Source of the DNA: Azoarcus sp. | GTDB taxonomy: Bacteria; Pseudomonadota; Gammaproteobacteria; Burkholderiales; Rhodocyclaceae | Direction: 5' to 3' | Assembly: GCA_031268195.1 (NCBI GenBank) | Contig: JAIRXQ010000084.1 | Location: forward strand, 1-50,655 | DNA: 50,655 bases | Shown here: positions 1 through 50,655 of the stretch, piece after piece | Numbering within the stretch: position 1 is the stretch's first letter | Layout: each line of letters starts with the position of its first letter | Translations under genes and position numbers: made by a program | The notes under the pieces: model-generated | Database searches by the model: none | Seen by the model: the letters and a program-made list of their open reading frames with translations, nothing else | Told to the model about the DNA's origin: nothing

Positions 1-136
1 CCCAGTTGAGCAACGTCTGGCCTGCCACGCCCAGCGTCCTGGCCACGCTCGCCTGACTTTGTCCGCCTTCGACCAGACGCACCGCTTCCTGCTTGAATTC
101 GTACGTGTAACGCGCACGATTCGCTGTGTTCGTCAT
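1..136 (-). CDS. IS3-family transposase OrfA, N-terminal part
   Basis: This is a partial gene cut by the window edge; about 45 codons are visible. The protein starts MTNTANRARYTYEFKQEAV and continues with a helix-turn-helix containing GGQSQASVARTLGV and QTLLNW, typical of the HTH_Tnp_1 domain of IS3 OrfA proteins. These bind the element's ends and, after programmed frameshifting into OrfB, form the transposase. The start at 136 is supported by a strong ribosome site (AAGGAGAA) just upstream. Whether the element is intact cannot be judged. Confidence 0.85.
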   Translation of the reverse strand, partial: MTNTANRARYTYEFKQEAVRLVEGGQSQASVARTLGVAGQTLLNW

Positions 137-198
137 CTCATTCTCCTTGCTTTGATTACATCACATCGCAAGGGATACGTTTTTCGGGGGCAAGGTCA
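1..198 (-). mobile_element. Edge of an IS3-family insertion sequence (left end of window)
   Basis: The first 136 bases encode the start of an IS3-type OrfA on the minus strand. About 60 bp upstream of its ATG the minus strand reads TGACCTTGCCCCCG, a TG-starting, C-rich stretch resembling IS3-family (IS2-like) terminal inverted repeats. I therefore place the element boundary near 198. The rest of the element lies outside the window, so the other inverted repeat and any target duplication cannot be seen. The boundary is inference; the OrfA identity is stronger. Confidence 0.6.
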
Positions 199-369
199 CC
201 GCCACACATCGACCCACGCCCCCGCTACCCGCCCGCCAGTCAGACGAACTCCGCGTTTCCGGAACAGGCCCCGACGCTCCGACAACGCCCCGGTGCGCAC
301 TTGTCCCGCGCGTCGGCGACGAATTTCCGAACTCCGATGCCGAGCTTCCGAACCCCATCATCCGAGTTC

Positions 370-3300
370 TTAACCTTTATGTTGGCCAATCCAGCGCGCG
401 AAATCATCCACGCACGTAAACACCACTGGCACGACCAGCAAACTCAATATCGTCGAGCTCACCAGACCGCCGATTACCGTGAGCGCCATCGGCGCGCGGA
501 AGCTGGTGTCGGCTTCGCCCAGTCCGAGGGCGAGCGGCAACATGCCCGCGCCCATAGCAACGGTGGTCATCACGATGGGGCGGGCGCGCTTGCGGCAGGC
601 GTCGAGCAGCGCCTCGGCGCGGGAGAGGCCCTGCTCGATCTGGGCGGTGATCGCGTATTCGACGAGCAGAATCGAATTTTTGGTGGCGATGCCCATCAGC
701 ATGAGGATGCCGATCAGGGAGGGCATCGACAGCGCCGTGTGGGTCAGCAGCAGCGCGGCGAACGCGCCGCCGGCCGACAGGGGCAGGGCGGTGAGTAAGG
801 TGACAGGTTGCAGGAAGCTCTTGAAGAGCAGCACCAGCACCGTGTAGATGCACAGGATGCCGGTGAAGATGGCCAGCCCGAAGCTGGTAAACAGCTCGGC
901 CATGATCTCGGCATCGCCTACTTCACCGATTTTCAGGCCGGCGGGCAACGCCCGCACCGACGGCAGACCGGGGACGAGCGCCGAGAGCTCGCCCATTGTT
1001 TTACTGCCCAGCTCGATTTCGAGTCGTACGCTGCGGGCGCGGTCAAAGCGCATGATCTGCGCCGGGCCGGCCGCCAGTTCCAGTGTGGCGATTTCGCCTA
1101 GCATCACCGGGCCGCGCGCGCCGGGCAGGGTGAGGCGTTCGAGGATGGACAGATCCTGCCGTGCGTCATCGGACAGGCGTACGAGAATCGGCACTTGCCG
1201 TTGCAGCAGGTTCAGCTTGGCGAGCGCCACGTCGTAGTCCCCGAGCGTGGCGATGCGCAGGGTTTCCACGATGGCGCGGCTGGTGACGCCGAGATCGGCG
1301 GCGCGGGCGAAATCGGGGCGTACCGCGATTTCGGGGCGGATGAGGCTGGCGCTGGATTTGACATTACCCAGATTGGGGACGGCGCGCAGATCGCGTTCGA
1401 TGGCGAGCGCAGCCTCGTTCAAGGCTTTCGGATCATCGCCCGAAACCGAGAGCACGAAATGTTCGCGCGAATTGCCCAGCCCGACCTTGAAGCGCGTGCC
1501 GGGCAGAGAAGCGAGCGCGGCGCGGATGTCGTGCTCGATGATCTGCTTGCGCGGACGCTTGCCGCGCGGATCGAGCAAGATGGTGAGCGTGGCCTTTCTC
1601 ACGTCGGCGCCAGCCAGCAGCGCCGCGAACGGGTCGGCCCCGGCGCTGCCGCCGCCGATCGTGGTGTGGATGCGGCGCACGTGCCCGAGGCCCATCAGGC
1701 GGCGGCGGGCTTGCTCGGCCACGGCGCGGGTTTGTTCCAGAGCCGCGCCGGGGGCGAGTTCCAGATAGACCTGCGTCTGTGAATTGTCGTCGCCGGGCAT
1801 GAAGCCTTCGGGCAGTGTCGGGATCAGCGCCACCGCGGCAAGGAAGAATGCGCCCGAACACAGCAGAGTGATCTTGCGATGGGTGAGGCACCATTCGGCT
1901 TTGTGCGCATACCAGCGCACCCAGCCCGGCGCGCCGTGCCCGCTGTCGAACGGTCGCAGCCAGTTGGCCGCCAGCACCGGCGTAATCATGCGTGCGACCA
2001 CGAGTGACATCACCACGGCGAGCGTTGCCGTCCAGCCGAATTGCTTGAAGAACAGACCTGCGATGCCGTCCATGAACGCAGTGGGCAGGAAGACGGCGAC
2101 CAGCGCAAACGTGGTGGCGACCACCGCCAGCCCGATTTCCGCTGTGGCCTCGATCGCCGCCTGCCGGGGCGTCTTGCCCATGCGCAGATGACGCACGATG
2201 TTCTCGATTTCGACGATGGCGTCATCGACCAGGATGCCGATCACCAGCGACAGGGCGATCAACGTGACGAGGTTGATCGTGTAGCCGAAAAGGTCGATGC
2301 CGAAAAGGGCCGGAATCGCGGACAACGGCAGGGCGAGCGCCGAAATGAGCGTGGCGCGCGCATCGCGCAGGAACAAAAAGACGACGAACACAGCAAGCAG
2401 CGCGCCTTCGTAGAGCAGGCGCATGGAGCCGTCGTACTCCTCTTGCACCGGCGCGACGAAATCGAACGCCTCGGTGAGTTCGAGATCGGGATTGGCGGCG
2501 AGGATGCGCTTTAATTCGGCGCGCACGCCCGCGCCGACTTCGAGTTCGCTCTCGTGCAGGCTGCGCGACACCTCGAAGCTCACCACCGGCTTGCCGTCGA
2601 GGAAGGCGAGCACACGCCGCTCGGCCACAGTGTCCTCCACCGTCGCCACATCGGAGAGGCGAATGCGGCGCGCCTCCGGGAGCGCGATCTGCAAATTCGC
2701 GAGTTCTTCGGCGGAACCGACGTTGGCAAGCGTGCGCACCGGCTGCTCGCCGTTGCCGAGATCGGCGCGGCCGCCCGCGCGCTCGATCTGTACTTGCTGG
2801 ATCTGGTGTGAAATTTCCGTCGCCGTCGCATCGAGCGCCTGCAAGCGCAGCGGATCGAGCGTGACGCGAATCTCGCGCGAGACGCCGCCGACGCGCTTGA
2901 CCTCGCCCACGCCCTTGACCGTGAGCAGCCGCCGCGAGAGCTCATTGTCGACGAACCACGACAACGCCTCGTCGTCGCGCCGTTGCGAGGCGATGGTGTA
3001 AGCGAGGATCGGTTGCGAAGCCATGTCGACGCGGTTGACCACCGGGTCGAGCAAGTCGGCGGGCAGCTCGGCGCGCACGCGCGAGACGGCCGAGCGCACA
3101 TCATCGACCGCCTCCTGCAAGGGCTTCTCCAGCCGGAACTCGATGAGCATCGCCACCGTGCCATCCTGAATCGAGGTCGTGATGTGCTTCAAGCCCCGCA
3201 CGGTGGCAATGGAATCCTCGATTCTGCGCGCCACATCGTGTTCGAGCTGTCCCGGCGCGGCCCCCGGCAGCGTCGCCGACACCGACACCATCGGCAGGTC

Positions 3301-3426
3301 GATGTCGGGGAAGTTCTGGACTTTCATGCGCTGGAAAGCCATCACCCCGGCAACGCACAGCAGCACGAACAGCATGATGGGGGGGATCGGATTGCGGATC
3401 GACCAGGCCGAAACGTTCCAGTTCAT
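370..3426 (-). CDS. RND efflux transporter permease (HAE-1/AcrB-like)
   Basis: Inner-membrane proton-driven pump subunit of about 1018 residues, the normal size for the AcrB/MdtBC family. It opens MNWNVSAWSIRNP with a first membrane helix, followed by a large periplasmic domain. The TM4 segment VIGILVDDAIVEIENI carries the paired aspartates used for proton relay. A second membrane block (GGAFAALLLTHTALSM, GIATKNSILLVEYA) matches the internal duplication of the family. I chose the ATG at 3426 because homologues begin at MN..AWSIRNP; a GTG at 3444 is also possible. The adaptor gene ends 34 bp upstream, so the two form an operon. No outer-membrane factor is next to them. Substrate is unknown. 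Confidence 0.93.
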   Translation of the reverse strand: MNWNVSAWSIRNPIPPIMLFVLLCVAGVMAFQRMKVQNFPDIDLPMVSVSATLPGAAPGQLEHDVARRIEDSIATVRGLKHITTSIQDGTVAMLIEFRLEKPLQEAVDDVRSAVSRVRAELPADLLDPVVNRVDMASQPILAYTIASQRRDDEALSWFVDNELSRRLLTVKGVGEVKRVGGVSREIRVTLDPLRLQALDATATEISHQIQQVQIERAGGRADLGNGEQPVRTLANVGSAEELANLQIALPEARRIRLSDVATVEDTVAERRVLAFLDGKPVVSFEVSRSLHESELEVGAGVRAELKRILAANPDLELTEAFDFVAPVQEEYDGSMRLLYEGALLAVFVVFLFLRDARATLISALALPLSAIPALFGIDLFGYTINLVTLIALSLVIGILVDDAIVEIENIVRHLRMGKTPRQAAIEATAEIGLAVVATTFALVAVFLPTAFMDGIAGLFFKQFGWTATLAVVMSLVVARMITPVLAANWLRPFDSGHGAPGWVRWYAHKAEWCLTHRKITLLCSGAFFLAAVALIPTLPEGFMPGDDNSQTQVYLELAPGAALEQTRAVAEQARRRLMGLGHVRRIHTTIGGGSAGADPFAALLAGADVRKATLTILLDPRGKRPRKQIIEHDIRAALASLPGTRFKVGLGNSREHFVLSVSGDDPKALNEAALAIERDLRAVPNLGNVKSSASLIRPEIAVRPDFARAADLGVTSRAIVETLRIATLGDYDVALAKLNLLQRQVPILVRLSDDARQDLSILERLTLPGARGPVMLGEIATLELAAGPAQIMRFDRARSVRLEIELGSKTMGELSALVPGLPSVRALPAGLKIGEVGDAEIMAELFTSFGLAIFTGILCIYTVLVLLFKSFLQPVTLLTALPLSAGGAFAALLLTHTALSMPSLIGILMLMGIATKNSILLVEYAITAQIEQGLSRAEALLDACRKRARPIVMTTVAMGAGMLPLALGLGEADTSFRAPMALTVIGGLVSSTILSLLVVPVVFTCVDDFARWIGQHKG

Positions 3427-3460
3427 GGCGGCTCGCCCGGTCACGGTGCGCGCGCGGCGC

Positions 3461-4567
3461 TCATTGCTGCGCGACGCCTTTGTCCGGCGCGGGCGCCATA
3501 TCGTCGAGCGCCGTCACCCGGTCGCCGTCGTTGAGAAACCCCGCGCCCGCCGCCACCACCTTGTCGTCGCGCTGGATACCGCCGAGGATTTCCACCCGCG
3601 CGCCGATGCGCCGCCCGGTGGCGACTTTCTCCTGTCGCACCGAACCGTCATCCTGCATGTGGAACACGTAGCTGAACGCCTCGCGCGCCACCACCGCCTG
3701 AAGCGGCACGGTCAGCGCCGGGCTTGCGCCGAGATCGAATTCGCCGCGCGCAAACATACCGGGGCGAATGGCGGCATCCGGCGGCAGATCGACATAAACC
3801 AGCCCCGTGCGCGTACGGGCATTGACCGTCGGCGCGACCATGCGCACCGTGCCGTCTACCATGCGGCCGTCCGCGAGCACGAGCCGCGCCGCCGCGCCCG
3901 CCGCGATGCGTTCGAGCTCGGCGTCGGTCAATTCCGCGCGCCACTCCATGCGTCCTTTGCGGATCAGGCGGAACAGCTCCCCGCCCGGCCCGAACACCGC
4001 GCCCACCGTGGCGCTGCGCGCCGAAATCACACCGTCGTCCGGCGCGAGCACGCGCGTGCGCGTCAGCCGCAGCCGTTGCGCCGCCAGCGCGGCCCGTGCC
4101 GCGGCCGCCTGCGCCAGCGCCGCCTGCTCGTTGGTGAGATATTGCGTCACCGCCTGCTCGCTCATCGCACCGCTGCCGCGCAGCTCCCGCGCCCGCGCCG
4201 CATTGTCCCGCGCGGCGGCGACGCTTGCCGCGGCCTGTGCCAGCGCCGCCTCCGCCTGCGCCACGTCGATCTTCACCGTCTCGGCATCGAACACCGCCAG
4301 CACCTGCCCGGCCTTCACCGCCTCGCCCACGTCCGCCCGCACCTGCGCCAGCCGCAATGCCTGCACATCGGAACCGATCACCGCCTCCTGCCATGCCTCG
4401 ATGTTCCCGTTCGCCGTAATCCGGATCGGCCAGTGCAAAACAGTGGGCCGCACCACCGTCACCGCCAGCGCCGGGCGTGGCGCGGCGGCCGGCTCGTCAT
4501 GCGAGCCGCAGCCTGCAAACGAGGCGGCGCACGACAGCAGGAGGCAGAGGCGGAAAGTCTTGCGCAT
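3461..4567 (-). CDS. RND efflux periplasmic adaptor (membrane fusion) lipoprotein
   Basis: A 368-residue periplasmic adaptor subunit that would bridge the downstream RND permease to an outer-membrane channel. The N-terminus MRKTFRLCLLLSCAASFAGC is a signal peptide ending in a lipobox-like FAGC, so the mature protein is probably lipid-anchored. A biotinyl-lipoyl-like half motif (IEAWQEAVIGSDVQALRLA), an alanine-rich helical hairpin (about residues 105-170) and a returning barrel-sandwich segment (TRTRVLAPDDGVISARSAT) are in the expected order. It is first in a two-gene operon with the permease. No regulator gene is adjacent. Confidence 0.92.
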   Translation of the reverse strand: MRKTFRLCLLLSCAASFAGCGSHDEPAAAPRPALAVTVVRPTVLHWPIRITANGNIEAWQEAVIGSDVQALRLAQVRADVGEAVKAGQVLAVFDAETVKIDVAQAEAALAQAAASVAAARDNAARARELRGSGAMSEQAVTQYLTNEQAALAQAAAARAALAAQRLRLTRTRVLAPDDGVISARSATVGAVFGPGGELFRLIRKGRMEWRAELTDAELERIAAGAAARLVLADGRMVDGTVRMVAPTVNARTRTGLVYVDLPPDAAIRPGMFARGEFDLGASPALTVPLQAVVAREAFSYVFHMQDDGSVRQEKVATGRRIGARVEILGGIQRDDKVVAAGAGFLNDGDRVTALDDMAPAPDKGVAQQ

Positions 4568-4744
4568 GGTTCCAGTAACAGGGTCTCAATGAGTCTGGGC
4601 GGCGAAGGGTTCCCCCATTGGCGCGAACGGCGCGGCGGTGCGCCGGCGGGCGCGCCCTGGAGAGGAAGGAATTTACCGTGTTTGCCGATTGTGCGCCTCT
4701 CGTTTTCCGAATAGGAAATGAGGAATGAGCGGCATGAGAAGCAG

Positions 4745-4870
4745 GCAGCGCCGCGACTCCTTCCGTCTCGCCTTCGGCGAGCTACCTTCCTCAAGGAGGA
4801 AGGCACTATCTGGCCTCCATCTTCGAGGGAAGTGGCGCGCGGCGAAGCCGCGGGACGGAGGGAGTGGGGG
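4745..4870. repeat. Compound palindromic intergenic element
   Basis: The 322-bp gap between the efflux operon and the glycosylation block holds no convincing gene, but nested inverted repeats are visible. CTCGCC-TTC-GGCGAG lies at 4767-4781, and CCTTCCTC-AAG-GAGGAAGG (8-bp perfect stem) at 4785-4803. An outer pair, ACTCCTTCCGTC near 4756 and GACGGAGGGAGT near 4856, is complementary with one mismatch. The whole could fold as a cruciform-like unit, as REP/MITE-type intergenic repeats do. Copy number elsewhere cannot be seen. Confidence 0.5.
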
Positions 4871-4889
4871 CGAAGTGGGCGGGCCCCCT

Positions 4890-5816
4890 TCACCGCAACG
4901 GATTCATGTAAATCTCCCCGAACAGCTCGGCGAATTCCCGCCGCCGCGCCGCGCACTCCGGGTCGAGTAGCAGGCATTGCCGATAGAACTCCTTTGCCTC
5001 GGGCACGTGATCGGTCCGGAAGGCGAGCAGGGCCGCCGCGTACAGGATGGGAACCTGGAAAAAATCATAGGACAGCGCGTTTTTCGCCGCTTGCAGGCCC
5101 GCTTCGTATCGATCCTCCCGGATGCATGTTTCCACGATGTGGGCATGATCGGCGTCCGGCATCGCCTCGGGAGAGGATTTGCGCAGCACGACGGTATGGC
5201 CGTTGCCGACTTTGCCGTCGGTTTCTTCCACCGCCTCCACGCAGAACGTCGCCAGTTTTTCGCGGTTGATCCAGTTGATGAGCCGCAGCATCGATTGCAG
5301 GGAATAGCGGTAGTAGTGCTCGCGCCAGCCGTGCGACGGCGCGGGATAGCTCTCGATGGTGCGCGCTTCCCTGTACGCGGCGATCAGTTCATCCAGCGAG
5401 GTGAGCGGCAAAAAGATGTCGAATTGCATCTCCGCCGTTCGCTTGGGAAAAATGCAGAAAAAAATCCCGCCTTCCTTCAGTACGCGGGCGGATTCCACAA
5501 AAGCGGCGACCGGGTTCGGCTCGTGCTCGATGACGTGGGAGCTGATGACGTAATCGAGGCTGGCCGCATCGAACGGGATGTGCTGGAAATCGCCTACCTC
5601 GTCGACTCGTGCGACATGTTGGGTGTAATGCAGCTGCTCGTTCACATATTTTTGATAGTCCTCCAGATCGCGCGGATGCAGGAAACGCACGCCATCGCTC
5701 GGCGCCACGTTCGGGCAATCCGGTAGCCCGAACGGGTTGTGCAGGGCGGCGCCCAGCTCGATGCCTTTGCCGGTGCAATATTTGAACGCCAGTGGATGCG
5801 GCGGGAAAACCTTCAC
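4890..5816 (-). CDS. SAM-dependent methyltransferase with C-terminal helical repeat
   Basis: A 308-residue protein. The N-terminal half has a class I SAM-methyltransferase core: motif I GKGIELGAALHNPFGL near residue 17, acidic and hydrophobic core IPFDAASLDYVISSHVIEHE and RVLKEGGIFFCIFP. Residues about 225-300 look like TPR-type helices (EAGLQAAKNALSYD, EAKEFYRQCLLLDPEC). The start overlaps the glycosyltransferase stop by 4 bp (ATGA), so the two are translationally coupled. As last gene of the glycan block it probably methylates a sugar of the flagellin glycan; the substrate is inference. Confidence 0.8.
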   Translation of the reverse strand: MKVFPPHPLAFKYCTGKGIELGAALHNPFGLPDCPNVAPSDGVRFLHPRDLEDYQKYVNEQLHYTQHVARVDEVGDFQHIPFDAASLDYVISSHVIEHEPNPVAAFVESARVLKEGGIFFCIFPKRTAEMQFDIFLPLTSLDELIAAYREARTIESYPAPSHGWREHYYRYSLQSMLRLINWINREKLATFCVEAVEETDGKVGNGHTVVLRKSSPEAMPDADHAHIVETCIREDRYEAGLQAAKNALSYDFFQVPILYAAALLAFRTDHVPEAKEFYRQCLLLDPECAARRREFAELFGEIYMNPLR

Positions 5817-6649
5817 CGGCGCGCTCGCTTCAGCGTGGCGTTCGCTCGCTCGCCCGCTCGCTCACTCACTCGCCGTGCCTTCAACGCCGCGCGCTGGAAA
5901 ACTTCCTGTCGCCATTCCGCGATGAGCGCGCGATGGTCGGCAAACAGGCCGTGCGCTCCTTTTATTTTCCCGACTGGCGCGGGTGGATCGGACAGGGCGT
6001 CCCGGTGTTTTTCCAGAAAGCGGCGGCCGTATTCCGCATGCTGTTCGTCGTACTGGCCCAGAGAGGTGTGAATGAGCGGAATGTCGCAGCACACGCCGAT
6101 TTTTTTCCCCGCGCGCCACGCCGAGAAGCTGAAATCGAGATCGTAGAGGTGAAATCCATCGAACCTGCTTTCGTCGAAACCGATTTCTTCCGCGACTTCG
6201 CGCCGCGCCATGATGCACAGCCCGTCGATGGCCCGGATGTCATCGACCACGGGCCACGGTTCGGTGTTCCATATGCTCAGACTCAGGCTCCGGGGGTGGG
6301 CGTGCGCGATGGCGCCACAAATCCAGGGGAGTCCCGCGCACCACCAGATGGCGTTGACCAGCTTGCGGGCGCCCGCGAAACCGAGGAGGTCGAAGGTTTC
6401 CAGACGGCGGGCGATCTTGCCCGCGAAATCGTCGTCAAGGATCAGGATGTCGTCGTGCGAAAAGATCACGATGTCGCCCTGCGTCAGTTGCAGGCCCCGG
6501 TTGTAGCCTGCCGCGAGCGATGTGGCGTCGTGAATGCCGACGATTTCATGCGGCACGCCCGCGAGCAGATGTTCATAACAGGCGCTGGCCTGGGCGAATT
6601 TCAGCGGCTCGATGCTGCAAATCACCACTGAAAAAAAGTGTTCGCTCAT
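5813..6649 (-). CDS. Family 2-type glycosyltransferase (StrF-like)
   Basis: A 278-residue glycosyltransferase with a GT-A type core. It begins MSEHFFSVVICSIEP, followed by YNRGLQLTQGDIVIFSHDD and ILDDDF, which supply the nucleotide-sugar and metal-binding acidic residues. The later segment DDIRAIDGLCIMARREV is the acceptor-side motif typical of the StrF-like Glyco_tranf_2_5 family. The start at 6649 overlaps the preceding stop by 4 bp (ATGA). It lies between the fused methyltransferase/TPR gene and a further methyltransferase, so it probably extends the same glycan. Confidence 0.82.
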   Translation of the reverse strand: MSEHFFSVVICSIEPLKFAQASACYEHLLAGVPHEIVGIHDATSLAAGYNRGLQLTQGDIVIFSHDDILILDDDFAGKIARRLETFDLLGFAGARKLVNAIWWCAGLPWICGAIAHAHPRSLSLSIWNTEPWPVVDDIRAIDGLCIMARREVAEEIGFDESRFDGFHLYDLDFSFSAWRAGKKIGVCCDIPLIHTSLGQYDEQHAEYGRRFLEKHRDALSDPPAPVGKIKGAHGLFADHRALIAEWRQEVFQRAALKARRVSERAGERANATLKRARR

Positions 6650-9600
6650 GCCAACTCTCCCACGGCGCATCGGGGCGCTTGCCGCGCCAGGGCGCGCAGG
6701 GCGTCCGCAAAGCCGCGCGCGAAGGCGGCCGGGTCGGCGAGGCCGCGTGACTTCATCCGTTCGCGCAGCAACGGGTCGGGGGCCGGCGCGCCTTGCGCGG
6801 CGAGCTGGCGCGCCAGTTCGACGTAGTGCGCCGTGTTCGCGGCGATCCATTCCGGTTTGTCCAGCGCCCGCAGCAATGCCGACGGACGCCGCGACCAGGG
6901 CAGGGCGCTGTCGAGCGCAATGCACGGCCGGCCCATCCAGAGTGCGGCGGGCAAGGCCGGGCCGCCGTCGTCGATCGCTGGCGCGAGGCCGATGTCCGCG
7001 CGCCACCACAGGCGGCACAATTCCTCACGGTTGCTGGCGGACACAAAGCGGAGGCGTTCCGGCGCCACGTCCGCGCGCTCGAACAGGGTGCGGATGCGCG
7101 CCGGCGCGGCAGCGGGCAGCGTGCCGGTATTGAGCAGGAGCAATGCGTCGGGGCTGGCGTTGAGCACTTCGGCGAACGTGTGCCAACTCTGCGCGCCGAC
7201 CCGGCCGATCGGCGTCAGGCAGGCGAACACCGGGCATGCGTGGCTGCGCCGGGCAGATGCCGCGACAGGTAAATCAGGAAAATGGGCCACTTCGCCCAGG
7301 CCCGGCAGCGGCACGGTGGGGAAATCCGTCCCCACGCCGAGCGCCTCCCCGGCCAGCGTGGCGCAGCCCGGCAAGACGGACGGCATGGGCGTGGCGCTCC
7401 ACAGCAGTTTACAGGGGACCCGCGCCTGCGCGAACACGGTCAACATCTGGCGCGGGCCGTAGGCGTCGAGGTCGATCAGGATGTCCGGCGCGTGTTCATG
7501 GAGGAGGGCGAGCACGGACTGCTCGTCCTGACCGACCACGGGCAGGATATGCTCGACGAGCAGATAGTCGATGTCGGTCGCCTGCGGCCCACCTATTGGA
7601 AGAGAGGAATGCGGGTCGTTGAGCACCAGCATTGGCACGAATTCGTTCCCTGGCAGATGGGACAGGAGCGGCGCCAGTTGCCCGCGCCATGTTTCGCGCG
7701 TGACATCGCTCACGATGAATGCGATGCGTACTGGCGCAGCGTATTTGTCTGGATATCGCGGCGCATCGCCGCCCGTCCCGGAGCAGGCCGGAAACGCTGC
7801 GGCGAGGCGATCCTGAACCTTGCCGAGCGCGGCGACGAAGCGCTCGCCGCGGCTGTCCAGCAAGGCCAGGCCGTGCGCCATGAGCAGGTCGCTTTCCAGG
7901 CGGGTGGAAAAACGTTCGAGGGCCTGCGTGAGCCCATCGAGGTCGCCGCGCTGCGCCAACAGGTCGATGAGAGTGTAGCGGATGGCCTCCCCTGCGGGCG
8001 TCGTTGCGTTGGCCGCCCCCTCCAGGAGAGCAATCGCCTCCTCGCCTTCTCCGCTCAGGAACAGACTTTGCGCCAGCGCCGGGTAAGCGGACCAAAGATC
8101 CGGCTGCCTGGCCAATGCTTCCCGCAAATACTGTGCGGCGGGCACGGGAAGATTTGCCTTCAGAAAACCCTCGCCAATGGCTGCTTGCAGCTCGGCGCGT
8201 TCGGGCGCGAGCGCCTGAACACAAGTCATGAATTGGTGCGCGCCGTCGGTCAGCCCTTGACGAGCGCAGAGGATGGCCAGCCATGCGGGCGGTAAAGGGT
8301 CTTGCGGGAAACGGCGCAGGAGATCGGAGAAGACAGCCGTCGCCTGCTCGAAGCAATCGTGCCGATAGGCTTCGATGCCGCGGGAGAGGAGATTTTCCCG
8401 TTCGCTTGCGGTGTCGGGCCGTTCGGCGCTGCCCACGCAGGCGGCCCTGGCGCTGGCGAATTCCAGCAATCGGTTCTCGATCCGGTACTCTGCGCCTATC
8501 CTCGCCACGTTGCACTCGGTTCCCGTCGTCATATTGACGAAAGGTGCGCGTTTGGGCGCCCTGTAGCGGGTGATGGCGCAGATGGAATCGTAAAAAGCGA
8601 CGCTGGCGATTTCCTCGCGGTACATCGACAGGAATGGAATGGCCTCTGGTCCGCGCTGGGGGGCAATTTCCGTCAGATGATCGCCGTTGAGTCCGTCGAC
8701 GAAACGTTTGAAAAATTCAATGGCGGAATCGTGTTTGCCAAAACCCCCGCCGTATTGCTTCCAATAGGCGGTCAGCAAGTCCTCCACGACGTAGACCCCG
8801 CCCGGCTGCAATTTCTTGAACAGGTTGAGGAAGGCGGCGGCGATGTCCGCCTGCATGTGGGAGCCGTCGTCGAGAATGACATCGAAACGCACGTCCTTGA
8901 ACACAGTATTGATGAAATCGAGATCGGTGGCGCTACCGAGGTGGAACTGAATGCCGTCGCCGAATTCGAGCGCCTGACAGGCGGGGTTGATGTCGATGCC
9001 GTGGATCTCCGAACCGGGCGGCAGGTAATCTTTCCAGATTTGCAGCGAACCGCCGTTCTGCACACCGATTTCGAGCAAGGTGAGCGGTTTGCCCGCATCG
9101 AGATGGCTGGCGAAAATGCGGTCGTAGAGAAATGGATAGTGCGTCACCTTGTAGGCAACGTAACCGCGATGCCGGGCGTAAACGTCGCAATATTCGCGTC
9201 GTTGCCATGATGCGTCACGTACGGGTTCGTCGTGTGTGGATGCGTCGCGTGAGGCTTGGGCGGCTGCGGATGGCGCGGACGGGGCCAGCAACGCCGCGCC
9301 GAGCTGTTTCTTGTATCGGTCGAGCTCCTCGTTCAGCGCCGCGATTTGCCGGCGGTTCTCGGCCAACAGCTTGTCCTTGCTATTGAGCGGCTCTAAATTG
9401 GCGATGCCTTCCGCGCCGCGCGTGAAGCCATTGAAGTACGCCGTGCCGCGCGTCATCATGCGTTGCGGATAGTGGTCGACGTAGCTTGCATCCTTCAGGA
9501 AGACGCCTACGAAGTCATGCCATCCGGTTTCGCAGCGCGCTCCGACGAAGGATTCAAGTAACACCGCATCGACGCCGTTGCGCTGCCCCCACGCCGCCAG

Positions 9601-10032
9601 CGCATGACCGGCGTCGGGGCTGAAGCGCCAGTTATCGGCCGGATGGTGGTGATATGCGAGGCTGTTGCTGGGCACGTTCAGGTAGAACACGCCGCCGGGC
9701 TTGAGAATGCGCAGCACTTCCAGAAACACCAGCCAGAAGAAATCCGAATGCTCGAAGCACGAGGAGGAAACGACGATGTCGGCCGAGGCGTCGCCCAGTG
9801 GCAACGTGTACGGATCGTCGAGCACGATATCGACGCCGTTTCCCGCCGCGAAGTCCAGTCCGGTGTATTGCGTTCCGGTGGGGCACACGTCGCGCAGCGA
9901 CCCGTTGATATTCTGTGAGCCGATCTCGGCCACGCGCAAGGGTGTGCCAGGCGGTGTGCCGAGTGCGCGCGCGGCTTGCGGGCAATATGTTTCGAAAAAA
10001 GTTTTTCCGTGGAACAACGCCGATGGATGCAT
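6646..10032 (-). CDS. Fusion protein: two methyltransferases + TPR + degenerate GT41-like domain
   Basis: An unusually modular 1128-residue protein. Residues about 30-125 are a SAM methyltransferase (LRVAEIGSQNINGS, LRILKPGGVFYLNVPS). About 222-247 is a short coiled coil. About 315-420 is a second, CmcI/rhamnosyl-O-methyltransferase-like domain (LLEIGVQNGGSLQIWKDYLP, FDVILDDGSHMQ). About 545-745 are TPR-like helices. About 768-1110 resembles the C-terminal half of SPINDLY/OGT. In that last part the HP dipeptide, the FxSxNxxxK motif and the GGTTxxD loop of active GT41 enzymes are not preserved (DDGGPALPAALWMGRP stands in the GGTT place). The start at 10032 is set by the upstream GAGAGAGGA. It likely acts with the true GT41 enzyme encoded just before it. 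Confidence 0.82.
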   Translation of the reverse strand: MHPSALFHGKTFFETYCPQAARALGTPPGTPLRVAEIGSQNINGSLRDVCPTGTQYTGLDFAAGNGVDIVLDDPYTLPLGDASADIVVSSSCFEHSDFFWLVFLEVLRILKPGGVFYLNVPSNSLAYHHHPADNWRFSPDAGHALAAWGQRNGVDAVLLESFVGARCETGWHDFVGVFLKDASYVDHYPQRMMTRGTAYFNGFTRGAEGIANLEPLNSKDKLLAENRRQIAALNEELDRYKKQLGAALLAPSAPSAAAQASRDASTHDEPVRDASWQRREYCDVYARHRGYVAYKVTHYPFLYDRIFASHLDAGKPLTLLEIGVQNGGSLQIWKDYLPPGSEIHGIDINPACQALEFGDGIQFHLGSATDLDFINTVFKDVRFDVILDDGSHMQADIAAAFLNLFKKLQPGGVYVVEDLLTAYWKQYGGGFGKHDSAIEFFKRFVDGLNGDHLTEIAPQRGPEAIPFLSMYREEIASVAFYDSICAITRYRAPKRAPFVNMTTGTECNVARIGAEYRIENRLLEFASARAACVGSAERPDTASERENLLSRGIEAYRHDCFEQATAVFSDLLRRFPQDPLPPAWLAILCARQGLTDGAHQFMTCVQALAPERAELQAAIGEGFLKANLPVPAAQYLREALARQPDLWSAYPALAQSLFLSGEGEEAIALLEGAANATTPAGEAIRYTLIDLLAQRGDLDGLTQALERFSTRLESDLLMAHGLALLDSRGERFVAALGKVQDRLAAAFPACSGTGGDAPRYPDKYAAPVRIAFIVSDVTRETWRGQLAPLLSHLPGNEFVPMLVLNDPHSSLPIGGPQATDIDYLLVEHILPVVGQDEQSVLALLHEHAPDILIDLDAYGPRQMLTVFAQARVPCKLLWSATPMPSVLPGCATLAGEALGVGTDFPTVPLPGLGEVAHFPDLPVAASARRSHACPVFACLTPIGRVGAQSWHTFAEVLNASPDALLLLNTGTLPAAAPARIRTLFERADVAPERLRFVSASNREELCRLWWRADIGLAPAIDDGGPALPAALWMGRPCIALDSALPWSRRPSALLRALDKPEWIAANTAHYVELARQLAAQGAPAPDPLLRERMKSRGLADPAAFARGFADALRALARQAPRCAVGELA

Positions 10033-10084
10033 CGTGGCGTCCTCTCTCAGTGGTTGATGCCGGGTTTGGGCGTGCCGGCGGTGT

Positions 10085-12463
10085 TCATGGTTTTTCGCAC
10101 CAGCGCCGCCACATGCCGCGAAATGCCTCTTGCAAATTGCGTGCCATGCGCGGGGCATCCAGCAAGGGGCTGGCGAGCATTTTTTCTCGCAGCCCGGCGC
10201 GTAGCGCCTTGAGGCGCTCGTGGTCGCGCGCGAGCCGCACGGCGATGTCGACGTAATCGTCGGGGCTGCTCGCCACCAGTTCATGCAAACCCACGTTCTC
10301 CAGAATCGCCTTGCCCATGCGCGCCGAAAGGTGCTCGCCGGGCCAGGTCACGAAGGGGACGCCCATCCAGATCGAATCGTAAGACGTGGTGCCGCCGTTG
10401 AAGGGGAAGGGGTCCAGCCCCAGGTCGATTTCGTTGTAGCTTTCGTAATACGCCTGCTGCGATACGTAGCCGCGAAATTCCACCTGGTCGGGGTTCGCGC
10501 CGTGCTGTGCGAAACGGCTCTTGAAGTATTTGATGGTGGCGTCGTCCTTGCCGCCGATGGCGACCAGCACGAGGCGCGCTGTGGGCACGGCGACGAGGAT
10601 GCGGCTCCACAGCGCGATGGTCTGCGCGCTCGCCTTGCGGAAGTGGTTGAGGCTGGCGAAGGTGAAAGGCTGCGCCGTGCGCTCGCAGGGCAGCCCGGGG
10701 GCGATGGCGGTGGCGCTGATATCGGCGCGCACGCCGTAGCAATCCGGCAGCGGCCAGGGTGTTTCGGTACACCAGTGGCCTTTTTCCAGTACCGGGTCGG
10801 GCGGAATCAGGATGTAATCCAGCGCGGACATGCCGCTGGTGCCGGGAAAGCCGAGCCACGTTGCCTGTATCGGCGCGGGCTTGCGCGCGACCGTGTCGGC
10901 GCGCCCGCCGTCGGTGTACCCATTCAGGTCGATGAGAATGTCGATTTCATCCCTCTCGATGAGGTCCGCCAGCGCATCGTCGCCGATGCCGGTCACCGTG
11001 CGCCAATGCTCGGCGAGCGGTTTGATCTCGCGCGTCACCGCATCCTCCTCGGAGAAGTTGTAATAGATGAAGGTTTCCAGCGCGCCGTGATCCAGGTGGC
11101 GCAGGCAGGGCAGCACGAAGGCCGATACCGGGTGCTGGCGCATGTCCGAGGAGAGCCAGCCGATCTTCAGCCGGCGCGCCGGGTTGCGGTCGCGCGCGGC
11201 GAAATCGTTGCCGCGGCGCCGGGGCTTCAGGATGCGCGCATCCATCGCCTGCGCCATCTGCAAAATGTCCGCCGCGCTCGCGGACGAGTCGCTCAACATC
11301 ACCCACAAGCCCTTGCTGTAGAGGGTGCGTGTGTCCGGGTCGGTTTTCAGGCAGCGGCGGATGAGCTCCATCGCCTCCTCCTGACGCCCCTGGTCGGCAT
11401 ACCATGTCGACAGATTCATCCGCGCGTAGAGGTTCTCCGGCTCCTTGTCGAGAATGGCGTTTGCGGCTTCCCACACCTTGTCGCTCTCGCCGGTGCGGGC
11501 ATAGACCATGAGCAGGGTGCTCCATGCCGCGAGGTTGTCCGGGTTGCGCTCGACCGCCATCACCAGGTTCTCGCGCGCCAGCGGTGTCCAGTACTTCATG
11601 GTAAACAGCGTGCCGAGCTGCTCCAGAATCCAGTCCTCGGGGATGCCCAGTTCATGCGCGCGCTGCATGGCGTCGATGGCCGCGATTGCCTCGCCGCACA
11701 GGACCAGCGTGGTCGCGAGCCTGGCCTGCAATTCGGCATCGCCGGGGGCAGAATCTGCCGCCTGGCGGTAAATATTTGCCGCTTCGCGCGTATCGCCCCG
11801 CGCCCAGGCCACGTCGCCCGCCAATGCCAGTGTCGCGGTCCTGTCCGGGGCCAGCGCTTCCAGTCTGCGCACGGCTTCCGCCGCCTTGTCCAGTTCGAGT
11901 TTTTGCAGATGGAGATGGCCGAGCGAGAGCCATGCATCCGGGAAGTTCGGCGCCAGCGAGGTGCCTTTTTTCAGCGCGGCATAAGCTTCGTCGAGTTCGC
12001 CGAGCTGCTGGCAGGCCAGCCCCAACAGGCAGTAATGCGCGCCGAGCGGATGCGGCAGGCGCACGGCCTCTTGCAGCACGGCCTTGGCGTTATGCCAGTC
12101 GCCCGCTTTCACATAGCCGCCCGCGAGCGCGCACAGCACGTCCGCGTTCTTCGGCGCGAGGCGGCGCGCGGCCAGCAGATGCGCCAGTCCGTCCTTCGTT
12201 TGTCCAAGACGGCCCAGCGCCTCGCCCAGCGTTTGCCGGTAGCGCGCGTTGTCCGGCTGCAACTCCACCGCGTGCGCGAAAAAAGTGGCGGCGGTGTCGT
12301 CCTGCCCGATGGCGGCGGCGACTTGCCCCAGCCCGAACCAGCCTTTGTGGGCGGCGGGGGCGAGCGTCACCGCTTCCTCGTACAGCGCGCCCGCGCGGGT
12401 GTGCTCATCCTTGCCGAGCGCCTTTTCGGCGCGGGAAAGCAAATGATTCAGCTTGACGGACAC
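10085..12463 (-). CDS. TPR-containing O-linked N-acetylglucosaminyltransferase, SPINDLY/GT41 family
   Basis: A 792-residue protein with about ten TPR units (residues 1-385) followed by a GT41 catalytic region. Active-site features are present: IGWLSSDMRQHP with the catalytic-type histidine at 444, FASLNHFRKAS with the UDP-contacting lysine at 610, and NGGTTSYDSIWMGVPFVTW at about 689. Such enzymes transfer sugar to Ser/Thr of proteins. The GTG start at 12463 is fixed by a perfect AGGAGG five bases upstream. The gene is divergent from the flagellin fliC1 and heads the four-gene block, so flagellin is the likely acceptor; the sugar is not known. Confidence 0.9.
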   Translation of the reverse strand: MSVKLNHLLSRAEKALGKDEHTRAGALYEEAVTLAPAAHKGWFGLGQVAAAIGQDDTAATFFAHAVELQPDNARYRQTLGEALGRLGQTKDGLAHLLAARRLAPKNADVLCALAGGYVKAGDWHNAKAVLQEAVRLPHPLGAHYCLLGLACQQLGELDEAYAALKKGTSLAPNFPDAWLSLGHLHLQKLELDKAAEAVRRLEALAPDRTATLALAGDVAWARGDTREAANIYRQAADSAPGDAELQARLATTLVLCGEAIAAIDAMQRAHELGIPEDWILEQLGTLFTMKYWTPLARENLVMAVERNPDNLAAWSTLLMVYARTGESDKVWEAANAILDKEPENLYARMNLSTWYADQGRQEEAMELIRRCLKTDPDTRTLYSKGLWVMLSDSSASAADILQMAQAMDARILKPRRRGNDFAARDRNPARRLKIGWLSSDMRQHPVSAFVLPCLRHLDHGALETFIYYNFSEEDAVTREIKPLAEHWRTVTGIGDDALADLIERDEIDILIDLNGYTDGGRADTVARKPAPIQATWLGFPGTSGMSALDYILIPPDPVLEKGHWCTETPWPLPDCYGVRADISATAIAPGLPCERTAQPFTFASLNHFRKASAQTIALWSRILVAVPTARLVLVAIGGKDDATIKYFKSRFAQHGANPDQVEFRGYVSQQAYYESYNEIDLGLDPFPFNGGTTSYDSIWMGVPFVTWPGEHLSARMGKAILENVGLHELVASSPDDYVDIAVRLARDHERLKALRAGLREKMLASPLLDAPRMARNLQEAFRGMWRRWCEKP

Positions 12464-12594
12464 GCCGCCCTCCTTTTTGTGCGCGATGCTTTTGTAATGA
12501 ACGTCAGCCTGCCATTCCCAGCGGCCCGGGCAAGAGAAGCAATTCACGCGCGGGGCGAAACACTGCGGCGCGCGAGTAATCTCGCATGAGCGGC

Positions 12595-12609
12595 TGGCAC
12601 GCTAAATGC
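12595..12609 (+). promoter_or_regulatory. Sigma-54 type promoter of first flagellin gene
   Basis: TGGCAC-N5-ATGC closely matches the RpoN consensus TGGCAC-N5-TTGC with the invariant GG and GC at correct spacing. It sits about 107 bp upstream of the fliC1 ATG. No sigma-28 box with correct spacing was found in the same gap. The enhancer site is not identified. Confidence 0.65.
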
Positions 12610-12715
12610 CTGATGGGGGTGAAGGAGCCGTGCAGGCTGATTCGCCCGCCCCGGCGCGTGTTTATGGCCGAGGGCTGCGGAAATCCGGCCATTTTTCCCC
12701 GGAGGAGAGAACAAA

Positions 12716-13540
12716 ATGCCGCAAATCATCAACACCAACATCCAGTCGCTCAATGCGCAGCGCAACCTGAATACGTCGCAGGGTTCGTTGTTTACGGCGC
12801 TGCAACGGCTGTCTTCCGGCTTGCGGGTCAACAGTTCCAAGGACGATGCGGCGGGCCTGGCCGTGGCCGAGAAGATGAATGCCCAGGCGCTTGGCATGAC
12901 GGTTGCCATCCGCAATGCCAACGACGGCATCTCGCTTGCGCAGACGGCCGAAGCGGGCATGAATGTGATCGGCGAACACTTGCAGCGCATGCGCGCTCTG
13001 GCGGTGCAGGCGGCTTCCGGGCAGTACGACAGCGACAACCGCGGCGCGCTCGATACCGAATACCAGGAGCTGAAGTCCGAAATCGACCGCGTCATCAGCG
13101 CCACCAACTTCAATGGCCAGAAGCTGCTGGACGGCACCTTCGCGTCGGGCATCACGTTTCAGGTGGGGCCGACCACGACGTCCGAATCGCAGATCAATAT
13201 CAGCATCGGACAGATCGTGGGAAGTAACATTTCCAGCATCTCCGGGTCGACCGGCGAAAATGCGTTGAGCGAGATGAGCGTGCTGGACGACATGATCAAC
13301 ACGATCAACACCAACCGCGCTTCGCTGGGGGCAATCCAGAACCGCTTCGAGGGCGTGCTGACGCAGTTGGCCTCGTCGCACGAAGCGACCTCGGCGGCGC
13401 GCTCCCGGATCATGGACGCCGATTACGCGGCCGAGACCGCCGCGCTGGCGCGCGCGCAGGTGCTGCAACAGGCGGGGGTGGCGATGCTGGCGCAGGCCAA
13501 CGCCTTGCCACAGAACGTCCTGCGATTGTTGCAGGGATAG
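12716..13540 (+). CDS. fliC: Flagellin (short, D0/D1 only), copy 1
   Basis: A 274-residue filament protein. It has the conserved N-terminus MPQIINTNIQSLNAQRNLN and the C-terminus QAGVAMLAQANALPQNVLRLL, with only about 50 variable residues between; the outer D2/D3 domains are absent. Ser/Thr-rich surface residues in the centre (GSNISSISGSTGE) are possible O-glycosylation sites. The start has a GGAGGAGAG ribosome site. A near-duplicate lies 361 bp downstream: about 94% identical in the first 140 residues, diverging in the middle. A sigma-54 type promoter precedes it, and GC-rich hairpins follow. Confidence 0.97.
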   Translation: MPQIINTNIQSLNAQRNLNTSQGSLFTALQRLSSGLRVNSSKDDAAGLAVAEKMNAQALGMTVAIRNANDGISLAQTAEAGMNVIGEHLQRMRALAVQAASGQYDSDNRGALDTEYQELKSEIDRVISATNFNGQKLLDGTFASGITFQVGPTTTSESQINISIGQIVGSNISSISGSTGENALSEMSVLDDMINTINTNRASLGAIQNRFEGVLTQLASSHEATSAARSRIMDADYAAETAALARAQVLQQAGVAMLAQANALPQNVLRLLQG

Positions 13541-13560
13541 CGGAGACAACAAGAGCCGCC

Positions 13561-13600
13561 ATTCCCGCGGGCGCGGGAATCCGCGCGCCCGCGGGCGGCC
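13561..13600 (+). terminator. GC-rich hairpins after flagellin copy 1
   Basis: ATTCCCGC-N4-GCGGGAAT (13561-13580) is a perfect 8-bp stem. An alternative CGCGGGCGCG/CGCGCCCGCG pairing overlaps it. No U-tract follows, so this may be a weak terminator, an attenuator or an mRNA-stabilising structure rather than a classical terminator. Confidence 0.4.
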
Positions 13601-13770
13601 GGTCTGCGCGGCCATGACGATGGAACGGATGCGGGAGCCTTGCCGCCCGAGGGGTTGGCAAGGCTTCGCCCGATTGGGCTGGCAAGGCTGCGTGTATCCG
13701 CCCGGTTGTGACGGTTCGCACGAGGCATTGTGGAAAACCACGATTCACGACCCAAAACACGGCGGCGGCC

Positions 13771-13797
13771 TAAAGAATTTCGGCGCGCCGCCGTTAC
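13771..13797 (+). promoter_or_regulatory. Sigma-28 (FliA) promoter of second flagellin gene
   Basis: TAAAGAAT-N11-GCCGTTAC matches the flagellar sigma-28 consensus TAAAGTTT-N11-GCCGATAA with exact spacing. It lies about 105 bp upstream of the fliC2 ATG, in a 361-bp gap that otherwise contains no gene. Confidence 0.75.
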
Positions 13798-13901
13798 CGC
13801 ATCCAAGCAGACGAGAGGTGAGGACGGAGAGCGAAACCCACGGGGAGCCGCCCGAAGTCCCGGTCTGGCTGGAACGAGATCTACCCAAAAGGAGCATCAA
13901 A

Positions 13902-14717
13902 ATGGCACAAATCATCAACACCAACATTCAGTCGCTCAATGCGCAACGCAACCTGAATACGTCGCAAAATTCGTTGAGCACCTCGCTGCAACGCCTGTCT
14001 TCCGGCTTGCGGGTCAACAGCTCCAAGGATGACGCGGCCGGTTTGGCCGTGGCCGAGAAGATGAATGCCCAGGCGCTCGGCATGACCGTCGCCATCCGCA
14101 ACGCCAACGATGGCCTGTCCCTGGCGCAAACCGCCGAAGCGGGCATGAATGTGATCGGCGAACACCTGCAACGCATGCGCACCCTGGCGGTGCAGGCGGC
14201 TTCCGGGCAGTACGACAGCGACAACCGCGGCGCGCTCGATACCGAGTACCAGGCATTGGCGTCCGAAATCGATCGCGTCATCAGCGCCACCAACTTCAAC
14301 GGTCAGAAGCTGCTGGACGGCACGCTCAGCGGCCTCATCTTCCAGGTGGGTGCGACCACCACGGATGAATCGAAGATCAAGATGTCGATCGGTGCAATGA
14401 GCTTTGGCGCCGGGACGGTTTCCGGCAGCTCTGGCGATGCCGCCCTGAGCGCGATCGCGACCCTCGATAAGCAGATCAATACCCTGAATACCAACCGCGC
14501 GGCGCTGGGCGCCATCCAGAACCGTTTCGAGGGCGTGCTCACCCAGTTGTCCGCCGCGCATGAAAACACCACCGCCGCGCGCAGCCGCATCATGGATGCC
14601 GACTACGCTTCCGAAACCGCGGGTCTGGCGCGCGCGCAAGTGCTGCAACAGGCGGGCGTCGCAATGCTCTCGCAGGCCAACGCACTACCGCAGAACGTGT
14701 TGTCGCTGTTGAGATAG
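13902..14717 (+). CDS. fliC: Flagellin (short, D0/D1 only), copy 2
   Basis: A 271-residue flagellin starting MAQIINTNIQSLNAQRNLN and ending QANALPQNVLSLLR. The ATG at 13902 is preceded by AAAGGAG; an in-frame extension upstream is not homologous to flagellins and overlaps the promoter. It is a paralogue of the gene at 12716, differing mainly at residues about 145-200 (here SFGAGTVSGSSGDAALSA). It carries its own sigma-28 promoter, so it is probably the copy co-regulated with late flagellar genes. Confidence 0.97.
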   Translation: MAQIINTNIQSLNAQRNLNTSQNSLSTSLQRLSSGLRVNSSKDDAAGLAVAEKMNAQALGMTVAIRNANDGLSLAQTAEAGMNVIGEHLQRMRTLAVQAASGQYDSDNRGALDTEYQALASEIDRVISATNFNGQKLLDGTLSGLIFQVGATTTDESKIKMSIGAMSFGAGTVSGSSGDAALSAIATLDKQINTLNTNRAALGAIQNRFEGVLTQLSAAHENTTAARSRIMDADYASETAGLARAQVLQQAGVAMLSQANALPQNVLSLLR

Positions 14718-14748
14718 GCGCCGCGCGGCATGAGGCCGCAACGCGCAA

Positions 14749-14784
14749 GGCGGGCGCGCCGGGCCAGATGCGGCGCGCCCCGCC
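14749..14784 (+). terminator. Strong GC hairpin between fliC2 and flaG
   Basis: GGCGGGCGCGCCG pairs with CGGCGCGCCCCGCC (one bulged C) around a 9-base loop. No U-run follows, so it may be a leaky terminator or a processing/stability barrier that lowers flaG-fliD expression relative to flagellin. Confidence 0.4.
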
Positions 14785-14808
14785 GCTACATCGAAAGAGA
14801 GCCGAATC

Positions 14809-15225
14809 GTGGATATCAACACCATAAACAATTCTGTCGCGGGTCAGGGCGCCTCTTATCGCGCCCCGGCATCGGCTTCACCGCCGGGGGCGGCACAAGC
14901 CGCCAGCGCGCCGGAAAACACATCCGGACAACGCCCGCGCGAGGCTGAGACGGTCAACGAGGTGACGCGCGCGCTGAACGAACAAGAGATGGAACAGGCG
15001 GTGCAAGAGAGCGTGGAAAAGCTCAACGACTTCATCAGCCCGTATGTGACAGCCTTGCAGTTCTCGGTAGACAAGGACGCCGGAAAGCTCGTGGTCAAGG
15101 TGATGGATACTGAGACGAAGGAAGTCATCAAGCAATTTCCTTCCGAGAGGGTTCTCGCCATCGCCAGAGCCTTGTCGGAAGCAATGGACAAGCTGGAAGG
15201 CTTGTTGGTGGAACAGGAAGCGTGA
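14809..15225 (+). CDS. flaG: FlaG-family flagellar protein
   Basis: A 138-residue protein with a Ser/Ala-rich variable N-terminus and a conserved C-terminal FlaG domain (LNDFISPYVTALQFSVDKD, KEVIKQFPSERVLAIARAL). FlaG proteins influence filament length. The start is GTG at 14809 (read MDINTINN) with AAAGAGAG upstream. It sits between flagellin and fliD, the usual place for flaG in beta- and gammaproteobacteria. Confidence 0.9.
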   Translation: MDINTINNSVAGQGASYRAPASASPPGAAQAASAPENTSGQRPREAETVNEVTRALNEQEMEQAVQESVEKLNDFISPYVTALQFSVDKDAGKLVVKVMDTETKEVIKQFPSERVLAIARALSEAMDKLEGLLVEQEA

Positions 15226-15315
15226 CGCCGCGGAACACGGCGCGTCCGCATGTGCGGGCGTCGGCGTCGGCGCACCGGGTTCGCACTGGGGTTTTTTGAA
15301 CGGGAGGAGCACATC

Positions 15316-16632
15316 ATGGCATCGATCCAGGGATCGTGGAGTTCGTTGGGCGTGGGGTCCGGGCTGGATCTGGAAGGCTTGGTGTCCGGGTTGATGGACA
15401 TCGAGCGCCGGCCGCTGGCAACCCTGAAGACCCAGGTTGGCTCCTACAACACGAAGATTTCCGCGCTTGGCACATTGCAGAGCAAACTGTCCTCGCTACA
15501 GGCCGCCGCCAAGGATTTGAAACCGTCCGCGTTGCAATCGTCGCTGGACAAGTTCGGCACGTTCACCGGCACCGTGAGCGAAGAGAAAGTGGCGAGCGCC
15601 GAAATCGGCTCCGGCGCGACCACCGGCAGCTACAGCCTCGAAGTGGAGCAGCTCGCGCAGGGTCAAAAGACGCGCATCAGCGGCCTTGGCAGCGGACAGA
15701 TCGAGTTTACGTTCACGGATTCGAGCAAGAATTTTTCCGTGACGCCCGCGAGCGGCGACCTGAAAGCCGTGGCGAATGCCATCAATCTGGCGGACAAAGG
15801 CGTAAGCGCCACGGTGATCGACAACCAGCTGGTGCTCACCGGCAAGGAAGGTGAGGCCAACGCCTTCAACGTCAGCGGCGCGGGCTTGAGCGGCGCGACG
15901 CAAACGCAGGTGCAGGGTGCGCAGAATGCGAAGCTTTCCATCGACGACATCGCATTCGAGAGCGAATCGAACACGGTGAAGGATGCCGTCACCGGCGTGA
16001 CGCTGAATCTGAAATCCACCACCACTGCGCCGGTCACCTTGTCGGTGGGCGCGGAATATGGCTCGAAACTCAAGGAAAAGCTCGAAAGCTTCGTCAAGGC
16101 GTTCAACGACGTGGTGGCCAACGTCAAGTCGGCCGGCGCCTACGACCCGGATTCGAAGACGGCAGGGGCATTGAACGGCAACCGCATCCTGCGTGATACG
16201 CAAAACACCCTGCGCAATCTCGTCTTTGAACAAAGTTCGGCGCTCGGCAGCAACGGCGAGGCCATGACGCTCTCGCAGCTTGGCATCTCCTTTACCGCAG
16301 AGGGCACGCTTGCGCTCGACGCGGACAAGCTCTCGAAGGCGGTGACGGACGATCCGGCGCTGGTGGCGAACTTCGCCGCCGAGATCGGCACACGTTTCAA
16401 CGATGGCATCGACAAGCTGGCGGGGATCGGCGGCACCGTGCAATCGGCCACCGACAGCCTCAAGAGCAGCCTCACCAATCTGGAAAAACGCCAGACGGCG
16501 ATGGAAGACCGGCTGGAATCGGTGGAAGCGCGTTATCGCAAACAGTTCAGCGCCCTGGACGTGCTGGTGTCGAGCATGAATTCGACCAGTTCGTATCTGG
16601 CGCAGCAATTGGCGTCGCTGAGTGCAAACTGA
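15316..16632 (+). CDS. fliD: Flagellar hook-associated protein 2 (filament cap)
   Basis: A 438-residue cap protein that promotes flagellin assembly at the filament tip. The N-terminus MASIQGSWSSLGVGSGLDLE and following MDIERRPLATLKTQV are the FliD_N signature. A long coiled-coil C-terminus (LTNLEKRQTAMEDRLESVEA) matches FliD_C. The ATG at 15316 has GGGAGGA eight bases upstream. Its stop codon lies inside an 11-bp tandem array (16619-16698); loss of one unit would fuse about 62 extra residues to the C-terminus. Confidence 0.95.
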   Translation: MASIQGSWSSLGVGSGLDLEGLVSGLMDIERRPLATLKTQVGSYNTKISALGTLQSKLSSLQAAAKDLKPSALQSSLDKFGTFTGTVSEEKVASAEIGSGATTGSYSLEVEQLAQGQKTRISGLGSGQIEFTFTDSSKNFSVTPASGDLKAVANAINLADKGVSATVIDNQLVLTGKEGEANAFNVSGAGLSGATQTQVQGAQNAKLSIDDIAFESESNTVKDAVTGVTLNLKSTTTAPVTLSVGAEYGSKLKEKLESFVKAFNDVVANVKSAGAYDPDSKTAGALNGNRILRDTQNTLRNLVFEQSSALGSNGEAMTLSQLGISFTAEGTLALDADKLSKAVTDDPALVANFAAEIGTRFNDGIDKLAGIGGTVQSATDSLKSSLTNLEKRQTAMEDRLESVEARYRKQFSALDVLVSSMNSTSSYLAQQLASLSAN

Positions 16633-16698
16633 GTGCAAACCGGGTGCGAACCGGGTGTCAGCTGAGTGCCAACCGGGCACCAGCTGAGCACCCACTGA
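16619..16698 (+). repeat. 11-bp tandem repeat across the fliD stop codon
   Basis: Seven units plus a partial eighth: TGAGTGCAAAC twice, then CGGGTGCGAAC, CGGGTGTCAGC, TGAGTGCCAAC, CGGGCACCAGC, TGAGCACCCAC, TGA. The first unit is still coding, and the second begins with the fliD stop TGA. Because the unit is not a multiple of three, copy changes alter the reading frame at the end of fliD. Confidence 0.85.
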
Positions 16699-16741
16699 AC
16701 GGAATCGCCGTGCGATGCGGCATCGAGAGAGTGAGTCTGTC

Positions 16742-17149
16742 ATGTTTGGCGGTCATACCAATCCGGCGCGTGCTTACGCGCAACTGGGACGCGAGTCCGA
16801 CATCAACACGGCGAGCCCGCACCGGCTGATCGTGCTGCTGTTCGAAGGCGCGGAGACAGCGATCAACGTCGCCCGGGTACATGCGGAAAAGGGCGATGTC
16901 GCGGGCCGTGGCGCGAGCATCTCCAAGGCCATCGACATCATCAGCAACGGCCTCAAGGTCAGCCTGGACATGAGGCAGGGCGAACTGGCCGTGCGCTTGT
17001 CGTCGCTCTACGACTACATGGTTTCCCGGCTGCTGTTGGCGAACATGAAAAACGACGTCGGCGTGCTGCGCGAGGTGCTTTCATTGTTGGGAGAAATTCA
17101 TCAGGCGTGGAACGAAATCGGCCCCGACAGACACGAACATAAAAAATGA
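16742..17149 (+). CDS. fliS: Flagellin export chaperone FliS
   Basis: A 135-residue cytoplasmic chaperone that binds the C-terminus of flagellin before export. Conserved features include YAQLGRESDINTASPHRLI near the N-terminus, LLFEGAETAINVA, and LSSLYDYMVSRLLLANMKND toward the C-terminus. ATG at 16742 (MFGGHTNPA) is preferred over an upstream in-frame ATG. Order fliD-fliS-fliT-like is the standard operon. Confidence 0.93.
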   Translation: MFGGHTNPARAYAQLGRESDINTASPHRLIVLLFEGAETAINVARVHAEKGDVAGRGASISKAIDIISNGLKVSLDMRQGELAVRLSSLYDYMVSRLLLANMKNDVGVLREVLSLLGEIHQAWNEIGPDRHEHKK

Positions 17150-17158
17150 GCGAAAAAA

Positions 17159-17449
17159 ATGACCCCCCTCCTGAAAATTTCCTCTTATCAATCGTTCGCG
17201 AACGCGATCGCGGAATTGAGGTCCATGACCAATGAAGGCCGCTGGGAAGACGCGGCCGCCGTGATGAGCCTGCTCGCGGATCGCGCGCTGGAGTTGCCCG
17301 CCGCGCACGATTCCGACCGGGAGGCCATCGAAGGCGCGCTTTCCATCCTGGCTTGTTTGAGCGAACAACTCCGCCCCTTGCACGAGGACCCGGCCAGCCT
17401 GCTCTCCACCCTTGGCGCGGGAGTGAGGCCCGAAACCGAACCCGGCTAA
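17159..17449 (+). CDS. FliT-like flagellar chaperone
   Basis: A 96-residue, mostly helical protein directly after fliS (9-bp gap). Position and size match FliT-type chaperones for FliD, and the helical pattern (MTNEGRWEDAAAVMSLLADR, EGALSILACLSEQLRPL) is compatible. Sequence resemblance to classical FliT is weak, so the assignment rests largely on gene order. The ribosome site upstream is A-rich rather than canonical. Confidence 0.6.
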   Translation: MTPLLKISSYQSFANAIAELRSMTNEGRWEDAAAVMSLLADRALELPAAHDSDREAIEGALSILACLSEQLRPLHEDPASLLSTLGAGVRPETEPG

Positions 17450-17532
17450 GCGGCGTGGGTTGTCCGCGCTTGCCTGAAATGGCGATTTGACGATGCGCAC
17501 CGGACATCTATTGGGCGTGCAGGGGGGAGGAG

Positions 17533-17715
17533 ATGGATTTCGCAGAACTCAGCTTGTTGGATCGCGTGGCGCTCTACGTGCTGCCCGCGCTCCTGTCCGT
17601 GCCCGATGCGCGCCGGAATTTGAGTAACAAGACGATCATCCACGAAGCGCGTCAAATAGCGGAAACCTTCATGGAAAATGCGACGATCGTGCAGGAAAGG
17701 GAAAGGGTGGACTGA
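17533..17715 (+). CDS. Small conserved-looking hypothetical protein at end of flagellar operon
   Basis: A 60-residue protein starting MDFAELSLLDRVALYVLPAL, with a very strong ribosome site (GGGGGGAGGAG) immediately upstream and a factor-independent terminator 28 bp after the stop. These support real translation as the last gene of the fliD-fliS-fliT unit. No domain is recognised. It is mostly helical with an acidic C-terminus, and a role as flagellar accessory protein is only suggested by context. Confidence 0.6.
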   Translation: MDFAELSLLDRVALYVLPALLSVPDARRNLSNKTIIHEARQIAETFMENATIVQERERVD

Positions 17716-17743
17716 GTGTCACGCCGCGCCCTTGAAACGAAAG

Positions 17744-17768
17744 GCGCCGGGGAAACCCGGCGCTTTTC
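17744..17768 (+). terminator. Intrinsic terminator of flagellar operon
   Basis: GCGCCGGG-GAAA-CCCGGCGC followed by TTTT. Flanking ACGAAA/TTTCGT extends the stem, so it may act in both directions between the flagellar operon and the leftward gene at 17813. Confidence 0.85.
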
Positions 17769-17812
17769 GTTCCTTTCTCTCTGTCATGTGCCGGGTTGGA
17801 GTTGGGAAAGCG

Positions 17813-18046
17813 CTACAGACCGCGTTGTTCCATGAGATAGCTGATGGCTTCGATGGAATCGGCTTGCAGTTTCTCGGAGAAGTCGTCCAGCGAATCGATT
17901 TTTTCTTCGTAGTGGCCGATCAGCACCGCGAGCACTTCCAGCTCGTCGCCCCTGGGCGTGCCCGGCGCGGCCTCCCACAGCTCGTCCACACGTGCGAGGG
18001 CGGCGTTGTAGTCGTCCTCGGTGTGGATGGGTTTGACGTTCATCAT
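17813..18046 (-). CDS. HigA-like antitoxin lacking its DNA-binding domain
   Basis: A 77-residue protein. MNVKPIHTEDDYNAALARVD, AAPGTPRGDELEVLAVLI and YLMEQRGL match the N-terminal half of HigA-type antitoxins. Family members normally continue with a helix-turn-helix after MEQRGL; here a stop follows at once. An extra segment (KIDSLDDFSEKLQ) is present before the end. The ATG pair at 18046/18043 follows a GGAGA ribosome site. No intact HigB toxin precedes it. It may be a decayed antitoxin or a small protein built from that domain alone. Two perfect palindromes lie upstream. Confidence 0.7.
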   Translation of the reverse strand: MMNVKPIHTEDDYNAALARVDELWEAAPGTPRGDELEVLAVLIGHYEEKIDSLDDFSEKLQADSIEAISYLMEQRGL

Positions 18047-18073
18047 CGCCGGATCTCCGCTTGTTGCTCGTAG

Positions 18074-18124
18074 CACTGCATCGTGTGCAGTGATTGTCAC
18101 TCGTGTCTACGACACGAGTGACAA
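18074..18124. promoter_or_regulatory. Two back-to-back perfect inverted repeats upstream of the HigA-like gene
   Basis: CACTGCA-TCGTG-TGCAGTG occupies 18074-18092. A 31-bp palindrome occupies 18094-18124, with perfect 14-bp arms (TTGTCACTCGTGTC / GACACGAGTGACAA) around a 3-base loop. They lie just upstream of the leftward gene, where an autoregulated toxin-antitoxin operator would sit. They could alternatively be a terminator-like hairpin or a mobile-element end. Confidence 0.65.
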
Positions 18125-18473
18125 GAAGTTGAGAGTCATTTTCGTGATAAATTCCCGGGTGGCTGTAGATTGCGTGGATTAATCGCATAACGTTGTTCCA
18201 TAGGGAACGCGATGGTGGCATGGCGGTCGTAGAAAAAGTGCCGAACGTAAAGGCGCCGGAGGGCCTTCAACTCCGCGGCTATCGGGTTCGGCCATTTACG
18301 ATCCATCAAACCACGGAGAGCGAGGATGCCCATGAATTTGGGAAGACGGTATGTTTCTTGTCATGTCAGGAAATTATTCTGGACTTATAATTGCCTGGAT
18401 GACGGTGATGTTTGCCGAAATGTTTTCCGGTGCAAGAACCTGACAGCCGCAACCAAGGGGGAGGGGTGATGCT
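18125..18473. other. Stretch without a recognisable gene
   Basis: About 350 bp between the palindromes and the BrnA-like gene. A 65-codon open frame exists on the minus strand (18136-18333) in the place a toxin would occupy relative to the HigA-like gene, but its sequence matches no toxin family I know and it lacks a ribosome site. The strip reads as lower-GC, eroded DNA. Confidence 0.4.
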
Positions 18474-18656
18474 ATGCAGGAAGTCGTAAAACCGCGGAGA
18501 GGCCGCCCGCCATATGCGCGACCCGTAAAACAGATGGTTTCATTGCGCATGGACGTCGATGTGCTGGAAGGGCTGCGAGCCACGGGGAAAGGCTGGCAGA
18601 CGCGCATCAACGCCATCATGCGCGACTGGCTAAAAGGCCATCTGCCCGGGTCGTGA
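18474..18656 (+). CDS. Short BrnA-like antitoxin without visible toxin
   Basis: A 60-residue protein. The C-terminal half, VSLRMDVDVLEGLRATGKGW and QTRINAIMRDWLKGH, is the ribbon-helix-helix-like signature of BrnA antitoxins. Usual BrnA proteins are 80-100 residues and are encoded after a BrnT toxin; neither an N-terminal extension nor BrnT is seen upstream. The N-terminus is basic (KPRRGRPP), suggesting DNA contact. An AGGGGGAGGGG ribosome-site-like stretch precedes it and a good terminator follows at 18698. It could act as a stand-alone regulator. Confidence 0.65.
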   Translation: MQEVVKPRRGRPPYARPVKQMVSLRMDVDVLEGLRATGKGWQTRINAIMRDWLKGHLPGS

Positions 18657-18697
18657 TGCGTTTGCCGTCTGGTGGCGGTATGATGATGATTGGAGAG

Positions 18698-18728
18698 AAA
18701 GAGAGCGGTGATCCGGCTCTCTTTTTTT
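18698..18728 (+). terminator. Intrinsic terminator after BrnA-like gene
   Basis: AAAGAGAGC and GCTCTCTTT form a stem around a short loop, followed by a run of seven Ts. Confidence 0.85.
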
Positions 18729-18729
18729 A

Positions 18730-18755
18730 TGTCGTGGTTTTTTACACTTTGTCGG
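18730..18755 (+). promoter_or_regulatory. 26-bp element shared by both PEP-CTERM genes, copy 1
   Basis: This stretch (TGTCG, then a T-tract, TACAC and TTGTCG) aligns without gaps to 19646-19671, with 21 of 26 positions identical. It lies 76 bp upstream of a sigma-54 type promoter, as an enhancer-binding site would. Candidate regulators are PrsR-type activators known from PEP-CTERM systems; that link is inference. Confidence 0.6.
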
Positions 18756-18830
18756 TCGTCATGATCTCGCCAGTGTATGCAGGACGCTTGGCGCGTGGAA
18801 ACAGGGTGGGTTCAGTCGCTTTACAAAATT

Positions 18831-18846
18831 CGGCATGAATTTTGCT
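18831..18846 (+). promoter_or_regulatory. Sigma-54 type promoter of first PEP-CTERM gene
   Basis: CGGCAT-GAATT-TTGC has the GG-N10-GC arrangement of RpoN promoters and lies about 70 bp upstream of the ATG at 18917. Confidence 0.65.
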
Positions 18847-18916
18847 GCGCTTTTGCTGTGTATAAAAACCTCGACCTTTTTCTGATCCGATCCAATCCGA
18901 TTCCACAGGACGCAGC

Positions 18917-19546
18917 ATGAATAAAAAGCTCTGTCTGGCCGTACTGCCAGCCCTCATGCTCGTCGGCACCGCGCAAGCGGCCCTGATCTCATTCGAGCCC
19001 GGCACTGCATCGCCCTTTGTCGTCGATGCCCTGCAAATCAGTTTCATCGACGGGAGCGGGCCGGTTGGCAATAGCAATGTTTCTGTGCCGGCCAGCGGCT
19101 ACTACGGGGTCGCCACGGCCACCTCGGGCACCACGGTGGCCTTCAACCGCAATGGGTTCGATTCGGCCTACTTTGATTACACGGGCGGTGTTTTCACACT
19201 CAATTCGCTCTACATCGCCAGCGCGTGGGGAAGTGCCACGGTGACGTTCCGGGGTTTTCTGGGCGGCGATGAGCTGTTTACCCTGGACCGGGATTTGACC
19301 CTCCAGGCACAACAGGTGACTTTCGACGCCTGGGAAGGCATCGACCGGCTGGTCATCGACATCCTCGATGGCTCCTACGTCAATGACCCCGGCCTCTTCG
19401 GATCTGGCATCGGTACGGGGCCCGAGTGGGTGGTGGACGACATCACCATCAACGAGACGGCCGCGAGCGTGCCCGAACCCGCTTTGCTCGCGCTGCTCGG
19501 GATCGGCCTGCTTGGGTTTGGCGTGGGGTGCCGCAGAAGCGCCTGA
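18917..19546 (+). CDS. PEP-CTERM sorted secreted protein, copy 1
   Basis: A 209-residue exported protein. It has an N-terminal signal peptide (MNKKLCLAVLPALMLVGTAQA), a beta-rich middle and the C-terminal tripartite sorting signal VPEPALLALLGIGLLGFG followed by basic CRR. Exosortase recognises this tail and processes it for release to the outer surface or polysaccharide matrix. No exosortase gene is in the window. The middle (GVFTLNSLYIASAWGSATVT) is homologous to the next gene, so the two are tandem paralogues. A perfect terminator follows. Confidence 0.9.
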   Translation: MNKKLCLAVLPALMLVGTAQAALISFEPGTASPFVVDALQISFIDGSGPVGNSNVSVPASGYYGVATATSGTTVAFNRNGFDSAYFDYTGGVFTLNSLYIASAWGSATVTFRGFLGGDELFTLDRDLTLQAQQVTFDAWEGIDRLVIDILDGSYVNDPGLFGSGIGTGPEWVVDDITINETAASVPEPALLALLGIGLLGFGVGCRRSA

Positions 19547-19579
19547 CTTGTAAAAAGTGCCGACATTTCGATCATCGGA

Positions 19580-19618
19580 CAGGCCGGGAAGAATGTTCTT
19601 CCCGGCCTGCTCTTTTTG
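19580..19618 (+). terminator. Intrinsic terminator after PEP-CTERM copy 1
   Basis: CAGGCCGGGAAGAA-TG-TTCTTCCCGGCCTG is a perfect 14-bp stem followed by CTCTTTTT. Confidence 0.92.
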
Positions 19619-19645
19619 CGGATACTGATGGTGGTCAGCGCGGTT

Positions 19646-19671
19646 TGTCGGGTTTTTTTACACGTTGACGC
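19646..19671 (+). promoter_or_regulatory. 26-bp element shared by both PEP-CTERM genes, copy 2
   Basis: This is the partner of 18730-18755, with the same gapless layout of TGTCG, T-tract, TACAC and TTGACG. It ends 74 bp before the GG-N10-GC promoter at 19745, almost the same spacing as in copy 1, which supports a functional activator site. Confidence 0.6.
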
Positions 19672-19744
19672 GGCTTTTTGCCCAACTCACTTTTCGTGCT
19701 CGCTAACGTATTGAATGACCGTATGATTTTGAACCTGCGCTTTA

Positions 19745-19760
19745 CGGCACGAATTGTGCT
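19745..19760 (+). promoter_or_regulatory. Sigma-54 type promoter of second PEP-CTERM gene
   Basis: CGGCAC-GAATT-GTGC keeps the GG and GC at the 10-base spacing of RpoN promoters, about 45 bp upstream of the ATG at 19804. The N5 spacer GAATT is identical to that of the first PEP-CTERM gene. Confidence 0.6.
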
Positions 19761-19803
19761 ACAACAGATCGTGCTTTATCTTTAGTTGCCCAAAGGATTC
19801 GAC

Positions 19804-20418
19804 ATGAACAAAAAATTGAAACTGTTTGCGTTGTCAGCCGTACTGTTTTCGGGTGCTGTGCAAGCCGAAGTGCTCGACTTCACAGGTGGCAATGCCTCGC
19901 CGTACTTCACCACGGACAACATGGAAGTCCGCTACGTCGACACGGCCGATACCACTGCGTCCCCCCCGGGCAGCGGTTACGCGAATCTCGCCAACTTCAC
20001 GTCGAATGCCTGGCTTGCGACCAATCGCAACCAGAACTCTCCGGCGACATTCAGCTACACCGGCAGCGGTACTTTCGCGCTGGAGTCGCTGTATGTCACG
20101 GGCGCGTGGGGTTCCAGTGACGTGACCTTTGCCGGCTACAGGAACGGTGAGCTGCTCTTTACCTCCGCGGTCGCCATTTCGCTGACGCCCCAGGAAGTGG
20201 TCTTCAATTGGGAAGGCCTCGACCGGCTCGTCATCACGACCGGCGATCGGTTTGTGCCCGATTCCGCGATGTTTGACCAAGGCTACACCGGGCAATTCTG
20301 GGCGCTGGGCACGATGACCGTCACCGTTCCCGAGCCGGAAGTCTACACCATGCTGTTGGCAGGTCTGGCGATCGTAGGCGCTGTAGCGCGCCGCCGCCGC
20401 GGGATTGGACGCATCTGA
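19804..20418 (+). CDS. PEP-CTERM sorted secreted protein, copy 2
   Basis: A 204-residue protein. It has a signal peptide (MNKKLKLFALSAVLFSGAVQA) and the C-terminal sorting signal VPEPEVYTMLLAGLAIVGAV followed by the basic ARRRR. ESLYVTGAWGSSDVTFAGY matches SLYIASAWGSATVTFRGF of the upstream paralogue. The ATG at 19804 is chosen because the signal peptide begins there. It likely contributes to the surface or floc/biofilm matrix; the partner exosortase must be elsewhere in the genome. Confidence 0.9.
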   Translation: MNKKLKLFALSAVLFSGAVQAEVLDFTGGNASPYFTTDNMEVRYVDTADTTASPPGSGYANLANFTSNAWLATNRNQNSPATFSYTGSGTFALESLYVTGAWGSSDVTFAGYRNGELLFTSAVAISLTPQEVVFNWEGLDRLVITTGDRFVPDSAMFDQGYTGQFWALGTMTVTVPEPEVYTMLLAGLAIVGAVARRRRGIGRI

Positions 20419-20443
20419 CGCGCGCCACGCTTCGCGGTTCGAC

Positions 20444-20473
20444 GACAAAGCCCCCGTTTTTGGGGGCTTTGTC
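20444..20473 (+). terminator. Intrinsic terminator between convergent genes
   Basis: GACAAAGCCCCC-GTTTTT-GGGGGCTTTGTC is a perfect 12-bp stem between the PEP-CTERM gene and the leftward epd-like gene. The tail after it (CTTTCC) is only moderately T-rich. Confidence 0.75.
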
Positions 20474-20490
20474 CTTTCCGGGACCCTGTT

Positions 20491-21552
20491 TCAGAGTAGC
20501 GCCGCGGCCAGCCCGGCCAACCAGTGGTGGGCCACTTCGACCATGCGGTTGGCAAAGCCCCATTCGTTGTCGAACCACACGAACAGGTTCACCATGCGTG
20601 GCCCGCATGTGCGCGTCTGGCTGCCATCGACGATGGCCGAATGCGGATCGTGGTTGAAATCGATTGAGGCGTGCGGCGTATCCGACCAGTCGATGAGTCC
20701 CGCGAACGGGCCGCGCGCGGCCGCATGCAGCAACTCGTTGACCCGTGCGGCGCTGATGTCGCCGGAGAGGGTGAGCACCATGTCGATGGCCGAAACGTTA
20801 TGCGTCGGCACGCGAATCGCCTTGGCCTCGACCCTCCCGGTCAGTTCGGGCAGCAGGCGCTCGATGCCGCGCGCCAGCCCGGTCGCCACCGGAATGATCG
20901 ACTGCATGGCCGAGCGTGTGCGTGCAAGCTCGTGGTGATGATAGCCGTCGATCAACGGCTGGTCGTTCATGGCCGAATGCAGCGTGGTGAGCAGCACGCG
21001 CTCGATACCAATTTCCTGGTGCAGCAACGCGAGCACCGACACGGCCGCGTTGGTCGTGCACGAAGCAGCGGAAACCAGCCGCGCCTGATCGGGCAGGGTC
21101 TGGCTGACGCCGTACACTATCGTGGCGTCCACGTCCTGCGCATGCGCACCGGGGTTGGATAGCAGCAAACGCGGGCAACCGGCGTCCAAAAAGCGTTGCA
21201 GTTCGCTGCGCCGGGTATAACGGCCCGAACACTCGACGAGGAGATCCAGCCCGAGCGCGCGCCAATCGACGCCTTCCGGCGTTTCGGCATGGGTGATGGC
21301 AATGCGCTGCCCATTCAGCCGCAGCGCATCGTTTTCGATGCCTGCCTCGCCCGGAAAGCGCCCGTGCGTGGAATCGAAGCGCGTGAGATGCGCAATGCTG
21401 GCAAGATCGGCGGGCTCGTTGATCGCCACGACGTTCAAATGCCCGGCCAGCCCCGCCTCGTGAATGGCGCGCACGAAACAGCGCCCGATGCGGCCATAAC
21501 CGTTGACCGCGAGGCGAAGCGGACGAGCAGGCGCGGAAGCGAGACGAGTCAC
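20491..21552 (-). CDS. epd: Erythrose-4-phosphate / glyceraldehyde-3-phosphate dehydrogenase family protein
   Basis: An NAD-dependent aldehyde dehydrogenase of the GapA/Epd family, about 353 residues. The Rossmann motif LAVNGYGRIGRCFVRAIHE and active-site SAASCTTNAAV (catalytic Cys) are clear. LHSAMNDQPLIDGYHH and RTRSAMQSIIPVATG resemble Epd more than glycolytic GapA, which would place it in pyridoxal-phosphate synthesis (erythrose-4-P to 4-phosphoerythronate). The start is uncertain: GTG at 21552 or TTG at 21567; neither has a clear ribosome site. It stands alone, convergent with the PEP-CTERM gene and downstream of tRNA-Asn. Confidence 0.8.
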   Translation of the reverse strand: MTRLASAPARPLRLAVNGYGRIGRCFVRAIHEAGLAGHLNVVAINEPADLASIAHLTRFDSTHGRFPGEAGIENDALRLNGQRIAITHAETPEGVDWRALGLDLLVECSGRYTRRSELQRFLDAGCPRLLLSNPGAHAQDVDATIVYGVSQTLPDQARLVSAASCTTNAAVSVLALLHQEIGIERVLLTTLHSAMNDQPLIDGYHHHELARTRSAMQSIIPVATGLARGIERLLPELTGRVEAKAIRVPTHNVSAIDMVLTLSGDISAARVNELLHAAARGPFAGLIDWSDTPHASIDFNHDPHSAIVDGSQTRTCGPRMVNLFVWFDNEWGFANRMVEVAHHWLAGLAAALL

Positions 21553-21605
21553 GGCGGGACGCGGCAAAGTAAAAGGGGTTGCGGCGGCGCAACCCCTTGA
21601 TCGTT

Positions 21606-21681
21606 TGGCTCCTCGACCAGGGCTCGAACCTGGGACCTGCGGATTAACAGTCCGTCGCTCTACCGACTGAGCTATCGAGGA
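21606..21681 (-). tRNA. tRNA-Asn (anticodon GTT)
   Basis: A 76-base cloverleaf on the minus strand beginning TCCTCGATAGCTCAGTCGG. It has the anticodon loop CTGTTAATC, T-arm GGTTCGAGCCC, 7-bp acceptor pairing TCCTCGA/TCGAGGA, and encoded CCA. Confidence 0.97.
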
Positions 21682-21731
21682 GCAGAGGGCGCGATTCTAG
21701 TGAGGACGCGGCTTTCCGTCAACGGAACCCT

Positions 21732-22580
21732 TCACCGTTCGTCCAGCAGGCGCAACGAAAGATCGAGCGCCCGCACATGTTTGGTGATGCCGCCGACGGA
21801 GATGCGGTCGACGCCGGTCTGTGCAATGGCGCGCACGGTTTGCAGATCGACGCCGCCGGAGGCTTCGAGCACGGCGCGGCCCGCCGTCTGGCGGACGGCC
21901 TCGCGCAGGTCGTCGAGACTCATGTTGTCGAGCAGGATCATGGTTGCGCCCGCGTCGATGGCCGTGCTGAGTTCGGCAAGGTTTTCGACCTCGATTTCCA
22001 CGAACACGCCCTGCGGCGCGAGGGCGAGGGCGGCGGCCACCGCTTGCGCCACGCCGGCGGCGGCGATGATGTGGTTTTCCTTGACGAGAATGCCGTCGTA
22101 TAGCCCTGTGCGGTGGTTGAGTCCGCCGCCGACCGTGACCGCGTACTTCTGCGCCCGCCGCAGGCCGGGCAGGGTTTTGCGCGTATCGACGATGCGCGCT
22201 TTCGTTCCGGCGACGGCCTCCACATAGCGCCGCGTGGCGGTGGCGGTGGCCGAGAGCAGTTGCAGAAAGTTGAGCGCGGTGCGCTCGCCGGTGAGCAGCG
22301 CGCGCGCCGGGGCGCTGATGCTGCAAAGCATCTGGCCGGGCGTGACCGCATCGCCGTCGCGCACGCGCCAGCGCACGTCGTGCGCCGGGGTGAGCGCCGC
22401 GAAGGTGGCGTCGAACCAGTCCGTGCCGCAGACGACGCCCGCCTCGCGGGAGATGACGGCGGCCTGCGCCCGCGCACCGGACGGAACGAGCAGGGCGGTG
22501 AGGTCGCCCGTGCCGACGTCCTCCGCGAGCGCGGCGGCGACGTTGCGCTGGATTTCGATGCGTAGTGTGTCGTTCGTCAT
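21732..22580 (-). CDS. nadC: Nicotinate-nucleotide pyrophosphorylase (carboxylating)
   Basis: Quinolinate phosphoribosyltransferase of 282 residues, the de novo NAD step that makes nicotinate mononucleotide from quinolinate and PRPP. Signature segments are EDVGTGDLTALLVP, TRKTLPGLRRAQKYAVTVGG, NHRTGLYDGILVKENHI, EIEVENLAEL and EASGGVDLQTVRAIAQTGVD. The ATG at 22580 (MTNDTLRIE) matches family length; an upstream in-frame extension is non-homologous. It is divergent from the autotransporter gene. Confidence 0.96.
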   Translation of the reverse strand: MTNDTLRIEIQRNVAAALAEDVGTGDLTALLVPSGARAQAAVISREAGVVCGTDWFDATFAALTPAHDVRWRVRDGDAVTPGQMLCSISAPARALLTGERTALNFLQLLSATATATRRYVEAVAGTKARIVDTRKTLPGLRRAQKYAVTVGGGLNHRTGLYDGILVKENHIIAAAGVAQAVAAALALAPQGVFVEIEVENLAELSTAIDAGATMILLDNMSLDDLREAVRQTAGRAVLEASGGVDLQTVRAIAQTGVDRISVGGITKHVRALDLSLRLLDER

Positions 22581-22733
22581 GACGGCTGCCGGTAATTTTC
22601 GATGCTCGATTGTACGAAATAAGCGGCCTCGCGACTTATTTGCCGGGGTGACATTTTTTCTGATTTTGTATTGTGGAAAACACTTATACGATGCCTCTGG
22701 GTATTTGAGTCGTATATTCAGAAGGAGCTGAAA

Positions 22734-25700
22734 ATGGCACGGAAAATCCCGACGGAGAGCGGAATCCTGGTGACGTGCTGCGCACTGATGTTGTATGCGT
22801 TGCCCGCCTGGTCGGCTGATGCGGTCGTCGAGGGCAACGACAGAGCGGCGCTCGATGCCGCCGTCACCGCTGCGGGGGCGAACGGCACGGTGCTCTTCGG
22901 TATGGCGGCCGGAGTGACGTTCGGTCTCGCCGATCCGGCTGTGCAAATCGGCGTGGACAACCTGACGATCGAGGGTTGGTTCGACAGTGGCACGGGCGGT
23001 GTCTCCGCTCTGGCCACGAGCATTTTCAATGCCATAAACGCCAGCAGGACACAGACGGCGAGTGACTTGAATACGGCAACACAGAATGCGTTGGTTGCGT
23101 ACCTTGCAAGCATCGGAGGCACGCTTACGGGGCTCTCCAGCATCACATCGAGTGATCCAACCACTACACGCAGTGGGGGAGTGTCTACCACTTTCTACAA
23201 CGGCCGAAAATGGTTGGCGCTCGACAACAACATAAGCGGCCTGAGCCTGGAGAATCTCGGCATTTATGGCGTGACGGCGAACTACACCAGTGTCCGCGTC
23301 GTCAACGGCCTGATCGGCAACATCAATACGACGAGCGGGGACGTGTCGATTGGGCATGTGACCGGCAATGCTTTTGACGACATCCACATTCAGTCGAGTG
23401 GAAACACGGATCAATATCTGGCGGGCGGCGGCGTGATTGGGTTGCGTTCCACGGGGACGTCAGGACTAACGGGTGGCTCGGTGGATGTGGACAAGGTGTC
23501 CGGGAACATTTTTCGCAATGTGACGGTGGCAACGACCGGCGGCGCTTACCTTGAAGGCGGTGGACTCATCGGGCTGGATGCGGTGTCCTCGCCCGCCGAG
23601 ATTATCGGCCACGCCAGATTGGGCGAATTGTCCGGGAACCTGTTTACCAACGTTCAGGTGAGTTCGAGCGACATCCTGCTGGGCGGCGGGCTCGTGGGGA
23701 GCAACAATAACAGCAAGGATGACACGAACGGTTTTGATAACGGCGACTACGACGCCGCTGCGAATAGAACCTATGCTTCGATCGACACGATCACCAACAA
23801 CGTTTTCGCGGGCGGCATCACGGTCGATGTCGCCAAACTCATGCGTGGCGGCGGGGTGATCGGCGTCCATGGTCTGAGCAATGCCTCCGCCATGATTCAG
23901 GATTTCAGCGGCAACGTTTTCTACGACATCACGGTGAATGGTACACCGGCACCGGATTCGTCCATCCGGGGCGGCGGCATCGTCGGGCTGGCGAGCAACG
24001 ACAATGACTTGACGGACGTGAAAGGCAAGGGAACAGAAGCGGCTGCCGATGACACAGAGCTGAAAGTGTTCGGTGACATCGACAACTCCCTGGAGCGCGC
24101 GCCGGTGATTCTCGACAACGCCTCGAACAATCTTTTTCTCAATCTGACTGTAAAAGCCGCAGGCTCCATCGACGGCGGCGGCATCGTCGGGTTGCGATCC
24201 GGCAGAGGGTTGACGGGGTTGTATACCTTGCAAGGTAACGTTTTCAAGGGGTTGACTGTGGAGACGACCACGGATACAGGCGATCTGATCGGCGGCGGCG
24301 TCGTGGGGTTGTCGTCCAAGGCCGTCTCGTTTCTGGACGATGTCAGCGACAATTATTTCGATGACATAGTGGTGAATATCGGCGGAAATATTCACGGCGG
24401 CGGTCTTATTGGTGTGAGCGCTGTCAAGTTGGCCGGCGACACCGACACCAAGGTCGCTGTCATCTACAACATCACCCGGACTGATTTCCTGAATTCGACC
24501 GTCGAGGCGGGCGGGTACATCGACGGCGGCGGCATTGTCGGCGTGACGGGAGAACCGGGCACGGTTGGCGGCATTGGCGATCCGGTCGCGGGCATCGCCC
24601 TCATCGACGCCAGCCGCTTCACTGGCAATGACGTCACGGCGGATGGCGACATTCTGGGTGGCGTGGTCTACAGCTACGGTGCGCCGGGCATGATCATTTC
24701 CGACAGCGTGTTTACAGGCAACACCATGACCAGCACCAGCGGGCATGTCTACGGCACGGTCGCGCTGGACACCGGGGTGGCAAACGCCGATGTGGGCGAC
24801 CCATTCACCTTGACGCTGCGCGCGACGAACGGGAAAACCACGCTGTTCCGGGGCAACAGCATTGACGATACTGAAGGTGAGCGTACCAATTCTATTTATT
24901 TCGGCATCAGTAACGACCCGAGTAACAACGATCCCGATCCCGCCGAAACCGATGCGCAGCTCATCATCGACGCCCAGGCCGGCGGGACGGTGGCGCTTTA
25001 CGATCCCATCGAAGCCCATCAGGATGGCACCCATACGTTCGATATGATCGTCAATGGATCGGGCGGCGCTTTTATCTGGGGGGGGGAGAACAGCTTCACC
25101 ACCGAGGCTGCTAGCGGCGGCACGGTCGCGCTGCTCTCCGGCAGCAACACCACCTTGCTGAAAGGCATGACGCTGGAAGCAGACAACCACGCTTTCAGTC
25201 TCGCTTCTGGCGGTACCTTGAACGTGCGCGGGAGTAATGTGCTGACGCTCAGCAACGGCAGTGCCACTTTGCGCGGCACGCTCAACTTCGATCTGGCGGG
25301 CACGACGCTCGACGACGAGTCGACCACCATGCTCACTATCGTGGCGCCGTCGGACGCGGTCGACATCTCGGGCAGCACGGTCAATCTGCTCGATATGCCG
25401 GCGAACGTCCAGTTTCAGGCGGGCGATGAATTCTATCTCATCAAGACCGCTGACACGGATGATCTGACTGGCAATCCGGTCAACGGCCACGACTACGTGC
25501 GCAGCGGATTCACGCAAGGGTACGACTTCATCATCGACAAGAACGACGTGAACGGGACAGGCGACAACAGCCAGTACCTCGTTGCCCGGTTGACGCGCGC
25601 CCGGCCCGCGCCCGAGGGCAAGACGCTGCTCGAAGGCCGCGCCGCGGGGCTGGCCTATCTTGCGCAGCGTGGCAGTTGGTTGGCCGACCATAGCTATCAG

Positions 25701-26570
25701 TCCGCCGACCTCGCGCTCGAAGATCGCGTCGATGAGCGTGAATGGGAGTCGTTCGGCGGTATCGACGTGGGCCGCTTCCGCGCCGACACGGGGTCGCACA
25801 TCGATGTGTTCGGCACCACCGCGCTTGCCGGCGCCGCGACGAAAAAGCGTGGCGACAACGGCGATTACCTCGTCGGCGTGTTTCTGGAAGCGGGCTACGC
25901 CGATTTCAAGACGCACAACACCTACAGTGACATCGGGCGGCATGTCGACGGTAGCGGCTATTTGCGCGCTTACGGACTCGGCTTGATGGGGCGGCGGCAG
26001 TGGGACAACGGCAACCGGCTCGAAGCCTCGCTGCGCGGCGGGCGGCTGGAGACGCATTTCCGCTCGAAGGACTACGTCAATGCGCAGGGCCGCGCCGCTT
26101 CTTACGAGCTGGAGGTGCCTTATGCCGCCGCGCACCTCGGTGCGGGGCATACGTGGCAGTTGGACGAACTGAGCGATTTCGACTTGCTGGCGCGCTATTT
26201 CTGGACGTGGCAACAGGGCAAGACGGTGGCGCTGAGCGGCACCAGCGAGCGCGTGAATTTCCACGATTCCGACTCGCACCGTGTGCGCGCGGGCGGACGT
26301 TACACGCGCAAAAAACAGGGTGACGACAAGCGCGCGTGGTATGTCGGTGCGGCGGTGGAGCACGAATTCGGCGGCAAGACGAAAGGGCATGCCATCCATC
26401 AGGACGAGTTTGATGCGCCGAGCCTGCGCGGCACGAACGGTATTGTGCAAACCGGCATCATCTACCGTGCCCACAAGCAAAGCCCGTGGGGCGTGGAACT
26501 TGGCGTGCAGGGCTATGTCGGCGCGGTGCGCGGTGTGAGCGGGGGGATTCGGATCGGGCGCGAATTTTGA
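22734..26570 (+). CDS. Type V autotransporter with repetitive beta-helix passenger
   Basis: A 1278-residue self-secreting outer-membrane protein. It has a signal peptide (cleavage near SWSADA-like PAWSADA), a passenger of about 900 residues, then a C-terminal autotransporter barrel of about 280 residues ending GVSGGIRIGREF with the terminal aromatic. The passenger carries about eleven repeats of the form N-x-F-x4-V, 8-15 residues, then GGG-hydrophobic-hydrophobic-G (LAGGGVIGL, LEGGGLIGL, IDGGGIVGL and so on), each 50-70 residues apart. The ATG at 22734 is set by AAGGAG. An exposed adhesin-like role is likely; the ligand is unknown. Confidence 0.92.
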   Translation: MARKIPTESGILVTCCALMLYALPAWSADAVVEGNDRAALDAAVTAAGANGTVLFGMAAGVTFGLADPAVQIGVDNLTIEGWFDSGTGGVSALATSIFNAINASRTQTASDLNTATQNALVAYLASIGGTLTGLSSITSSDPTTTRSGGVSTTFYNGRKWLALDNNISGLSLENLGIYGVTANYTSVRVVNGLIGNINTTSGDVSIGHVTGNAFDDIHIQSSGNTDQYLAGGGVIGLRSTGTSGLTGGSVDVDKVSGNIFRNVTVATTGGAYLEGGGLIGLDAVSSPAEIIGHARLGELSGNLFTNVQVSSSDILLGGGLVGSNNNSKDDTNGFDNGDYDAAANRTYASIDTITNNVFAGGITVDVAKLMRGGGVIGVHGLSNASAMIQDFSGNVFYDITVNGTPAPDSSIRGGGIVGLASNDNDLTDVKGKGTEAAADDTELKVFGDIDNSLERAPVILDNASNNLFLNLTVKAAGSIDGGGIVGLRSGRGLTGLYTLQGNVFKGLTVETTTDTGDLIGGGVVGLSSKAVSFLDDVSDNYFDDIVVNIGGNIHGGGLIGVSAVKLAGDTDTKVAVIYNITRTDFLNSTVEAGGYIDGGGIVGVTGEPGTVGGIGDPVAGIALIDASRFTGNDVTADGDILGGVVYSYGAPGMIISDSVFTGNTMTSTSGHVYGTVALDTGVANADVGDPFTLTLRATNGKTTLFRGNSIDDTEGERTNSIYFGISNDPSNNDPDPAETDAQLIIDAQAGGTVALYDPIEAHQDGTHTFDMIVNGSGGAFIWGGENSFTTEAASGGTVALLSGSNTTLLKGMTLEADNHAFSLASGGTLNVRGSNVLTLSNGSATLRGTLNFDLAGTTLDDESTTMLTIVAPSDAVDISGSTVNLLDMPANVQFQAGDEFYLIKTADTDDLTGNPVNGHDYVRSGFTQGYDFIIDKNDVNGTGDNSQYLVARLTRARPAPEGKTLLEGRAAGLAYLAQRGSWLADHSYQSADLALEDRVDEREWESFGGIDVGRFRADTGSHIDVFGTTALAGAATKKRGDNGDYLVGVFLEAGYADFKTHNTYSDIGRHVDGSGYLRAYGLGLMGRRQWDNGNRLEASLRGGRLETHFRSKDYVNAQGRAASYELEVPYAAAHLGAGHTWQLDELSDFDLLARYFWTWQQGKTVALSGTSERVNFHDSDSHRVRAGGRYTRKKQGDDKRAWYVGAAVEHEFGGKTKGHAIHQDEFDAPSLRGTNGIVQTGIIYRAHKQSPWGVELGVQGYVGAVRGVSGGIRIGREF

Positions 26571-26582
26571 GGCCGATGTGGT

Positions 26583-28079
26583 TCAGGCATGCGCGTGGGC
26601 GATCCAGTCGTTGAACGTTGCGCGCGCGGCGGCGATGGTTTCCCCGGCGGTGAGTCCGAGCGGGCCGGCGCTTTGGGCGGCGAGGCGCTCCGCCGCCACG
26701 CCGTGCAGGTGTACGGCGGCGATGAGCGCGGCTTCGGCGGGCCAGCTTTGCGCGAGCAGGGCAAGGACGAGTCCACTCAACACATCGCCCATGCCCGCGC
26801 TCGCCATGCCCGCGTGCCCGCTGGTGTTGATGAACCAGCGTCCGTCCGGCGCGGCAACGATGGCGCCGCAGCCCTTGAGCACGATGTAAGCGCGGTGGCG
26901 GCGCGCCAGTTCGCGCGCCGCTGCGATGCGATCCGCCTGCACGGCGGCGGTGTCCGTGGCGAGCAGGCGAGCGGCCTCCGCCGGATGCGGGGTGAGCACG
27001 GTCGCGGCGGTTCGCGTCTGCACGGCGGTGGCCAGATCCGGCAGGCGGCTTATCAGGTTCAGGGCATCGGCGTCGAGTACGAGCGGCAGCGTCTGGCCCA
27101 CGAGGGTGCGCAACAGGCGCTCGGCTTCTTCGCTGCTGCCAAGCCCCGGCCCGGCGGCGCAGGCGCTGATGTGTTCCGGCAGGTGGCCGGCCAGGCGCAG
27201 CATTAACTCAGGCTGGACGAGATCGACGCCCGGCGCGGCGGCATCGAGCAGGCAGGCGTATACCCGCCCCGCGCCGAGCATGAGCGCCGCCCGCGCCGCG
27301 AGTAGCGCCGCGCCGGTCATGCCGGCCGCGCCGCCGAGGACGCAGGCGTCGCCGTACATGCCTTTGTGGCTGTTTTTGGGCCGTGGCGTGAGATGGGAGG
27401 CGAAGCCGTCGCGGTCGATGAGATGCCCCTGCGCGGGCACGGCGTCGCCGGCATTCAGCCCCAGGTCGCGTAGCAGGATTTCGCCGCATTGGTCGGGGCC
27501 GTCCAGCGTGAGCAGGCCGGGTTTCAGGGCGATGAAGGTGACGGTGTGCGTGGCGCGCACGCATGCGCCGAGGCGGCGGCCCGTGTCGGCCTCCAGGCCG
27601 CTGGGGGCGTCGATGGCAAGGATGGGCGTGCCGTGGGGCAGGGTATCGAGCGCACCGATCCACGCCGCGTAGCGGCCTTCGATCGGCCGCTCCAGCCCGA
27701 TGCCGAACAAGGCATCGACCACGAACGCCCAGCCGTGTTCGGGCGGCGGCGGCAGATCGGGAACCGTGACGCCGCCCTCGGCACGGAACGTGGCGTAGGC
27801 GTGGGCGGCATCCGCGGGCAGGCGCTCGGGCTCGCCCGCAAATACGACTGCGGTTTCCCGCTTCGCACGGCGTAGTTCGCGGGCCAGCACGAAGCCGTCG
27901 CCGCCGTTGTTGCCGGGGCCGCAGAGGACGAGCGCCGCACCGAGGCGGCCCGCGCCGAGGCGCAGGGCATCGAGCGCGGCGGCGTGGCCCGCGCGCGCCA
28001 TCAGCGACGGTTGCGCGTTGGGCAAAAAACGACGTTCGATTGCACGGATGTCGCGGACGGGATAAATCGGTAAAGACAT
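26583..28079 (-). CDS. nnr: Bifunctional NAD(P)H-hydrate epimerase / ADP-dependent dehydratase
   Basis: A 498-residue metabolite-repair enzyme that restores damaged NAD(P)HX. The N-terminal epimerase domain (about 1-215) has LCGPGNNGGDGFVLARELRR, DALFGIGL and IDAPSGLEADTG. The C-terminal ribokinase-like dehydratase has NSHKGMYGDACVLGGAAGM, AAGPGLGSS, LDADALNLI, LTPHPAEAARLL and SAGMGDVLSGLV. It is convergent with the autotransporter (12-bp gap) and divergent from tig. Confidence 0.95.
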   Translation of the reverse strand: MSLPIYPVRDIRAIERRFLPNAQPSLMARAGHAAALDALRLGAGRLGAALVLCGPGNNGGDGFVLARELRRAKRETAVVFAGEPERLPADAAHAYATFRAEGGVTVPDLPPPPEHGWAFVVDALFGIGLERPIEGRYAAWIGALDTLPHGTPILAIDAPSGLEADTGRRLGACVRATHTVTFIALKPGLLTLDGPDQCGEILLRDLGLNAGDAVPAQGHLIDRDGFASHLTPRPKNSHKGMYGDACVLGGAAGMTGAALLAARAALMLGAGRVYACLLDAAAPGVDLVQPELMLRLAGHLPEHISACAAGPGLGSSEEAERLLRTLVGQTLPLVLDADALNLISRLPDLATAVQTRTAATVLTPHPAEAARLLATDTAAVQADRIAAARELARRHRAYIVLKGCGAIVAAPDGRWFINTSGHAGMASAGMGDVLSGLVLALLAQSWPAEAALIAAVHLHGVAAERLAAQSAGPLGLTAGETIAAARATFNDWIAHAHA

Positions 28080-28218
28080 GATTTTTTGGCTCGCAAGGAG
28101 TACTGATCACGAATCAATATAAGCCAATAAGGTCAACCGCGCGGGAATACTGGAGAAAGCCCGGCCTCCCTGTGTAGAATGCGCATTTATTATTTTTCGA
28201 CACATCAGGATCGTTTGC

Positions 28219-29541
28219 ATGCAAACCAATCAGGAAGCCACGAACACCAACTCCCGCGCGCTTGAGCGCCGCATCGACATGTCGGTCGCGGTGACGGATA
28301 TCGACAAGGATGTCGATGTCCGCCTCAAAAGGCTCTCCCATACCGTGAAAATGCCGGGCTTTCGTCCGGGCAAGGTGCCGTTGCGCGTGGTGGCGCGCAC
28401 TTACGAGCCGCAGGTGCGCTCGGAGGCCATCGGCGCGGCGGTGGAAAAAGCCTTCGGCGAAGCGGTGCGTTCGCAGAATCTGCGCGTGGCGGGGTATCCG
28501 CGCATCGAGCCCAAGGAGGCTTCCGCCGCGGGGGTGCTCGAATTCAGCGCCGTGTTCGAGGTGTACCCCGATGTGGTCATCGGCGATCTTTCGGCGCGTG
28601 ACATCGAGCGCCCGCGACTGGAAGTGAGCGAGGCCGAGGTCGATCGCACGATCGAGGTGTTGCGTAAACAGCGCACGCGCTACGAACTCGTCGAGCGCGC
28701 CGCCGCGGCGGGCGACCGCATCGTGGTCGATTTTGCGGGTAGCAAGGATGGCAAGCTCTTCGAGGGTGGCCAGGCGCAGGAATTCCCCTTCGTCCTCGGC
28801 GCGGGCACGATGCTCAAAGAGTTCGATGCGGCGGTCGGCGGCATGACGGCGGGCGAGAGCAAATCGTTCGAGCTCACTTTCCCGGCCGACTATCCTGCCA
28901 AAGGACTCGCCGGACAGACGGTGCAGTTCGAGGTGAAAGTGCACAAGGTCGAAGCGCCGGTGCTGCCGGAGATCGACGCCGCCTTTGCCCGCGCGCTGGG
29001 TATTGGCGATGGCGATATCGCCAAGCTGCGCGAGGAAGTCAAGGGCAATCTGGTGCGCGAGGTCAAGCACCGCATCCAGGCCAAAACCAAGGATCGGGTC
29101 ATGGAGGCGCTGCTCGCCGCGACGCCGCTCGAAGCGCCCAAGGCGCTGGTCGATGCCGAATCCGCGCATCTGGCCGAAAACGCCCGTCAGGACCTGCGGT
29201 CGCGTGGCGTGCCCACCGACAAGGTGCCGGTGGAGTCCGCATGGTTTACCGATCAGGCGGTGCGCCGCGTCAAGCTCGGGCTCATCATGGCCGAACTGGT
29301 CAAGGCCAACCAGCTCCATGCCAGACCGGAGCAGGTCAGGGCGCTGGTCGAGGAGATGGCGTGCAGCTACGAGAGGCCCGCCGAGCTGGTGCACTGGTAT
29401 TACGAGAAACCGGAACGTCTGGCGCAGGCCGAGGCGCTCGTGACCGAAGACAACGTCGTGGAATGGGTCTGCGCCAAAGCCAGGACCACGGACAAGGCGG
29501 TGTCTTTCGACGAACTGATGGGCAATGCGCAATCGGCCTGA
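28219..29541 (+). CDS. tig: Trigger factor (ribosome-associated chaperone and prolyl isomerase)
   Basis: A 440-residue chaperone that binds nascent chains at the ribosome exit. The N-terminal ribosome-binding loop [10 protein letters not shown] is present. The FKBP-like PPIase domain (about 155-240: [35 protein letters not shown]) and the C-terminal helical arm follow. It heads the tig-clpP-clpX unit with a 19-bp gap to clpP. The upstream 139 bp is shared with divergent nnr; a TAGAAT -10-like hexamer is near 28174, but no clear -35 is seen. Confidence 0.96.
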
Positions 29542-29560
29542 TGCCGCAGAGGGAGTGACG

Positions 29561-30193
29561 ATGAAGAATTATGCGCAGGAAGGCGACTGGAGTCCGAGGG
29601 GCCTCGGCCTCGTGCCGATGGTCGTCGAGCAGAGCGGGCGCGGCGAACGCGCCTACGATATTTATTCCCGTCTCCTGAAAGAGCGCATCGTCTTTCTGGT
29701 CGGCCCGGTCACGGACGAAACCGCCAACCTGATCGTTGCGCAAATGCTGTTTCTGGAGTCGGAAAATCCTGAAAAGGATATTTATTTCTACATCAACTCG
29801 CCCGGCGGCTCGGTGACGGCGGGGTTGTCGATTTACGACACCATGCAGTTCATCAAGCCCGAAGTGAGTACCCTGTGCACCGGGCAGGCGGCCAGCATGG
29901 GCGCCTTCCTGCTCGCGGCCGGGGCGCCGGGCAAGCGTTTCTGCCTGCCCAATTCGAGAGTGATGATCCATCAGCCGCTCGGCGGCTTTCAGGGGCAGGC
30001 GTCCGACATCGAAATCCACGCCAGAGAAATCCTCTATTTGCGTGCACGCCTCAATGAGATGCTCTCGAAACATACGGGCAAGCCCGTCGAGCAGATCGAA
30101 AAAGATACCGATCGGGATAATTTCCTGTCTGCCGAGGCAGCGAAGGAGTACGGTTTGATCGACAAGGTGATGACAACCCGTGGCGCAGACTGA
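29561..30193 (+). CDS. clpP: ATP-dependent Clp protease proteolytic subunit
   Basis: A 210-residue serine protease of the Clp complex. The catalytic triad is visible: Ser in [14 protein letters not shown], His in [12 protein letters not shown], and Asp in the C-terminal [14 protein letters not shown] region. The ATG at 29561 has GAGGGAG upstream and excludes an in-frame upstream extension. It lies between tig and clpX (20-bp gap), the conserved order. Confidence 0.97.
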
Positions 30194-30213
30194 CGAAGGA
30201 AGGAGAGACGATC

Positions 30214-31491
30214 ATGCCGGACAAGAGGACGAGCGCGGACGGTGAAAAGCTGCTGTATTGTTCGTTTTGCGGCAAAAGCCAGCACGAAGTCCGCAAGCTG
30301 ATTGCCGGGCCGTCGGTCTTTATCTGCGATGAATGCATCGGGTTGTGCAACGACATCATCCGCGAGGAAATCGCAGACGGTCTGGGCGTGGAGAACATTC
30401 GCGGCCAGTTGCCCACGCCGCATGAGATCTGCGCCATCCTCGACCAATACGTGATCGGGCAGGCCAGTGCCAAACGCAACCTTTCCGTGGCGGTCTACAA
30501 CCACTACAAACGCCTGCGTCATCTCGGCGCGGTGGTCAAGGACGATGTGGAACTCGCCAAGAGCAACATCCTGCTCATCGGCCCCACGGGTTCCGGTAAG
30601 ACGCTGCTCGCGCAAACGCTGGCACGCCTCTTGAACGTGCCCTTCGTGATGGCCGACGCCACCACGCTCACTGAAGCGGGCTACGTGGGCGAAGATGTCG
30701 AAAACATTATTCAAAAGCTGCTGCAAAAATGCGACTACGATGTCGAGAAAGCGCAGCAGGGCATCGTCTACATCGACGAAATCGACAAAATCTCGCGCAA
30801 ATCCGACAACCCTTCGATTACCCGCGATGTTTCCGGTGAAGGCGTGCAACAGGCGTTGTTGAAGCTCGTCGAAGGCACCATTGCCTCGATTCCGCCACAG
30901 GGCGGACGCAAACACCCCAATCAGGATTTCATCCAGGTCGACACCACCAATGTGTTGTTCATCTGCGGCGGCGCATTCGACGGGCTGGAAAAGGTCATCC
31001 TCAATCGCACCGACAAGGTGGGCATCGGCTTCGGCGCCGAGGTCAAGAGTAGCGAAACCCGCAGTCTCACTGAAACCTTCGGGCAGGCGGAGCCGGAAGA
31101 CCTCATCAAGTTCGGACTCATTCCCGAGCTCATCGGGCGGCTCCCGGTGGTCGCCACGCTGCACGAGCTCGACGAAGACGCGCTCATCAAGATTCTGATC
31201 GAGCCCAAAAACGCGCTCATCAAGCAGTACCAGAAGCTGTTTTCGATGGAAGGCGTCGAACTGGAAATTCGTCCGGTGGCCCTGCATGCGGTGGCGCGCA
31301 AGGCGATTCGGCGCAAGACTGGCGCGCGCGGCCTGCGCTCCATTCTGGAGATGGCGCTGCTCGACATCATGTATGACCTGCCCAGCCTCGAAGCCGTCAC
31401 CAAGGTCGTCATCGACGAGGGCGCGATCGAAGATGGCGTGAAGCCGCTCCTGATCTACGCCGACAAGCCGAAAGTCTCCGGTTCCAACTGA
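30214..31491 (+). CDS. clpX: ATP-dependent Clp protease ATP-binding subunit ClpX
   Basis: A 425-residue AAA+ unfoldase that feeds substrates to ClpP. It has the N-terminal zinc finger CSFCGK...CDEC, Walker A GPTGSGKT, pore loop [10 protein letters not shown], Walker [10 protein letters not shown], ClpP-docking IGF loop ([11 protein letters not shown]) and sensor-2 [11 protein letters not shown]. All key motifs are intact and the length is normal. AAGGAAGGAGAG gives a strong ribosome site. Confidence 0.98.
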
Positions 31492-31527
31492 TCTTTCCGG
31501 GCGCCGCGCCGGGTGCGCGGCGACGCA

Positions 31528-31556
31528 CTTGAATAAACGATGCCGCGCCCCAATAT
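31528..31556 (+). promoter_or_regulatory. Heat-shock (sigma-32) type promoter of lon
   Basis: CTTGAAT, then a 13-base spacer, then CCCCAATAT closely matches the RpoH consensus CTTGAAA-N11-16-CCCCATNT. It lies in the 101-bp gap between clpX and lon, about 37 bp before the lon ATG, so lon can be induced independently of tig-clpPX. Confidence 0.75.
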
Positions 31557-31592
31557 GGATGCGGTACTTTCTTTTTATCCGAGGATGTCCCC

Positions 31593-34013
31593 ATGCCGGC
31601 CCCCGTCGATCTCCCCAACCAGCAACTCGAACTGCCGCTTTTGCCGCTGCGCGACGTGGTGGTGTTTCCGCATATGGTCATCCCGCTTTTCGTCGGTCGC
31701 CCCAAGTCGATCAAGGCGCTGGAGGCGGCGATGGAAGCGGGCAAGAGCGTCTTGCTCGTGGCGCAGCACTCTGCCGCCAAGGACGAGCCTTCGCCCGACG
31801 ATCTCTACGAAGTGGGCTGCGTCGCCAACATCCTGCAAATGCTGCGCTTGCCCGATGGCACCATCAAGGTGCTGGTCGAGGGCTTGCGCCGCGCCCGCCT
31901 CGATTCGATCGAGGAGCTGCGGCAGGTGTTCGTTGCCCGCGCCACGCCCGTGCGCTCCTCCGGCACGGACAAAACCGAGGTCGAAGCGATGCGGCGCGCG
32001 ATCATCGCCCAGTTCGACCAGTACGTGAAACTCAACAAGAAGATTCCCTCGGAGATCATCGCTTCGCTGGCGGGCATCGAGGACACCGGGCGGCTGGCCG
32101 ACACCATCGCGGCCCATCTGCCGCTCAAGCTTGAACAAAAGCAGGAAGTGCTGGAAATGATCGATGTGGGCCAGCGGTTGAACCGTCTGCTCGCACAGAT
32201 CGAAAACGAAATCGACATTCTTCAGGTCGAAAAGCGCATCCGTGGCCGCGTCAAGCGCCAGATGGAAAAGAGCCAGCGCGAGTACTACCTGAATGAGCAG
32301 GTCAAGGCCATCCAGAAAGAACTCGGAGAGGGCGAGGAGGGCGCCGACCTCGACGAGATGGAAAAAAAGATCAAAACCGTCGGCATGTCGAAAGAGGCGC
32401 TGGTCAAGACGCAGGGCGAGTTCAAGAAACTGCGCCTGATGTCTCCGATGTCCGCCGAAGCCACCGTGGTGCGCAACTACATCGACACCATGATCGGCCT
32501 GCCGTGGAAAAAACGCTCCCGTGTCAGCAAGGATCTCTCCGGGGCGCAAAAGATGCTCGACAAGGATCACTACGGGCTGGAGCGGGTGAAAGAGCGCATC
32601 GTCGAATACCTCGCCGTGCAGCAGCGCGTCGACAAGGTGAAAGCGCCCATCCTGTGCCTCGTCGGGCCTCCTGGCGTGGGCAAGACTTCCCTTGGGCAGT
32701 CCATCGCCAAGGCCACCAACCGCAAGTTTGTGCGCATGGCCTTGGGCGGCGTGCGTGACGAAGCCGAAATTCGCGGCCATCGCCGCACCTACATCGGCTC
32801 CATGCCCGGCAAAATCCTGCAAAACATGACCAAGGTCGGGGTGAAGAACCCGCTTTTCCTGCTCGACGAAGTCGACAAGCTCGGCATGGATTTCCGGGGC
32901 GATCCGTCCTCGGCGCTGCTCGAAGTGCTCGACCCCGAACAGAACCACACTTTTCAGGATCACTACATCGAGGTCGATTACGACCTCTCCGACGTGATGT
33001 TCGTTGCCACCGCCAACACCCTGAACATCCCGCCCGCGCTGCTCGACCGCATGGAAGTGATCCGGCTCTCCGGCTACACCGAGGACGAGAAGGTCCACAT
33101 CGCCCATCGCTACCTGCTGCCCAAGCAGTTGAAGAGCAACGGACTCAAGACTACCGAGCTGGCCGTCACCGATGAAGCCTTGCGCGACATCTGCCGCTAC
33201 TACACGCGCGAGGCCGGCGTGCGCGGGCTGGAGCGCGAAATTTCCAAGATTTGCCGCAAAATCGTCAAGGCGCTCGTCCTGAAACCGCGCGCACACAAGG
33301 TGGCGGTCAACGGCAAGAATCTCGGCAAATACCTCGGCGTGCGCCGCTACAGCTTCGGCATGGCCGAAAAACAGAACCAGATCGGACAGGTGACGGGGCT
33401 GGCGTGGACGGAAGTCGGCGGCGAACTGCTCACGGTGGAAGCCGTGGTGTTGCCCGGCAAGGGCAAGGTGATGACTACCGGCAAGCTGGGCGAAGTCATG
33501 CAGGAATCCATCCAGGCGGCCCTGTCGGTCGTGCGCCGTCGCGCCCAGTCGCTGGGCATCGACGGCGATTTCTACCAAAAAAGTGACCTTCACATCCACT
33601 TGCCCGAAGGCGCCATCCCCAAGGATGGCCCCTCGGCGGGTAGTGCCATTGCAACGGCCCTCGTTTCGGCGCTCACCGGCATTCCGGTCTGCTGCGATGT
33701 GGCGATGACCGGCGAAATCACGCTCCGTGGCGAGGTTTTGCCCATCGGCGGCCTGAAAGAGAAGCTCCTCGCGGCGGTGCGCGGCGGCGTTGCGCGGGCG
33801 CTGATTCCCGAAGAAAACGTCAAGGATCTTGCCGAAATCCCCGACAACATCAAGAATACGATCGAGATCGTTCCCGTGCGTTGGATCGACCAGGTTTTGG
33901 AGCTGGCGCTCGAACGCAAGCCGGTGCCGCTGGAAGAGTCCGATGAGGCCGTTTCCGCGCCCGGCGGGGAAGATCCGGCGGCAGCGGGTGCACAAGCCAT
34001 ACGGGCACATTGA
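31593..34013 (+). CDS. lon: ATP-dependent protease Lon
   Basis: An 806-residue Lon (LonA type). It has the N-terminal substrate domain ([19 protein letters not shown]), AAA+ domain with Walker [12 protein letters not shown] and Walker [10 protein letters not shown], and the protease domain with catalytic Ser in [11 protein letters not shown] and Lys in [11 protein letters not shown]. It degrades misfolded and regulatory proteins. A sigma-32 type promoter directly precedes it. A terminator then separates it from hupB. Confidence 0.98.
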
Positions 34014-34033
34014 CCGGATACCTCCGGAACGCG

Positions 34034-34090
34034 AACGGCCCGGCGTGGTTTGCGGTAGGCAACTACCGTCCGCGTCGCGGGCCGTTTTTC
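34034..34090 (+). terminator. Terminator between lon and hupB
   Basis: AACGGCCCG pairs with CGGGCCGTT and runs into TTTTT. Within the loop a second hairpin, CGGTAG-GCAA-CTACCG, forms. The result is a branched but convincing intrinsic terminator. Confidence 0.75.
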
Positions 34091-34117
34091 ATGACCATGC
34101 GGAGGAGGGAATCAGGC

Positions 34118-34390
34118 ATGAACAAAACCGAGTTGATCGATGCTGTTGCCGAGCGGGCGGACGTCTCCAAGGCGCAAGCGGGCAGGATACTTGACGCGGT
34201 TACCGCTTCGGTGACGGCAGCGCTCAAGAAAAAGGAATCCGTGACCCTGGTTGGATTCGGCACTTTTTATGTGAGCAAGCGTTCTGCGCGCACCGGGCGC
34301 AATCCGCGCACCGGCAAAGCCATCAAGATCGCCGCCGCCACGGTGCCGAAGTTCCGCGCTGGCAAGAGTCTGAAGGGGGCGGTAAAATAG
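34118..34390 (+). CDS. hupB: DNA-binding protein HU (beta type)
   Basis: A 90-residue nucleoid protein starting [20 protein letters not shown], with the DNA-binding arm [20 protein letters not shown] and the C-terminal [12 protein letters not shown]. The ATG at 34118 follows GGAGGAGGGA. Its position between lon and tRNA-Val is conserved in betaproteobacteria. IHF-type features are absent. Confidence 0.97.
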
Positions 34391-34449
34391 CGCGCTTTCC
34401 ATGAGCGGAAACAGCACCCAGTGTGTCGTTCGGTGTGTAGTTTTTGCAC

Positions 34450-34525
34450 GGGTGCTTAGCTCAGTTGGTAGAGCGTCGCCCTTACAAGGCGAATGTCAGC
34501 GGTTCGAGCCCGTTAGCACCCACCA
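34450..34525 (+). tRNA. tRNA-Val (anticodon TAC)
   Basis: A 76-base cloverleaf GGGTGCTTAGCTCAGTTGG... with anticodon loop CCTTACAAG, T-arm GGTTCGAGCCC, acceptor pairing GGGTGCT/AGCACCC and encoded CCA. Confidence 0.97.
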
Positions 34526-34530
34526 TTCTA

Positions 34531-34612
34531 TTGTCCGAAGCAGTCCGATAAAGGCCGGAATCCTCAATAAAAACAAGGATTTCGGCCTTTTCTTGTCCGA
34601 TGCAGTCCGGTA
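34531..34612 (+). terminator. Terminator after tRNA-Val flanked by 20-bp direct repeats
   Basis: AAGGCCGGAATCCT and AGGATTTCGGCCTT form a 14-bp stem (one G-U) followed by TTCTTG, at 34551-34594. It is bracketed by near-identical 20-mers at 34531-34550 (TTGTCCGAAGCAGTCCGATA) and 34593-34612 (two differences). The terminator role is clear; the meaning of the repeats is not. Confidence 0.75.
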
Positions 34613-34676
34613 TGACCCACTGAAAGCCAAGGGTAAAGCATGCCTGTTGACGCCGCCCGCCGCCGCACAGCGTTTG

Positions 34677-35302
34677 TCAGATTTCAACATCCAGCAAAAG
34701 GTCACTATGTTCAAGCATTGCTGGTTTGACACGACGCCCGAGCGTGCAAAGAAACAACTGGCACCCCTCGCGGCGTGCAAACTTCATGGCGGGGATGAAA
34801 TCGCTATCTCCGGAAACGAGCACGACGATTTGTGCATGCTTTTTAAGTGTCAATGCAGCGATGTCCAGTCCGATGCGCATATCCACGCCTTTTTGCTGAA
34901 TTTGGGGCTTCAAGTCCGTGTGCGTGATCGTCATCCCTTCGCAGTCTTTCGCCGCAAAGCGTTTCGCCGGCACCCCCCATCCATTGAAAGACAGCTCACC
35001 GAGGCGTAGCGCGCCATAAACGGGAGCTTCGCCAATTCGCCAAACATGCGCGTCGACCTCTCCACCACGGGGTTGGTACCGAAATCCACCGGATCACCCC
35101 CCAACGGTTTTTGTTCATGCGAAGTCAGCAGCGTGGAATCGTAGTAATACACCCGATGCAAACGATGCTCCCGCAGATTGGGCAAGGCAGTGATCTTGTC
35201 GATCAGGCTCTTGAACTCAACAGAGGTTGCGGGGTGTTTGGCGTTTCCGATCTTTCGTTTTGCGAACCCGCCATCAATCAGAATTGCGTAATTCATTGGC
35301 AT
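34677..35302 (-). pseudogene. NYN-domain (LabA/DUF88-type) protein, frameshifted
   Basis: The first part (to about 35012) reads MPMNYAILIDGGFAKRKIGN...FGELAKLPFMA and then runs off-frame. The homologous continuation RLGELSFNGWGVPAKR, then KGVDMRIGLDIAALTLKK, VVLVSGDSDFIPAMKFA and GRRVKPAMLEHSDLLLDV, is in another frame and ends at 34677. The switch lies at the GCGCGC stretch near 35008-35014 (equivalent to two extra bases or one lost). Together they make a full NYN/PIN-like nuclease with its aspartates (LIDGG, SGDSD), about 207 residues. It is a pseudogene unless this is a sequencing error. Confidence 0.75.
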
Positions 35303-35360
35303 AATATGAAGATAAAAAGATGGCCGCCAGCAGGTCGAATGTCGAGCATCCTGTTACATG

Positions 35361-35590
35361 TCACCTGAAGGCAGCCGGTTTTGCGTGCATCCTAACAGCG
35401 TCCGATTTGCAAGTGGAGAAAGTCCCCCTGTTGGCACCGCCCGCTAGAACGAGTTGCGCGCGCGGGCATCTTGCGTGGATTTATTGTCGCCCGCCAGAAG
35501 GAACAAGACCATGCGGTTCCGGATCGTGAAATATACCCGGTATCCCCCCGCACTGTGTTCCACACATACACAACCTACCGCAGCCGGTAT
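35361..35590 (-). pseudogene. Remnant of a RelE/HigB-type toxin
   Basis: In one minus-strand frame the sequence reads GGYRVYFTIRNRMVLFLLAG then DNKSTQDARAQL, which matches the C-terminal core of RelE/HigB-family toxins (GYRVYF...LLxxGDKxxQ). There is an in-frame stop just upstream, no start or N-terminal half, and the tail after ARAQL is not family-like. It lies between the guaD stop and the NYN pseudogene, inside a decayed strip. No antitoxin gene is recognisable beside it. Confidence 0.6.
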
Positions 35591-35608
35591 GCCCGTGCCC
35601 GGCAGCGT

Positions 35609-37039
35609 TCAGAAAGCATGAGACGCCACTTTGGATGAGGGGGGATTCGAGTGATTGATTCGATGGCTGTTTCGATAAAACATCGGCTCGCCCAGGACAT
35701 AGGTCGCCGCGACGCACTGTTCATCCCCAAGCATCATCAACACGAACAGACGTTCGCGCAGCGTTGCGGCGTTTGCCATGCGCCGCGCGAGTAGTGGCGT
35801 TGCCTGTGGGTCGAGAACGACGAAATCGGCTTCGCGGCCCGGCGCGAAGTTTCCGATGAACTCATCGAGATAGAGCGCCCGCGCGCCGCCCAGGGTGGCG
35901 AGGTAGAAGCCTTCTTCCGGCGAGAGCGTTTGTCCGGCGAGTTGCAGCACTTTGTAGGCTTCGGAGAGCGTGCGCAGCAGCGAAAAGCTTGTGCCCGCGC
36001 CGATGTCCGTGCCCATGCCGATGCGCGCGCCTGCTTCCCGCGCGCGGGCGAGGTTGAACAGGCCGGAGCCGAGGAACAGGTTGGAGGTAGGGCAAAAGGA
36101 CATCGCCGCGCCGGTGTCCGCCAGCATGTGGCGATCTTCGTTTTCGAGCCAGATGCAATGCGCGAAAACGCTGTGCGTGCCGGAGAGTCCCCGGCTGGCG
36201 TAAACATCGTAGTAGCTGCGCGCGTCGGGGTAGAGCTTTGCCACCCATGCTGCTTCGTCGCGCTGCTCCGCGAGGTGTGTTTGCAGGTAGAGGCTGGGGA
36301 TTTCGTGGAAAAGGCGGCTTGCCAGTTGTAGTTGTTCCGGCGTCGAGGTTGGCGCGAAACGCGGGGTGATGGCATAGGCCAGACGGTCGCGCTCGTGCCA
36401 TTTCTCGATCAGCGCGCGTGATTGCGCATCGCCCGTTGCCGCATTTGCGTCGCGCAGGTTTTGCGGGCAGTTGCGATCCATCAGCACTTTGCCCGCGATC
36501 AAACGCATGCGGCGTGCCGCCGCCGCTTCGAACAGCGCTTCGACCGAGGCCGGATGCATGGTGGCGAAGGTCATCGCCGTGGTTGTGCCGTTTTGCAGCA
36601 ATTCGTCGCAGAAGAACGCGGCTTCGGCGGCGGCGTGCGCAGGGTCGATGAAATTTGCCTCGGCGGGCCATGCGTACTCCGCCAGCCACGTGCTCAGGCG
36701 TGCGCCGTAGCTGGCGACGATGCTGGTTTGGGCGTAGTGGATGTGTGTGTCGACGAAGCCGGGCAGAATCAGCTTGTCACGATGGTCGATCTGGCGCGCC
36801 TCGGAGGGCAGGGCGGGGAGCAGCTCGGCGGCGGGGCCGCAACGCACGACGCGCCCGTTTGCGATGACGAGCAGCCCATCCGGGAAATGCTCGCAGGCCG
36901 CCGCGCCCCGGCTGGCGGGATCACTGGTGAAGTAGACGATCTCGCCGCGCACGGCGAGAAGGGGCGCGGTGGCGGAACGTGTGCTGTTCAACGTATGAGT
37001 TTTCCCGAGATGTCCACTGTCTGTGCGCTCCCAACCCAC
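35609..37039 (-). CDS. guaD: Guanine deaminase
   Basis: Amidohydrolase converting guanine to xanthine, about 476 residues. Metal and substrate residues are in place: DTHIHYAQT, LQTHLAEQRDE, FAHCIWLENED and GMGTDIGAGTSFSLLRT, plus FCPTSNLFLGSG. The start is uncertain: GTG at 37039 gives a slightly long N-terminus; TTG at 36991 (NSTRSATAP) would give about 460 residues, still complete. It stands alone, separated from gpsA by about 165 bp without a gene; no purine transporter is adjacent. Confidence 0.92.
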   Translation of the reverse strand: MGWERTDSGHLGKTHTLNSTRSATAPLLAVRGEIVYFTSDPASRGAAACEHFPDGLLVIANGRVVRCGPAAELLPALPSEARQIDHRDKLILPGFVDTHIHYAQTSIVASYGARLSTWLAEYAWPAEANFIDPAHAAAEAAFFCDELLQNGTTTAMTFATMHPASVEALFEAAAARRMRLIAGKVLMDRNCPQNLRDANAATGDAQSRALIEKWHERDRLAYAITPRFAPTSTPEQLQLASRLFHEIPSLYLQTHLAEQRDEAAWVAKLYPDARSYYDVYASRGLSGTHSVFAHCIWLENEDRHMLADTGAAMSFCPTSNLFLGSGLFNLARAREAGARIGMGTDIGAGTSFSLLRTLSEAYKVLQLAGQTLSPEEGFYLATLGGARALYLDEFIGNFAPGREADFVVLDPQATPLLARRMANAATLRERLFVLMMLGDEQCVAATYVLGEPMFYRNSHRINHSNPPSSKVASHAF

Positions 37040-37204
37040 TTTGGAGTCCCCTTCCCACGGCCTTTGTTCCCACGGCCCTTACTTTGCCAGAGAAGGCGAA
37101 AAACCCCGCGTGCATGGTGTGCACCAGGCAGCATATGTGGTTCTCCGGGCGCCATGCATGGGCGCGGGGGCAGCAGGATCGTTCGCTTCGCCTTGCGGCG
37201 GCGC

Positions 37205-38218
37205 TCACTCTACCTTCGGATCGCGCGCCAACAGCAATTCCACCGCGTCGCGGGCGATGAGGTCGCGGTGGAGCAGGGCGTCTATGGCGATGCTGATCGG
37301 CATGTCGACGCCGAGGCGGGCGCTCAGGCGGACGATTTCGCGCGCGGTGGGCACGCCTTCCGCGACGTGGCCGAGTTCGGCGAGGATGACGGGCAGCTTT
37401 TTGCCCGCGGCGAGCGCGAGGCCGACTTGACGGTTGCGGGAGAGGTCGCCCGTACAGGTGAGGATCAGATCGCCCATGCCCGCCAGACCCATCAGGGTGT
37501 CGCGGTGGCCGCCGAGCGCCTCGCCTAGACGGGCGATTTCGGCCAGGCCGCGCGTGATGAGCGCGGCGCGGGCGTTCAGGCCGAAGCCCATGCCGTCGGC
37601 GACTCCGGCGGCGATGGCGATGACATTTTTGGCCGCGCCGCCGATTTCGCAGCCGGGCATGTCGTTGTTGGCGTAGATGCGCAGGCGCGGCTGATGCAGC
37701 GTGCGCGCCCAGTCGCGGGCGAATCCGGCATCGACGGAGGCGAGCGCGATGGCGGCGGGCATGCTGCGCGCGATTTCGGCAGCGAAAGTGGGGCCGGTGA
37801 GCACGCCGTAGGGCGTGGCATGGCCCAGTTCTTCCGCGACGATTTCATGCGGCAGCTTGCCGCTGCCCGCCTCCAGCCCCTTGCATACCCACAGCAGCGG
37901 CACGCTCGCGCCATTGGGTGGCTGGAGTGGGTGCAGGGCGCGCACGGTGTCGCGCAGCCCGGCCAAGGGCGAGGCGACGATGTGCAGATCGGCCCCGGTG
38001 GCGGCGCGGGCGAAATCGGCTTCGAAAGCGAGTTCCGGGCGCAACGCGACGCCGGGCAGGAACGGGCGGTTTTCGCGCGTGCGCCGCATCGCCTCGATGT
38101 TGTCGGCTTCACGTCCCCACAGGCAGACGTCATGCGCGGCGGAAAAGGATTGCGCCAGCGCGGTGCCCCAGGCGCCCGCGCCGAGGACGGCAATGCGCTT
38201 GCGGCTCAAAGCCCCCAT
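37205..38218 (-). CDS. gpsA: Glycerol-3-phosphate dehydrogenase [NAD(P)+]
   Basis: A 337-residue enzyme making sn-glycerol-3-phosphate for phospholipids. It has the N-terminal dinucleotide motif IAVLGAGAWGTALAQ, GPTFAAEIA, the catalytic-type lysine region GGAAKNVIAIAAGVADGMG and TCTGDLSRNRQVG. The start at 38218 overlaps the end of the SH3-protein gene by 13 bp, so the two are cotranscribed downstream of secB. Confidence 0.96.
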   Translation of the reverse strand: MGALSRKRIAVLGAGAWGTALAQSFSAAHDVCLWGREADNIEAMRRTRENRPFLPGVALRPELAFEADFARAATGADLHIVASPLAGLRDTVRALHPLQPPNGASVPLLWVCKGLEAGSGKLPHEIVAEELGHATPYGVLTGPTFAAEIARSMPAAIALASVDAGFARDWARTLHQPRLRIYANNDMPGCEIGGAAKNVIAIAAGVADGMGFGLNARAALITRGLAEIARLGEALGGHRDTLMGLAGMGDLILTCTGDLSRNRQVGLALAAGKKLPVILAELGHVAEGVPTAREIVRLSARLGVDMPISIAIDALLHRDLIARDAVELLLARDPKVE

Positions 38219-38661
38219 ACCTCGGAAGCGTACAGATAGCCGCCGCTGCCGTCGGCGTGGCGCACCTGCACCCAGCCGCTCGTCGCATCGAAAGCGACGA
38301 GATCGAGCACCACGTCGCGCACGACCTCGAACACGGCGGGCGAGCCGGTATTGGCCTCGCGGCGCACCGCCGCTTGCTCGGCGGTGACGATCACCGTGCG
38401 CTTGCGCTCAAGCGCGCTGGCTTCGATCCACAACAGGCCGCCGCTGCCCGGCACGCGCACCTTCATCCATTGCTGGTTGGGCGTGGTGTTGATGAACTCG
38501 ACCGGCGTGCCCGCGCGGACGATGGCAAGTTTGCGCGCCATCGGCGAAGCGTTGTCGTAGAGGATGGCGTTCCGGGACACCGAAAGGTAGTCGATGGCCA
38601 AGGCGTTGCTGCAAGCCATGAAAGACAGGGTTGCGGCGGCGAGGATCGCAATGCGGCTCAT
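38206..38661 (-). CDS. Exported SH3-like domain protein
   Basis: A 151-residue periplasmic protein. It has a signal peptide (MSRIAILAAATLSFMACSNA) followed by two bacterial SH3-type segments (NAILYDNASPMARKLAIVRA with EFINTTPNQQWMKVRVPG; and AAVRREANTGSPAVFEVVRD with SGWVQVRHADGSGGYLYASE). Such domains usually bind cell-wall peptides. It lies between secB and gpsA, a common betaproteobacterial arrangement. The precise role is unknown. Confidence 0.85.
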   Translation of the reverse strand: MSRIAILAAATLSFMACSNALAIDYLSVSRNAILYDNASPMARKLAIVRAGTPVEFINTTPNQQWMKVRVPGSGGLLWIEASALERKRTVIVTAEQAAVRREANTGSPAVFEVVRDVVLDLVAFDATSGWVQVRHADGSGGYLYASEVWGL

Positions 38662-38682
38662 GGGACGTTTCCTTCTTCCTTT

Positions 38683-39174
38683 TTAGTGCACAGATGTGTT
38701 CTGAGTGGAGGCTTGCGTCGTTTGTTGGCGTTGCTGGTAGAGCGCCTCGAAATTGACCGGGGCGAGCAGTACCGGCTGGAAGCCCGCGCGGGTGACGGCA
38801 TCCGAGATGACTTCACGCGCGTAGGGGAACAGGATGTTCGGGCAGCCGATGCCGAGCACGAGTTCGAGTTCGCTCGCGGGCACGTTCTGGATGCGGAAGA
38901 TGCCGCATTGGGTCATTTCGACCAGAAACAGGGTGCGGTCGCCGCTCAGCGTGGCCTTGACGGTGATGGTGAGCTTGTTTTCGAAAACGTCTTGTTCGAC
39001 CGGTCTGGATTCGGTGTGCAGCTGCACGTTGACCTGCGGCGTTTCACGAACGAGGAAAATCTGTGGCGCATTGGGAACTTCGATCGATAGATCCTTGACA
39101 TAGATTTTTTCGATCTGGAAAACGGGTTGGTTGTCGGCGGGTTGATTTCCGGCGGCTTGGGTATTTTCGGCCAT
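38683..39174 (-). CDS. secB: Protein-export chaperone SecB
   Basis: A 163-residue cytosolic chaperone that keeps precursors unfolded for SecA. Recognisable segments are FQIEKIYVKDLSIEVPNAPQ, ATLSGDRTLFLVEMTQCGIF and GIGCPNILFPYAREVISDAV, plus GFQPVLLAPVNFEALY near the C-terminus. AGGTAGA precedes the ATG. It follows grxC in the same direction (60-bp gap). Confidence 0.97.
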   Translation of the reverse strand: MAENTQAAGNQPADNQPVFQIEKIYVKDLSIEVPNAPQIFLVRETPQVNVQLHTESRPVEQDVFENKLTITVKATLSGDRTLFLVEMTQCGIFRIQNVPASELELVLGIGCPNILFPYAREVISDAVTRAGFQPVLLAPVNFEALYQQRQQTTQASTQNTSVH

Positions 39175-39234
39175 GTGATGTCTACCTGATGAGTTTGAAT
39201 GAAAAACGGTTGAAAGGGTGCGGTGCGGGCAGGT

Positions 39235-39504
39235 TCAAACGGTTTGGCCGCGCAGCAGGGAAGCGAGTCCACCTGCGCGGTCGAGCGCCTGAAGCTCCTC
39301 GCAACCGCCAACATGGTAATCGCCAATGAAAATCTGGGGAACCGTGCGTCGTCCGGTGAGGCGCATCATCTCGGCGCGGCGTTCGGGGTCGAGATCGACG
39401 CGGATCTTGTCGATTTCTTCCACGCCGCGCGCGTGCAAGAGCCGTTCGGCGCGCAGGCAGAACGGGCAGAGGGCAGAAGTGTACATCCTCACGCTGGCAT
39501 TCAC
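39235..39504 (-). CDS. grxC: Glutaredoxin 3
   Basis: An 89-residue dithiol glutaredoxin with the redox motif CPFC (MYTSALCPFCLRAERLL), the cis-proline segment TVPQIFIGDYHVGGCEEL and a GSH-binding GG..D pattern. The GTG start at 39504 overlaps the rhodanese stop (GTGA) and gives normal length. ATG at 39486 (MYTSAL) is an alternative. It reduces protein and glutathione mixed disulfides. It is linked to the rhodanese and the ArsR-type sensor upstream. Confidence 0.93.
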   Translation of the reverse strand: MNASVRMYTSALCPFCLRAERLLHARGVEEIDKIRVDLDPERRAEMMRLTGRRTVPQIFIGDYHVGGCEELQALDRAGGLASLLRGQTV

Positions 39505-39917
39505 TTTTTCTTGCGGGTGATGGGTTGTCCAGCCTTTCCCCACTCGTAGAGTCCGCCGCGCAGGCCGTAGAGCTTCTCGAAGCCGGCTTTTTTCAGGGCG
39601 GCGATGGCCTTGCCCGTTTGCACGCCGTCGCTGCAACAGATGAGCAGTGGTTTGGTCCGGAATTTGTCGAGTTCGGCGCGGCGGCGTTCGAGATCGACCA
39701 GCGGCAGGTTGCGGGCGTTGGGCATGTGGCCCTTTTCGAAATCGCCCGTGGCGCGAACATCGACGATGGTCGCGTCCTCACGGTTGATGAGCAGGATGGC
39801 CTCAAGCGGTGTGGCCATGCTTTTGTCGCGCGCCTGACGGATGGTTTCGACGAGCAGCCAGGTGCCGGAACACACCGCCAGCGCTGCCCAGAACAGATTT
39901 TGTTGCAAAAACTCCAC
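39501..39917 (-). CDS. Membrane-anchored rhodanese domain protein (YibN-like)
   Basis: A 138-residue protein with one N-terminal membrane helix (LFWAALAVCSGTWLLVE) and a rhodanese fold (ILLINREDATIVDVRATGDF, EKGHMPNARNLPLVDL). The active-site loop is ICCSDGVQTGKA, with the catalytic-type cysteine. It probably handles sulfane sulfur at the membrane. It is coupled to grxC by a 4-bp overlap and preceded by the ArsR regulator gene, which recalls the YgaV-YgaP pairing of E. coli. Confidence 0.88.
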   Translation of the reverse strand: MEFLQQNLFWAALAVCSGTWLLVETIRQARDKSMATPLEAILLINREDATIVDVRATGDFEKGHMPNARNLPLVDLERRRAELDKFRTKPLLICCSDGVQTGKAIAALKKAGFEKLYGLRGGLYEWGKAGQPITRKKK

Positions 39918-39980
39918 GAAAAGGCTCCAGAAGCGATTGGAAAAACGGGAAGGAAAGCGGGGAACTGTACCTGTTTCCTT

Positions 39981-40322
39981 TCAGCGGCGCTGCCCCCCTG
40001 CCTGTTCGCCGCAGAAAACTTCACGCATCATGCTGACCAGTTGCAGGGTGCGCGGGTCGCTGATTCGGTAGAAGACACGGTTGGCGTCCTTGCGCGTCGA
40101 GAGCACGCCCTTTTCGCGCAGGATGGCGAGGTGTTGCGAGATGTTGCTTTGTGTGGTGCCCACCGCGTCGACGATGTTCCGCACGCAAATCTCGCTGTCA
40201 CCGAGCATGCACAGGATGCGCAGGCGCAAGGGGTGGGCGATCGCCTTGAGGGCGCGGGCGGCGGTTTCGATCTGTTCGCCGTGGTCGTCGAGAAGGGCAG
40301 CGCTGTCCAAAAGTGTGTCCAC
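39981..40322 (-). CDS. ArsR/SmtB-family regulator, BigR/SqrR/YgaV-like
   Basis: A winged-helix repressor of about 113 residues. The recognition region is [20 protein letters not shown] and the wing is [19 protein letters not shown]. Cysteines in LRILCML and at MREVFC occupy the two positions that form the (poly)sulfide-sensing bond in BigR, SqrR and YgaV; a further Cys is in EICV. Metal-site motifs of ArsR (ELCVCDL) are absent. The GTG at 40322 is preferred because a perfect TATAAT lies upstream of it. An ATG at 40418 would extend the protein through this promoter. It likely controls the rhodanese-grxC unit. Confidence 0.82.
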
Positions 40323-40346
40323 GAACGAGAGCGTGTCAAAGCCGTT

Positions 40347-40352
40347 ATTATA
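40347..40352 (-). promoter_or_regulatory. TATAAT -10 box of the ArsR gene in the divergent gap
   Basis: The minus strand reads TTATAATAA here, about 25 bp before the GTG start of the regulator. The same AT-rich patch (TTATTATAAAATAG on the plus strand) could serve gpmA, and its partial symmetry makes it a candidate autoregulatory operator. No good -35 was identified for either direction. Confidence 0.45.
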
Positions 40353-40423
40353 AAATAGTTGCGGCCTCTGCGCCCTTTGCCCGAAGCCTTTCGACCCTTT
40401 TTCGGAACCGGAATTCATTCATC

Positions 40424-41173
40424 ATGTACAAGATCGTGCTGCTTCGCCACGGCGAATCCACATGGAACAAGGAAAACCGCTTCACCGGCTGGACGGACGT
40501 GGATCTCACCGCGCAGGGCGTGGCCGAGGCGCATGCCGCCGGGCAATTGCTCAAACGCGAAGGCTACGGGTTCGATCTCGCCTTTACCTCGGTGTTGAAG
40601 CGCGCCAACAAGACGCTCAACGCCGTGCTCGAAGAACTCGATCTGTTGTGGATCCCGGTCGAACACTCCTGGCGGCTGAACGAGCGTCACTACGGCGGGT
40701 TGCAGGGCATGAACAAGGCTGAAACCGCCGCGAAGTACGGCGATGCGCAAGTGCTGGTCTGGCGGCGCTCCTACGACACCGCGCCGGAGCCGCTGCCCGA
40801 TGGCGATCCGCGTCTGGCGCTCGATGATCCGCGCTACGCCTCGCTCCCCAGGGCGGCGCTGCCGCGCACCGAATGCCTGCGCGACACCGTGGCGCGCGTG
40901 GTGCCGTACTGGGAAACCGTCATTGCGCCGCAAGTCCTCGCCGGGCGGCGCATCCTCATCGCGGCGCACGGCAACAGCCTGCGTGCGCTCATCAAATACC
41001 TCGATGGCATCGGCGAGGCGGAAATCGTCTCGCTCAACATTCCGACCGCGCAACCGCTGGTCTACGAACTTGATGCCGACCTGCGCCCGCTCAAACGCTA
41101 CTACCTTGCCGACGAGGATACTATCCGCGCCGCGCAAGCCGCCGTGGCGAGCCAGGGCCGGGCCAGGGGCTGA
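40424..41173 (+). CDS. gpmA: 2,3-bisphosphoglycerate-dependent phosphoglycerate mutase
   Basis: A 249-residue glycolytic mutase. It has the phosphohistidine motif [35 protein letters not shown], the second catalytic His in [16 protein letters not shown], and the C-terminal [13 protein letters not shown]. The ATG at 40424 gives standard length. It is followed after 7 bp by the envC-like gene, so it leads the gpmA-envC-ctpA operon. Confidence 0.97.
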
Positions 41174-41180
41174 GGGCTTC

Positions 41181-42686
41181 GTGTCCGCTGCGTCCTCCTT
41201 CTGCCGTCGCGTTGCCGTCGCCGTTCTCGTGCTCTGCGCGGGGCTGGCCCTGTGTGGCGCCGCACAGGCCGCGCCGAGCGGGCGCGGCAAGGCCAAGGCT
41301 GCCAAAACCGTGCGCGGCAAGGCGGCCCAGACTGCCGAAAAACCCGCGCCGCCCGCTCGGAAAGCGTCACGCTCCAGCACGGCCGCCAAGCCCGCGAGGT
41401 CCACTAAGTCCACGAGGCCCGGCAGGGATGGGCGAATTTTGCAGGAGACGAAGGCCGAGATCAGCGCCAAGCGTTCCGATCTTCAGGACATCAAGCGGCG
41501 CATCGACGAGGCGCGGCGCGACGTGGAGAAATCCGAGGCGGCTTACGTCGAGGCGACCGCTTCCGTGAGCGAGGCCGAGCGCGATGTTTCGAAAGCGGCG
41601 CGCGCCCTGCGGCGGGTGACGGGGGAGCGCACCGAGGCCGAACGGCAGCTGGCGACGCTGGAGACGGAACAGGGCGAACTCGATGTGCGCATCGCCTCGC
41701 GTCAGGAAGAACTCGCCGGCTGGCTGCGCCGCAATTATCTGGACGGCACGGGCAACAGCGTCGCCTCGCTGATTGCGGCGGGCGATCCCAACCAGATCGT
41801 GCGCGAGGCTTACTACCTCGAACTGCTCGGCAAAGCGCGCATGCAGAAGATCGAGAGCCTGCGCGCCGATGTGCGGCTCAAGGCCGAACTCGCCAAACAG
41901 GTCGACCACCGCCGCGAAACCCTCACGTACCTCGAAAAAGAGCGCATCCAGCGCCAGGAGGATCTGGCGCGCACGCATGCCGATCGCCGCGCCGCGCAGG
42001 AGAAAATCGCCGCCAATCTGAAAGTGCGCCGCGAAAGCGTCGGGACGCTCAAGGCGGACGAAAAGCGTCTGTCGAACGTCCTTGAAACGCTGGCCAGGCG
42101 CGCTGCCGAAGCCGAAGCCCGCGCCGCCGCGGCTGCGGCCGCCAAGCGCGAGCAGGAAAAGCGGCGCGCGCAGTCGAGGCGCGACCCGGTCGCGGATCGC
42201 GTGCCGCGTCACGTCGACGAAAAACCGGCCACCGAGCCGGTGCGTGGCAAGGTGCGCGAGGTGGCCGGGCCGGGATCGGACGGCGGGCGCTTTGCGCAAC
42301 AACGCGGGCGGCTGCGTTTCCCGGTCACAGGCGATCTCGTCGGCCGGTTCGGTGCGCCGCGCGCCGGGCAGGCGACGACTTGGCGCGGCGTGTTCATTCG
42401 CGCCGCGAGCGGGACAGAAGTCCGCGCGGTCAGCGCCGGAGACGTCGTATATTCCAACTGGCTGCGCGGCTACGGCAATTTGTTGATCGTCGATCACGGA
42501 GACGGCTATCTCTCCATCTACGGCAACAATGACGCGCTCTACAAGGAAGTCGGCCAGTCCGTGCGCGGTGGCGAGGCCATTGCCAGCGTGGGTTCCAGCG
42601 GGGTGGAAGCCGATTCCGGCCTATACTTCGAAATTCGTCATCGGGGACAGGCCGTTGATCCGATGCAGTGGGTCAGACTCAAATAA
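41181..42686 (+). CDS. envC: Murein hydrolase activator EnvC-like (M23/LytM domain)
   Basis: A 501-residue periplasmic protein. It has a signal peptide (VAVAVLVLCAGLALCGAAQA), a basic Ala/Lys-rich linker, long coiled coils (about 85-330) and a C-terminal LytM domain (LVGRFGAPRAGQATTWRGVF, GYGNLLIVDHGDGYLSIYG, DSGLYFEIRHRGQAVDP). The HxxxD zinc ligands of active M23 peptidases are missing (WRGVFIRA in place of HxGxD), so it should activate amidases rather than cut. The GTG at 41181 is preceded by TGAGGG. Confidence 0.9.
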   Translation: MSAASSFCRRVAVAVLVLCAGLALCGAAQAAPSGRGKAKAAKTVRGKAAQTAEKPAPPARKASRSSTAAKPARSTKSTRPGRDGRILQETKAEISAKRSDLQDIKRRIDEARRDVEKSEAAYVEATASVSEAERDVSKAARALRRVTGERTEAERQLATLETEQGELDVRIASRQEELAGWLRRNYLDGTGNSVASLIAAGDPNQIVREAYYLELLGKARMQKIESLRADVRLKAELAKQVDHRRETLTYLEKERIQRQEDLARTHADRRAAQEKIAANLKVRRESVGTLKADEKRLSNVLETLARRAAEAEARAAAAAAAKREQEKRRAQSRRDPVADRVPRHVDEKPATEPVRGKVREVAGPGSDGGRFAQQRGRLRFPVTGDLVGRFGAPRAGQATTWRGVFIRAASGTEVRAVSAGDVVYSNWLRGYGNLLIVDHGDGYLSIYGNNDALYKEVGQSVRGGEAIASVGSSGVEADSGLYFEIRHRGQAVDPMQWVRLK

Positions 42687-42698
42687 CGGGGAATGTAC

Positions 42699-44150
42699 AT
42701 GCCCAACAGCAAACTGAAACAGTTCGGACTGATCATGACCGGCGTTGTGGCTGGCGTCATGCTCAGCCTGAATTTTTCCGCCAACGCCGACAAGCTGGGG
42801 CCGCAGCCCTTGCCGGTCGACGAGATGCGCGCCTTCGCGGACGTGTTCAACGTCGTCAAGCGCGACTACGTCGAGCCGGTCGAGGACAAGAGCCTTTTTA
42901 CACACGCCATCACCGGCATGTTGAGTGGACTCGATCCTCACTCGGCCTATCTCGATCCCGATGCCCTGAAAGAGCTGCAAGTCGGCACGCAGGGAGAATT
43001 CGGCGGTTTGGGCATCGAAGTCAGCATGGAAGACGGCTTCGTCAAAGTGGTGTCGCCCATCGAAGATACGCCCGCGTTCCGTGCCGGCATTAAGGCGGGC
43101 GATCTGATCGTCCAGATCGATGACACCCCCGTCAAGGGCATGGCGCTCGATGCCGCCGTCAAGCGCATGCGCGGCAAGCCGCAAACCAAAGTCACCCTGA
43201 CGCTGGCGCGCAGAGGCGTGGCGCAGCCCGTCGTGGTTCAGCTCATGCGTGAAGTCATCAGGGTCAAGAGCGTCAAATCCAACCTGATCGAACCCGGTTA
43301 CGGCTACATGCGTATCACCCAGTTTCAGGAAAACACCGCCAAGTCCGTGGTCGAGCAACTCGGCAGGCTCGGCAAGGAAGGCAGGGAAGGCCGGCTCAAG
43401 GGGCTGGTGCTGGATCTGAGAAACGATCCCGGCGGACTGCTCAACGGCGCCGTGGGCGTGGCCTCCGCCTTCCTGCCCGAAGGCGTGGCGGTGGTGTCTA
43501 CCAATGGGCGCACTGAAGGCGCGCAGCGCGAATACCGCGCCAGCAATCCCGGCGATTTTCTGCGTTCGCTGCCCGCGTGGGTGCGGCAAGTACCCATGGT
43601 GGTACTGGTCAACGGCGGTTCGGCTTCGGCCTCCGAAATCGTCGCGGGCGCGTTGCAGGATCACAAGCGCGCCGCGATCATGGGCACGCGCACCTTCGGC
43701 AAAGGCTCGGTGCAGACCATCCTGCCGCTCAACAATAATCACGCCCTCAAGCTCACCACCGCGCGTTACTACACCCCGGCGGGCCGTTCGATTCAGGCCA
43801 AGGGCATCGACCCCGATATCGTGGTCGAAGAATTCGCCGACGGCGGCTCCGCGCGGCGTTTGCGCGAATCCGATCTCATCGGGCACCTCGGCAACGACCG
43901 CGATCCCGACGCCGAAAACGTCGCGAACGGCGACAAGAAACCCGAATCTGCCGCCAATGCCGAGCGCACCAAGCGTTACGAGTTCGGCGGCAAGGACGAC
44001 TATCAACTCACGCAGGCGCTGAACAAGCTCAAGGGGCTGCCGGTGGTGGCAAGCAAGCCTGCGCCCGAGGCGGCGAAGGGCGAGGCAGCGAAGGTCGAGG
44101 CAGCGAAGGGGAGCGAAACGCCAAAGGCTTCCGGCGCGACGAAGAAGTAA
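42699..44150 (+). CDS. ctpA: C-terminal processing peptidase (S41, CtpA)
   Basis: A 483-residue periplasmic serine protease. It has an N-terminal membrane/signal helix (FGLIMTGVVAGVMLSLNFSA), a PDZ domain (GGLGIEVSMEDGFVKVVSPI, AGIKAGDLIVQID) and the peptidase core with catalytic Ser in NGGSASASEIVAGAL and Lys in GTRTFGKGSVQT. The tail is low-complexity (EAAKGEAAKVEAAKG). The second ATG (42699) is chosen because GGGGA is properly spaced from it; 42693 also possible. Pairing with envC fits cell-wall turnover control. Confidence 0.95.
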   Translation: MPNSKLKQFGLIMTGVVAGVMLSLNFSANADKLGPQPLPVDEMRAFADVFNVVKRDYVEPVEDKSLFTHAITGMLSGLDPHSAYLDPDALKELQVGTQGEFGGLGIEVSMEDGFVKVVSPIEDTPAFRAGIKAGDLIVQIDDTPVKGMALDAAVKRMRGKPQTKVTLTLARRGVAQPVVVQLMREVIRVKSVKSNLIEPGYGYMRITQFQENTAKSVVEQLGRLGKEGREGRLKGLVLDLRNDPGGLLNGAVGVASAFLPEGVAVVSTNGRTEGAQREYRASNPGDFLRSLPAWVRQVPMVVLVNGGSASASEIVAGALQDHKRAAIMGTRTFGKGSVQTILPLNNNHALKLTTARYYTPAGRSIQAKGIDPDIVVEEFADGGSARRLRESDLIGHLGNDRDPDAENVANGDKKPESAANAERTKRYEFGGKDDYQLTQALNKLKGLPVVASKPAPEAAKGEAAKVEAAKGSETPKASGATKK

Positions 44151-44162
44151 TCCGCCCCGTGT

Positions 44163-44732
44163 TCAGGAGAGGTTGCCGGAGCGTGCGCGCACGCTCCGCG
44201 TGTACCCTTGCGCCGCCATGCGCACCTGATTCCAGTCGGTGTAGTCGATCTCCGATGTGCCGTCGGTTTCCCCGCCCGTGAGCAGCATGATGAGACGGAT
44301 GCAGGTTTTGTCGAAAATGTTGTAGCGCGGATATTGCACTGCCCCGGCGACGACCGCGACGCGCGTGGGCGTCCAGCCGGTTTTGCGAAGAAACTTTCGG
44401 GTGTAGGGGTGCGTTGCCGGGTCGCGCTTTTCAGGCTTGCGCGCGGTCAGCGATACGGTGATGAGCAGGCTCGGCACGGACGCTATCCACGCCTGATGCG
44501 CGGCGATCAACCGATAAGCGGCGCGCGCGAAATGTCCGTAGCGCACCGAAATCACGAAGCCGATGCCGGCATGCGCGGCAGGGTCGATGCGGGTCGCGTT
44601 GGTCAGTTCCACCGCCTCGGCGGGAATGCCTGCTTCGAGCAGTTCCCCGGTCACCACGCTGGCGATTTTCCTGCTTTGTCCGAAACGGCCATTGTGGAGC
44701 AGCAGAATGCTTTTTTGGGAAGATTCGGCCAA
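44163..44732 (-). CDS. hemG: Menaquinone-dependent protoporphyrinogen IX dehydrogenase-like flavodoxin
   Basis: A 189-residue flavodoxin-fold protein strongly resembling HemG: VISVRYGHFARAAYRLIAAH, TARKPEKRDPATHPYTRKFL, GAVQYPRYNIFDKTCIRLIM, TGGETDGTSEIDYTDWNQV. HemG oxidises protoporphyrinogen in heme synthesis. The FMN phosphate loop (HNGRFGQSRKIA) departs from the usual STxxGQT form. The start is TTG at 44732 with a perfect AGGAGGTGA upstream. A 20-bp palindrome (GGAGCGTGCG/CGCACGCTCC) sits in the last codons. It is convergent with ctpA. Confidence 0.88.
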   Translation of the reverse strand: MAESSQKSILLLHNGRFGQSRKIASVVTGELLEAGIPAEAVELTNATRIDPAAHAGIGFVISVRYGHFARAAYRLIAAHQAWIASVPSLLITVSLTARKPEKRDPATHPYTRKFLRKTGWTPTRVAVVAGAVQYPRYNIFDKTCIRLIMLLTGGETDGTSEIDYTDWNQVRMAAQGYTRSVRARSGNLS

Positions 44733-44822
44733 TTCGTGTCACCTCCTCGTTGCGCGTACCACCAAGCGCGCAGTCTGCCACGCGGCCGACGGTTTGAGGA
44801 GAGACGATGACGAGTGGCGGCG

Positions 44823-44849
44823 TTGCCGGTATATGCGCTCTGGTATACT
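44823..44849 (+). promoter_or_regulatory. Sigma-70 type promoter of the DUF4878-like lipoprotein gene
   Basis: TTGCCG, 15-base spacer, TATACT, with a TG one base before the -10 (extended -10). It lies about 40 bp upstream of the ATG at 44890. Confidence 0.6.
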
Positions 44850-44889
44850 CCGCCGCCCGGTCGTCTCATTGCGTGTTTTTTTCGAGGCT

Positions 44890-45312
44890 ATGCTCGTGTC
44901 ACGTCATTTTTCTCTCTGCATTCGCAAATTTTCCGTGTGCTGGCTGGCATTTTGCGCGCTGGCGTTGGCGGGCTGCTCGCCTTCGACGCCGCAGGCGACA
45001 GTGGCGGGTTTTACCACCGCCATTTTCCAGAACCACCTCGATGAGGCTGCCGGGTATCTGTCGCCGCAGAACCTGCCTGCTCAGGATAAATCCCGCGCTC
45101 GTGAGATGCTCGGCGCGGCGGCCGGGCAGCTCTACGAAAAGATGTTGGCCGATGGTGGTTGGGAGGGCATCTCCGTGGGCAAGCCCGAAGCGCTGGACGG
45201 CGATCAGGTGCGCGTCAAGGCCGTCGTCACGCTCAAGAACGGCAAAACGGACGAACTCGTTTTCACGTTGGCGAAAGAAAGCGAAATCTGGAAAATCGTC
45301 TCGACGCAATGA
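44890..45312 (+). CDS. DUF4878-type lipoprotein
   Basis: A 140-residue exported lipoprotein. The lipobox LALAGC follows a hydrophobic signal (VCWLAFCALALAGC). The mature part, ATVAGFTTAIFQNHLDEAAG through VKAVVTLKNGKTDELVFTLA and ESEIWKIVS, has the NTF2-like pattern of DUF4878 proteins. ATG at 44890 with GAGG upstream. It is a single gene with its own promoter. Function unknown; an envelope-stress role is only a guess. Confidence 0.8.
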   Translation: MLVSRHFSLCIRKFSVCWLAFCALALAGCSPSTPQATVAGFTTAIFQNHLDEAAGYLSPQNLPAQDKSRAREMLGAAAGQLYEKMLADGGWEGISVGKPEALDGDQVRVKAVVTLKNGKTDELVFTLAKESEIWKIVSTQ

Positions 45313-45380
45313 GCGGTGCGCCGCCTGCGAGCGCCTTCGGGTTGGTCCCTCGGGTCGATCCCGCGGGTTGGTCCCCCTCA

Positions 45381-45419
45381 GCTCGGTCCCTCAGCTCGAT
45401 CCCTCAGCTCGATCCCTCA
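45381..45419. repeat. 13-bp tandem repeat at the ygfZ stop codon
   Basis: Three nearly perfect units (GCTCGGTCCCTCA, GCTCGATCCCTCA, GCTCGATCCCTCA), preceded by degenerate copies back to about 45343. On the minus strand each unit begins TGA, and the one at 45419 is the ygfZ stop codon. The array fills the gap between convergent genes. Confidence 0.8.
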
Positions 45420-46457
45420 GGCCGGTATTTCGTAAGGCAGTTCGAGCAATTCGGCGCGCGGGCCGTCGGGCACGCTGGCGTGGATTTCCACGCCAGCTTC
45501 GATGCACTCCGTTTTGAGCACCGCCAGCGCCTCGGCGCCGTCCAGGAGCGGCGCATAGCCGACGATGGACCCGACCGGCAAGAGGTCGAACTCGGGCGAA
45601 AAAAGCGGCACGCCGGGGGCGAAGCCAGCGAGATGGGTGGAGAAGCCGATCCGGTACATGCGCCGTTTCGTTTTGCCCAGATGTTGGGTGCGGGCGATGA
45701 TTTCCTGCCCCGGATAACAACCCTTGGTGAAGCTGATGCCGCCGATGAGATCGTAATTGAGCATCTGGGCGACGAATGCTTCTTTCGTGGCGGTGGTGAC
45801 GAGCGGCAACCCGGCGCGGATGGCGGCGAGCCGCCAGCTCGGCGTGCCGCTTCCGGTTGCCCCCGCGTTGCACAGGGCATCGAACGCCGCCGGGGCGTCC
45901 TCGGCGGCGACATCGAGGACGAACATGCGCGGCGCGATGCGGATCACGCGCAGGCCGCCTCCGGTGGCCAGCGTCATGTCGGATTCGGGTGACGGCAGCT
46001 GCGCGTGTTGCAGGCAGCGCGCCGCGGCCGGGCCTGCCAGCCCGATGAGGGTGTGTTCCGTCGCGGGTATGGCGGGCTTGACCTTGGTGCGCAGCACGTA
46101 GAACGAGAGTTTTTCGAGCAGCGCCGGGGCGAGATCGGCGGCAAGCGCCAGGGTGTAGCCTTCATCGCCGTGCCAGAGCAGGAAGTTCGCCAGCATGCGG
46201 CCCTGCGCGCTGCTAAAGCTCGTCCATTGCGCGGCGTCGGCGGTGAGATGGGTGACGTCGCTGGAGAGCAGGTTGTGCAGGAAGTCTCCGGCCTCCTCGC
46301 CGGTGGCCTGAATGAGTCCGAGATGGAGCAGCGGGACGGCGATGGCGCGGTTCGACAGGGTATCGGCGTTCGCGTAGGGCGCGCCGAAATCCACGGAAAA
46401 CGCCTCAGGCGCGAACTTTGCGCCATTGCGGGCAAGGTATTCAGTCCAGGAGCTCAT
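45417..46457 (-). CDS. ygfZ: tRNA-modifying / Fe-S cluster maintenance protein YgfZ
   Basis: A 346-residue folate-binding protein of the GcvT-like family that supports MiaB and other Fe-S enzymes. The signature TKGCYPGQEIIARTQHLGKT (K-G-C-Y-x-G-Q-E) is intact. LLHLGLIQATGEEAGDFLHN lies near the N-terminus, and LSSDVTHL / GRMLANFLLW follow. It is divergent from mltG across 82 bp, a conserved arrangement. Its stop lies in a 13-bp tandem array. Confidence 0.94.
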   Translation of the reverse strand: MSSWTEYLARNGAKFAPEAFSVDFGAPYANADTLSNRAIAVPLLHLGLIQATGEEAGDFLHNLLSSDVTHLTADAAQWTSFSSAQGRMLANFLLWHGDEGYTLALAADLAPALLEKLSFYVLRTKVKPAIPATEHTLIGLAGPAAARCLQHAQLPSPESDMTLATGGGLRVIRIAPRMFVLDVAAEDAPAAFDALCNAGATGSGTPSWRLAAIRAGLPLVTTATKEAFVAQMLNYDLIGGISFTKGCYPGQEIIARTQHLGKTKRRMYRIGFSTHLAGFAPGVPLFSPEFDLLPVGSIVGYAPLLDGAEALAVLKTECIEAGVEIHASVPDGPRAELLELPYEIPA

Positions 46458-46539
46458 TTAAGAGTGTGAAGGGAGGAAACAGAAAAGGGTAAAGTATTAT
46501 AAGGCCCCCGCCGAGGCGCACCTTTCTGTCTTGATACGA

Positions 46540-47553
46540 ATGAAAAAATTTGTTTGTTGGCTCGTTTTTCTTCTCTTGCTGTTGGCGGGTGCGGTGACGG
46601 GAATCGGCTGGTGGTATTCCGGGCAGCCTTTGAAGGTGGCCAAAGGGGCGGTCGAATTTACCGTGCCGCGCGGCGCGAGCATGCGGCAGGCGGCCGATAC
46701 GATGGCGAAAGCCGGGGTGAGGGCGCATCCGCTGCTGCTGACATGGCTGGCGCGGGCGAGCGGCCACACCAAGGTCAGGGCGGGAAGCTACGAAGTGAAG
46801 GCGGGCATTACGCCGCTGGAGTTGCTGCTCAAGATCGAGCGCGGCGACGTTGCGCACGGCACGGTGCTGCTGGTCGAGGGCTGGACGTTCCGGCAGGCGC
46901 GCGCCGTGCTGGAAAAGCATCCCGATTTGCAGGCCGACACCGTGGGGCTGTCCGACGATGAACTGCTCGCCCGCCTCGGCCTGGACGAGCACAAGCACCC
47001 CGAAGGGCTGTTCTTTCCCGACACCTACGTGTTCGACAGGCGGGCGGGCGCGCTCTCCGTGCTGACGCAAGCCAATCAACGTATGGAAAAACAACTGGCG
47101 CAGGAATGGGCGACGCGCGACGCGAACCTGCCGCTGAAATCGCCTTACGAAGCGCTGATCCTCGCCTCCATCGTGGAAAAGGAAACCGGGCGCGAGGAGG
47201 ATCGTCCCCACATCGCCAACGTATTCATCAACCGGCTGCGCGTCGGGATGCGCCTGCAAACCGATCCATCGGTGATCTACGGCATGGGCGAGAAGTTCGA
47301 CGGCAACCTGCGCCGTGTCGATCTCGATGCCGATACGCCGTGGAATACCTATACCCGCGCCGGGTTGACGCCCACGCCCATTGCATTGCCGGGGCTGAAG
47401 TCGTTGCGGGCGGCATTGCATCCCGAAGGCGGCGACATGCTCTATTTCGTGGCCTGTGGCGAGGGCAGGAGCGTGTTTTCGCGCACGCTCAACGAACACA
47501 ATCGCGCCGTGACGCGCTGTCAACGCAGCCCGCGTGCGGCGAAGAAAAAATGA
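46540..47553 (+). CDS. mltG: Endolytic murein transglycosylase MltG (YceG-like)
   Basis: A 337-residue inner-membrane enzyme that cuts nascent glycan strands and limits their length. It has a single N-terminal helix (FVCWLVFLLLLLAGAVTGIG), a LysM-like region, and a catalytic domain with LILASIVEKETGREEDRP (catalytic Glu) and RLQTDPSVIYGMG, plus SPYNTY-like DTPWNTYTRAGLTPTPI. ATG at 46540 preferred over TTG at 46531. The holB start overlaps its stop (ATGA); the usual intervening tmk is absent. Confidence 0.95.
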   Translation: MKKFVCWLVFLLLLLAGAVTGIGWWYSGQPLKVAKGAVEFTVPRGASMRQAADTMAKAGVRAHPLLLTWLARASGHTKVRAGSYEVKAGITPLELLLKIERGDVAHGTVLLVEGWTFRQARAVLEKHPDLQADTVGLSDDELLARLGLDEHKHPEGLFFPDTYVFDRRAGALSVLTQANQRMEKQLAQEWATRDANLPLKSPYEALILASIVEKETGREEDRPHIANVFINRLRVGMRLQTDPSVIYGMGEKFDGNLRRVDLDADTPWNTYTRAGLTPTPIALPGLKSLRAALHPEGGDMLYFVACGEGRSVFSRTLNEHNRAVTRCQRSPRAAKKK

Positions 47554-48629
47554 CCATGATACTGCCTTGGCTTGAACCGCTGTGGGCGCAACTCGTTGCG
47601 CTGGATGAGCGCCTGCCGCACGCGCTGCTCATTGCGGGCGCCTCCGGCCTCGGCAAGCGCGAACTGGCCGAGGCGCTGGCGGCGCGGCTGCTGTGCGAGT
47701 CGCTTCAAATGGACGGCTCGGCCTGCGAGCATTGCGTGCCCTGTCAGTGGCGGCGCGCGGGCACGCATCCCGATCTGCACCGCCTCGTGCCGGAGAGCGA
47801 GCGGGCAGGGGCCGAGGCAGCGGCGTCCGCCGAGGCGGCCGACGTGTCGGACGCGGGCGCGAGCAAGGCGAAATCGACCCAGATCGTCATCGATCAGGTG
47901 CGCGCGGTGCAGGAGGCGCTGACCGTCACCGCGCATCGCGGCTGGCGGCGGGCGGTGATCGTCGATCCCGCCGAGGCGATGAATGCCTTTACCGCCAACG
48001 CGCTTTTGAAGCTGCTCGAAGAACCGCCCGATGGTTGCACCTTCTTGCTCGTTTCCTCCGCGCCGCGCCGCCTGCTGCCTACGATTCGCAGCCGTTGCCA
48101 GCAATGGTCCGTGCCGTGCCCGAGCGCGGACGCGCTCAAACGCTGGCGGGCGGGGCAGACGGTGGCGGAGCGCGTGCCGGCCGGGCTGCTCGCGCTCACC
48201 GGCGGCATGCCGCTGGCGGCGCAACGGCTGGCGGCGCAGGGCGGCGAGGCGCTTTTCGAGCGTTTCGTGCGCGACCTGAGCGCGGAAGGGTTCGACCCCT
48301 TGCGGCTGGCCGGGCAGTGGGAAGCGTGGATCAAAAAAGACAAGGCCGCGCTGGCGGCGGGACTGGGCATGACGAGGCTGGTGGAATGGTCGCAGCGTTG
48401 GGTGAGCGATCTCGTCGCGTTGCGGCTGGGCGGACGTGTGAGATTTTTCCCGGCGCAGGCTGAACGTTTGGCGGTACTTTCCAACCGCATGGACATGGCC
48501 ACGGCCATGGGCTGTTACAATGATTTCGTCACGGTACGCCGGGTGGCGGCTCATCCGCTCAACCCGCGTCTTTTTCTTGAAGATATGCTGATGCGCTACG
48601 CGCGCATCGTCGAAGGAGCCCGGCCTTGA
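47550..48629 (+). CDS. holB: DNA polymerase III subunit delta'
   Basis: A 359-residue clamp-loader subunit. It has a P-loop-like region (HALLIAGASGLGKRELAEAL), zinc-ligand cysteines (CEHCVPCQWRRAGTHPDL), the RRAVIVDPAEAMNAFTANAL helix, LLKLLEEPPDGCTFLLVS and SRC (TIRSRCQQW). An acidic Ala-rich insert (AEAAASAEAADVSDAG) precedes VIDQVRAV. The ATG at 47550 overlaps the mltG stop by 4 bp; pilZ overlaps its own stop (TTGA). Confidence 0.95.
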   Translation: MTMILPWLEPLWAQLVALDERLPHALLIAGASGLGKRELAEALAARLLCESLQMDGSACEHCVPCQWRRAGTHPDLHRLVPESERAGAEAAASAEAADVSDAGASKAKSTQIVIDQVRAVQEALTVTAHRGWRRAVIVDPAEAMNAFTANALLKLLEEPPDGCTFLLVSSAPRRLLPTIRSRCQQWSVPCPSADALKRWRAGQTVAERVPAGLLALTGGMPLAAQRLAAQGGEALFERFVRDLSAEGFDPLRLAGQWEAWIKKDKAALAAGLGMTRLVEWSQRWVSDLVALRLGGRVRFFPAQAERLAVLSNRMDMATAMGCYNDFVTVRRVAAHPLNPRLFLEDMLMRYARIVEGARP

Positions 48630-48991
48630 GCGAGACGACACCATCCCGTCCGGCACGTCCGAGCGTGCTGTCACTGAACATCAATTCCAAATCCGCCCTG
48701 TTTGCCGCCTATATGCCCTGGCTGACCAATGGCGGCATCTTCTTGCCCACGGCCAAGCGTTATGCGCTCGGCGACGAGGTTTTCCTGATGATGCAGTTGA
48801 TGGACGACCCGGCCAAATATCCTGTGGCGGGCAAGGTGGCGTGGATCACCCCATCGGGCGCGCAGCGCAACAAGGCGCAGGGCGTGGGCGTGCAGTTCGC
48901 CGCCGACGAGACGGGCAAGACGGTGCGCCACAAGATCGAGCAAATCCTCGCCGGGCACCTCGGTTCCAATCGGCCCACGCACACGCTTTGA
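48626..48991 (+). CDS. pilZ: PilZ-domain protein (type IV pilus / c-di-GMP family)
   Basis: A 121-residue PilZ-like protein: LSLNINSKSALFAAYMPWLT, NGGIFLPTAKRYALGDEVFL, VAGKVAWITPSGAQRNKAQG, VGVQFAADETGKTV. It follows the PilZ proper pattern, in which the c-di-GMP-binding RxxxR is not evident, as in Pseudomonas PilZ, which acts in pilus assembly through PilB/FimX. The TTG start at 48626 overlaps the holB stop (TTGA). Position holB-pilZ-tatD is conserved. Confidence 0.9.
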   Translation: MSETTPSRPARPSVLSLNINSKSALFAAYMPWLTNGGIFLPTAKRYALGDEVFLMMQLMDDPAKYPVAGKVAWITPSGAQRNKAQGVGVQFAADETGKTVRHKIEQILAGHLGSNRPTHTL

Positions 48992-49001
48992 TCCGCGCCT
49001 G

Positions 49002-49778
49002 ATGCTGATCGATTCACACTGTCACGTGGACTTCCCCGAGCTGGCCGGGCGCGAAGACGACGTGCTTGCCGCAATGGCCGCTAACGGCGTTGGACGGGCG
49101 ATCTGCGTCGGCGTCAGTCTGGAAGATTTTCCGCGCGTGCTCGCCACGCTCGAACGCCATCCCGAAACATATTGGGCCTCGGTCGGCGTGCATCCGGCCC
49201 ACACCGATTGCGAGGAAGCGAGCATCGAGCGCCTCGTCGAACTCGCCGCCCTGCCGCGCGTGGTCGCCATCGGAGAAACCGGGCTGGATTATCACTGGCA
49301 CAAAGACGCCCCTGAATGGCAGCGCGAGCGTTTCCGCATCCACATCCGCGCCGCAAAAATGTGCGGCAAGCCGCTCATCGTCCATTCGCGCGCGGCCGCC
49401 ACCGACACCCTGCGCATCCTGCGCGAAGAAGGCGCGGAAGCCTGCGGCGGGGTCATGCACTGTTTTTCCGAGACGCGCGCAGTCGCGGAACAGGCGCTGG
49501 CGCTTGGTTTCTACCTCTCCTTCTCCGGCGTCGTGACTTTCAAGAACGCGCGCGAATTGAAGGAAGTCGCCGCCTGGGCGCCGCTGGATCGCCTTCTCGT
49601 CGAAACCGATTCGCCTTATCTCGCGCCCGCGCCGCACCGCGGCCAGACCAATCAACCCGCCTGGGTGAAACACGTCGCAGAGGAAATCGCCCTGTTGCGC
49701 GGCGTGCCGTTCGCCGCCATCGAACGGGCGAGTACCGACAATTTTTTCCGTTTATTCCGGGAGGCTCATCGTGATTAG
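49002..49778 (+). CDS. tatD: TatD-family metal-dependent hydrolase
   Basis: A 258-residue TIM-barrel hydrolase. The metal ligands are visible: DSHCHVDFPEL, GETGLDYHW, IVHSRAAATDT, MHCFSETRAVAEQ and ETDSPYLAPAPHRGQTNQP. Family members are DNases or D-aminoacyl-tRNA processing enzymes (YcfH type); the holB linkage favours YcfH. The end overlaps the ankyrin gene start by 8 bp. Confidence 0.95.
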   Translation: MLIDSHCHVDFPELAGREDDVLAAMAANGVGRAICVGVSLEDFPRVLATLERHPETYWASVGVHPAHTDCEEASIERLVELAALPRVVAIGETGLDYHWHKDAPEWQRERFRIHIRAAKMCGKPLIVHSRAAATDTLRILREEGAEACGGVMHCFSETRAVAEQALALGFYLSFSGVVTFKNARELKEVAAWAPLDRLLVETDSPYLAPAPHRGQTNQPAWVKHVAEEIALLRGVPFAAIERASTDNFFRLFREAHRD

Positions 49779-50469
49779 ATTTTTCCGCCGCTTCTTCCTC
49801 GGCAAGGCCGCTGCCATGCTTGCCGCCGTCATCGTGACTTTCGCCGTGAGCGCCTGCGCCTCCACTTCACCCGCCAGCAGCAATGAGGGCGCGCTCGTCG
49901 CCGCCCGCCGCGGCGACGCCGCCGGGCTCAAAAAACAGCTCGAAAGCGGCGTTTCGCCCGACACCGTGGACAAGTACGGCAATTCGCTGCTGATCCTCGC
50001 CGCGCGCGAGGGCACCGCCGACACCGTGGCCGCCTTGTTGCGTTTCAAGCCGAAAATCGACCATCGCAACCGCAGCGGCGACTCGGCCCTGATGCTCGCG
50101 GCCCAGCGCGGCGATGCAAAGATCGTCGATCTGCTGCTCAAAAGCGGCGCGCGTGTCAATGATCGCCCCGGCCAGCACCTGTGGACGCCCCTGCATTACG
50201 CCGCCTTCGAAGGCAAGCTCCCCATTGTCGAGCGCCTGCTCGACGCGGGCGCCGACGTCGACGCCCTGACGCCGAACCTGTCCGATGCCCTCATGCTCGC
50301 CGGCCGCAACGGTCACATCGAAGTCGTGCGCCGCCTGCTGCAAACCCCGATCTCCCTCGAACGCCGCAACGATCACGGCGTCACCGCCGAGGAATGGGCG
50401 CGCTCCAAGGGCAACACCCGGATCGCCGACCTCATCGGAAAAGCGCGCGCCAAGCGCCCCCGCCGCTAA
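49771..50469 (+). CDS. Exported ankyrin-repeat protein
   Basis: A 232-residue protein. It has an N-terminal membrane/signal segment (AAAMLAAVIVTFAVSACAS, possible lipobox VSAC) followed by about five ankyrin repeats (GNSLLILAAREGTADTVAAL, GDSALMLAAQRGDAKIVDLL, WTPLHYAAFEGKLPIVERLL) and a basic C-terminus (KARAKRPRR). The start is GTG at 49771 with GGGAGG upstream, overlapping tatD. It probably acts as a periplasmic protein-interaction module; the partner is unknown. Confidence 0.88.
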   Translation: MIRFFRRFFLGKAAAMLAAVIVTFAVSACASTSPASSNEGALVAARRGDAAGLKKQLESGVSPDTVDKYGNSLLILAAREGTADTVAALLRFKPKIDHRNRSGDSALMLAAQRGDAKIVDLLLKSGARVNDRPGQHLWTPLHYAAFEGKLPIVERLLDAGADVDALTPNLSDALMLAGRNGHIEVVRRLLQTPISLERRNDHGVTAEEWARSKGNTRIADLIGKARAKRPRR

Positions 50470-50487
50470 GCGCCTGGTTCCAGCCCC

Positions 50488-50655
<168 letters not shown>

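Follow-up and report, generated by a model that had tools for sequence, protein, structure and literature searches.

Azoarcus sp. possesses, next to its flagellin genes, a fusion gene whose product we regard as a flagellin-decorating enzyme (with a probability of roughly 55%). In this protein two methyltransferase heads are joined to tetratricopeptide repeats (TPRs) and to a GT41-like domain that has lost its donor-site residues, and this catalytically dead part would dock glyco-flagellin for exchangeable enzymes. The TPRs and the GT41-like domain together are referred to below as the carrier; it is under purifying selection, and among relatives it is combined with heads of different classes. 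The genes and gene parts concerned in the window (the whole stretch of 50,655 nucleotides that was analysed) are the following.

6646-10032 (-), whole fusion gene, 1128 amino acids, open reading frame with ATG at 10032 and stop at 6646
9358-9945 (-), class I SAM-dependent methyltransferase core (nMT), residues ~30-225, Pfam Methyltransf_11 with its best stretch at 65-118
8473-9219 (-), MycE/TylE-like sugar O-methyltransferase head, residues ~272-520, PDB 3ssm with E 1e-19 and 8ia9 with E 2e-10
7828-8415 (-), TPR region, residues ~540-735, Pfam TPR_19 at 632-676 with E 5e-7
6658-7755 (-), GT41-like domain without donor site, residues ~760-1125, from Pfam, structure-profile match, profile-profile alignment and motif mapping
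10085-12463 (-), TPR-GT41 enzyme, motifs intact, on the strand of the fusion gene and 52 bases upstream of it, Pfam GT41 E 2e-50
5813-6649 (-), Glyco_tranf_2_5 glycosyltransferase (GT2; Pfam), its start codon overlapping the stop of the fusion gene (ATGA)
4890-5816 (-), Methyltransf_11 protein that also matches TPR weakly (Pfam), its start overlapping the stop of the GT2 gene (GTGA)
12716-13540 (+), flagellin gene 1, divergent, named by sequence recognition, with homologues in relatives
13902-14717 (+), flagellin gene 2, with 82% identity to gene 1

The sequence-only reading of this DNA had seen two SAM-binding cores, TPRs and a C-terminal region that follows the neighbouring GT41 protein, and all of these were recovered. 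The second methyltransferase core has its best Pfam stretch at 318-419, and the solved structure 8ia9 that it matches is a demethylmacrocin O-methyltransferase. The TPR region is 30-59% identical among those relatives that have a BLAST match to it. In the C-terminal part, Pfam Glyco_transf_41 was found at residues 944-1079 (E 1e-7; 31 bits with a cut-off of 25), and the nearest solved structure is PDB 5djs, a Thermobaculum GT41 protein (E 6e-14 in one search and 4e-21 in another). Residues 632-1118 align with the neighbouring GT41 protein at 23% identity (BLASTP, E 3e-16), and the profile of the carrier aligns with that of the neighbouring GT41 enzymes over 334 columns with E 5e-30 (hhalign). 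The order of two methyltransferases, TPR and GT41 is real in the window, whereas it does not characterize the family: among 35 family proteins nMT has a BLAST match in the window only (at E 1e-4), so that the two-methyltransferase order is an exception, and what stays constant is the TPR region together with the GT41-like domain. A stand-alone homologue of nMT, 46% identical, is present at another locus (L039). The GC content within the gene changes from 0.61 in nMT and 0.57 in the MycE part to 0.66 in the TPR region and 0.70 in the GT41-like part, a step that fits an acquired head.

For the mapping of donor-site residues, 35 carrier domains and 18 neighbouring GT41 enzymes were aligned and the two alignments were joined by profile-profile alignment. 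The three GT41 motifs that had been described as lost in the window's protein are indeed replaced:

7690-7695 (-), E780-T781 in place of HP
7201-7203 (-), R944 in place of the donor-phosphate lysine (SPY K665/human OGT K842)
6946-6966 (-), GGPALPA (residues 1023-1029) in place of GGTTxxD

The donor-phosphate lysine was found in 0/35 carriers (R in 22, G in 7, N in 2, H in 2, E in 2) and in 18/18 neighbouring enzymes. The same holds for both threonines of GGTT (the second is A1026 in the window) and for the aspartate of GGTTxxD, each 0/35 versus 18/18. The HP motif has its histidine in 2/35 carriers and its proline in none, while both are present in 18/18 neighbouring enzymes. As a control we used GT41 frames from other genomes of the class, taken from the 29 loci most similar to the carrier profile (one of them from the same order), with frames below 40 bits left out. 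In this set the lysine was present in 30/30 frames covering it (two more frames do not cover it), the HP histidine in 31/31, and the second GGTT threonine in 28/29 (Ser in the remaining one). The first threonine, the HP proline and the aspartate (D, E or Q) vary among the control frames, and the distinction between the groups therefore rests on the lysine, the histidine and the second threonine. Two TPR-GT41-methyltransferase fusions in the class sample (L089 and L096) retain the lysine. Mutation of this lysine in SPY (K665) abolishes activity (PMC9715652), and in the protein of 5djs Lys341 is reported at the equivalent position (PMC4683255). The 5djs chain carries Met there in the structure match; we assumed that the crystallized chain is a lysine mutant, for which the available text of the paper gave no confirmation (PMC4683255). 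The earlier proposal that the GT41-like domain is non-catalytic is thus well supported, as judged from these residue patterns.

The carrier has conserved positions of its own: 24 columns are invariant among the 35 domains, and its specific residues include the invariant W1046, R1049 and G1023 as well as P1028, present in 33/35. A rebuilt active-site cleft was considered and not adopted: positions that are conserved differently in carriers and enzymes show no significant enrichment in the loops of the former active site, a loop set picked from residues in the literature (4/60 versus 8/285, Fisher p 0.23); the sequence thus gives no proof of a cleft rebuilt for a new ligand. The GT41-like domain is under purifying selection, with dN/dS of 0.17-0.55 in 10/10 close pairs (the pairs were chosen). 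This selection is weaker than that on the neighbouring GT41 enzyme, for which dN/dS was 0.09-0.18 in six pairs; in the six matched pairs the carrier value exceeded the enzyme value by a factor of ~1.8 to 2.5. In a quick tree of GT41 domains all carriers group together in one clade, with 34 other GT41 domains outside it; the branch leading to the carriers is very long, which calls for long-branch caution. An origin of the carrier as a recent local duplicate of the neighbouring GT41 gene was rejected, because the local enzymes group with other GT41 domains and the carrier forms a separate clade.

It is conceivable, but in our opinion improbable, that the GT41-like domain has remained an active glycosyltransferase, using another donor or other pocket residues, so that the protein would transfer a sugar and methylate it. 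Purifying selection and the invariant residues peculiar to the carrier speak for such an enzyme, and the Arg at the lysine position of 22/35 carriers could still contact a phosphate; these points have to be set against the absence of the lysine, the two threonines and the aspartate from all 35 carriers and against the retention of the lysine in all 30 other GT41 frames. A precedent would be FlmG, a protein with TPRs and a GT-B type domain, which acts on flagellin and needs pseudaminic acid (PMC7591256), whereas PseI (pseudaminic acid synthesis) had no match at E 0.001 in the window's genome and was over its cut-off in 2/21 genomes of the genus. Pseudaminic acid as the flagellin sugar is therefore unsupported for the window's genome.

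The reading of the carrier as a docking unit for exchangeable enzymes draws on the gene maps of relatives, in which the N-terminal part is variable and the C-terminal part constant. The 35 heads belong to five classes (GT4-like, 14; MycE-like, 12 including the window; GT9, 5; GT2, 3; radical SAM, 1), which were defined by BLAST clustering before the tree was made, with Pfam alongside; the heads of L026, L033, L035, L036, L067, L069 and L071 begin at or beside a contig end and are possibly incomplete, and that of L069, lacking a Pfam match, was classified by BLAST only. An extra methyltransferase match was found in 4/5 GT9 heads (the fifth is cut by a contig end) and in 1/3 GT2 heads. Mapping the head classes onto the best carrier tree requires 11 changes (the minimum possible is 4), and strongly supported branches force at least 4 changes for MycE, 3 for GT9, 3 for GT2 and 2 for GT4-like heads. 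Carrier trees with one head class confined to a single clade were rejected (p 5e-75 for MycE, 2e-94 for GT9 and 5e-4 for GT4-like heads). Heads have been exchanged on a constant carrier. The earlier suggestion that the carrier presents its ligand for methylation is hence too narrow, since the heads of 23/35 relatives belong to other classes (some of these heads include a methyltransferase). Head exchange under a constant carrier makes docking and presenting more plausible than it was from a single sequence.

The label of the GT4-like class comes from an E-x6-E/CGCP-like motif and from related modules at two loci (L115 and L116), and the function is putative. A profile search of this head against solved structures gave chance-level matches (best E 0.38), and Pfam Glyco_transf_4 was matched in 1/14 of these heads (E 0.022). 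The two loci with related modules (L115:7926-11390 and L116:7926-11498) belong to two related genera and encode proteins of 1154-1190 amino acids with the GT4-like module at the start, beside flagellin genes; the remaining parts of these proteins look glycosyltransferase-like by eye. Stand-alone relatives of the MycE-like module (L104) and of nMT (L105) are located among GT41 genes in two other families of the order. The window's own genome carries, on another contig (C34; L114:9355-10572, minus strand), a gene for a GT4-like head plus TPR of 405 amino acids, which ends within the TPR region and has no GT41-like match. A head plus TPR without the GT41-like part was also seen at L037. Two family copies (L012/L031:6100-7407 and L037:6950-10072) are broken by a TGA inside the matched stretch, which could reflect an assembly error, decay or phase variation.

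The carrier domain is present in 17/21 genomes of the genus; it was not seen in G003, G008 and G015, and G016 has head plus TPR only. Among 369 genomes of the class, no match exceeded 124 bits once the window's genome (497 bits) was set aside. The wider spread was followed in one scan of genome contigs with two peptide patterns, which limit the result: 34/111 pattern matches were relatives, at 33 loci, 17 of which lie on contigs already in the sample. The records with these relatives are titled Azoarcus, Zoogloeaceae, Betaproteobacteria, Rhodocyclales, Azovibrio and Dechloromonas and are metagenome bins; several of the carrier-bearing bins are presumably from termite guts, on which the record titles are silent. 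The set of 35 carriers is confined to GT41-like matches above 150 bits, and fragments (L073 and, in G014, one of 98 residues) are excluded from it.

A GT41 enzyme is encoded in the same fetched stretch for 18/35 carriers, and a flagellin gene for 16/35 (both counted from maps). In the remaining 17 no GT41 enzyme was found in the fetched stretch, about ten of these being cut close by a contig end, and seven (L040, L051, L053, L057, L058, L064 and L070) are flanked on each side by 3 kb or more that lack a GT41 enzyme; L040 is the second carrier copy in its genome. Linkage of the carrier to GT41 genes is therefore common but not strict, and the statement that the fusion gene directly follows a GT41 gene, correct for the window with its 52 bases, holds for part of the family, some carriers being kilobases away from any GT41 gene. 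In the window, flaG, fliD and fliS (named by recognition) follow the two flagellin genes on the strand opposite to the fusion gene. At two other loci (L029 and L055), genes 65-67% identical to that at 4890-5816 separate the fusion gene from the GT41 gene. Elsewhere in the window there are an open reading frame of 1299 amino acids that looks autotransporter-like by eye (22671-26570), two open reading frames with PEP-CTERM-like tails by eye and ~240 bases between them (18917-20418), and a 92-base tRNA-Glu predicted by ARAGORN within a long open reading frame (48217-48308), which is doubtful by its length and place.

This gene arrangement bears on another possibility, that the GT41-like domain is a dimerization or regulatory partner of the neighbouring GT41 enzyme, steering it or bringing the methyltransferase to it. 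The two genes lie on the same strand 52 bases apart, and dimerization, in head-to-tail orientation, is known from plant SPY (PMC9715652); however, ~3 kb or more on both sides of seven or more carriers are free of a GT41 enzyme, although a distant gene could supply the partner, and we consider this explanation doubtful. The least probable explanation, which we regard as very unlikely, is that the domain is a decaying GT41 relic behind a useful methyltransferase: the lost donor-site residues, the weaker constraint compared to the neighbouring enzyme and the proteins without a GT41-like part (L114 in the same genome, with head and partial TPR, and L037) would agree with decay, but not the 35 carriers in one clade with their 24 invariant columns, the dN/dS below 0.6 in 10/10 pairs and the repeated change of heads.

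Returning to the flagellin-decorating enzyme, the chemistry that its head could perform may be deduced from MycE and TylE, which are free-standing enzymes of macrolide synthesis; in MycE, His278 serves as the base. The residues corresponding to the MycE active site in the window's head are the following.

8857-8868 (-), D389 and H392 (DDGSH), equivalents of MycE Asp275 and His278 by alignment, with residue names according to PMC9275233
8779-8781 (-), D418, equivalent of MycE Asp304 by the same alignment

This mapping assumes that the 3ssm chain is 20 ahead of the numbering in PMC9275233, where Asp275 and Asp304 are reported to be Mg ligands. The equivalent of Asp275 is present in 14/14 MycE-type heads, that of His278 in 13/14 and that of Asp304 in 12/14. 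The window's head keeps all three residues and differs from MycE/TylE by the missing loop with MycE Tyr208 (a gap in the alignment). As to the sugar, RmlD, an enzyme of dTDP-rhamnose synthesis, scores above its cut-off in the window's genome, and based on this match dTDP-rhamnose synthesis is likely to be present, although it may serve LPS only.

In the proposed pathway, the neighbouring GT41 enzyme would act in the cytoplasm and add the first sugar to Ser/Thr residues of flagellin, after which the glycan would be lengthened by the GT2 protein. The carrier, which presumably no longer binds a nucleotide sugar, would grip flagellin via its TPRs and possibly accommodate the flagellin-bound sugar in its former cleft. 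The MycE-like head would then transfer a methyl group to a hydroxyl oxygen of a sugar, which may be rhamnose. If the head is swapped and the carrier kept among related strains, the glycan would vary while the docking unit stays constant.

Fusions of methyltransferase and GT41 are already known (PMC4875605), as is the pairing of a transferase with an acceptor-holding partner (PMC6973325). In the flagellin glycosylation islands of Enterobacteriaceae, methyltransferase and GT41 are likewise found in one protein beside flagellin genes; compared by description, these fusions are reported as glycosyltransferases, and the available text does not mention lost catalytic residues (PMC4875605). The FlmG protein of Caulobacter resembles the carrier in having TPRs and a GT-B type domain in flagellin glycosylation, and it binds flagellin by its TPR domain and not by its GT domain (PMC7591256). 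It differs, again by description, in being held to be an active transferase with pseudaminic acid as donor, and head modules are not described in the text available (PMC7591256). In CheR-TPR fusions a methyltransferase is joined to TPRs as well, but these are chemosensory methyltransferases, for which the accessible part of the source mentions no GT41-like part (PMC3447774). The GtfA-GtfB system of serine-rich repeat adhesins consists of a transferase and an acceptor-interacting chaperone partner, though it acts on Gram-positive adhesins and belongs to other families (PMC6973325). With OGT and SPINDLY, the carrier has in common the TPRs followed by a domain homologous over the GT41 length, and it differs from them in the absence of the lysine, both threonines, the aspartate and the HP proline in 35/35 cases. 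GtfB has a GT-B fold and, to our knowledge, no exchangeable heads. The lost donor site of the carrier would agree with a GtfB-like role, in which it might hold an acceptor and transfer no sugar. Neither a GT41 carrier without donor site nor an exchange of heads was described among the matches listed from the open-access literature, and searches of this literature for an architecture of flagellin, methyltransferase, GT41 and tetratricopeptide and for a GT41 pseudoenzyme glycosyltransferase yielded no paper.

How specificity is programmed in O-linked glycosylation is poorly understood (PMC7591256). We give an even chance to the broader proposal that the dead GT41 domain with its TPRs is a general docking carrier for (glyco-)flagellin, used in this bacterial lineage by methyltransferases, glycosyltransferases and even a radical SAM enzyme, so that the surface would change while the recognition unit remains the same. 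Reading proteins with this carrier as GT41 transferases would then be wrong. A carrier without catalysis that is nevertheless reused with new heads would be a case in which recognition has been separated from chemistry by natural swaps.
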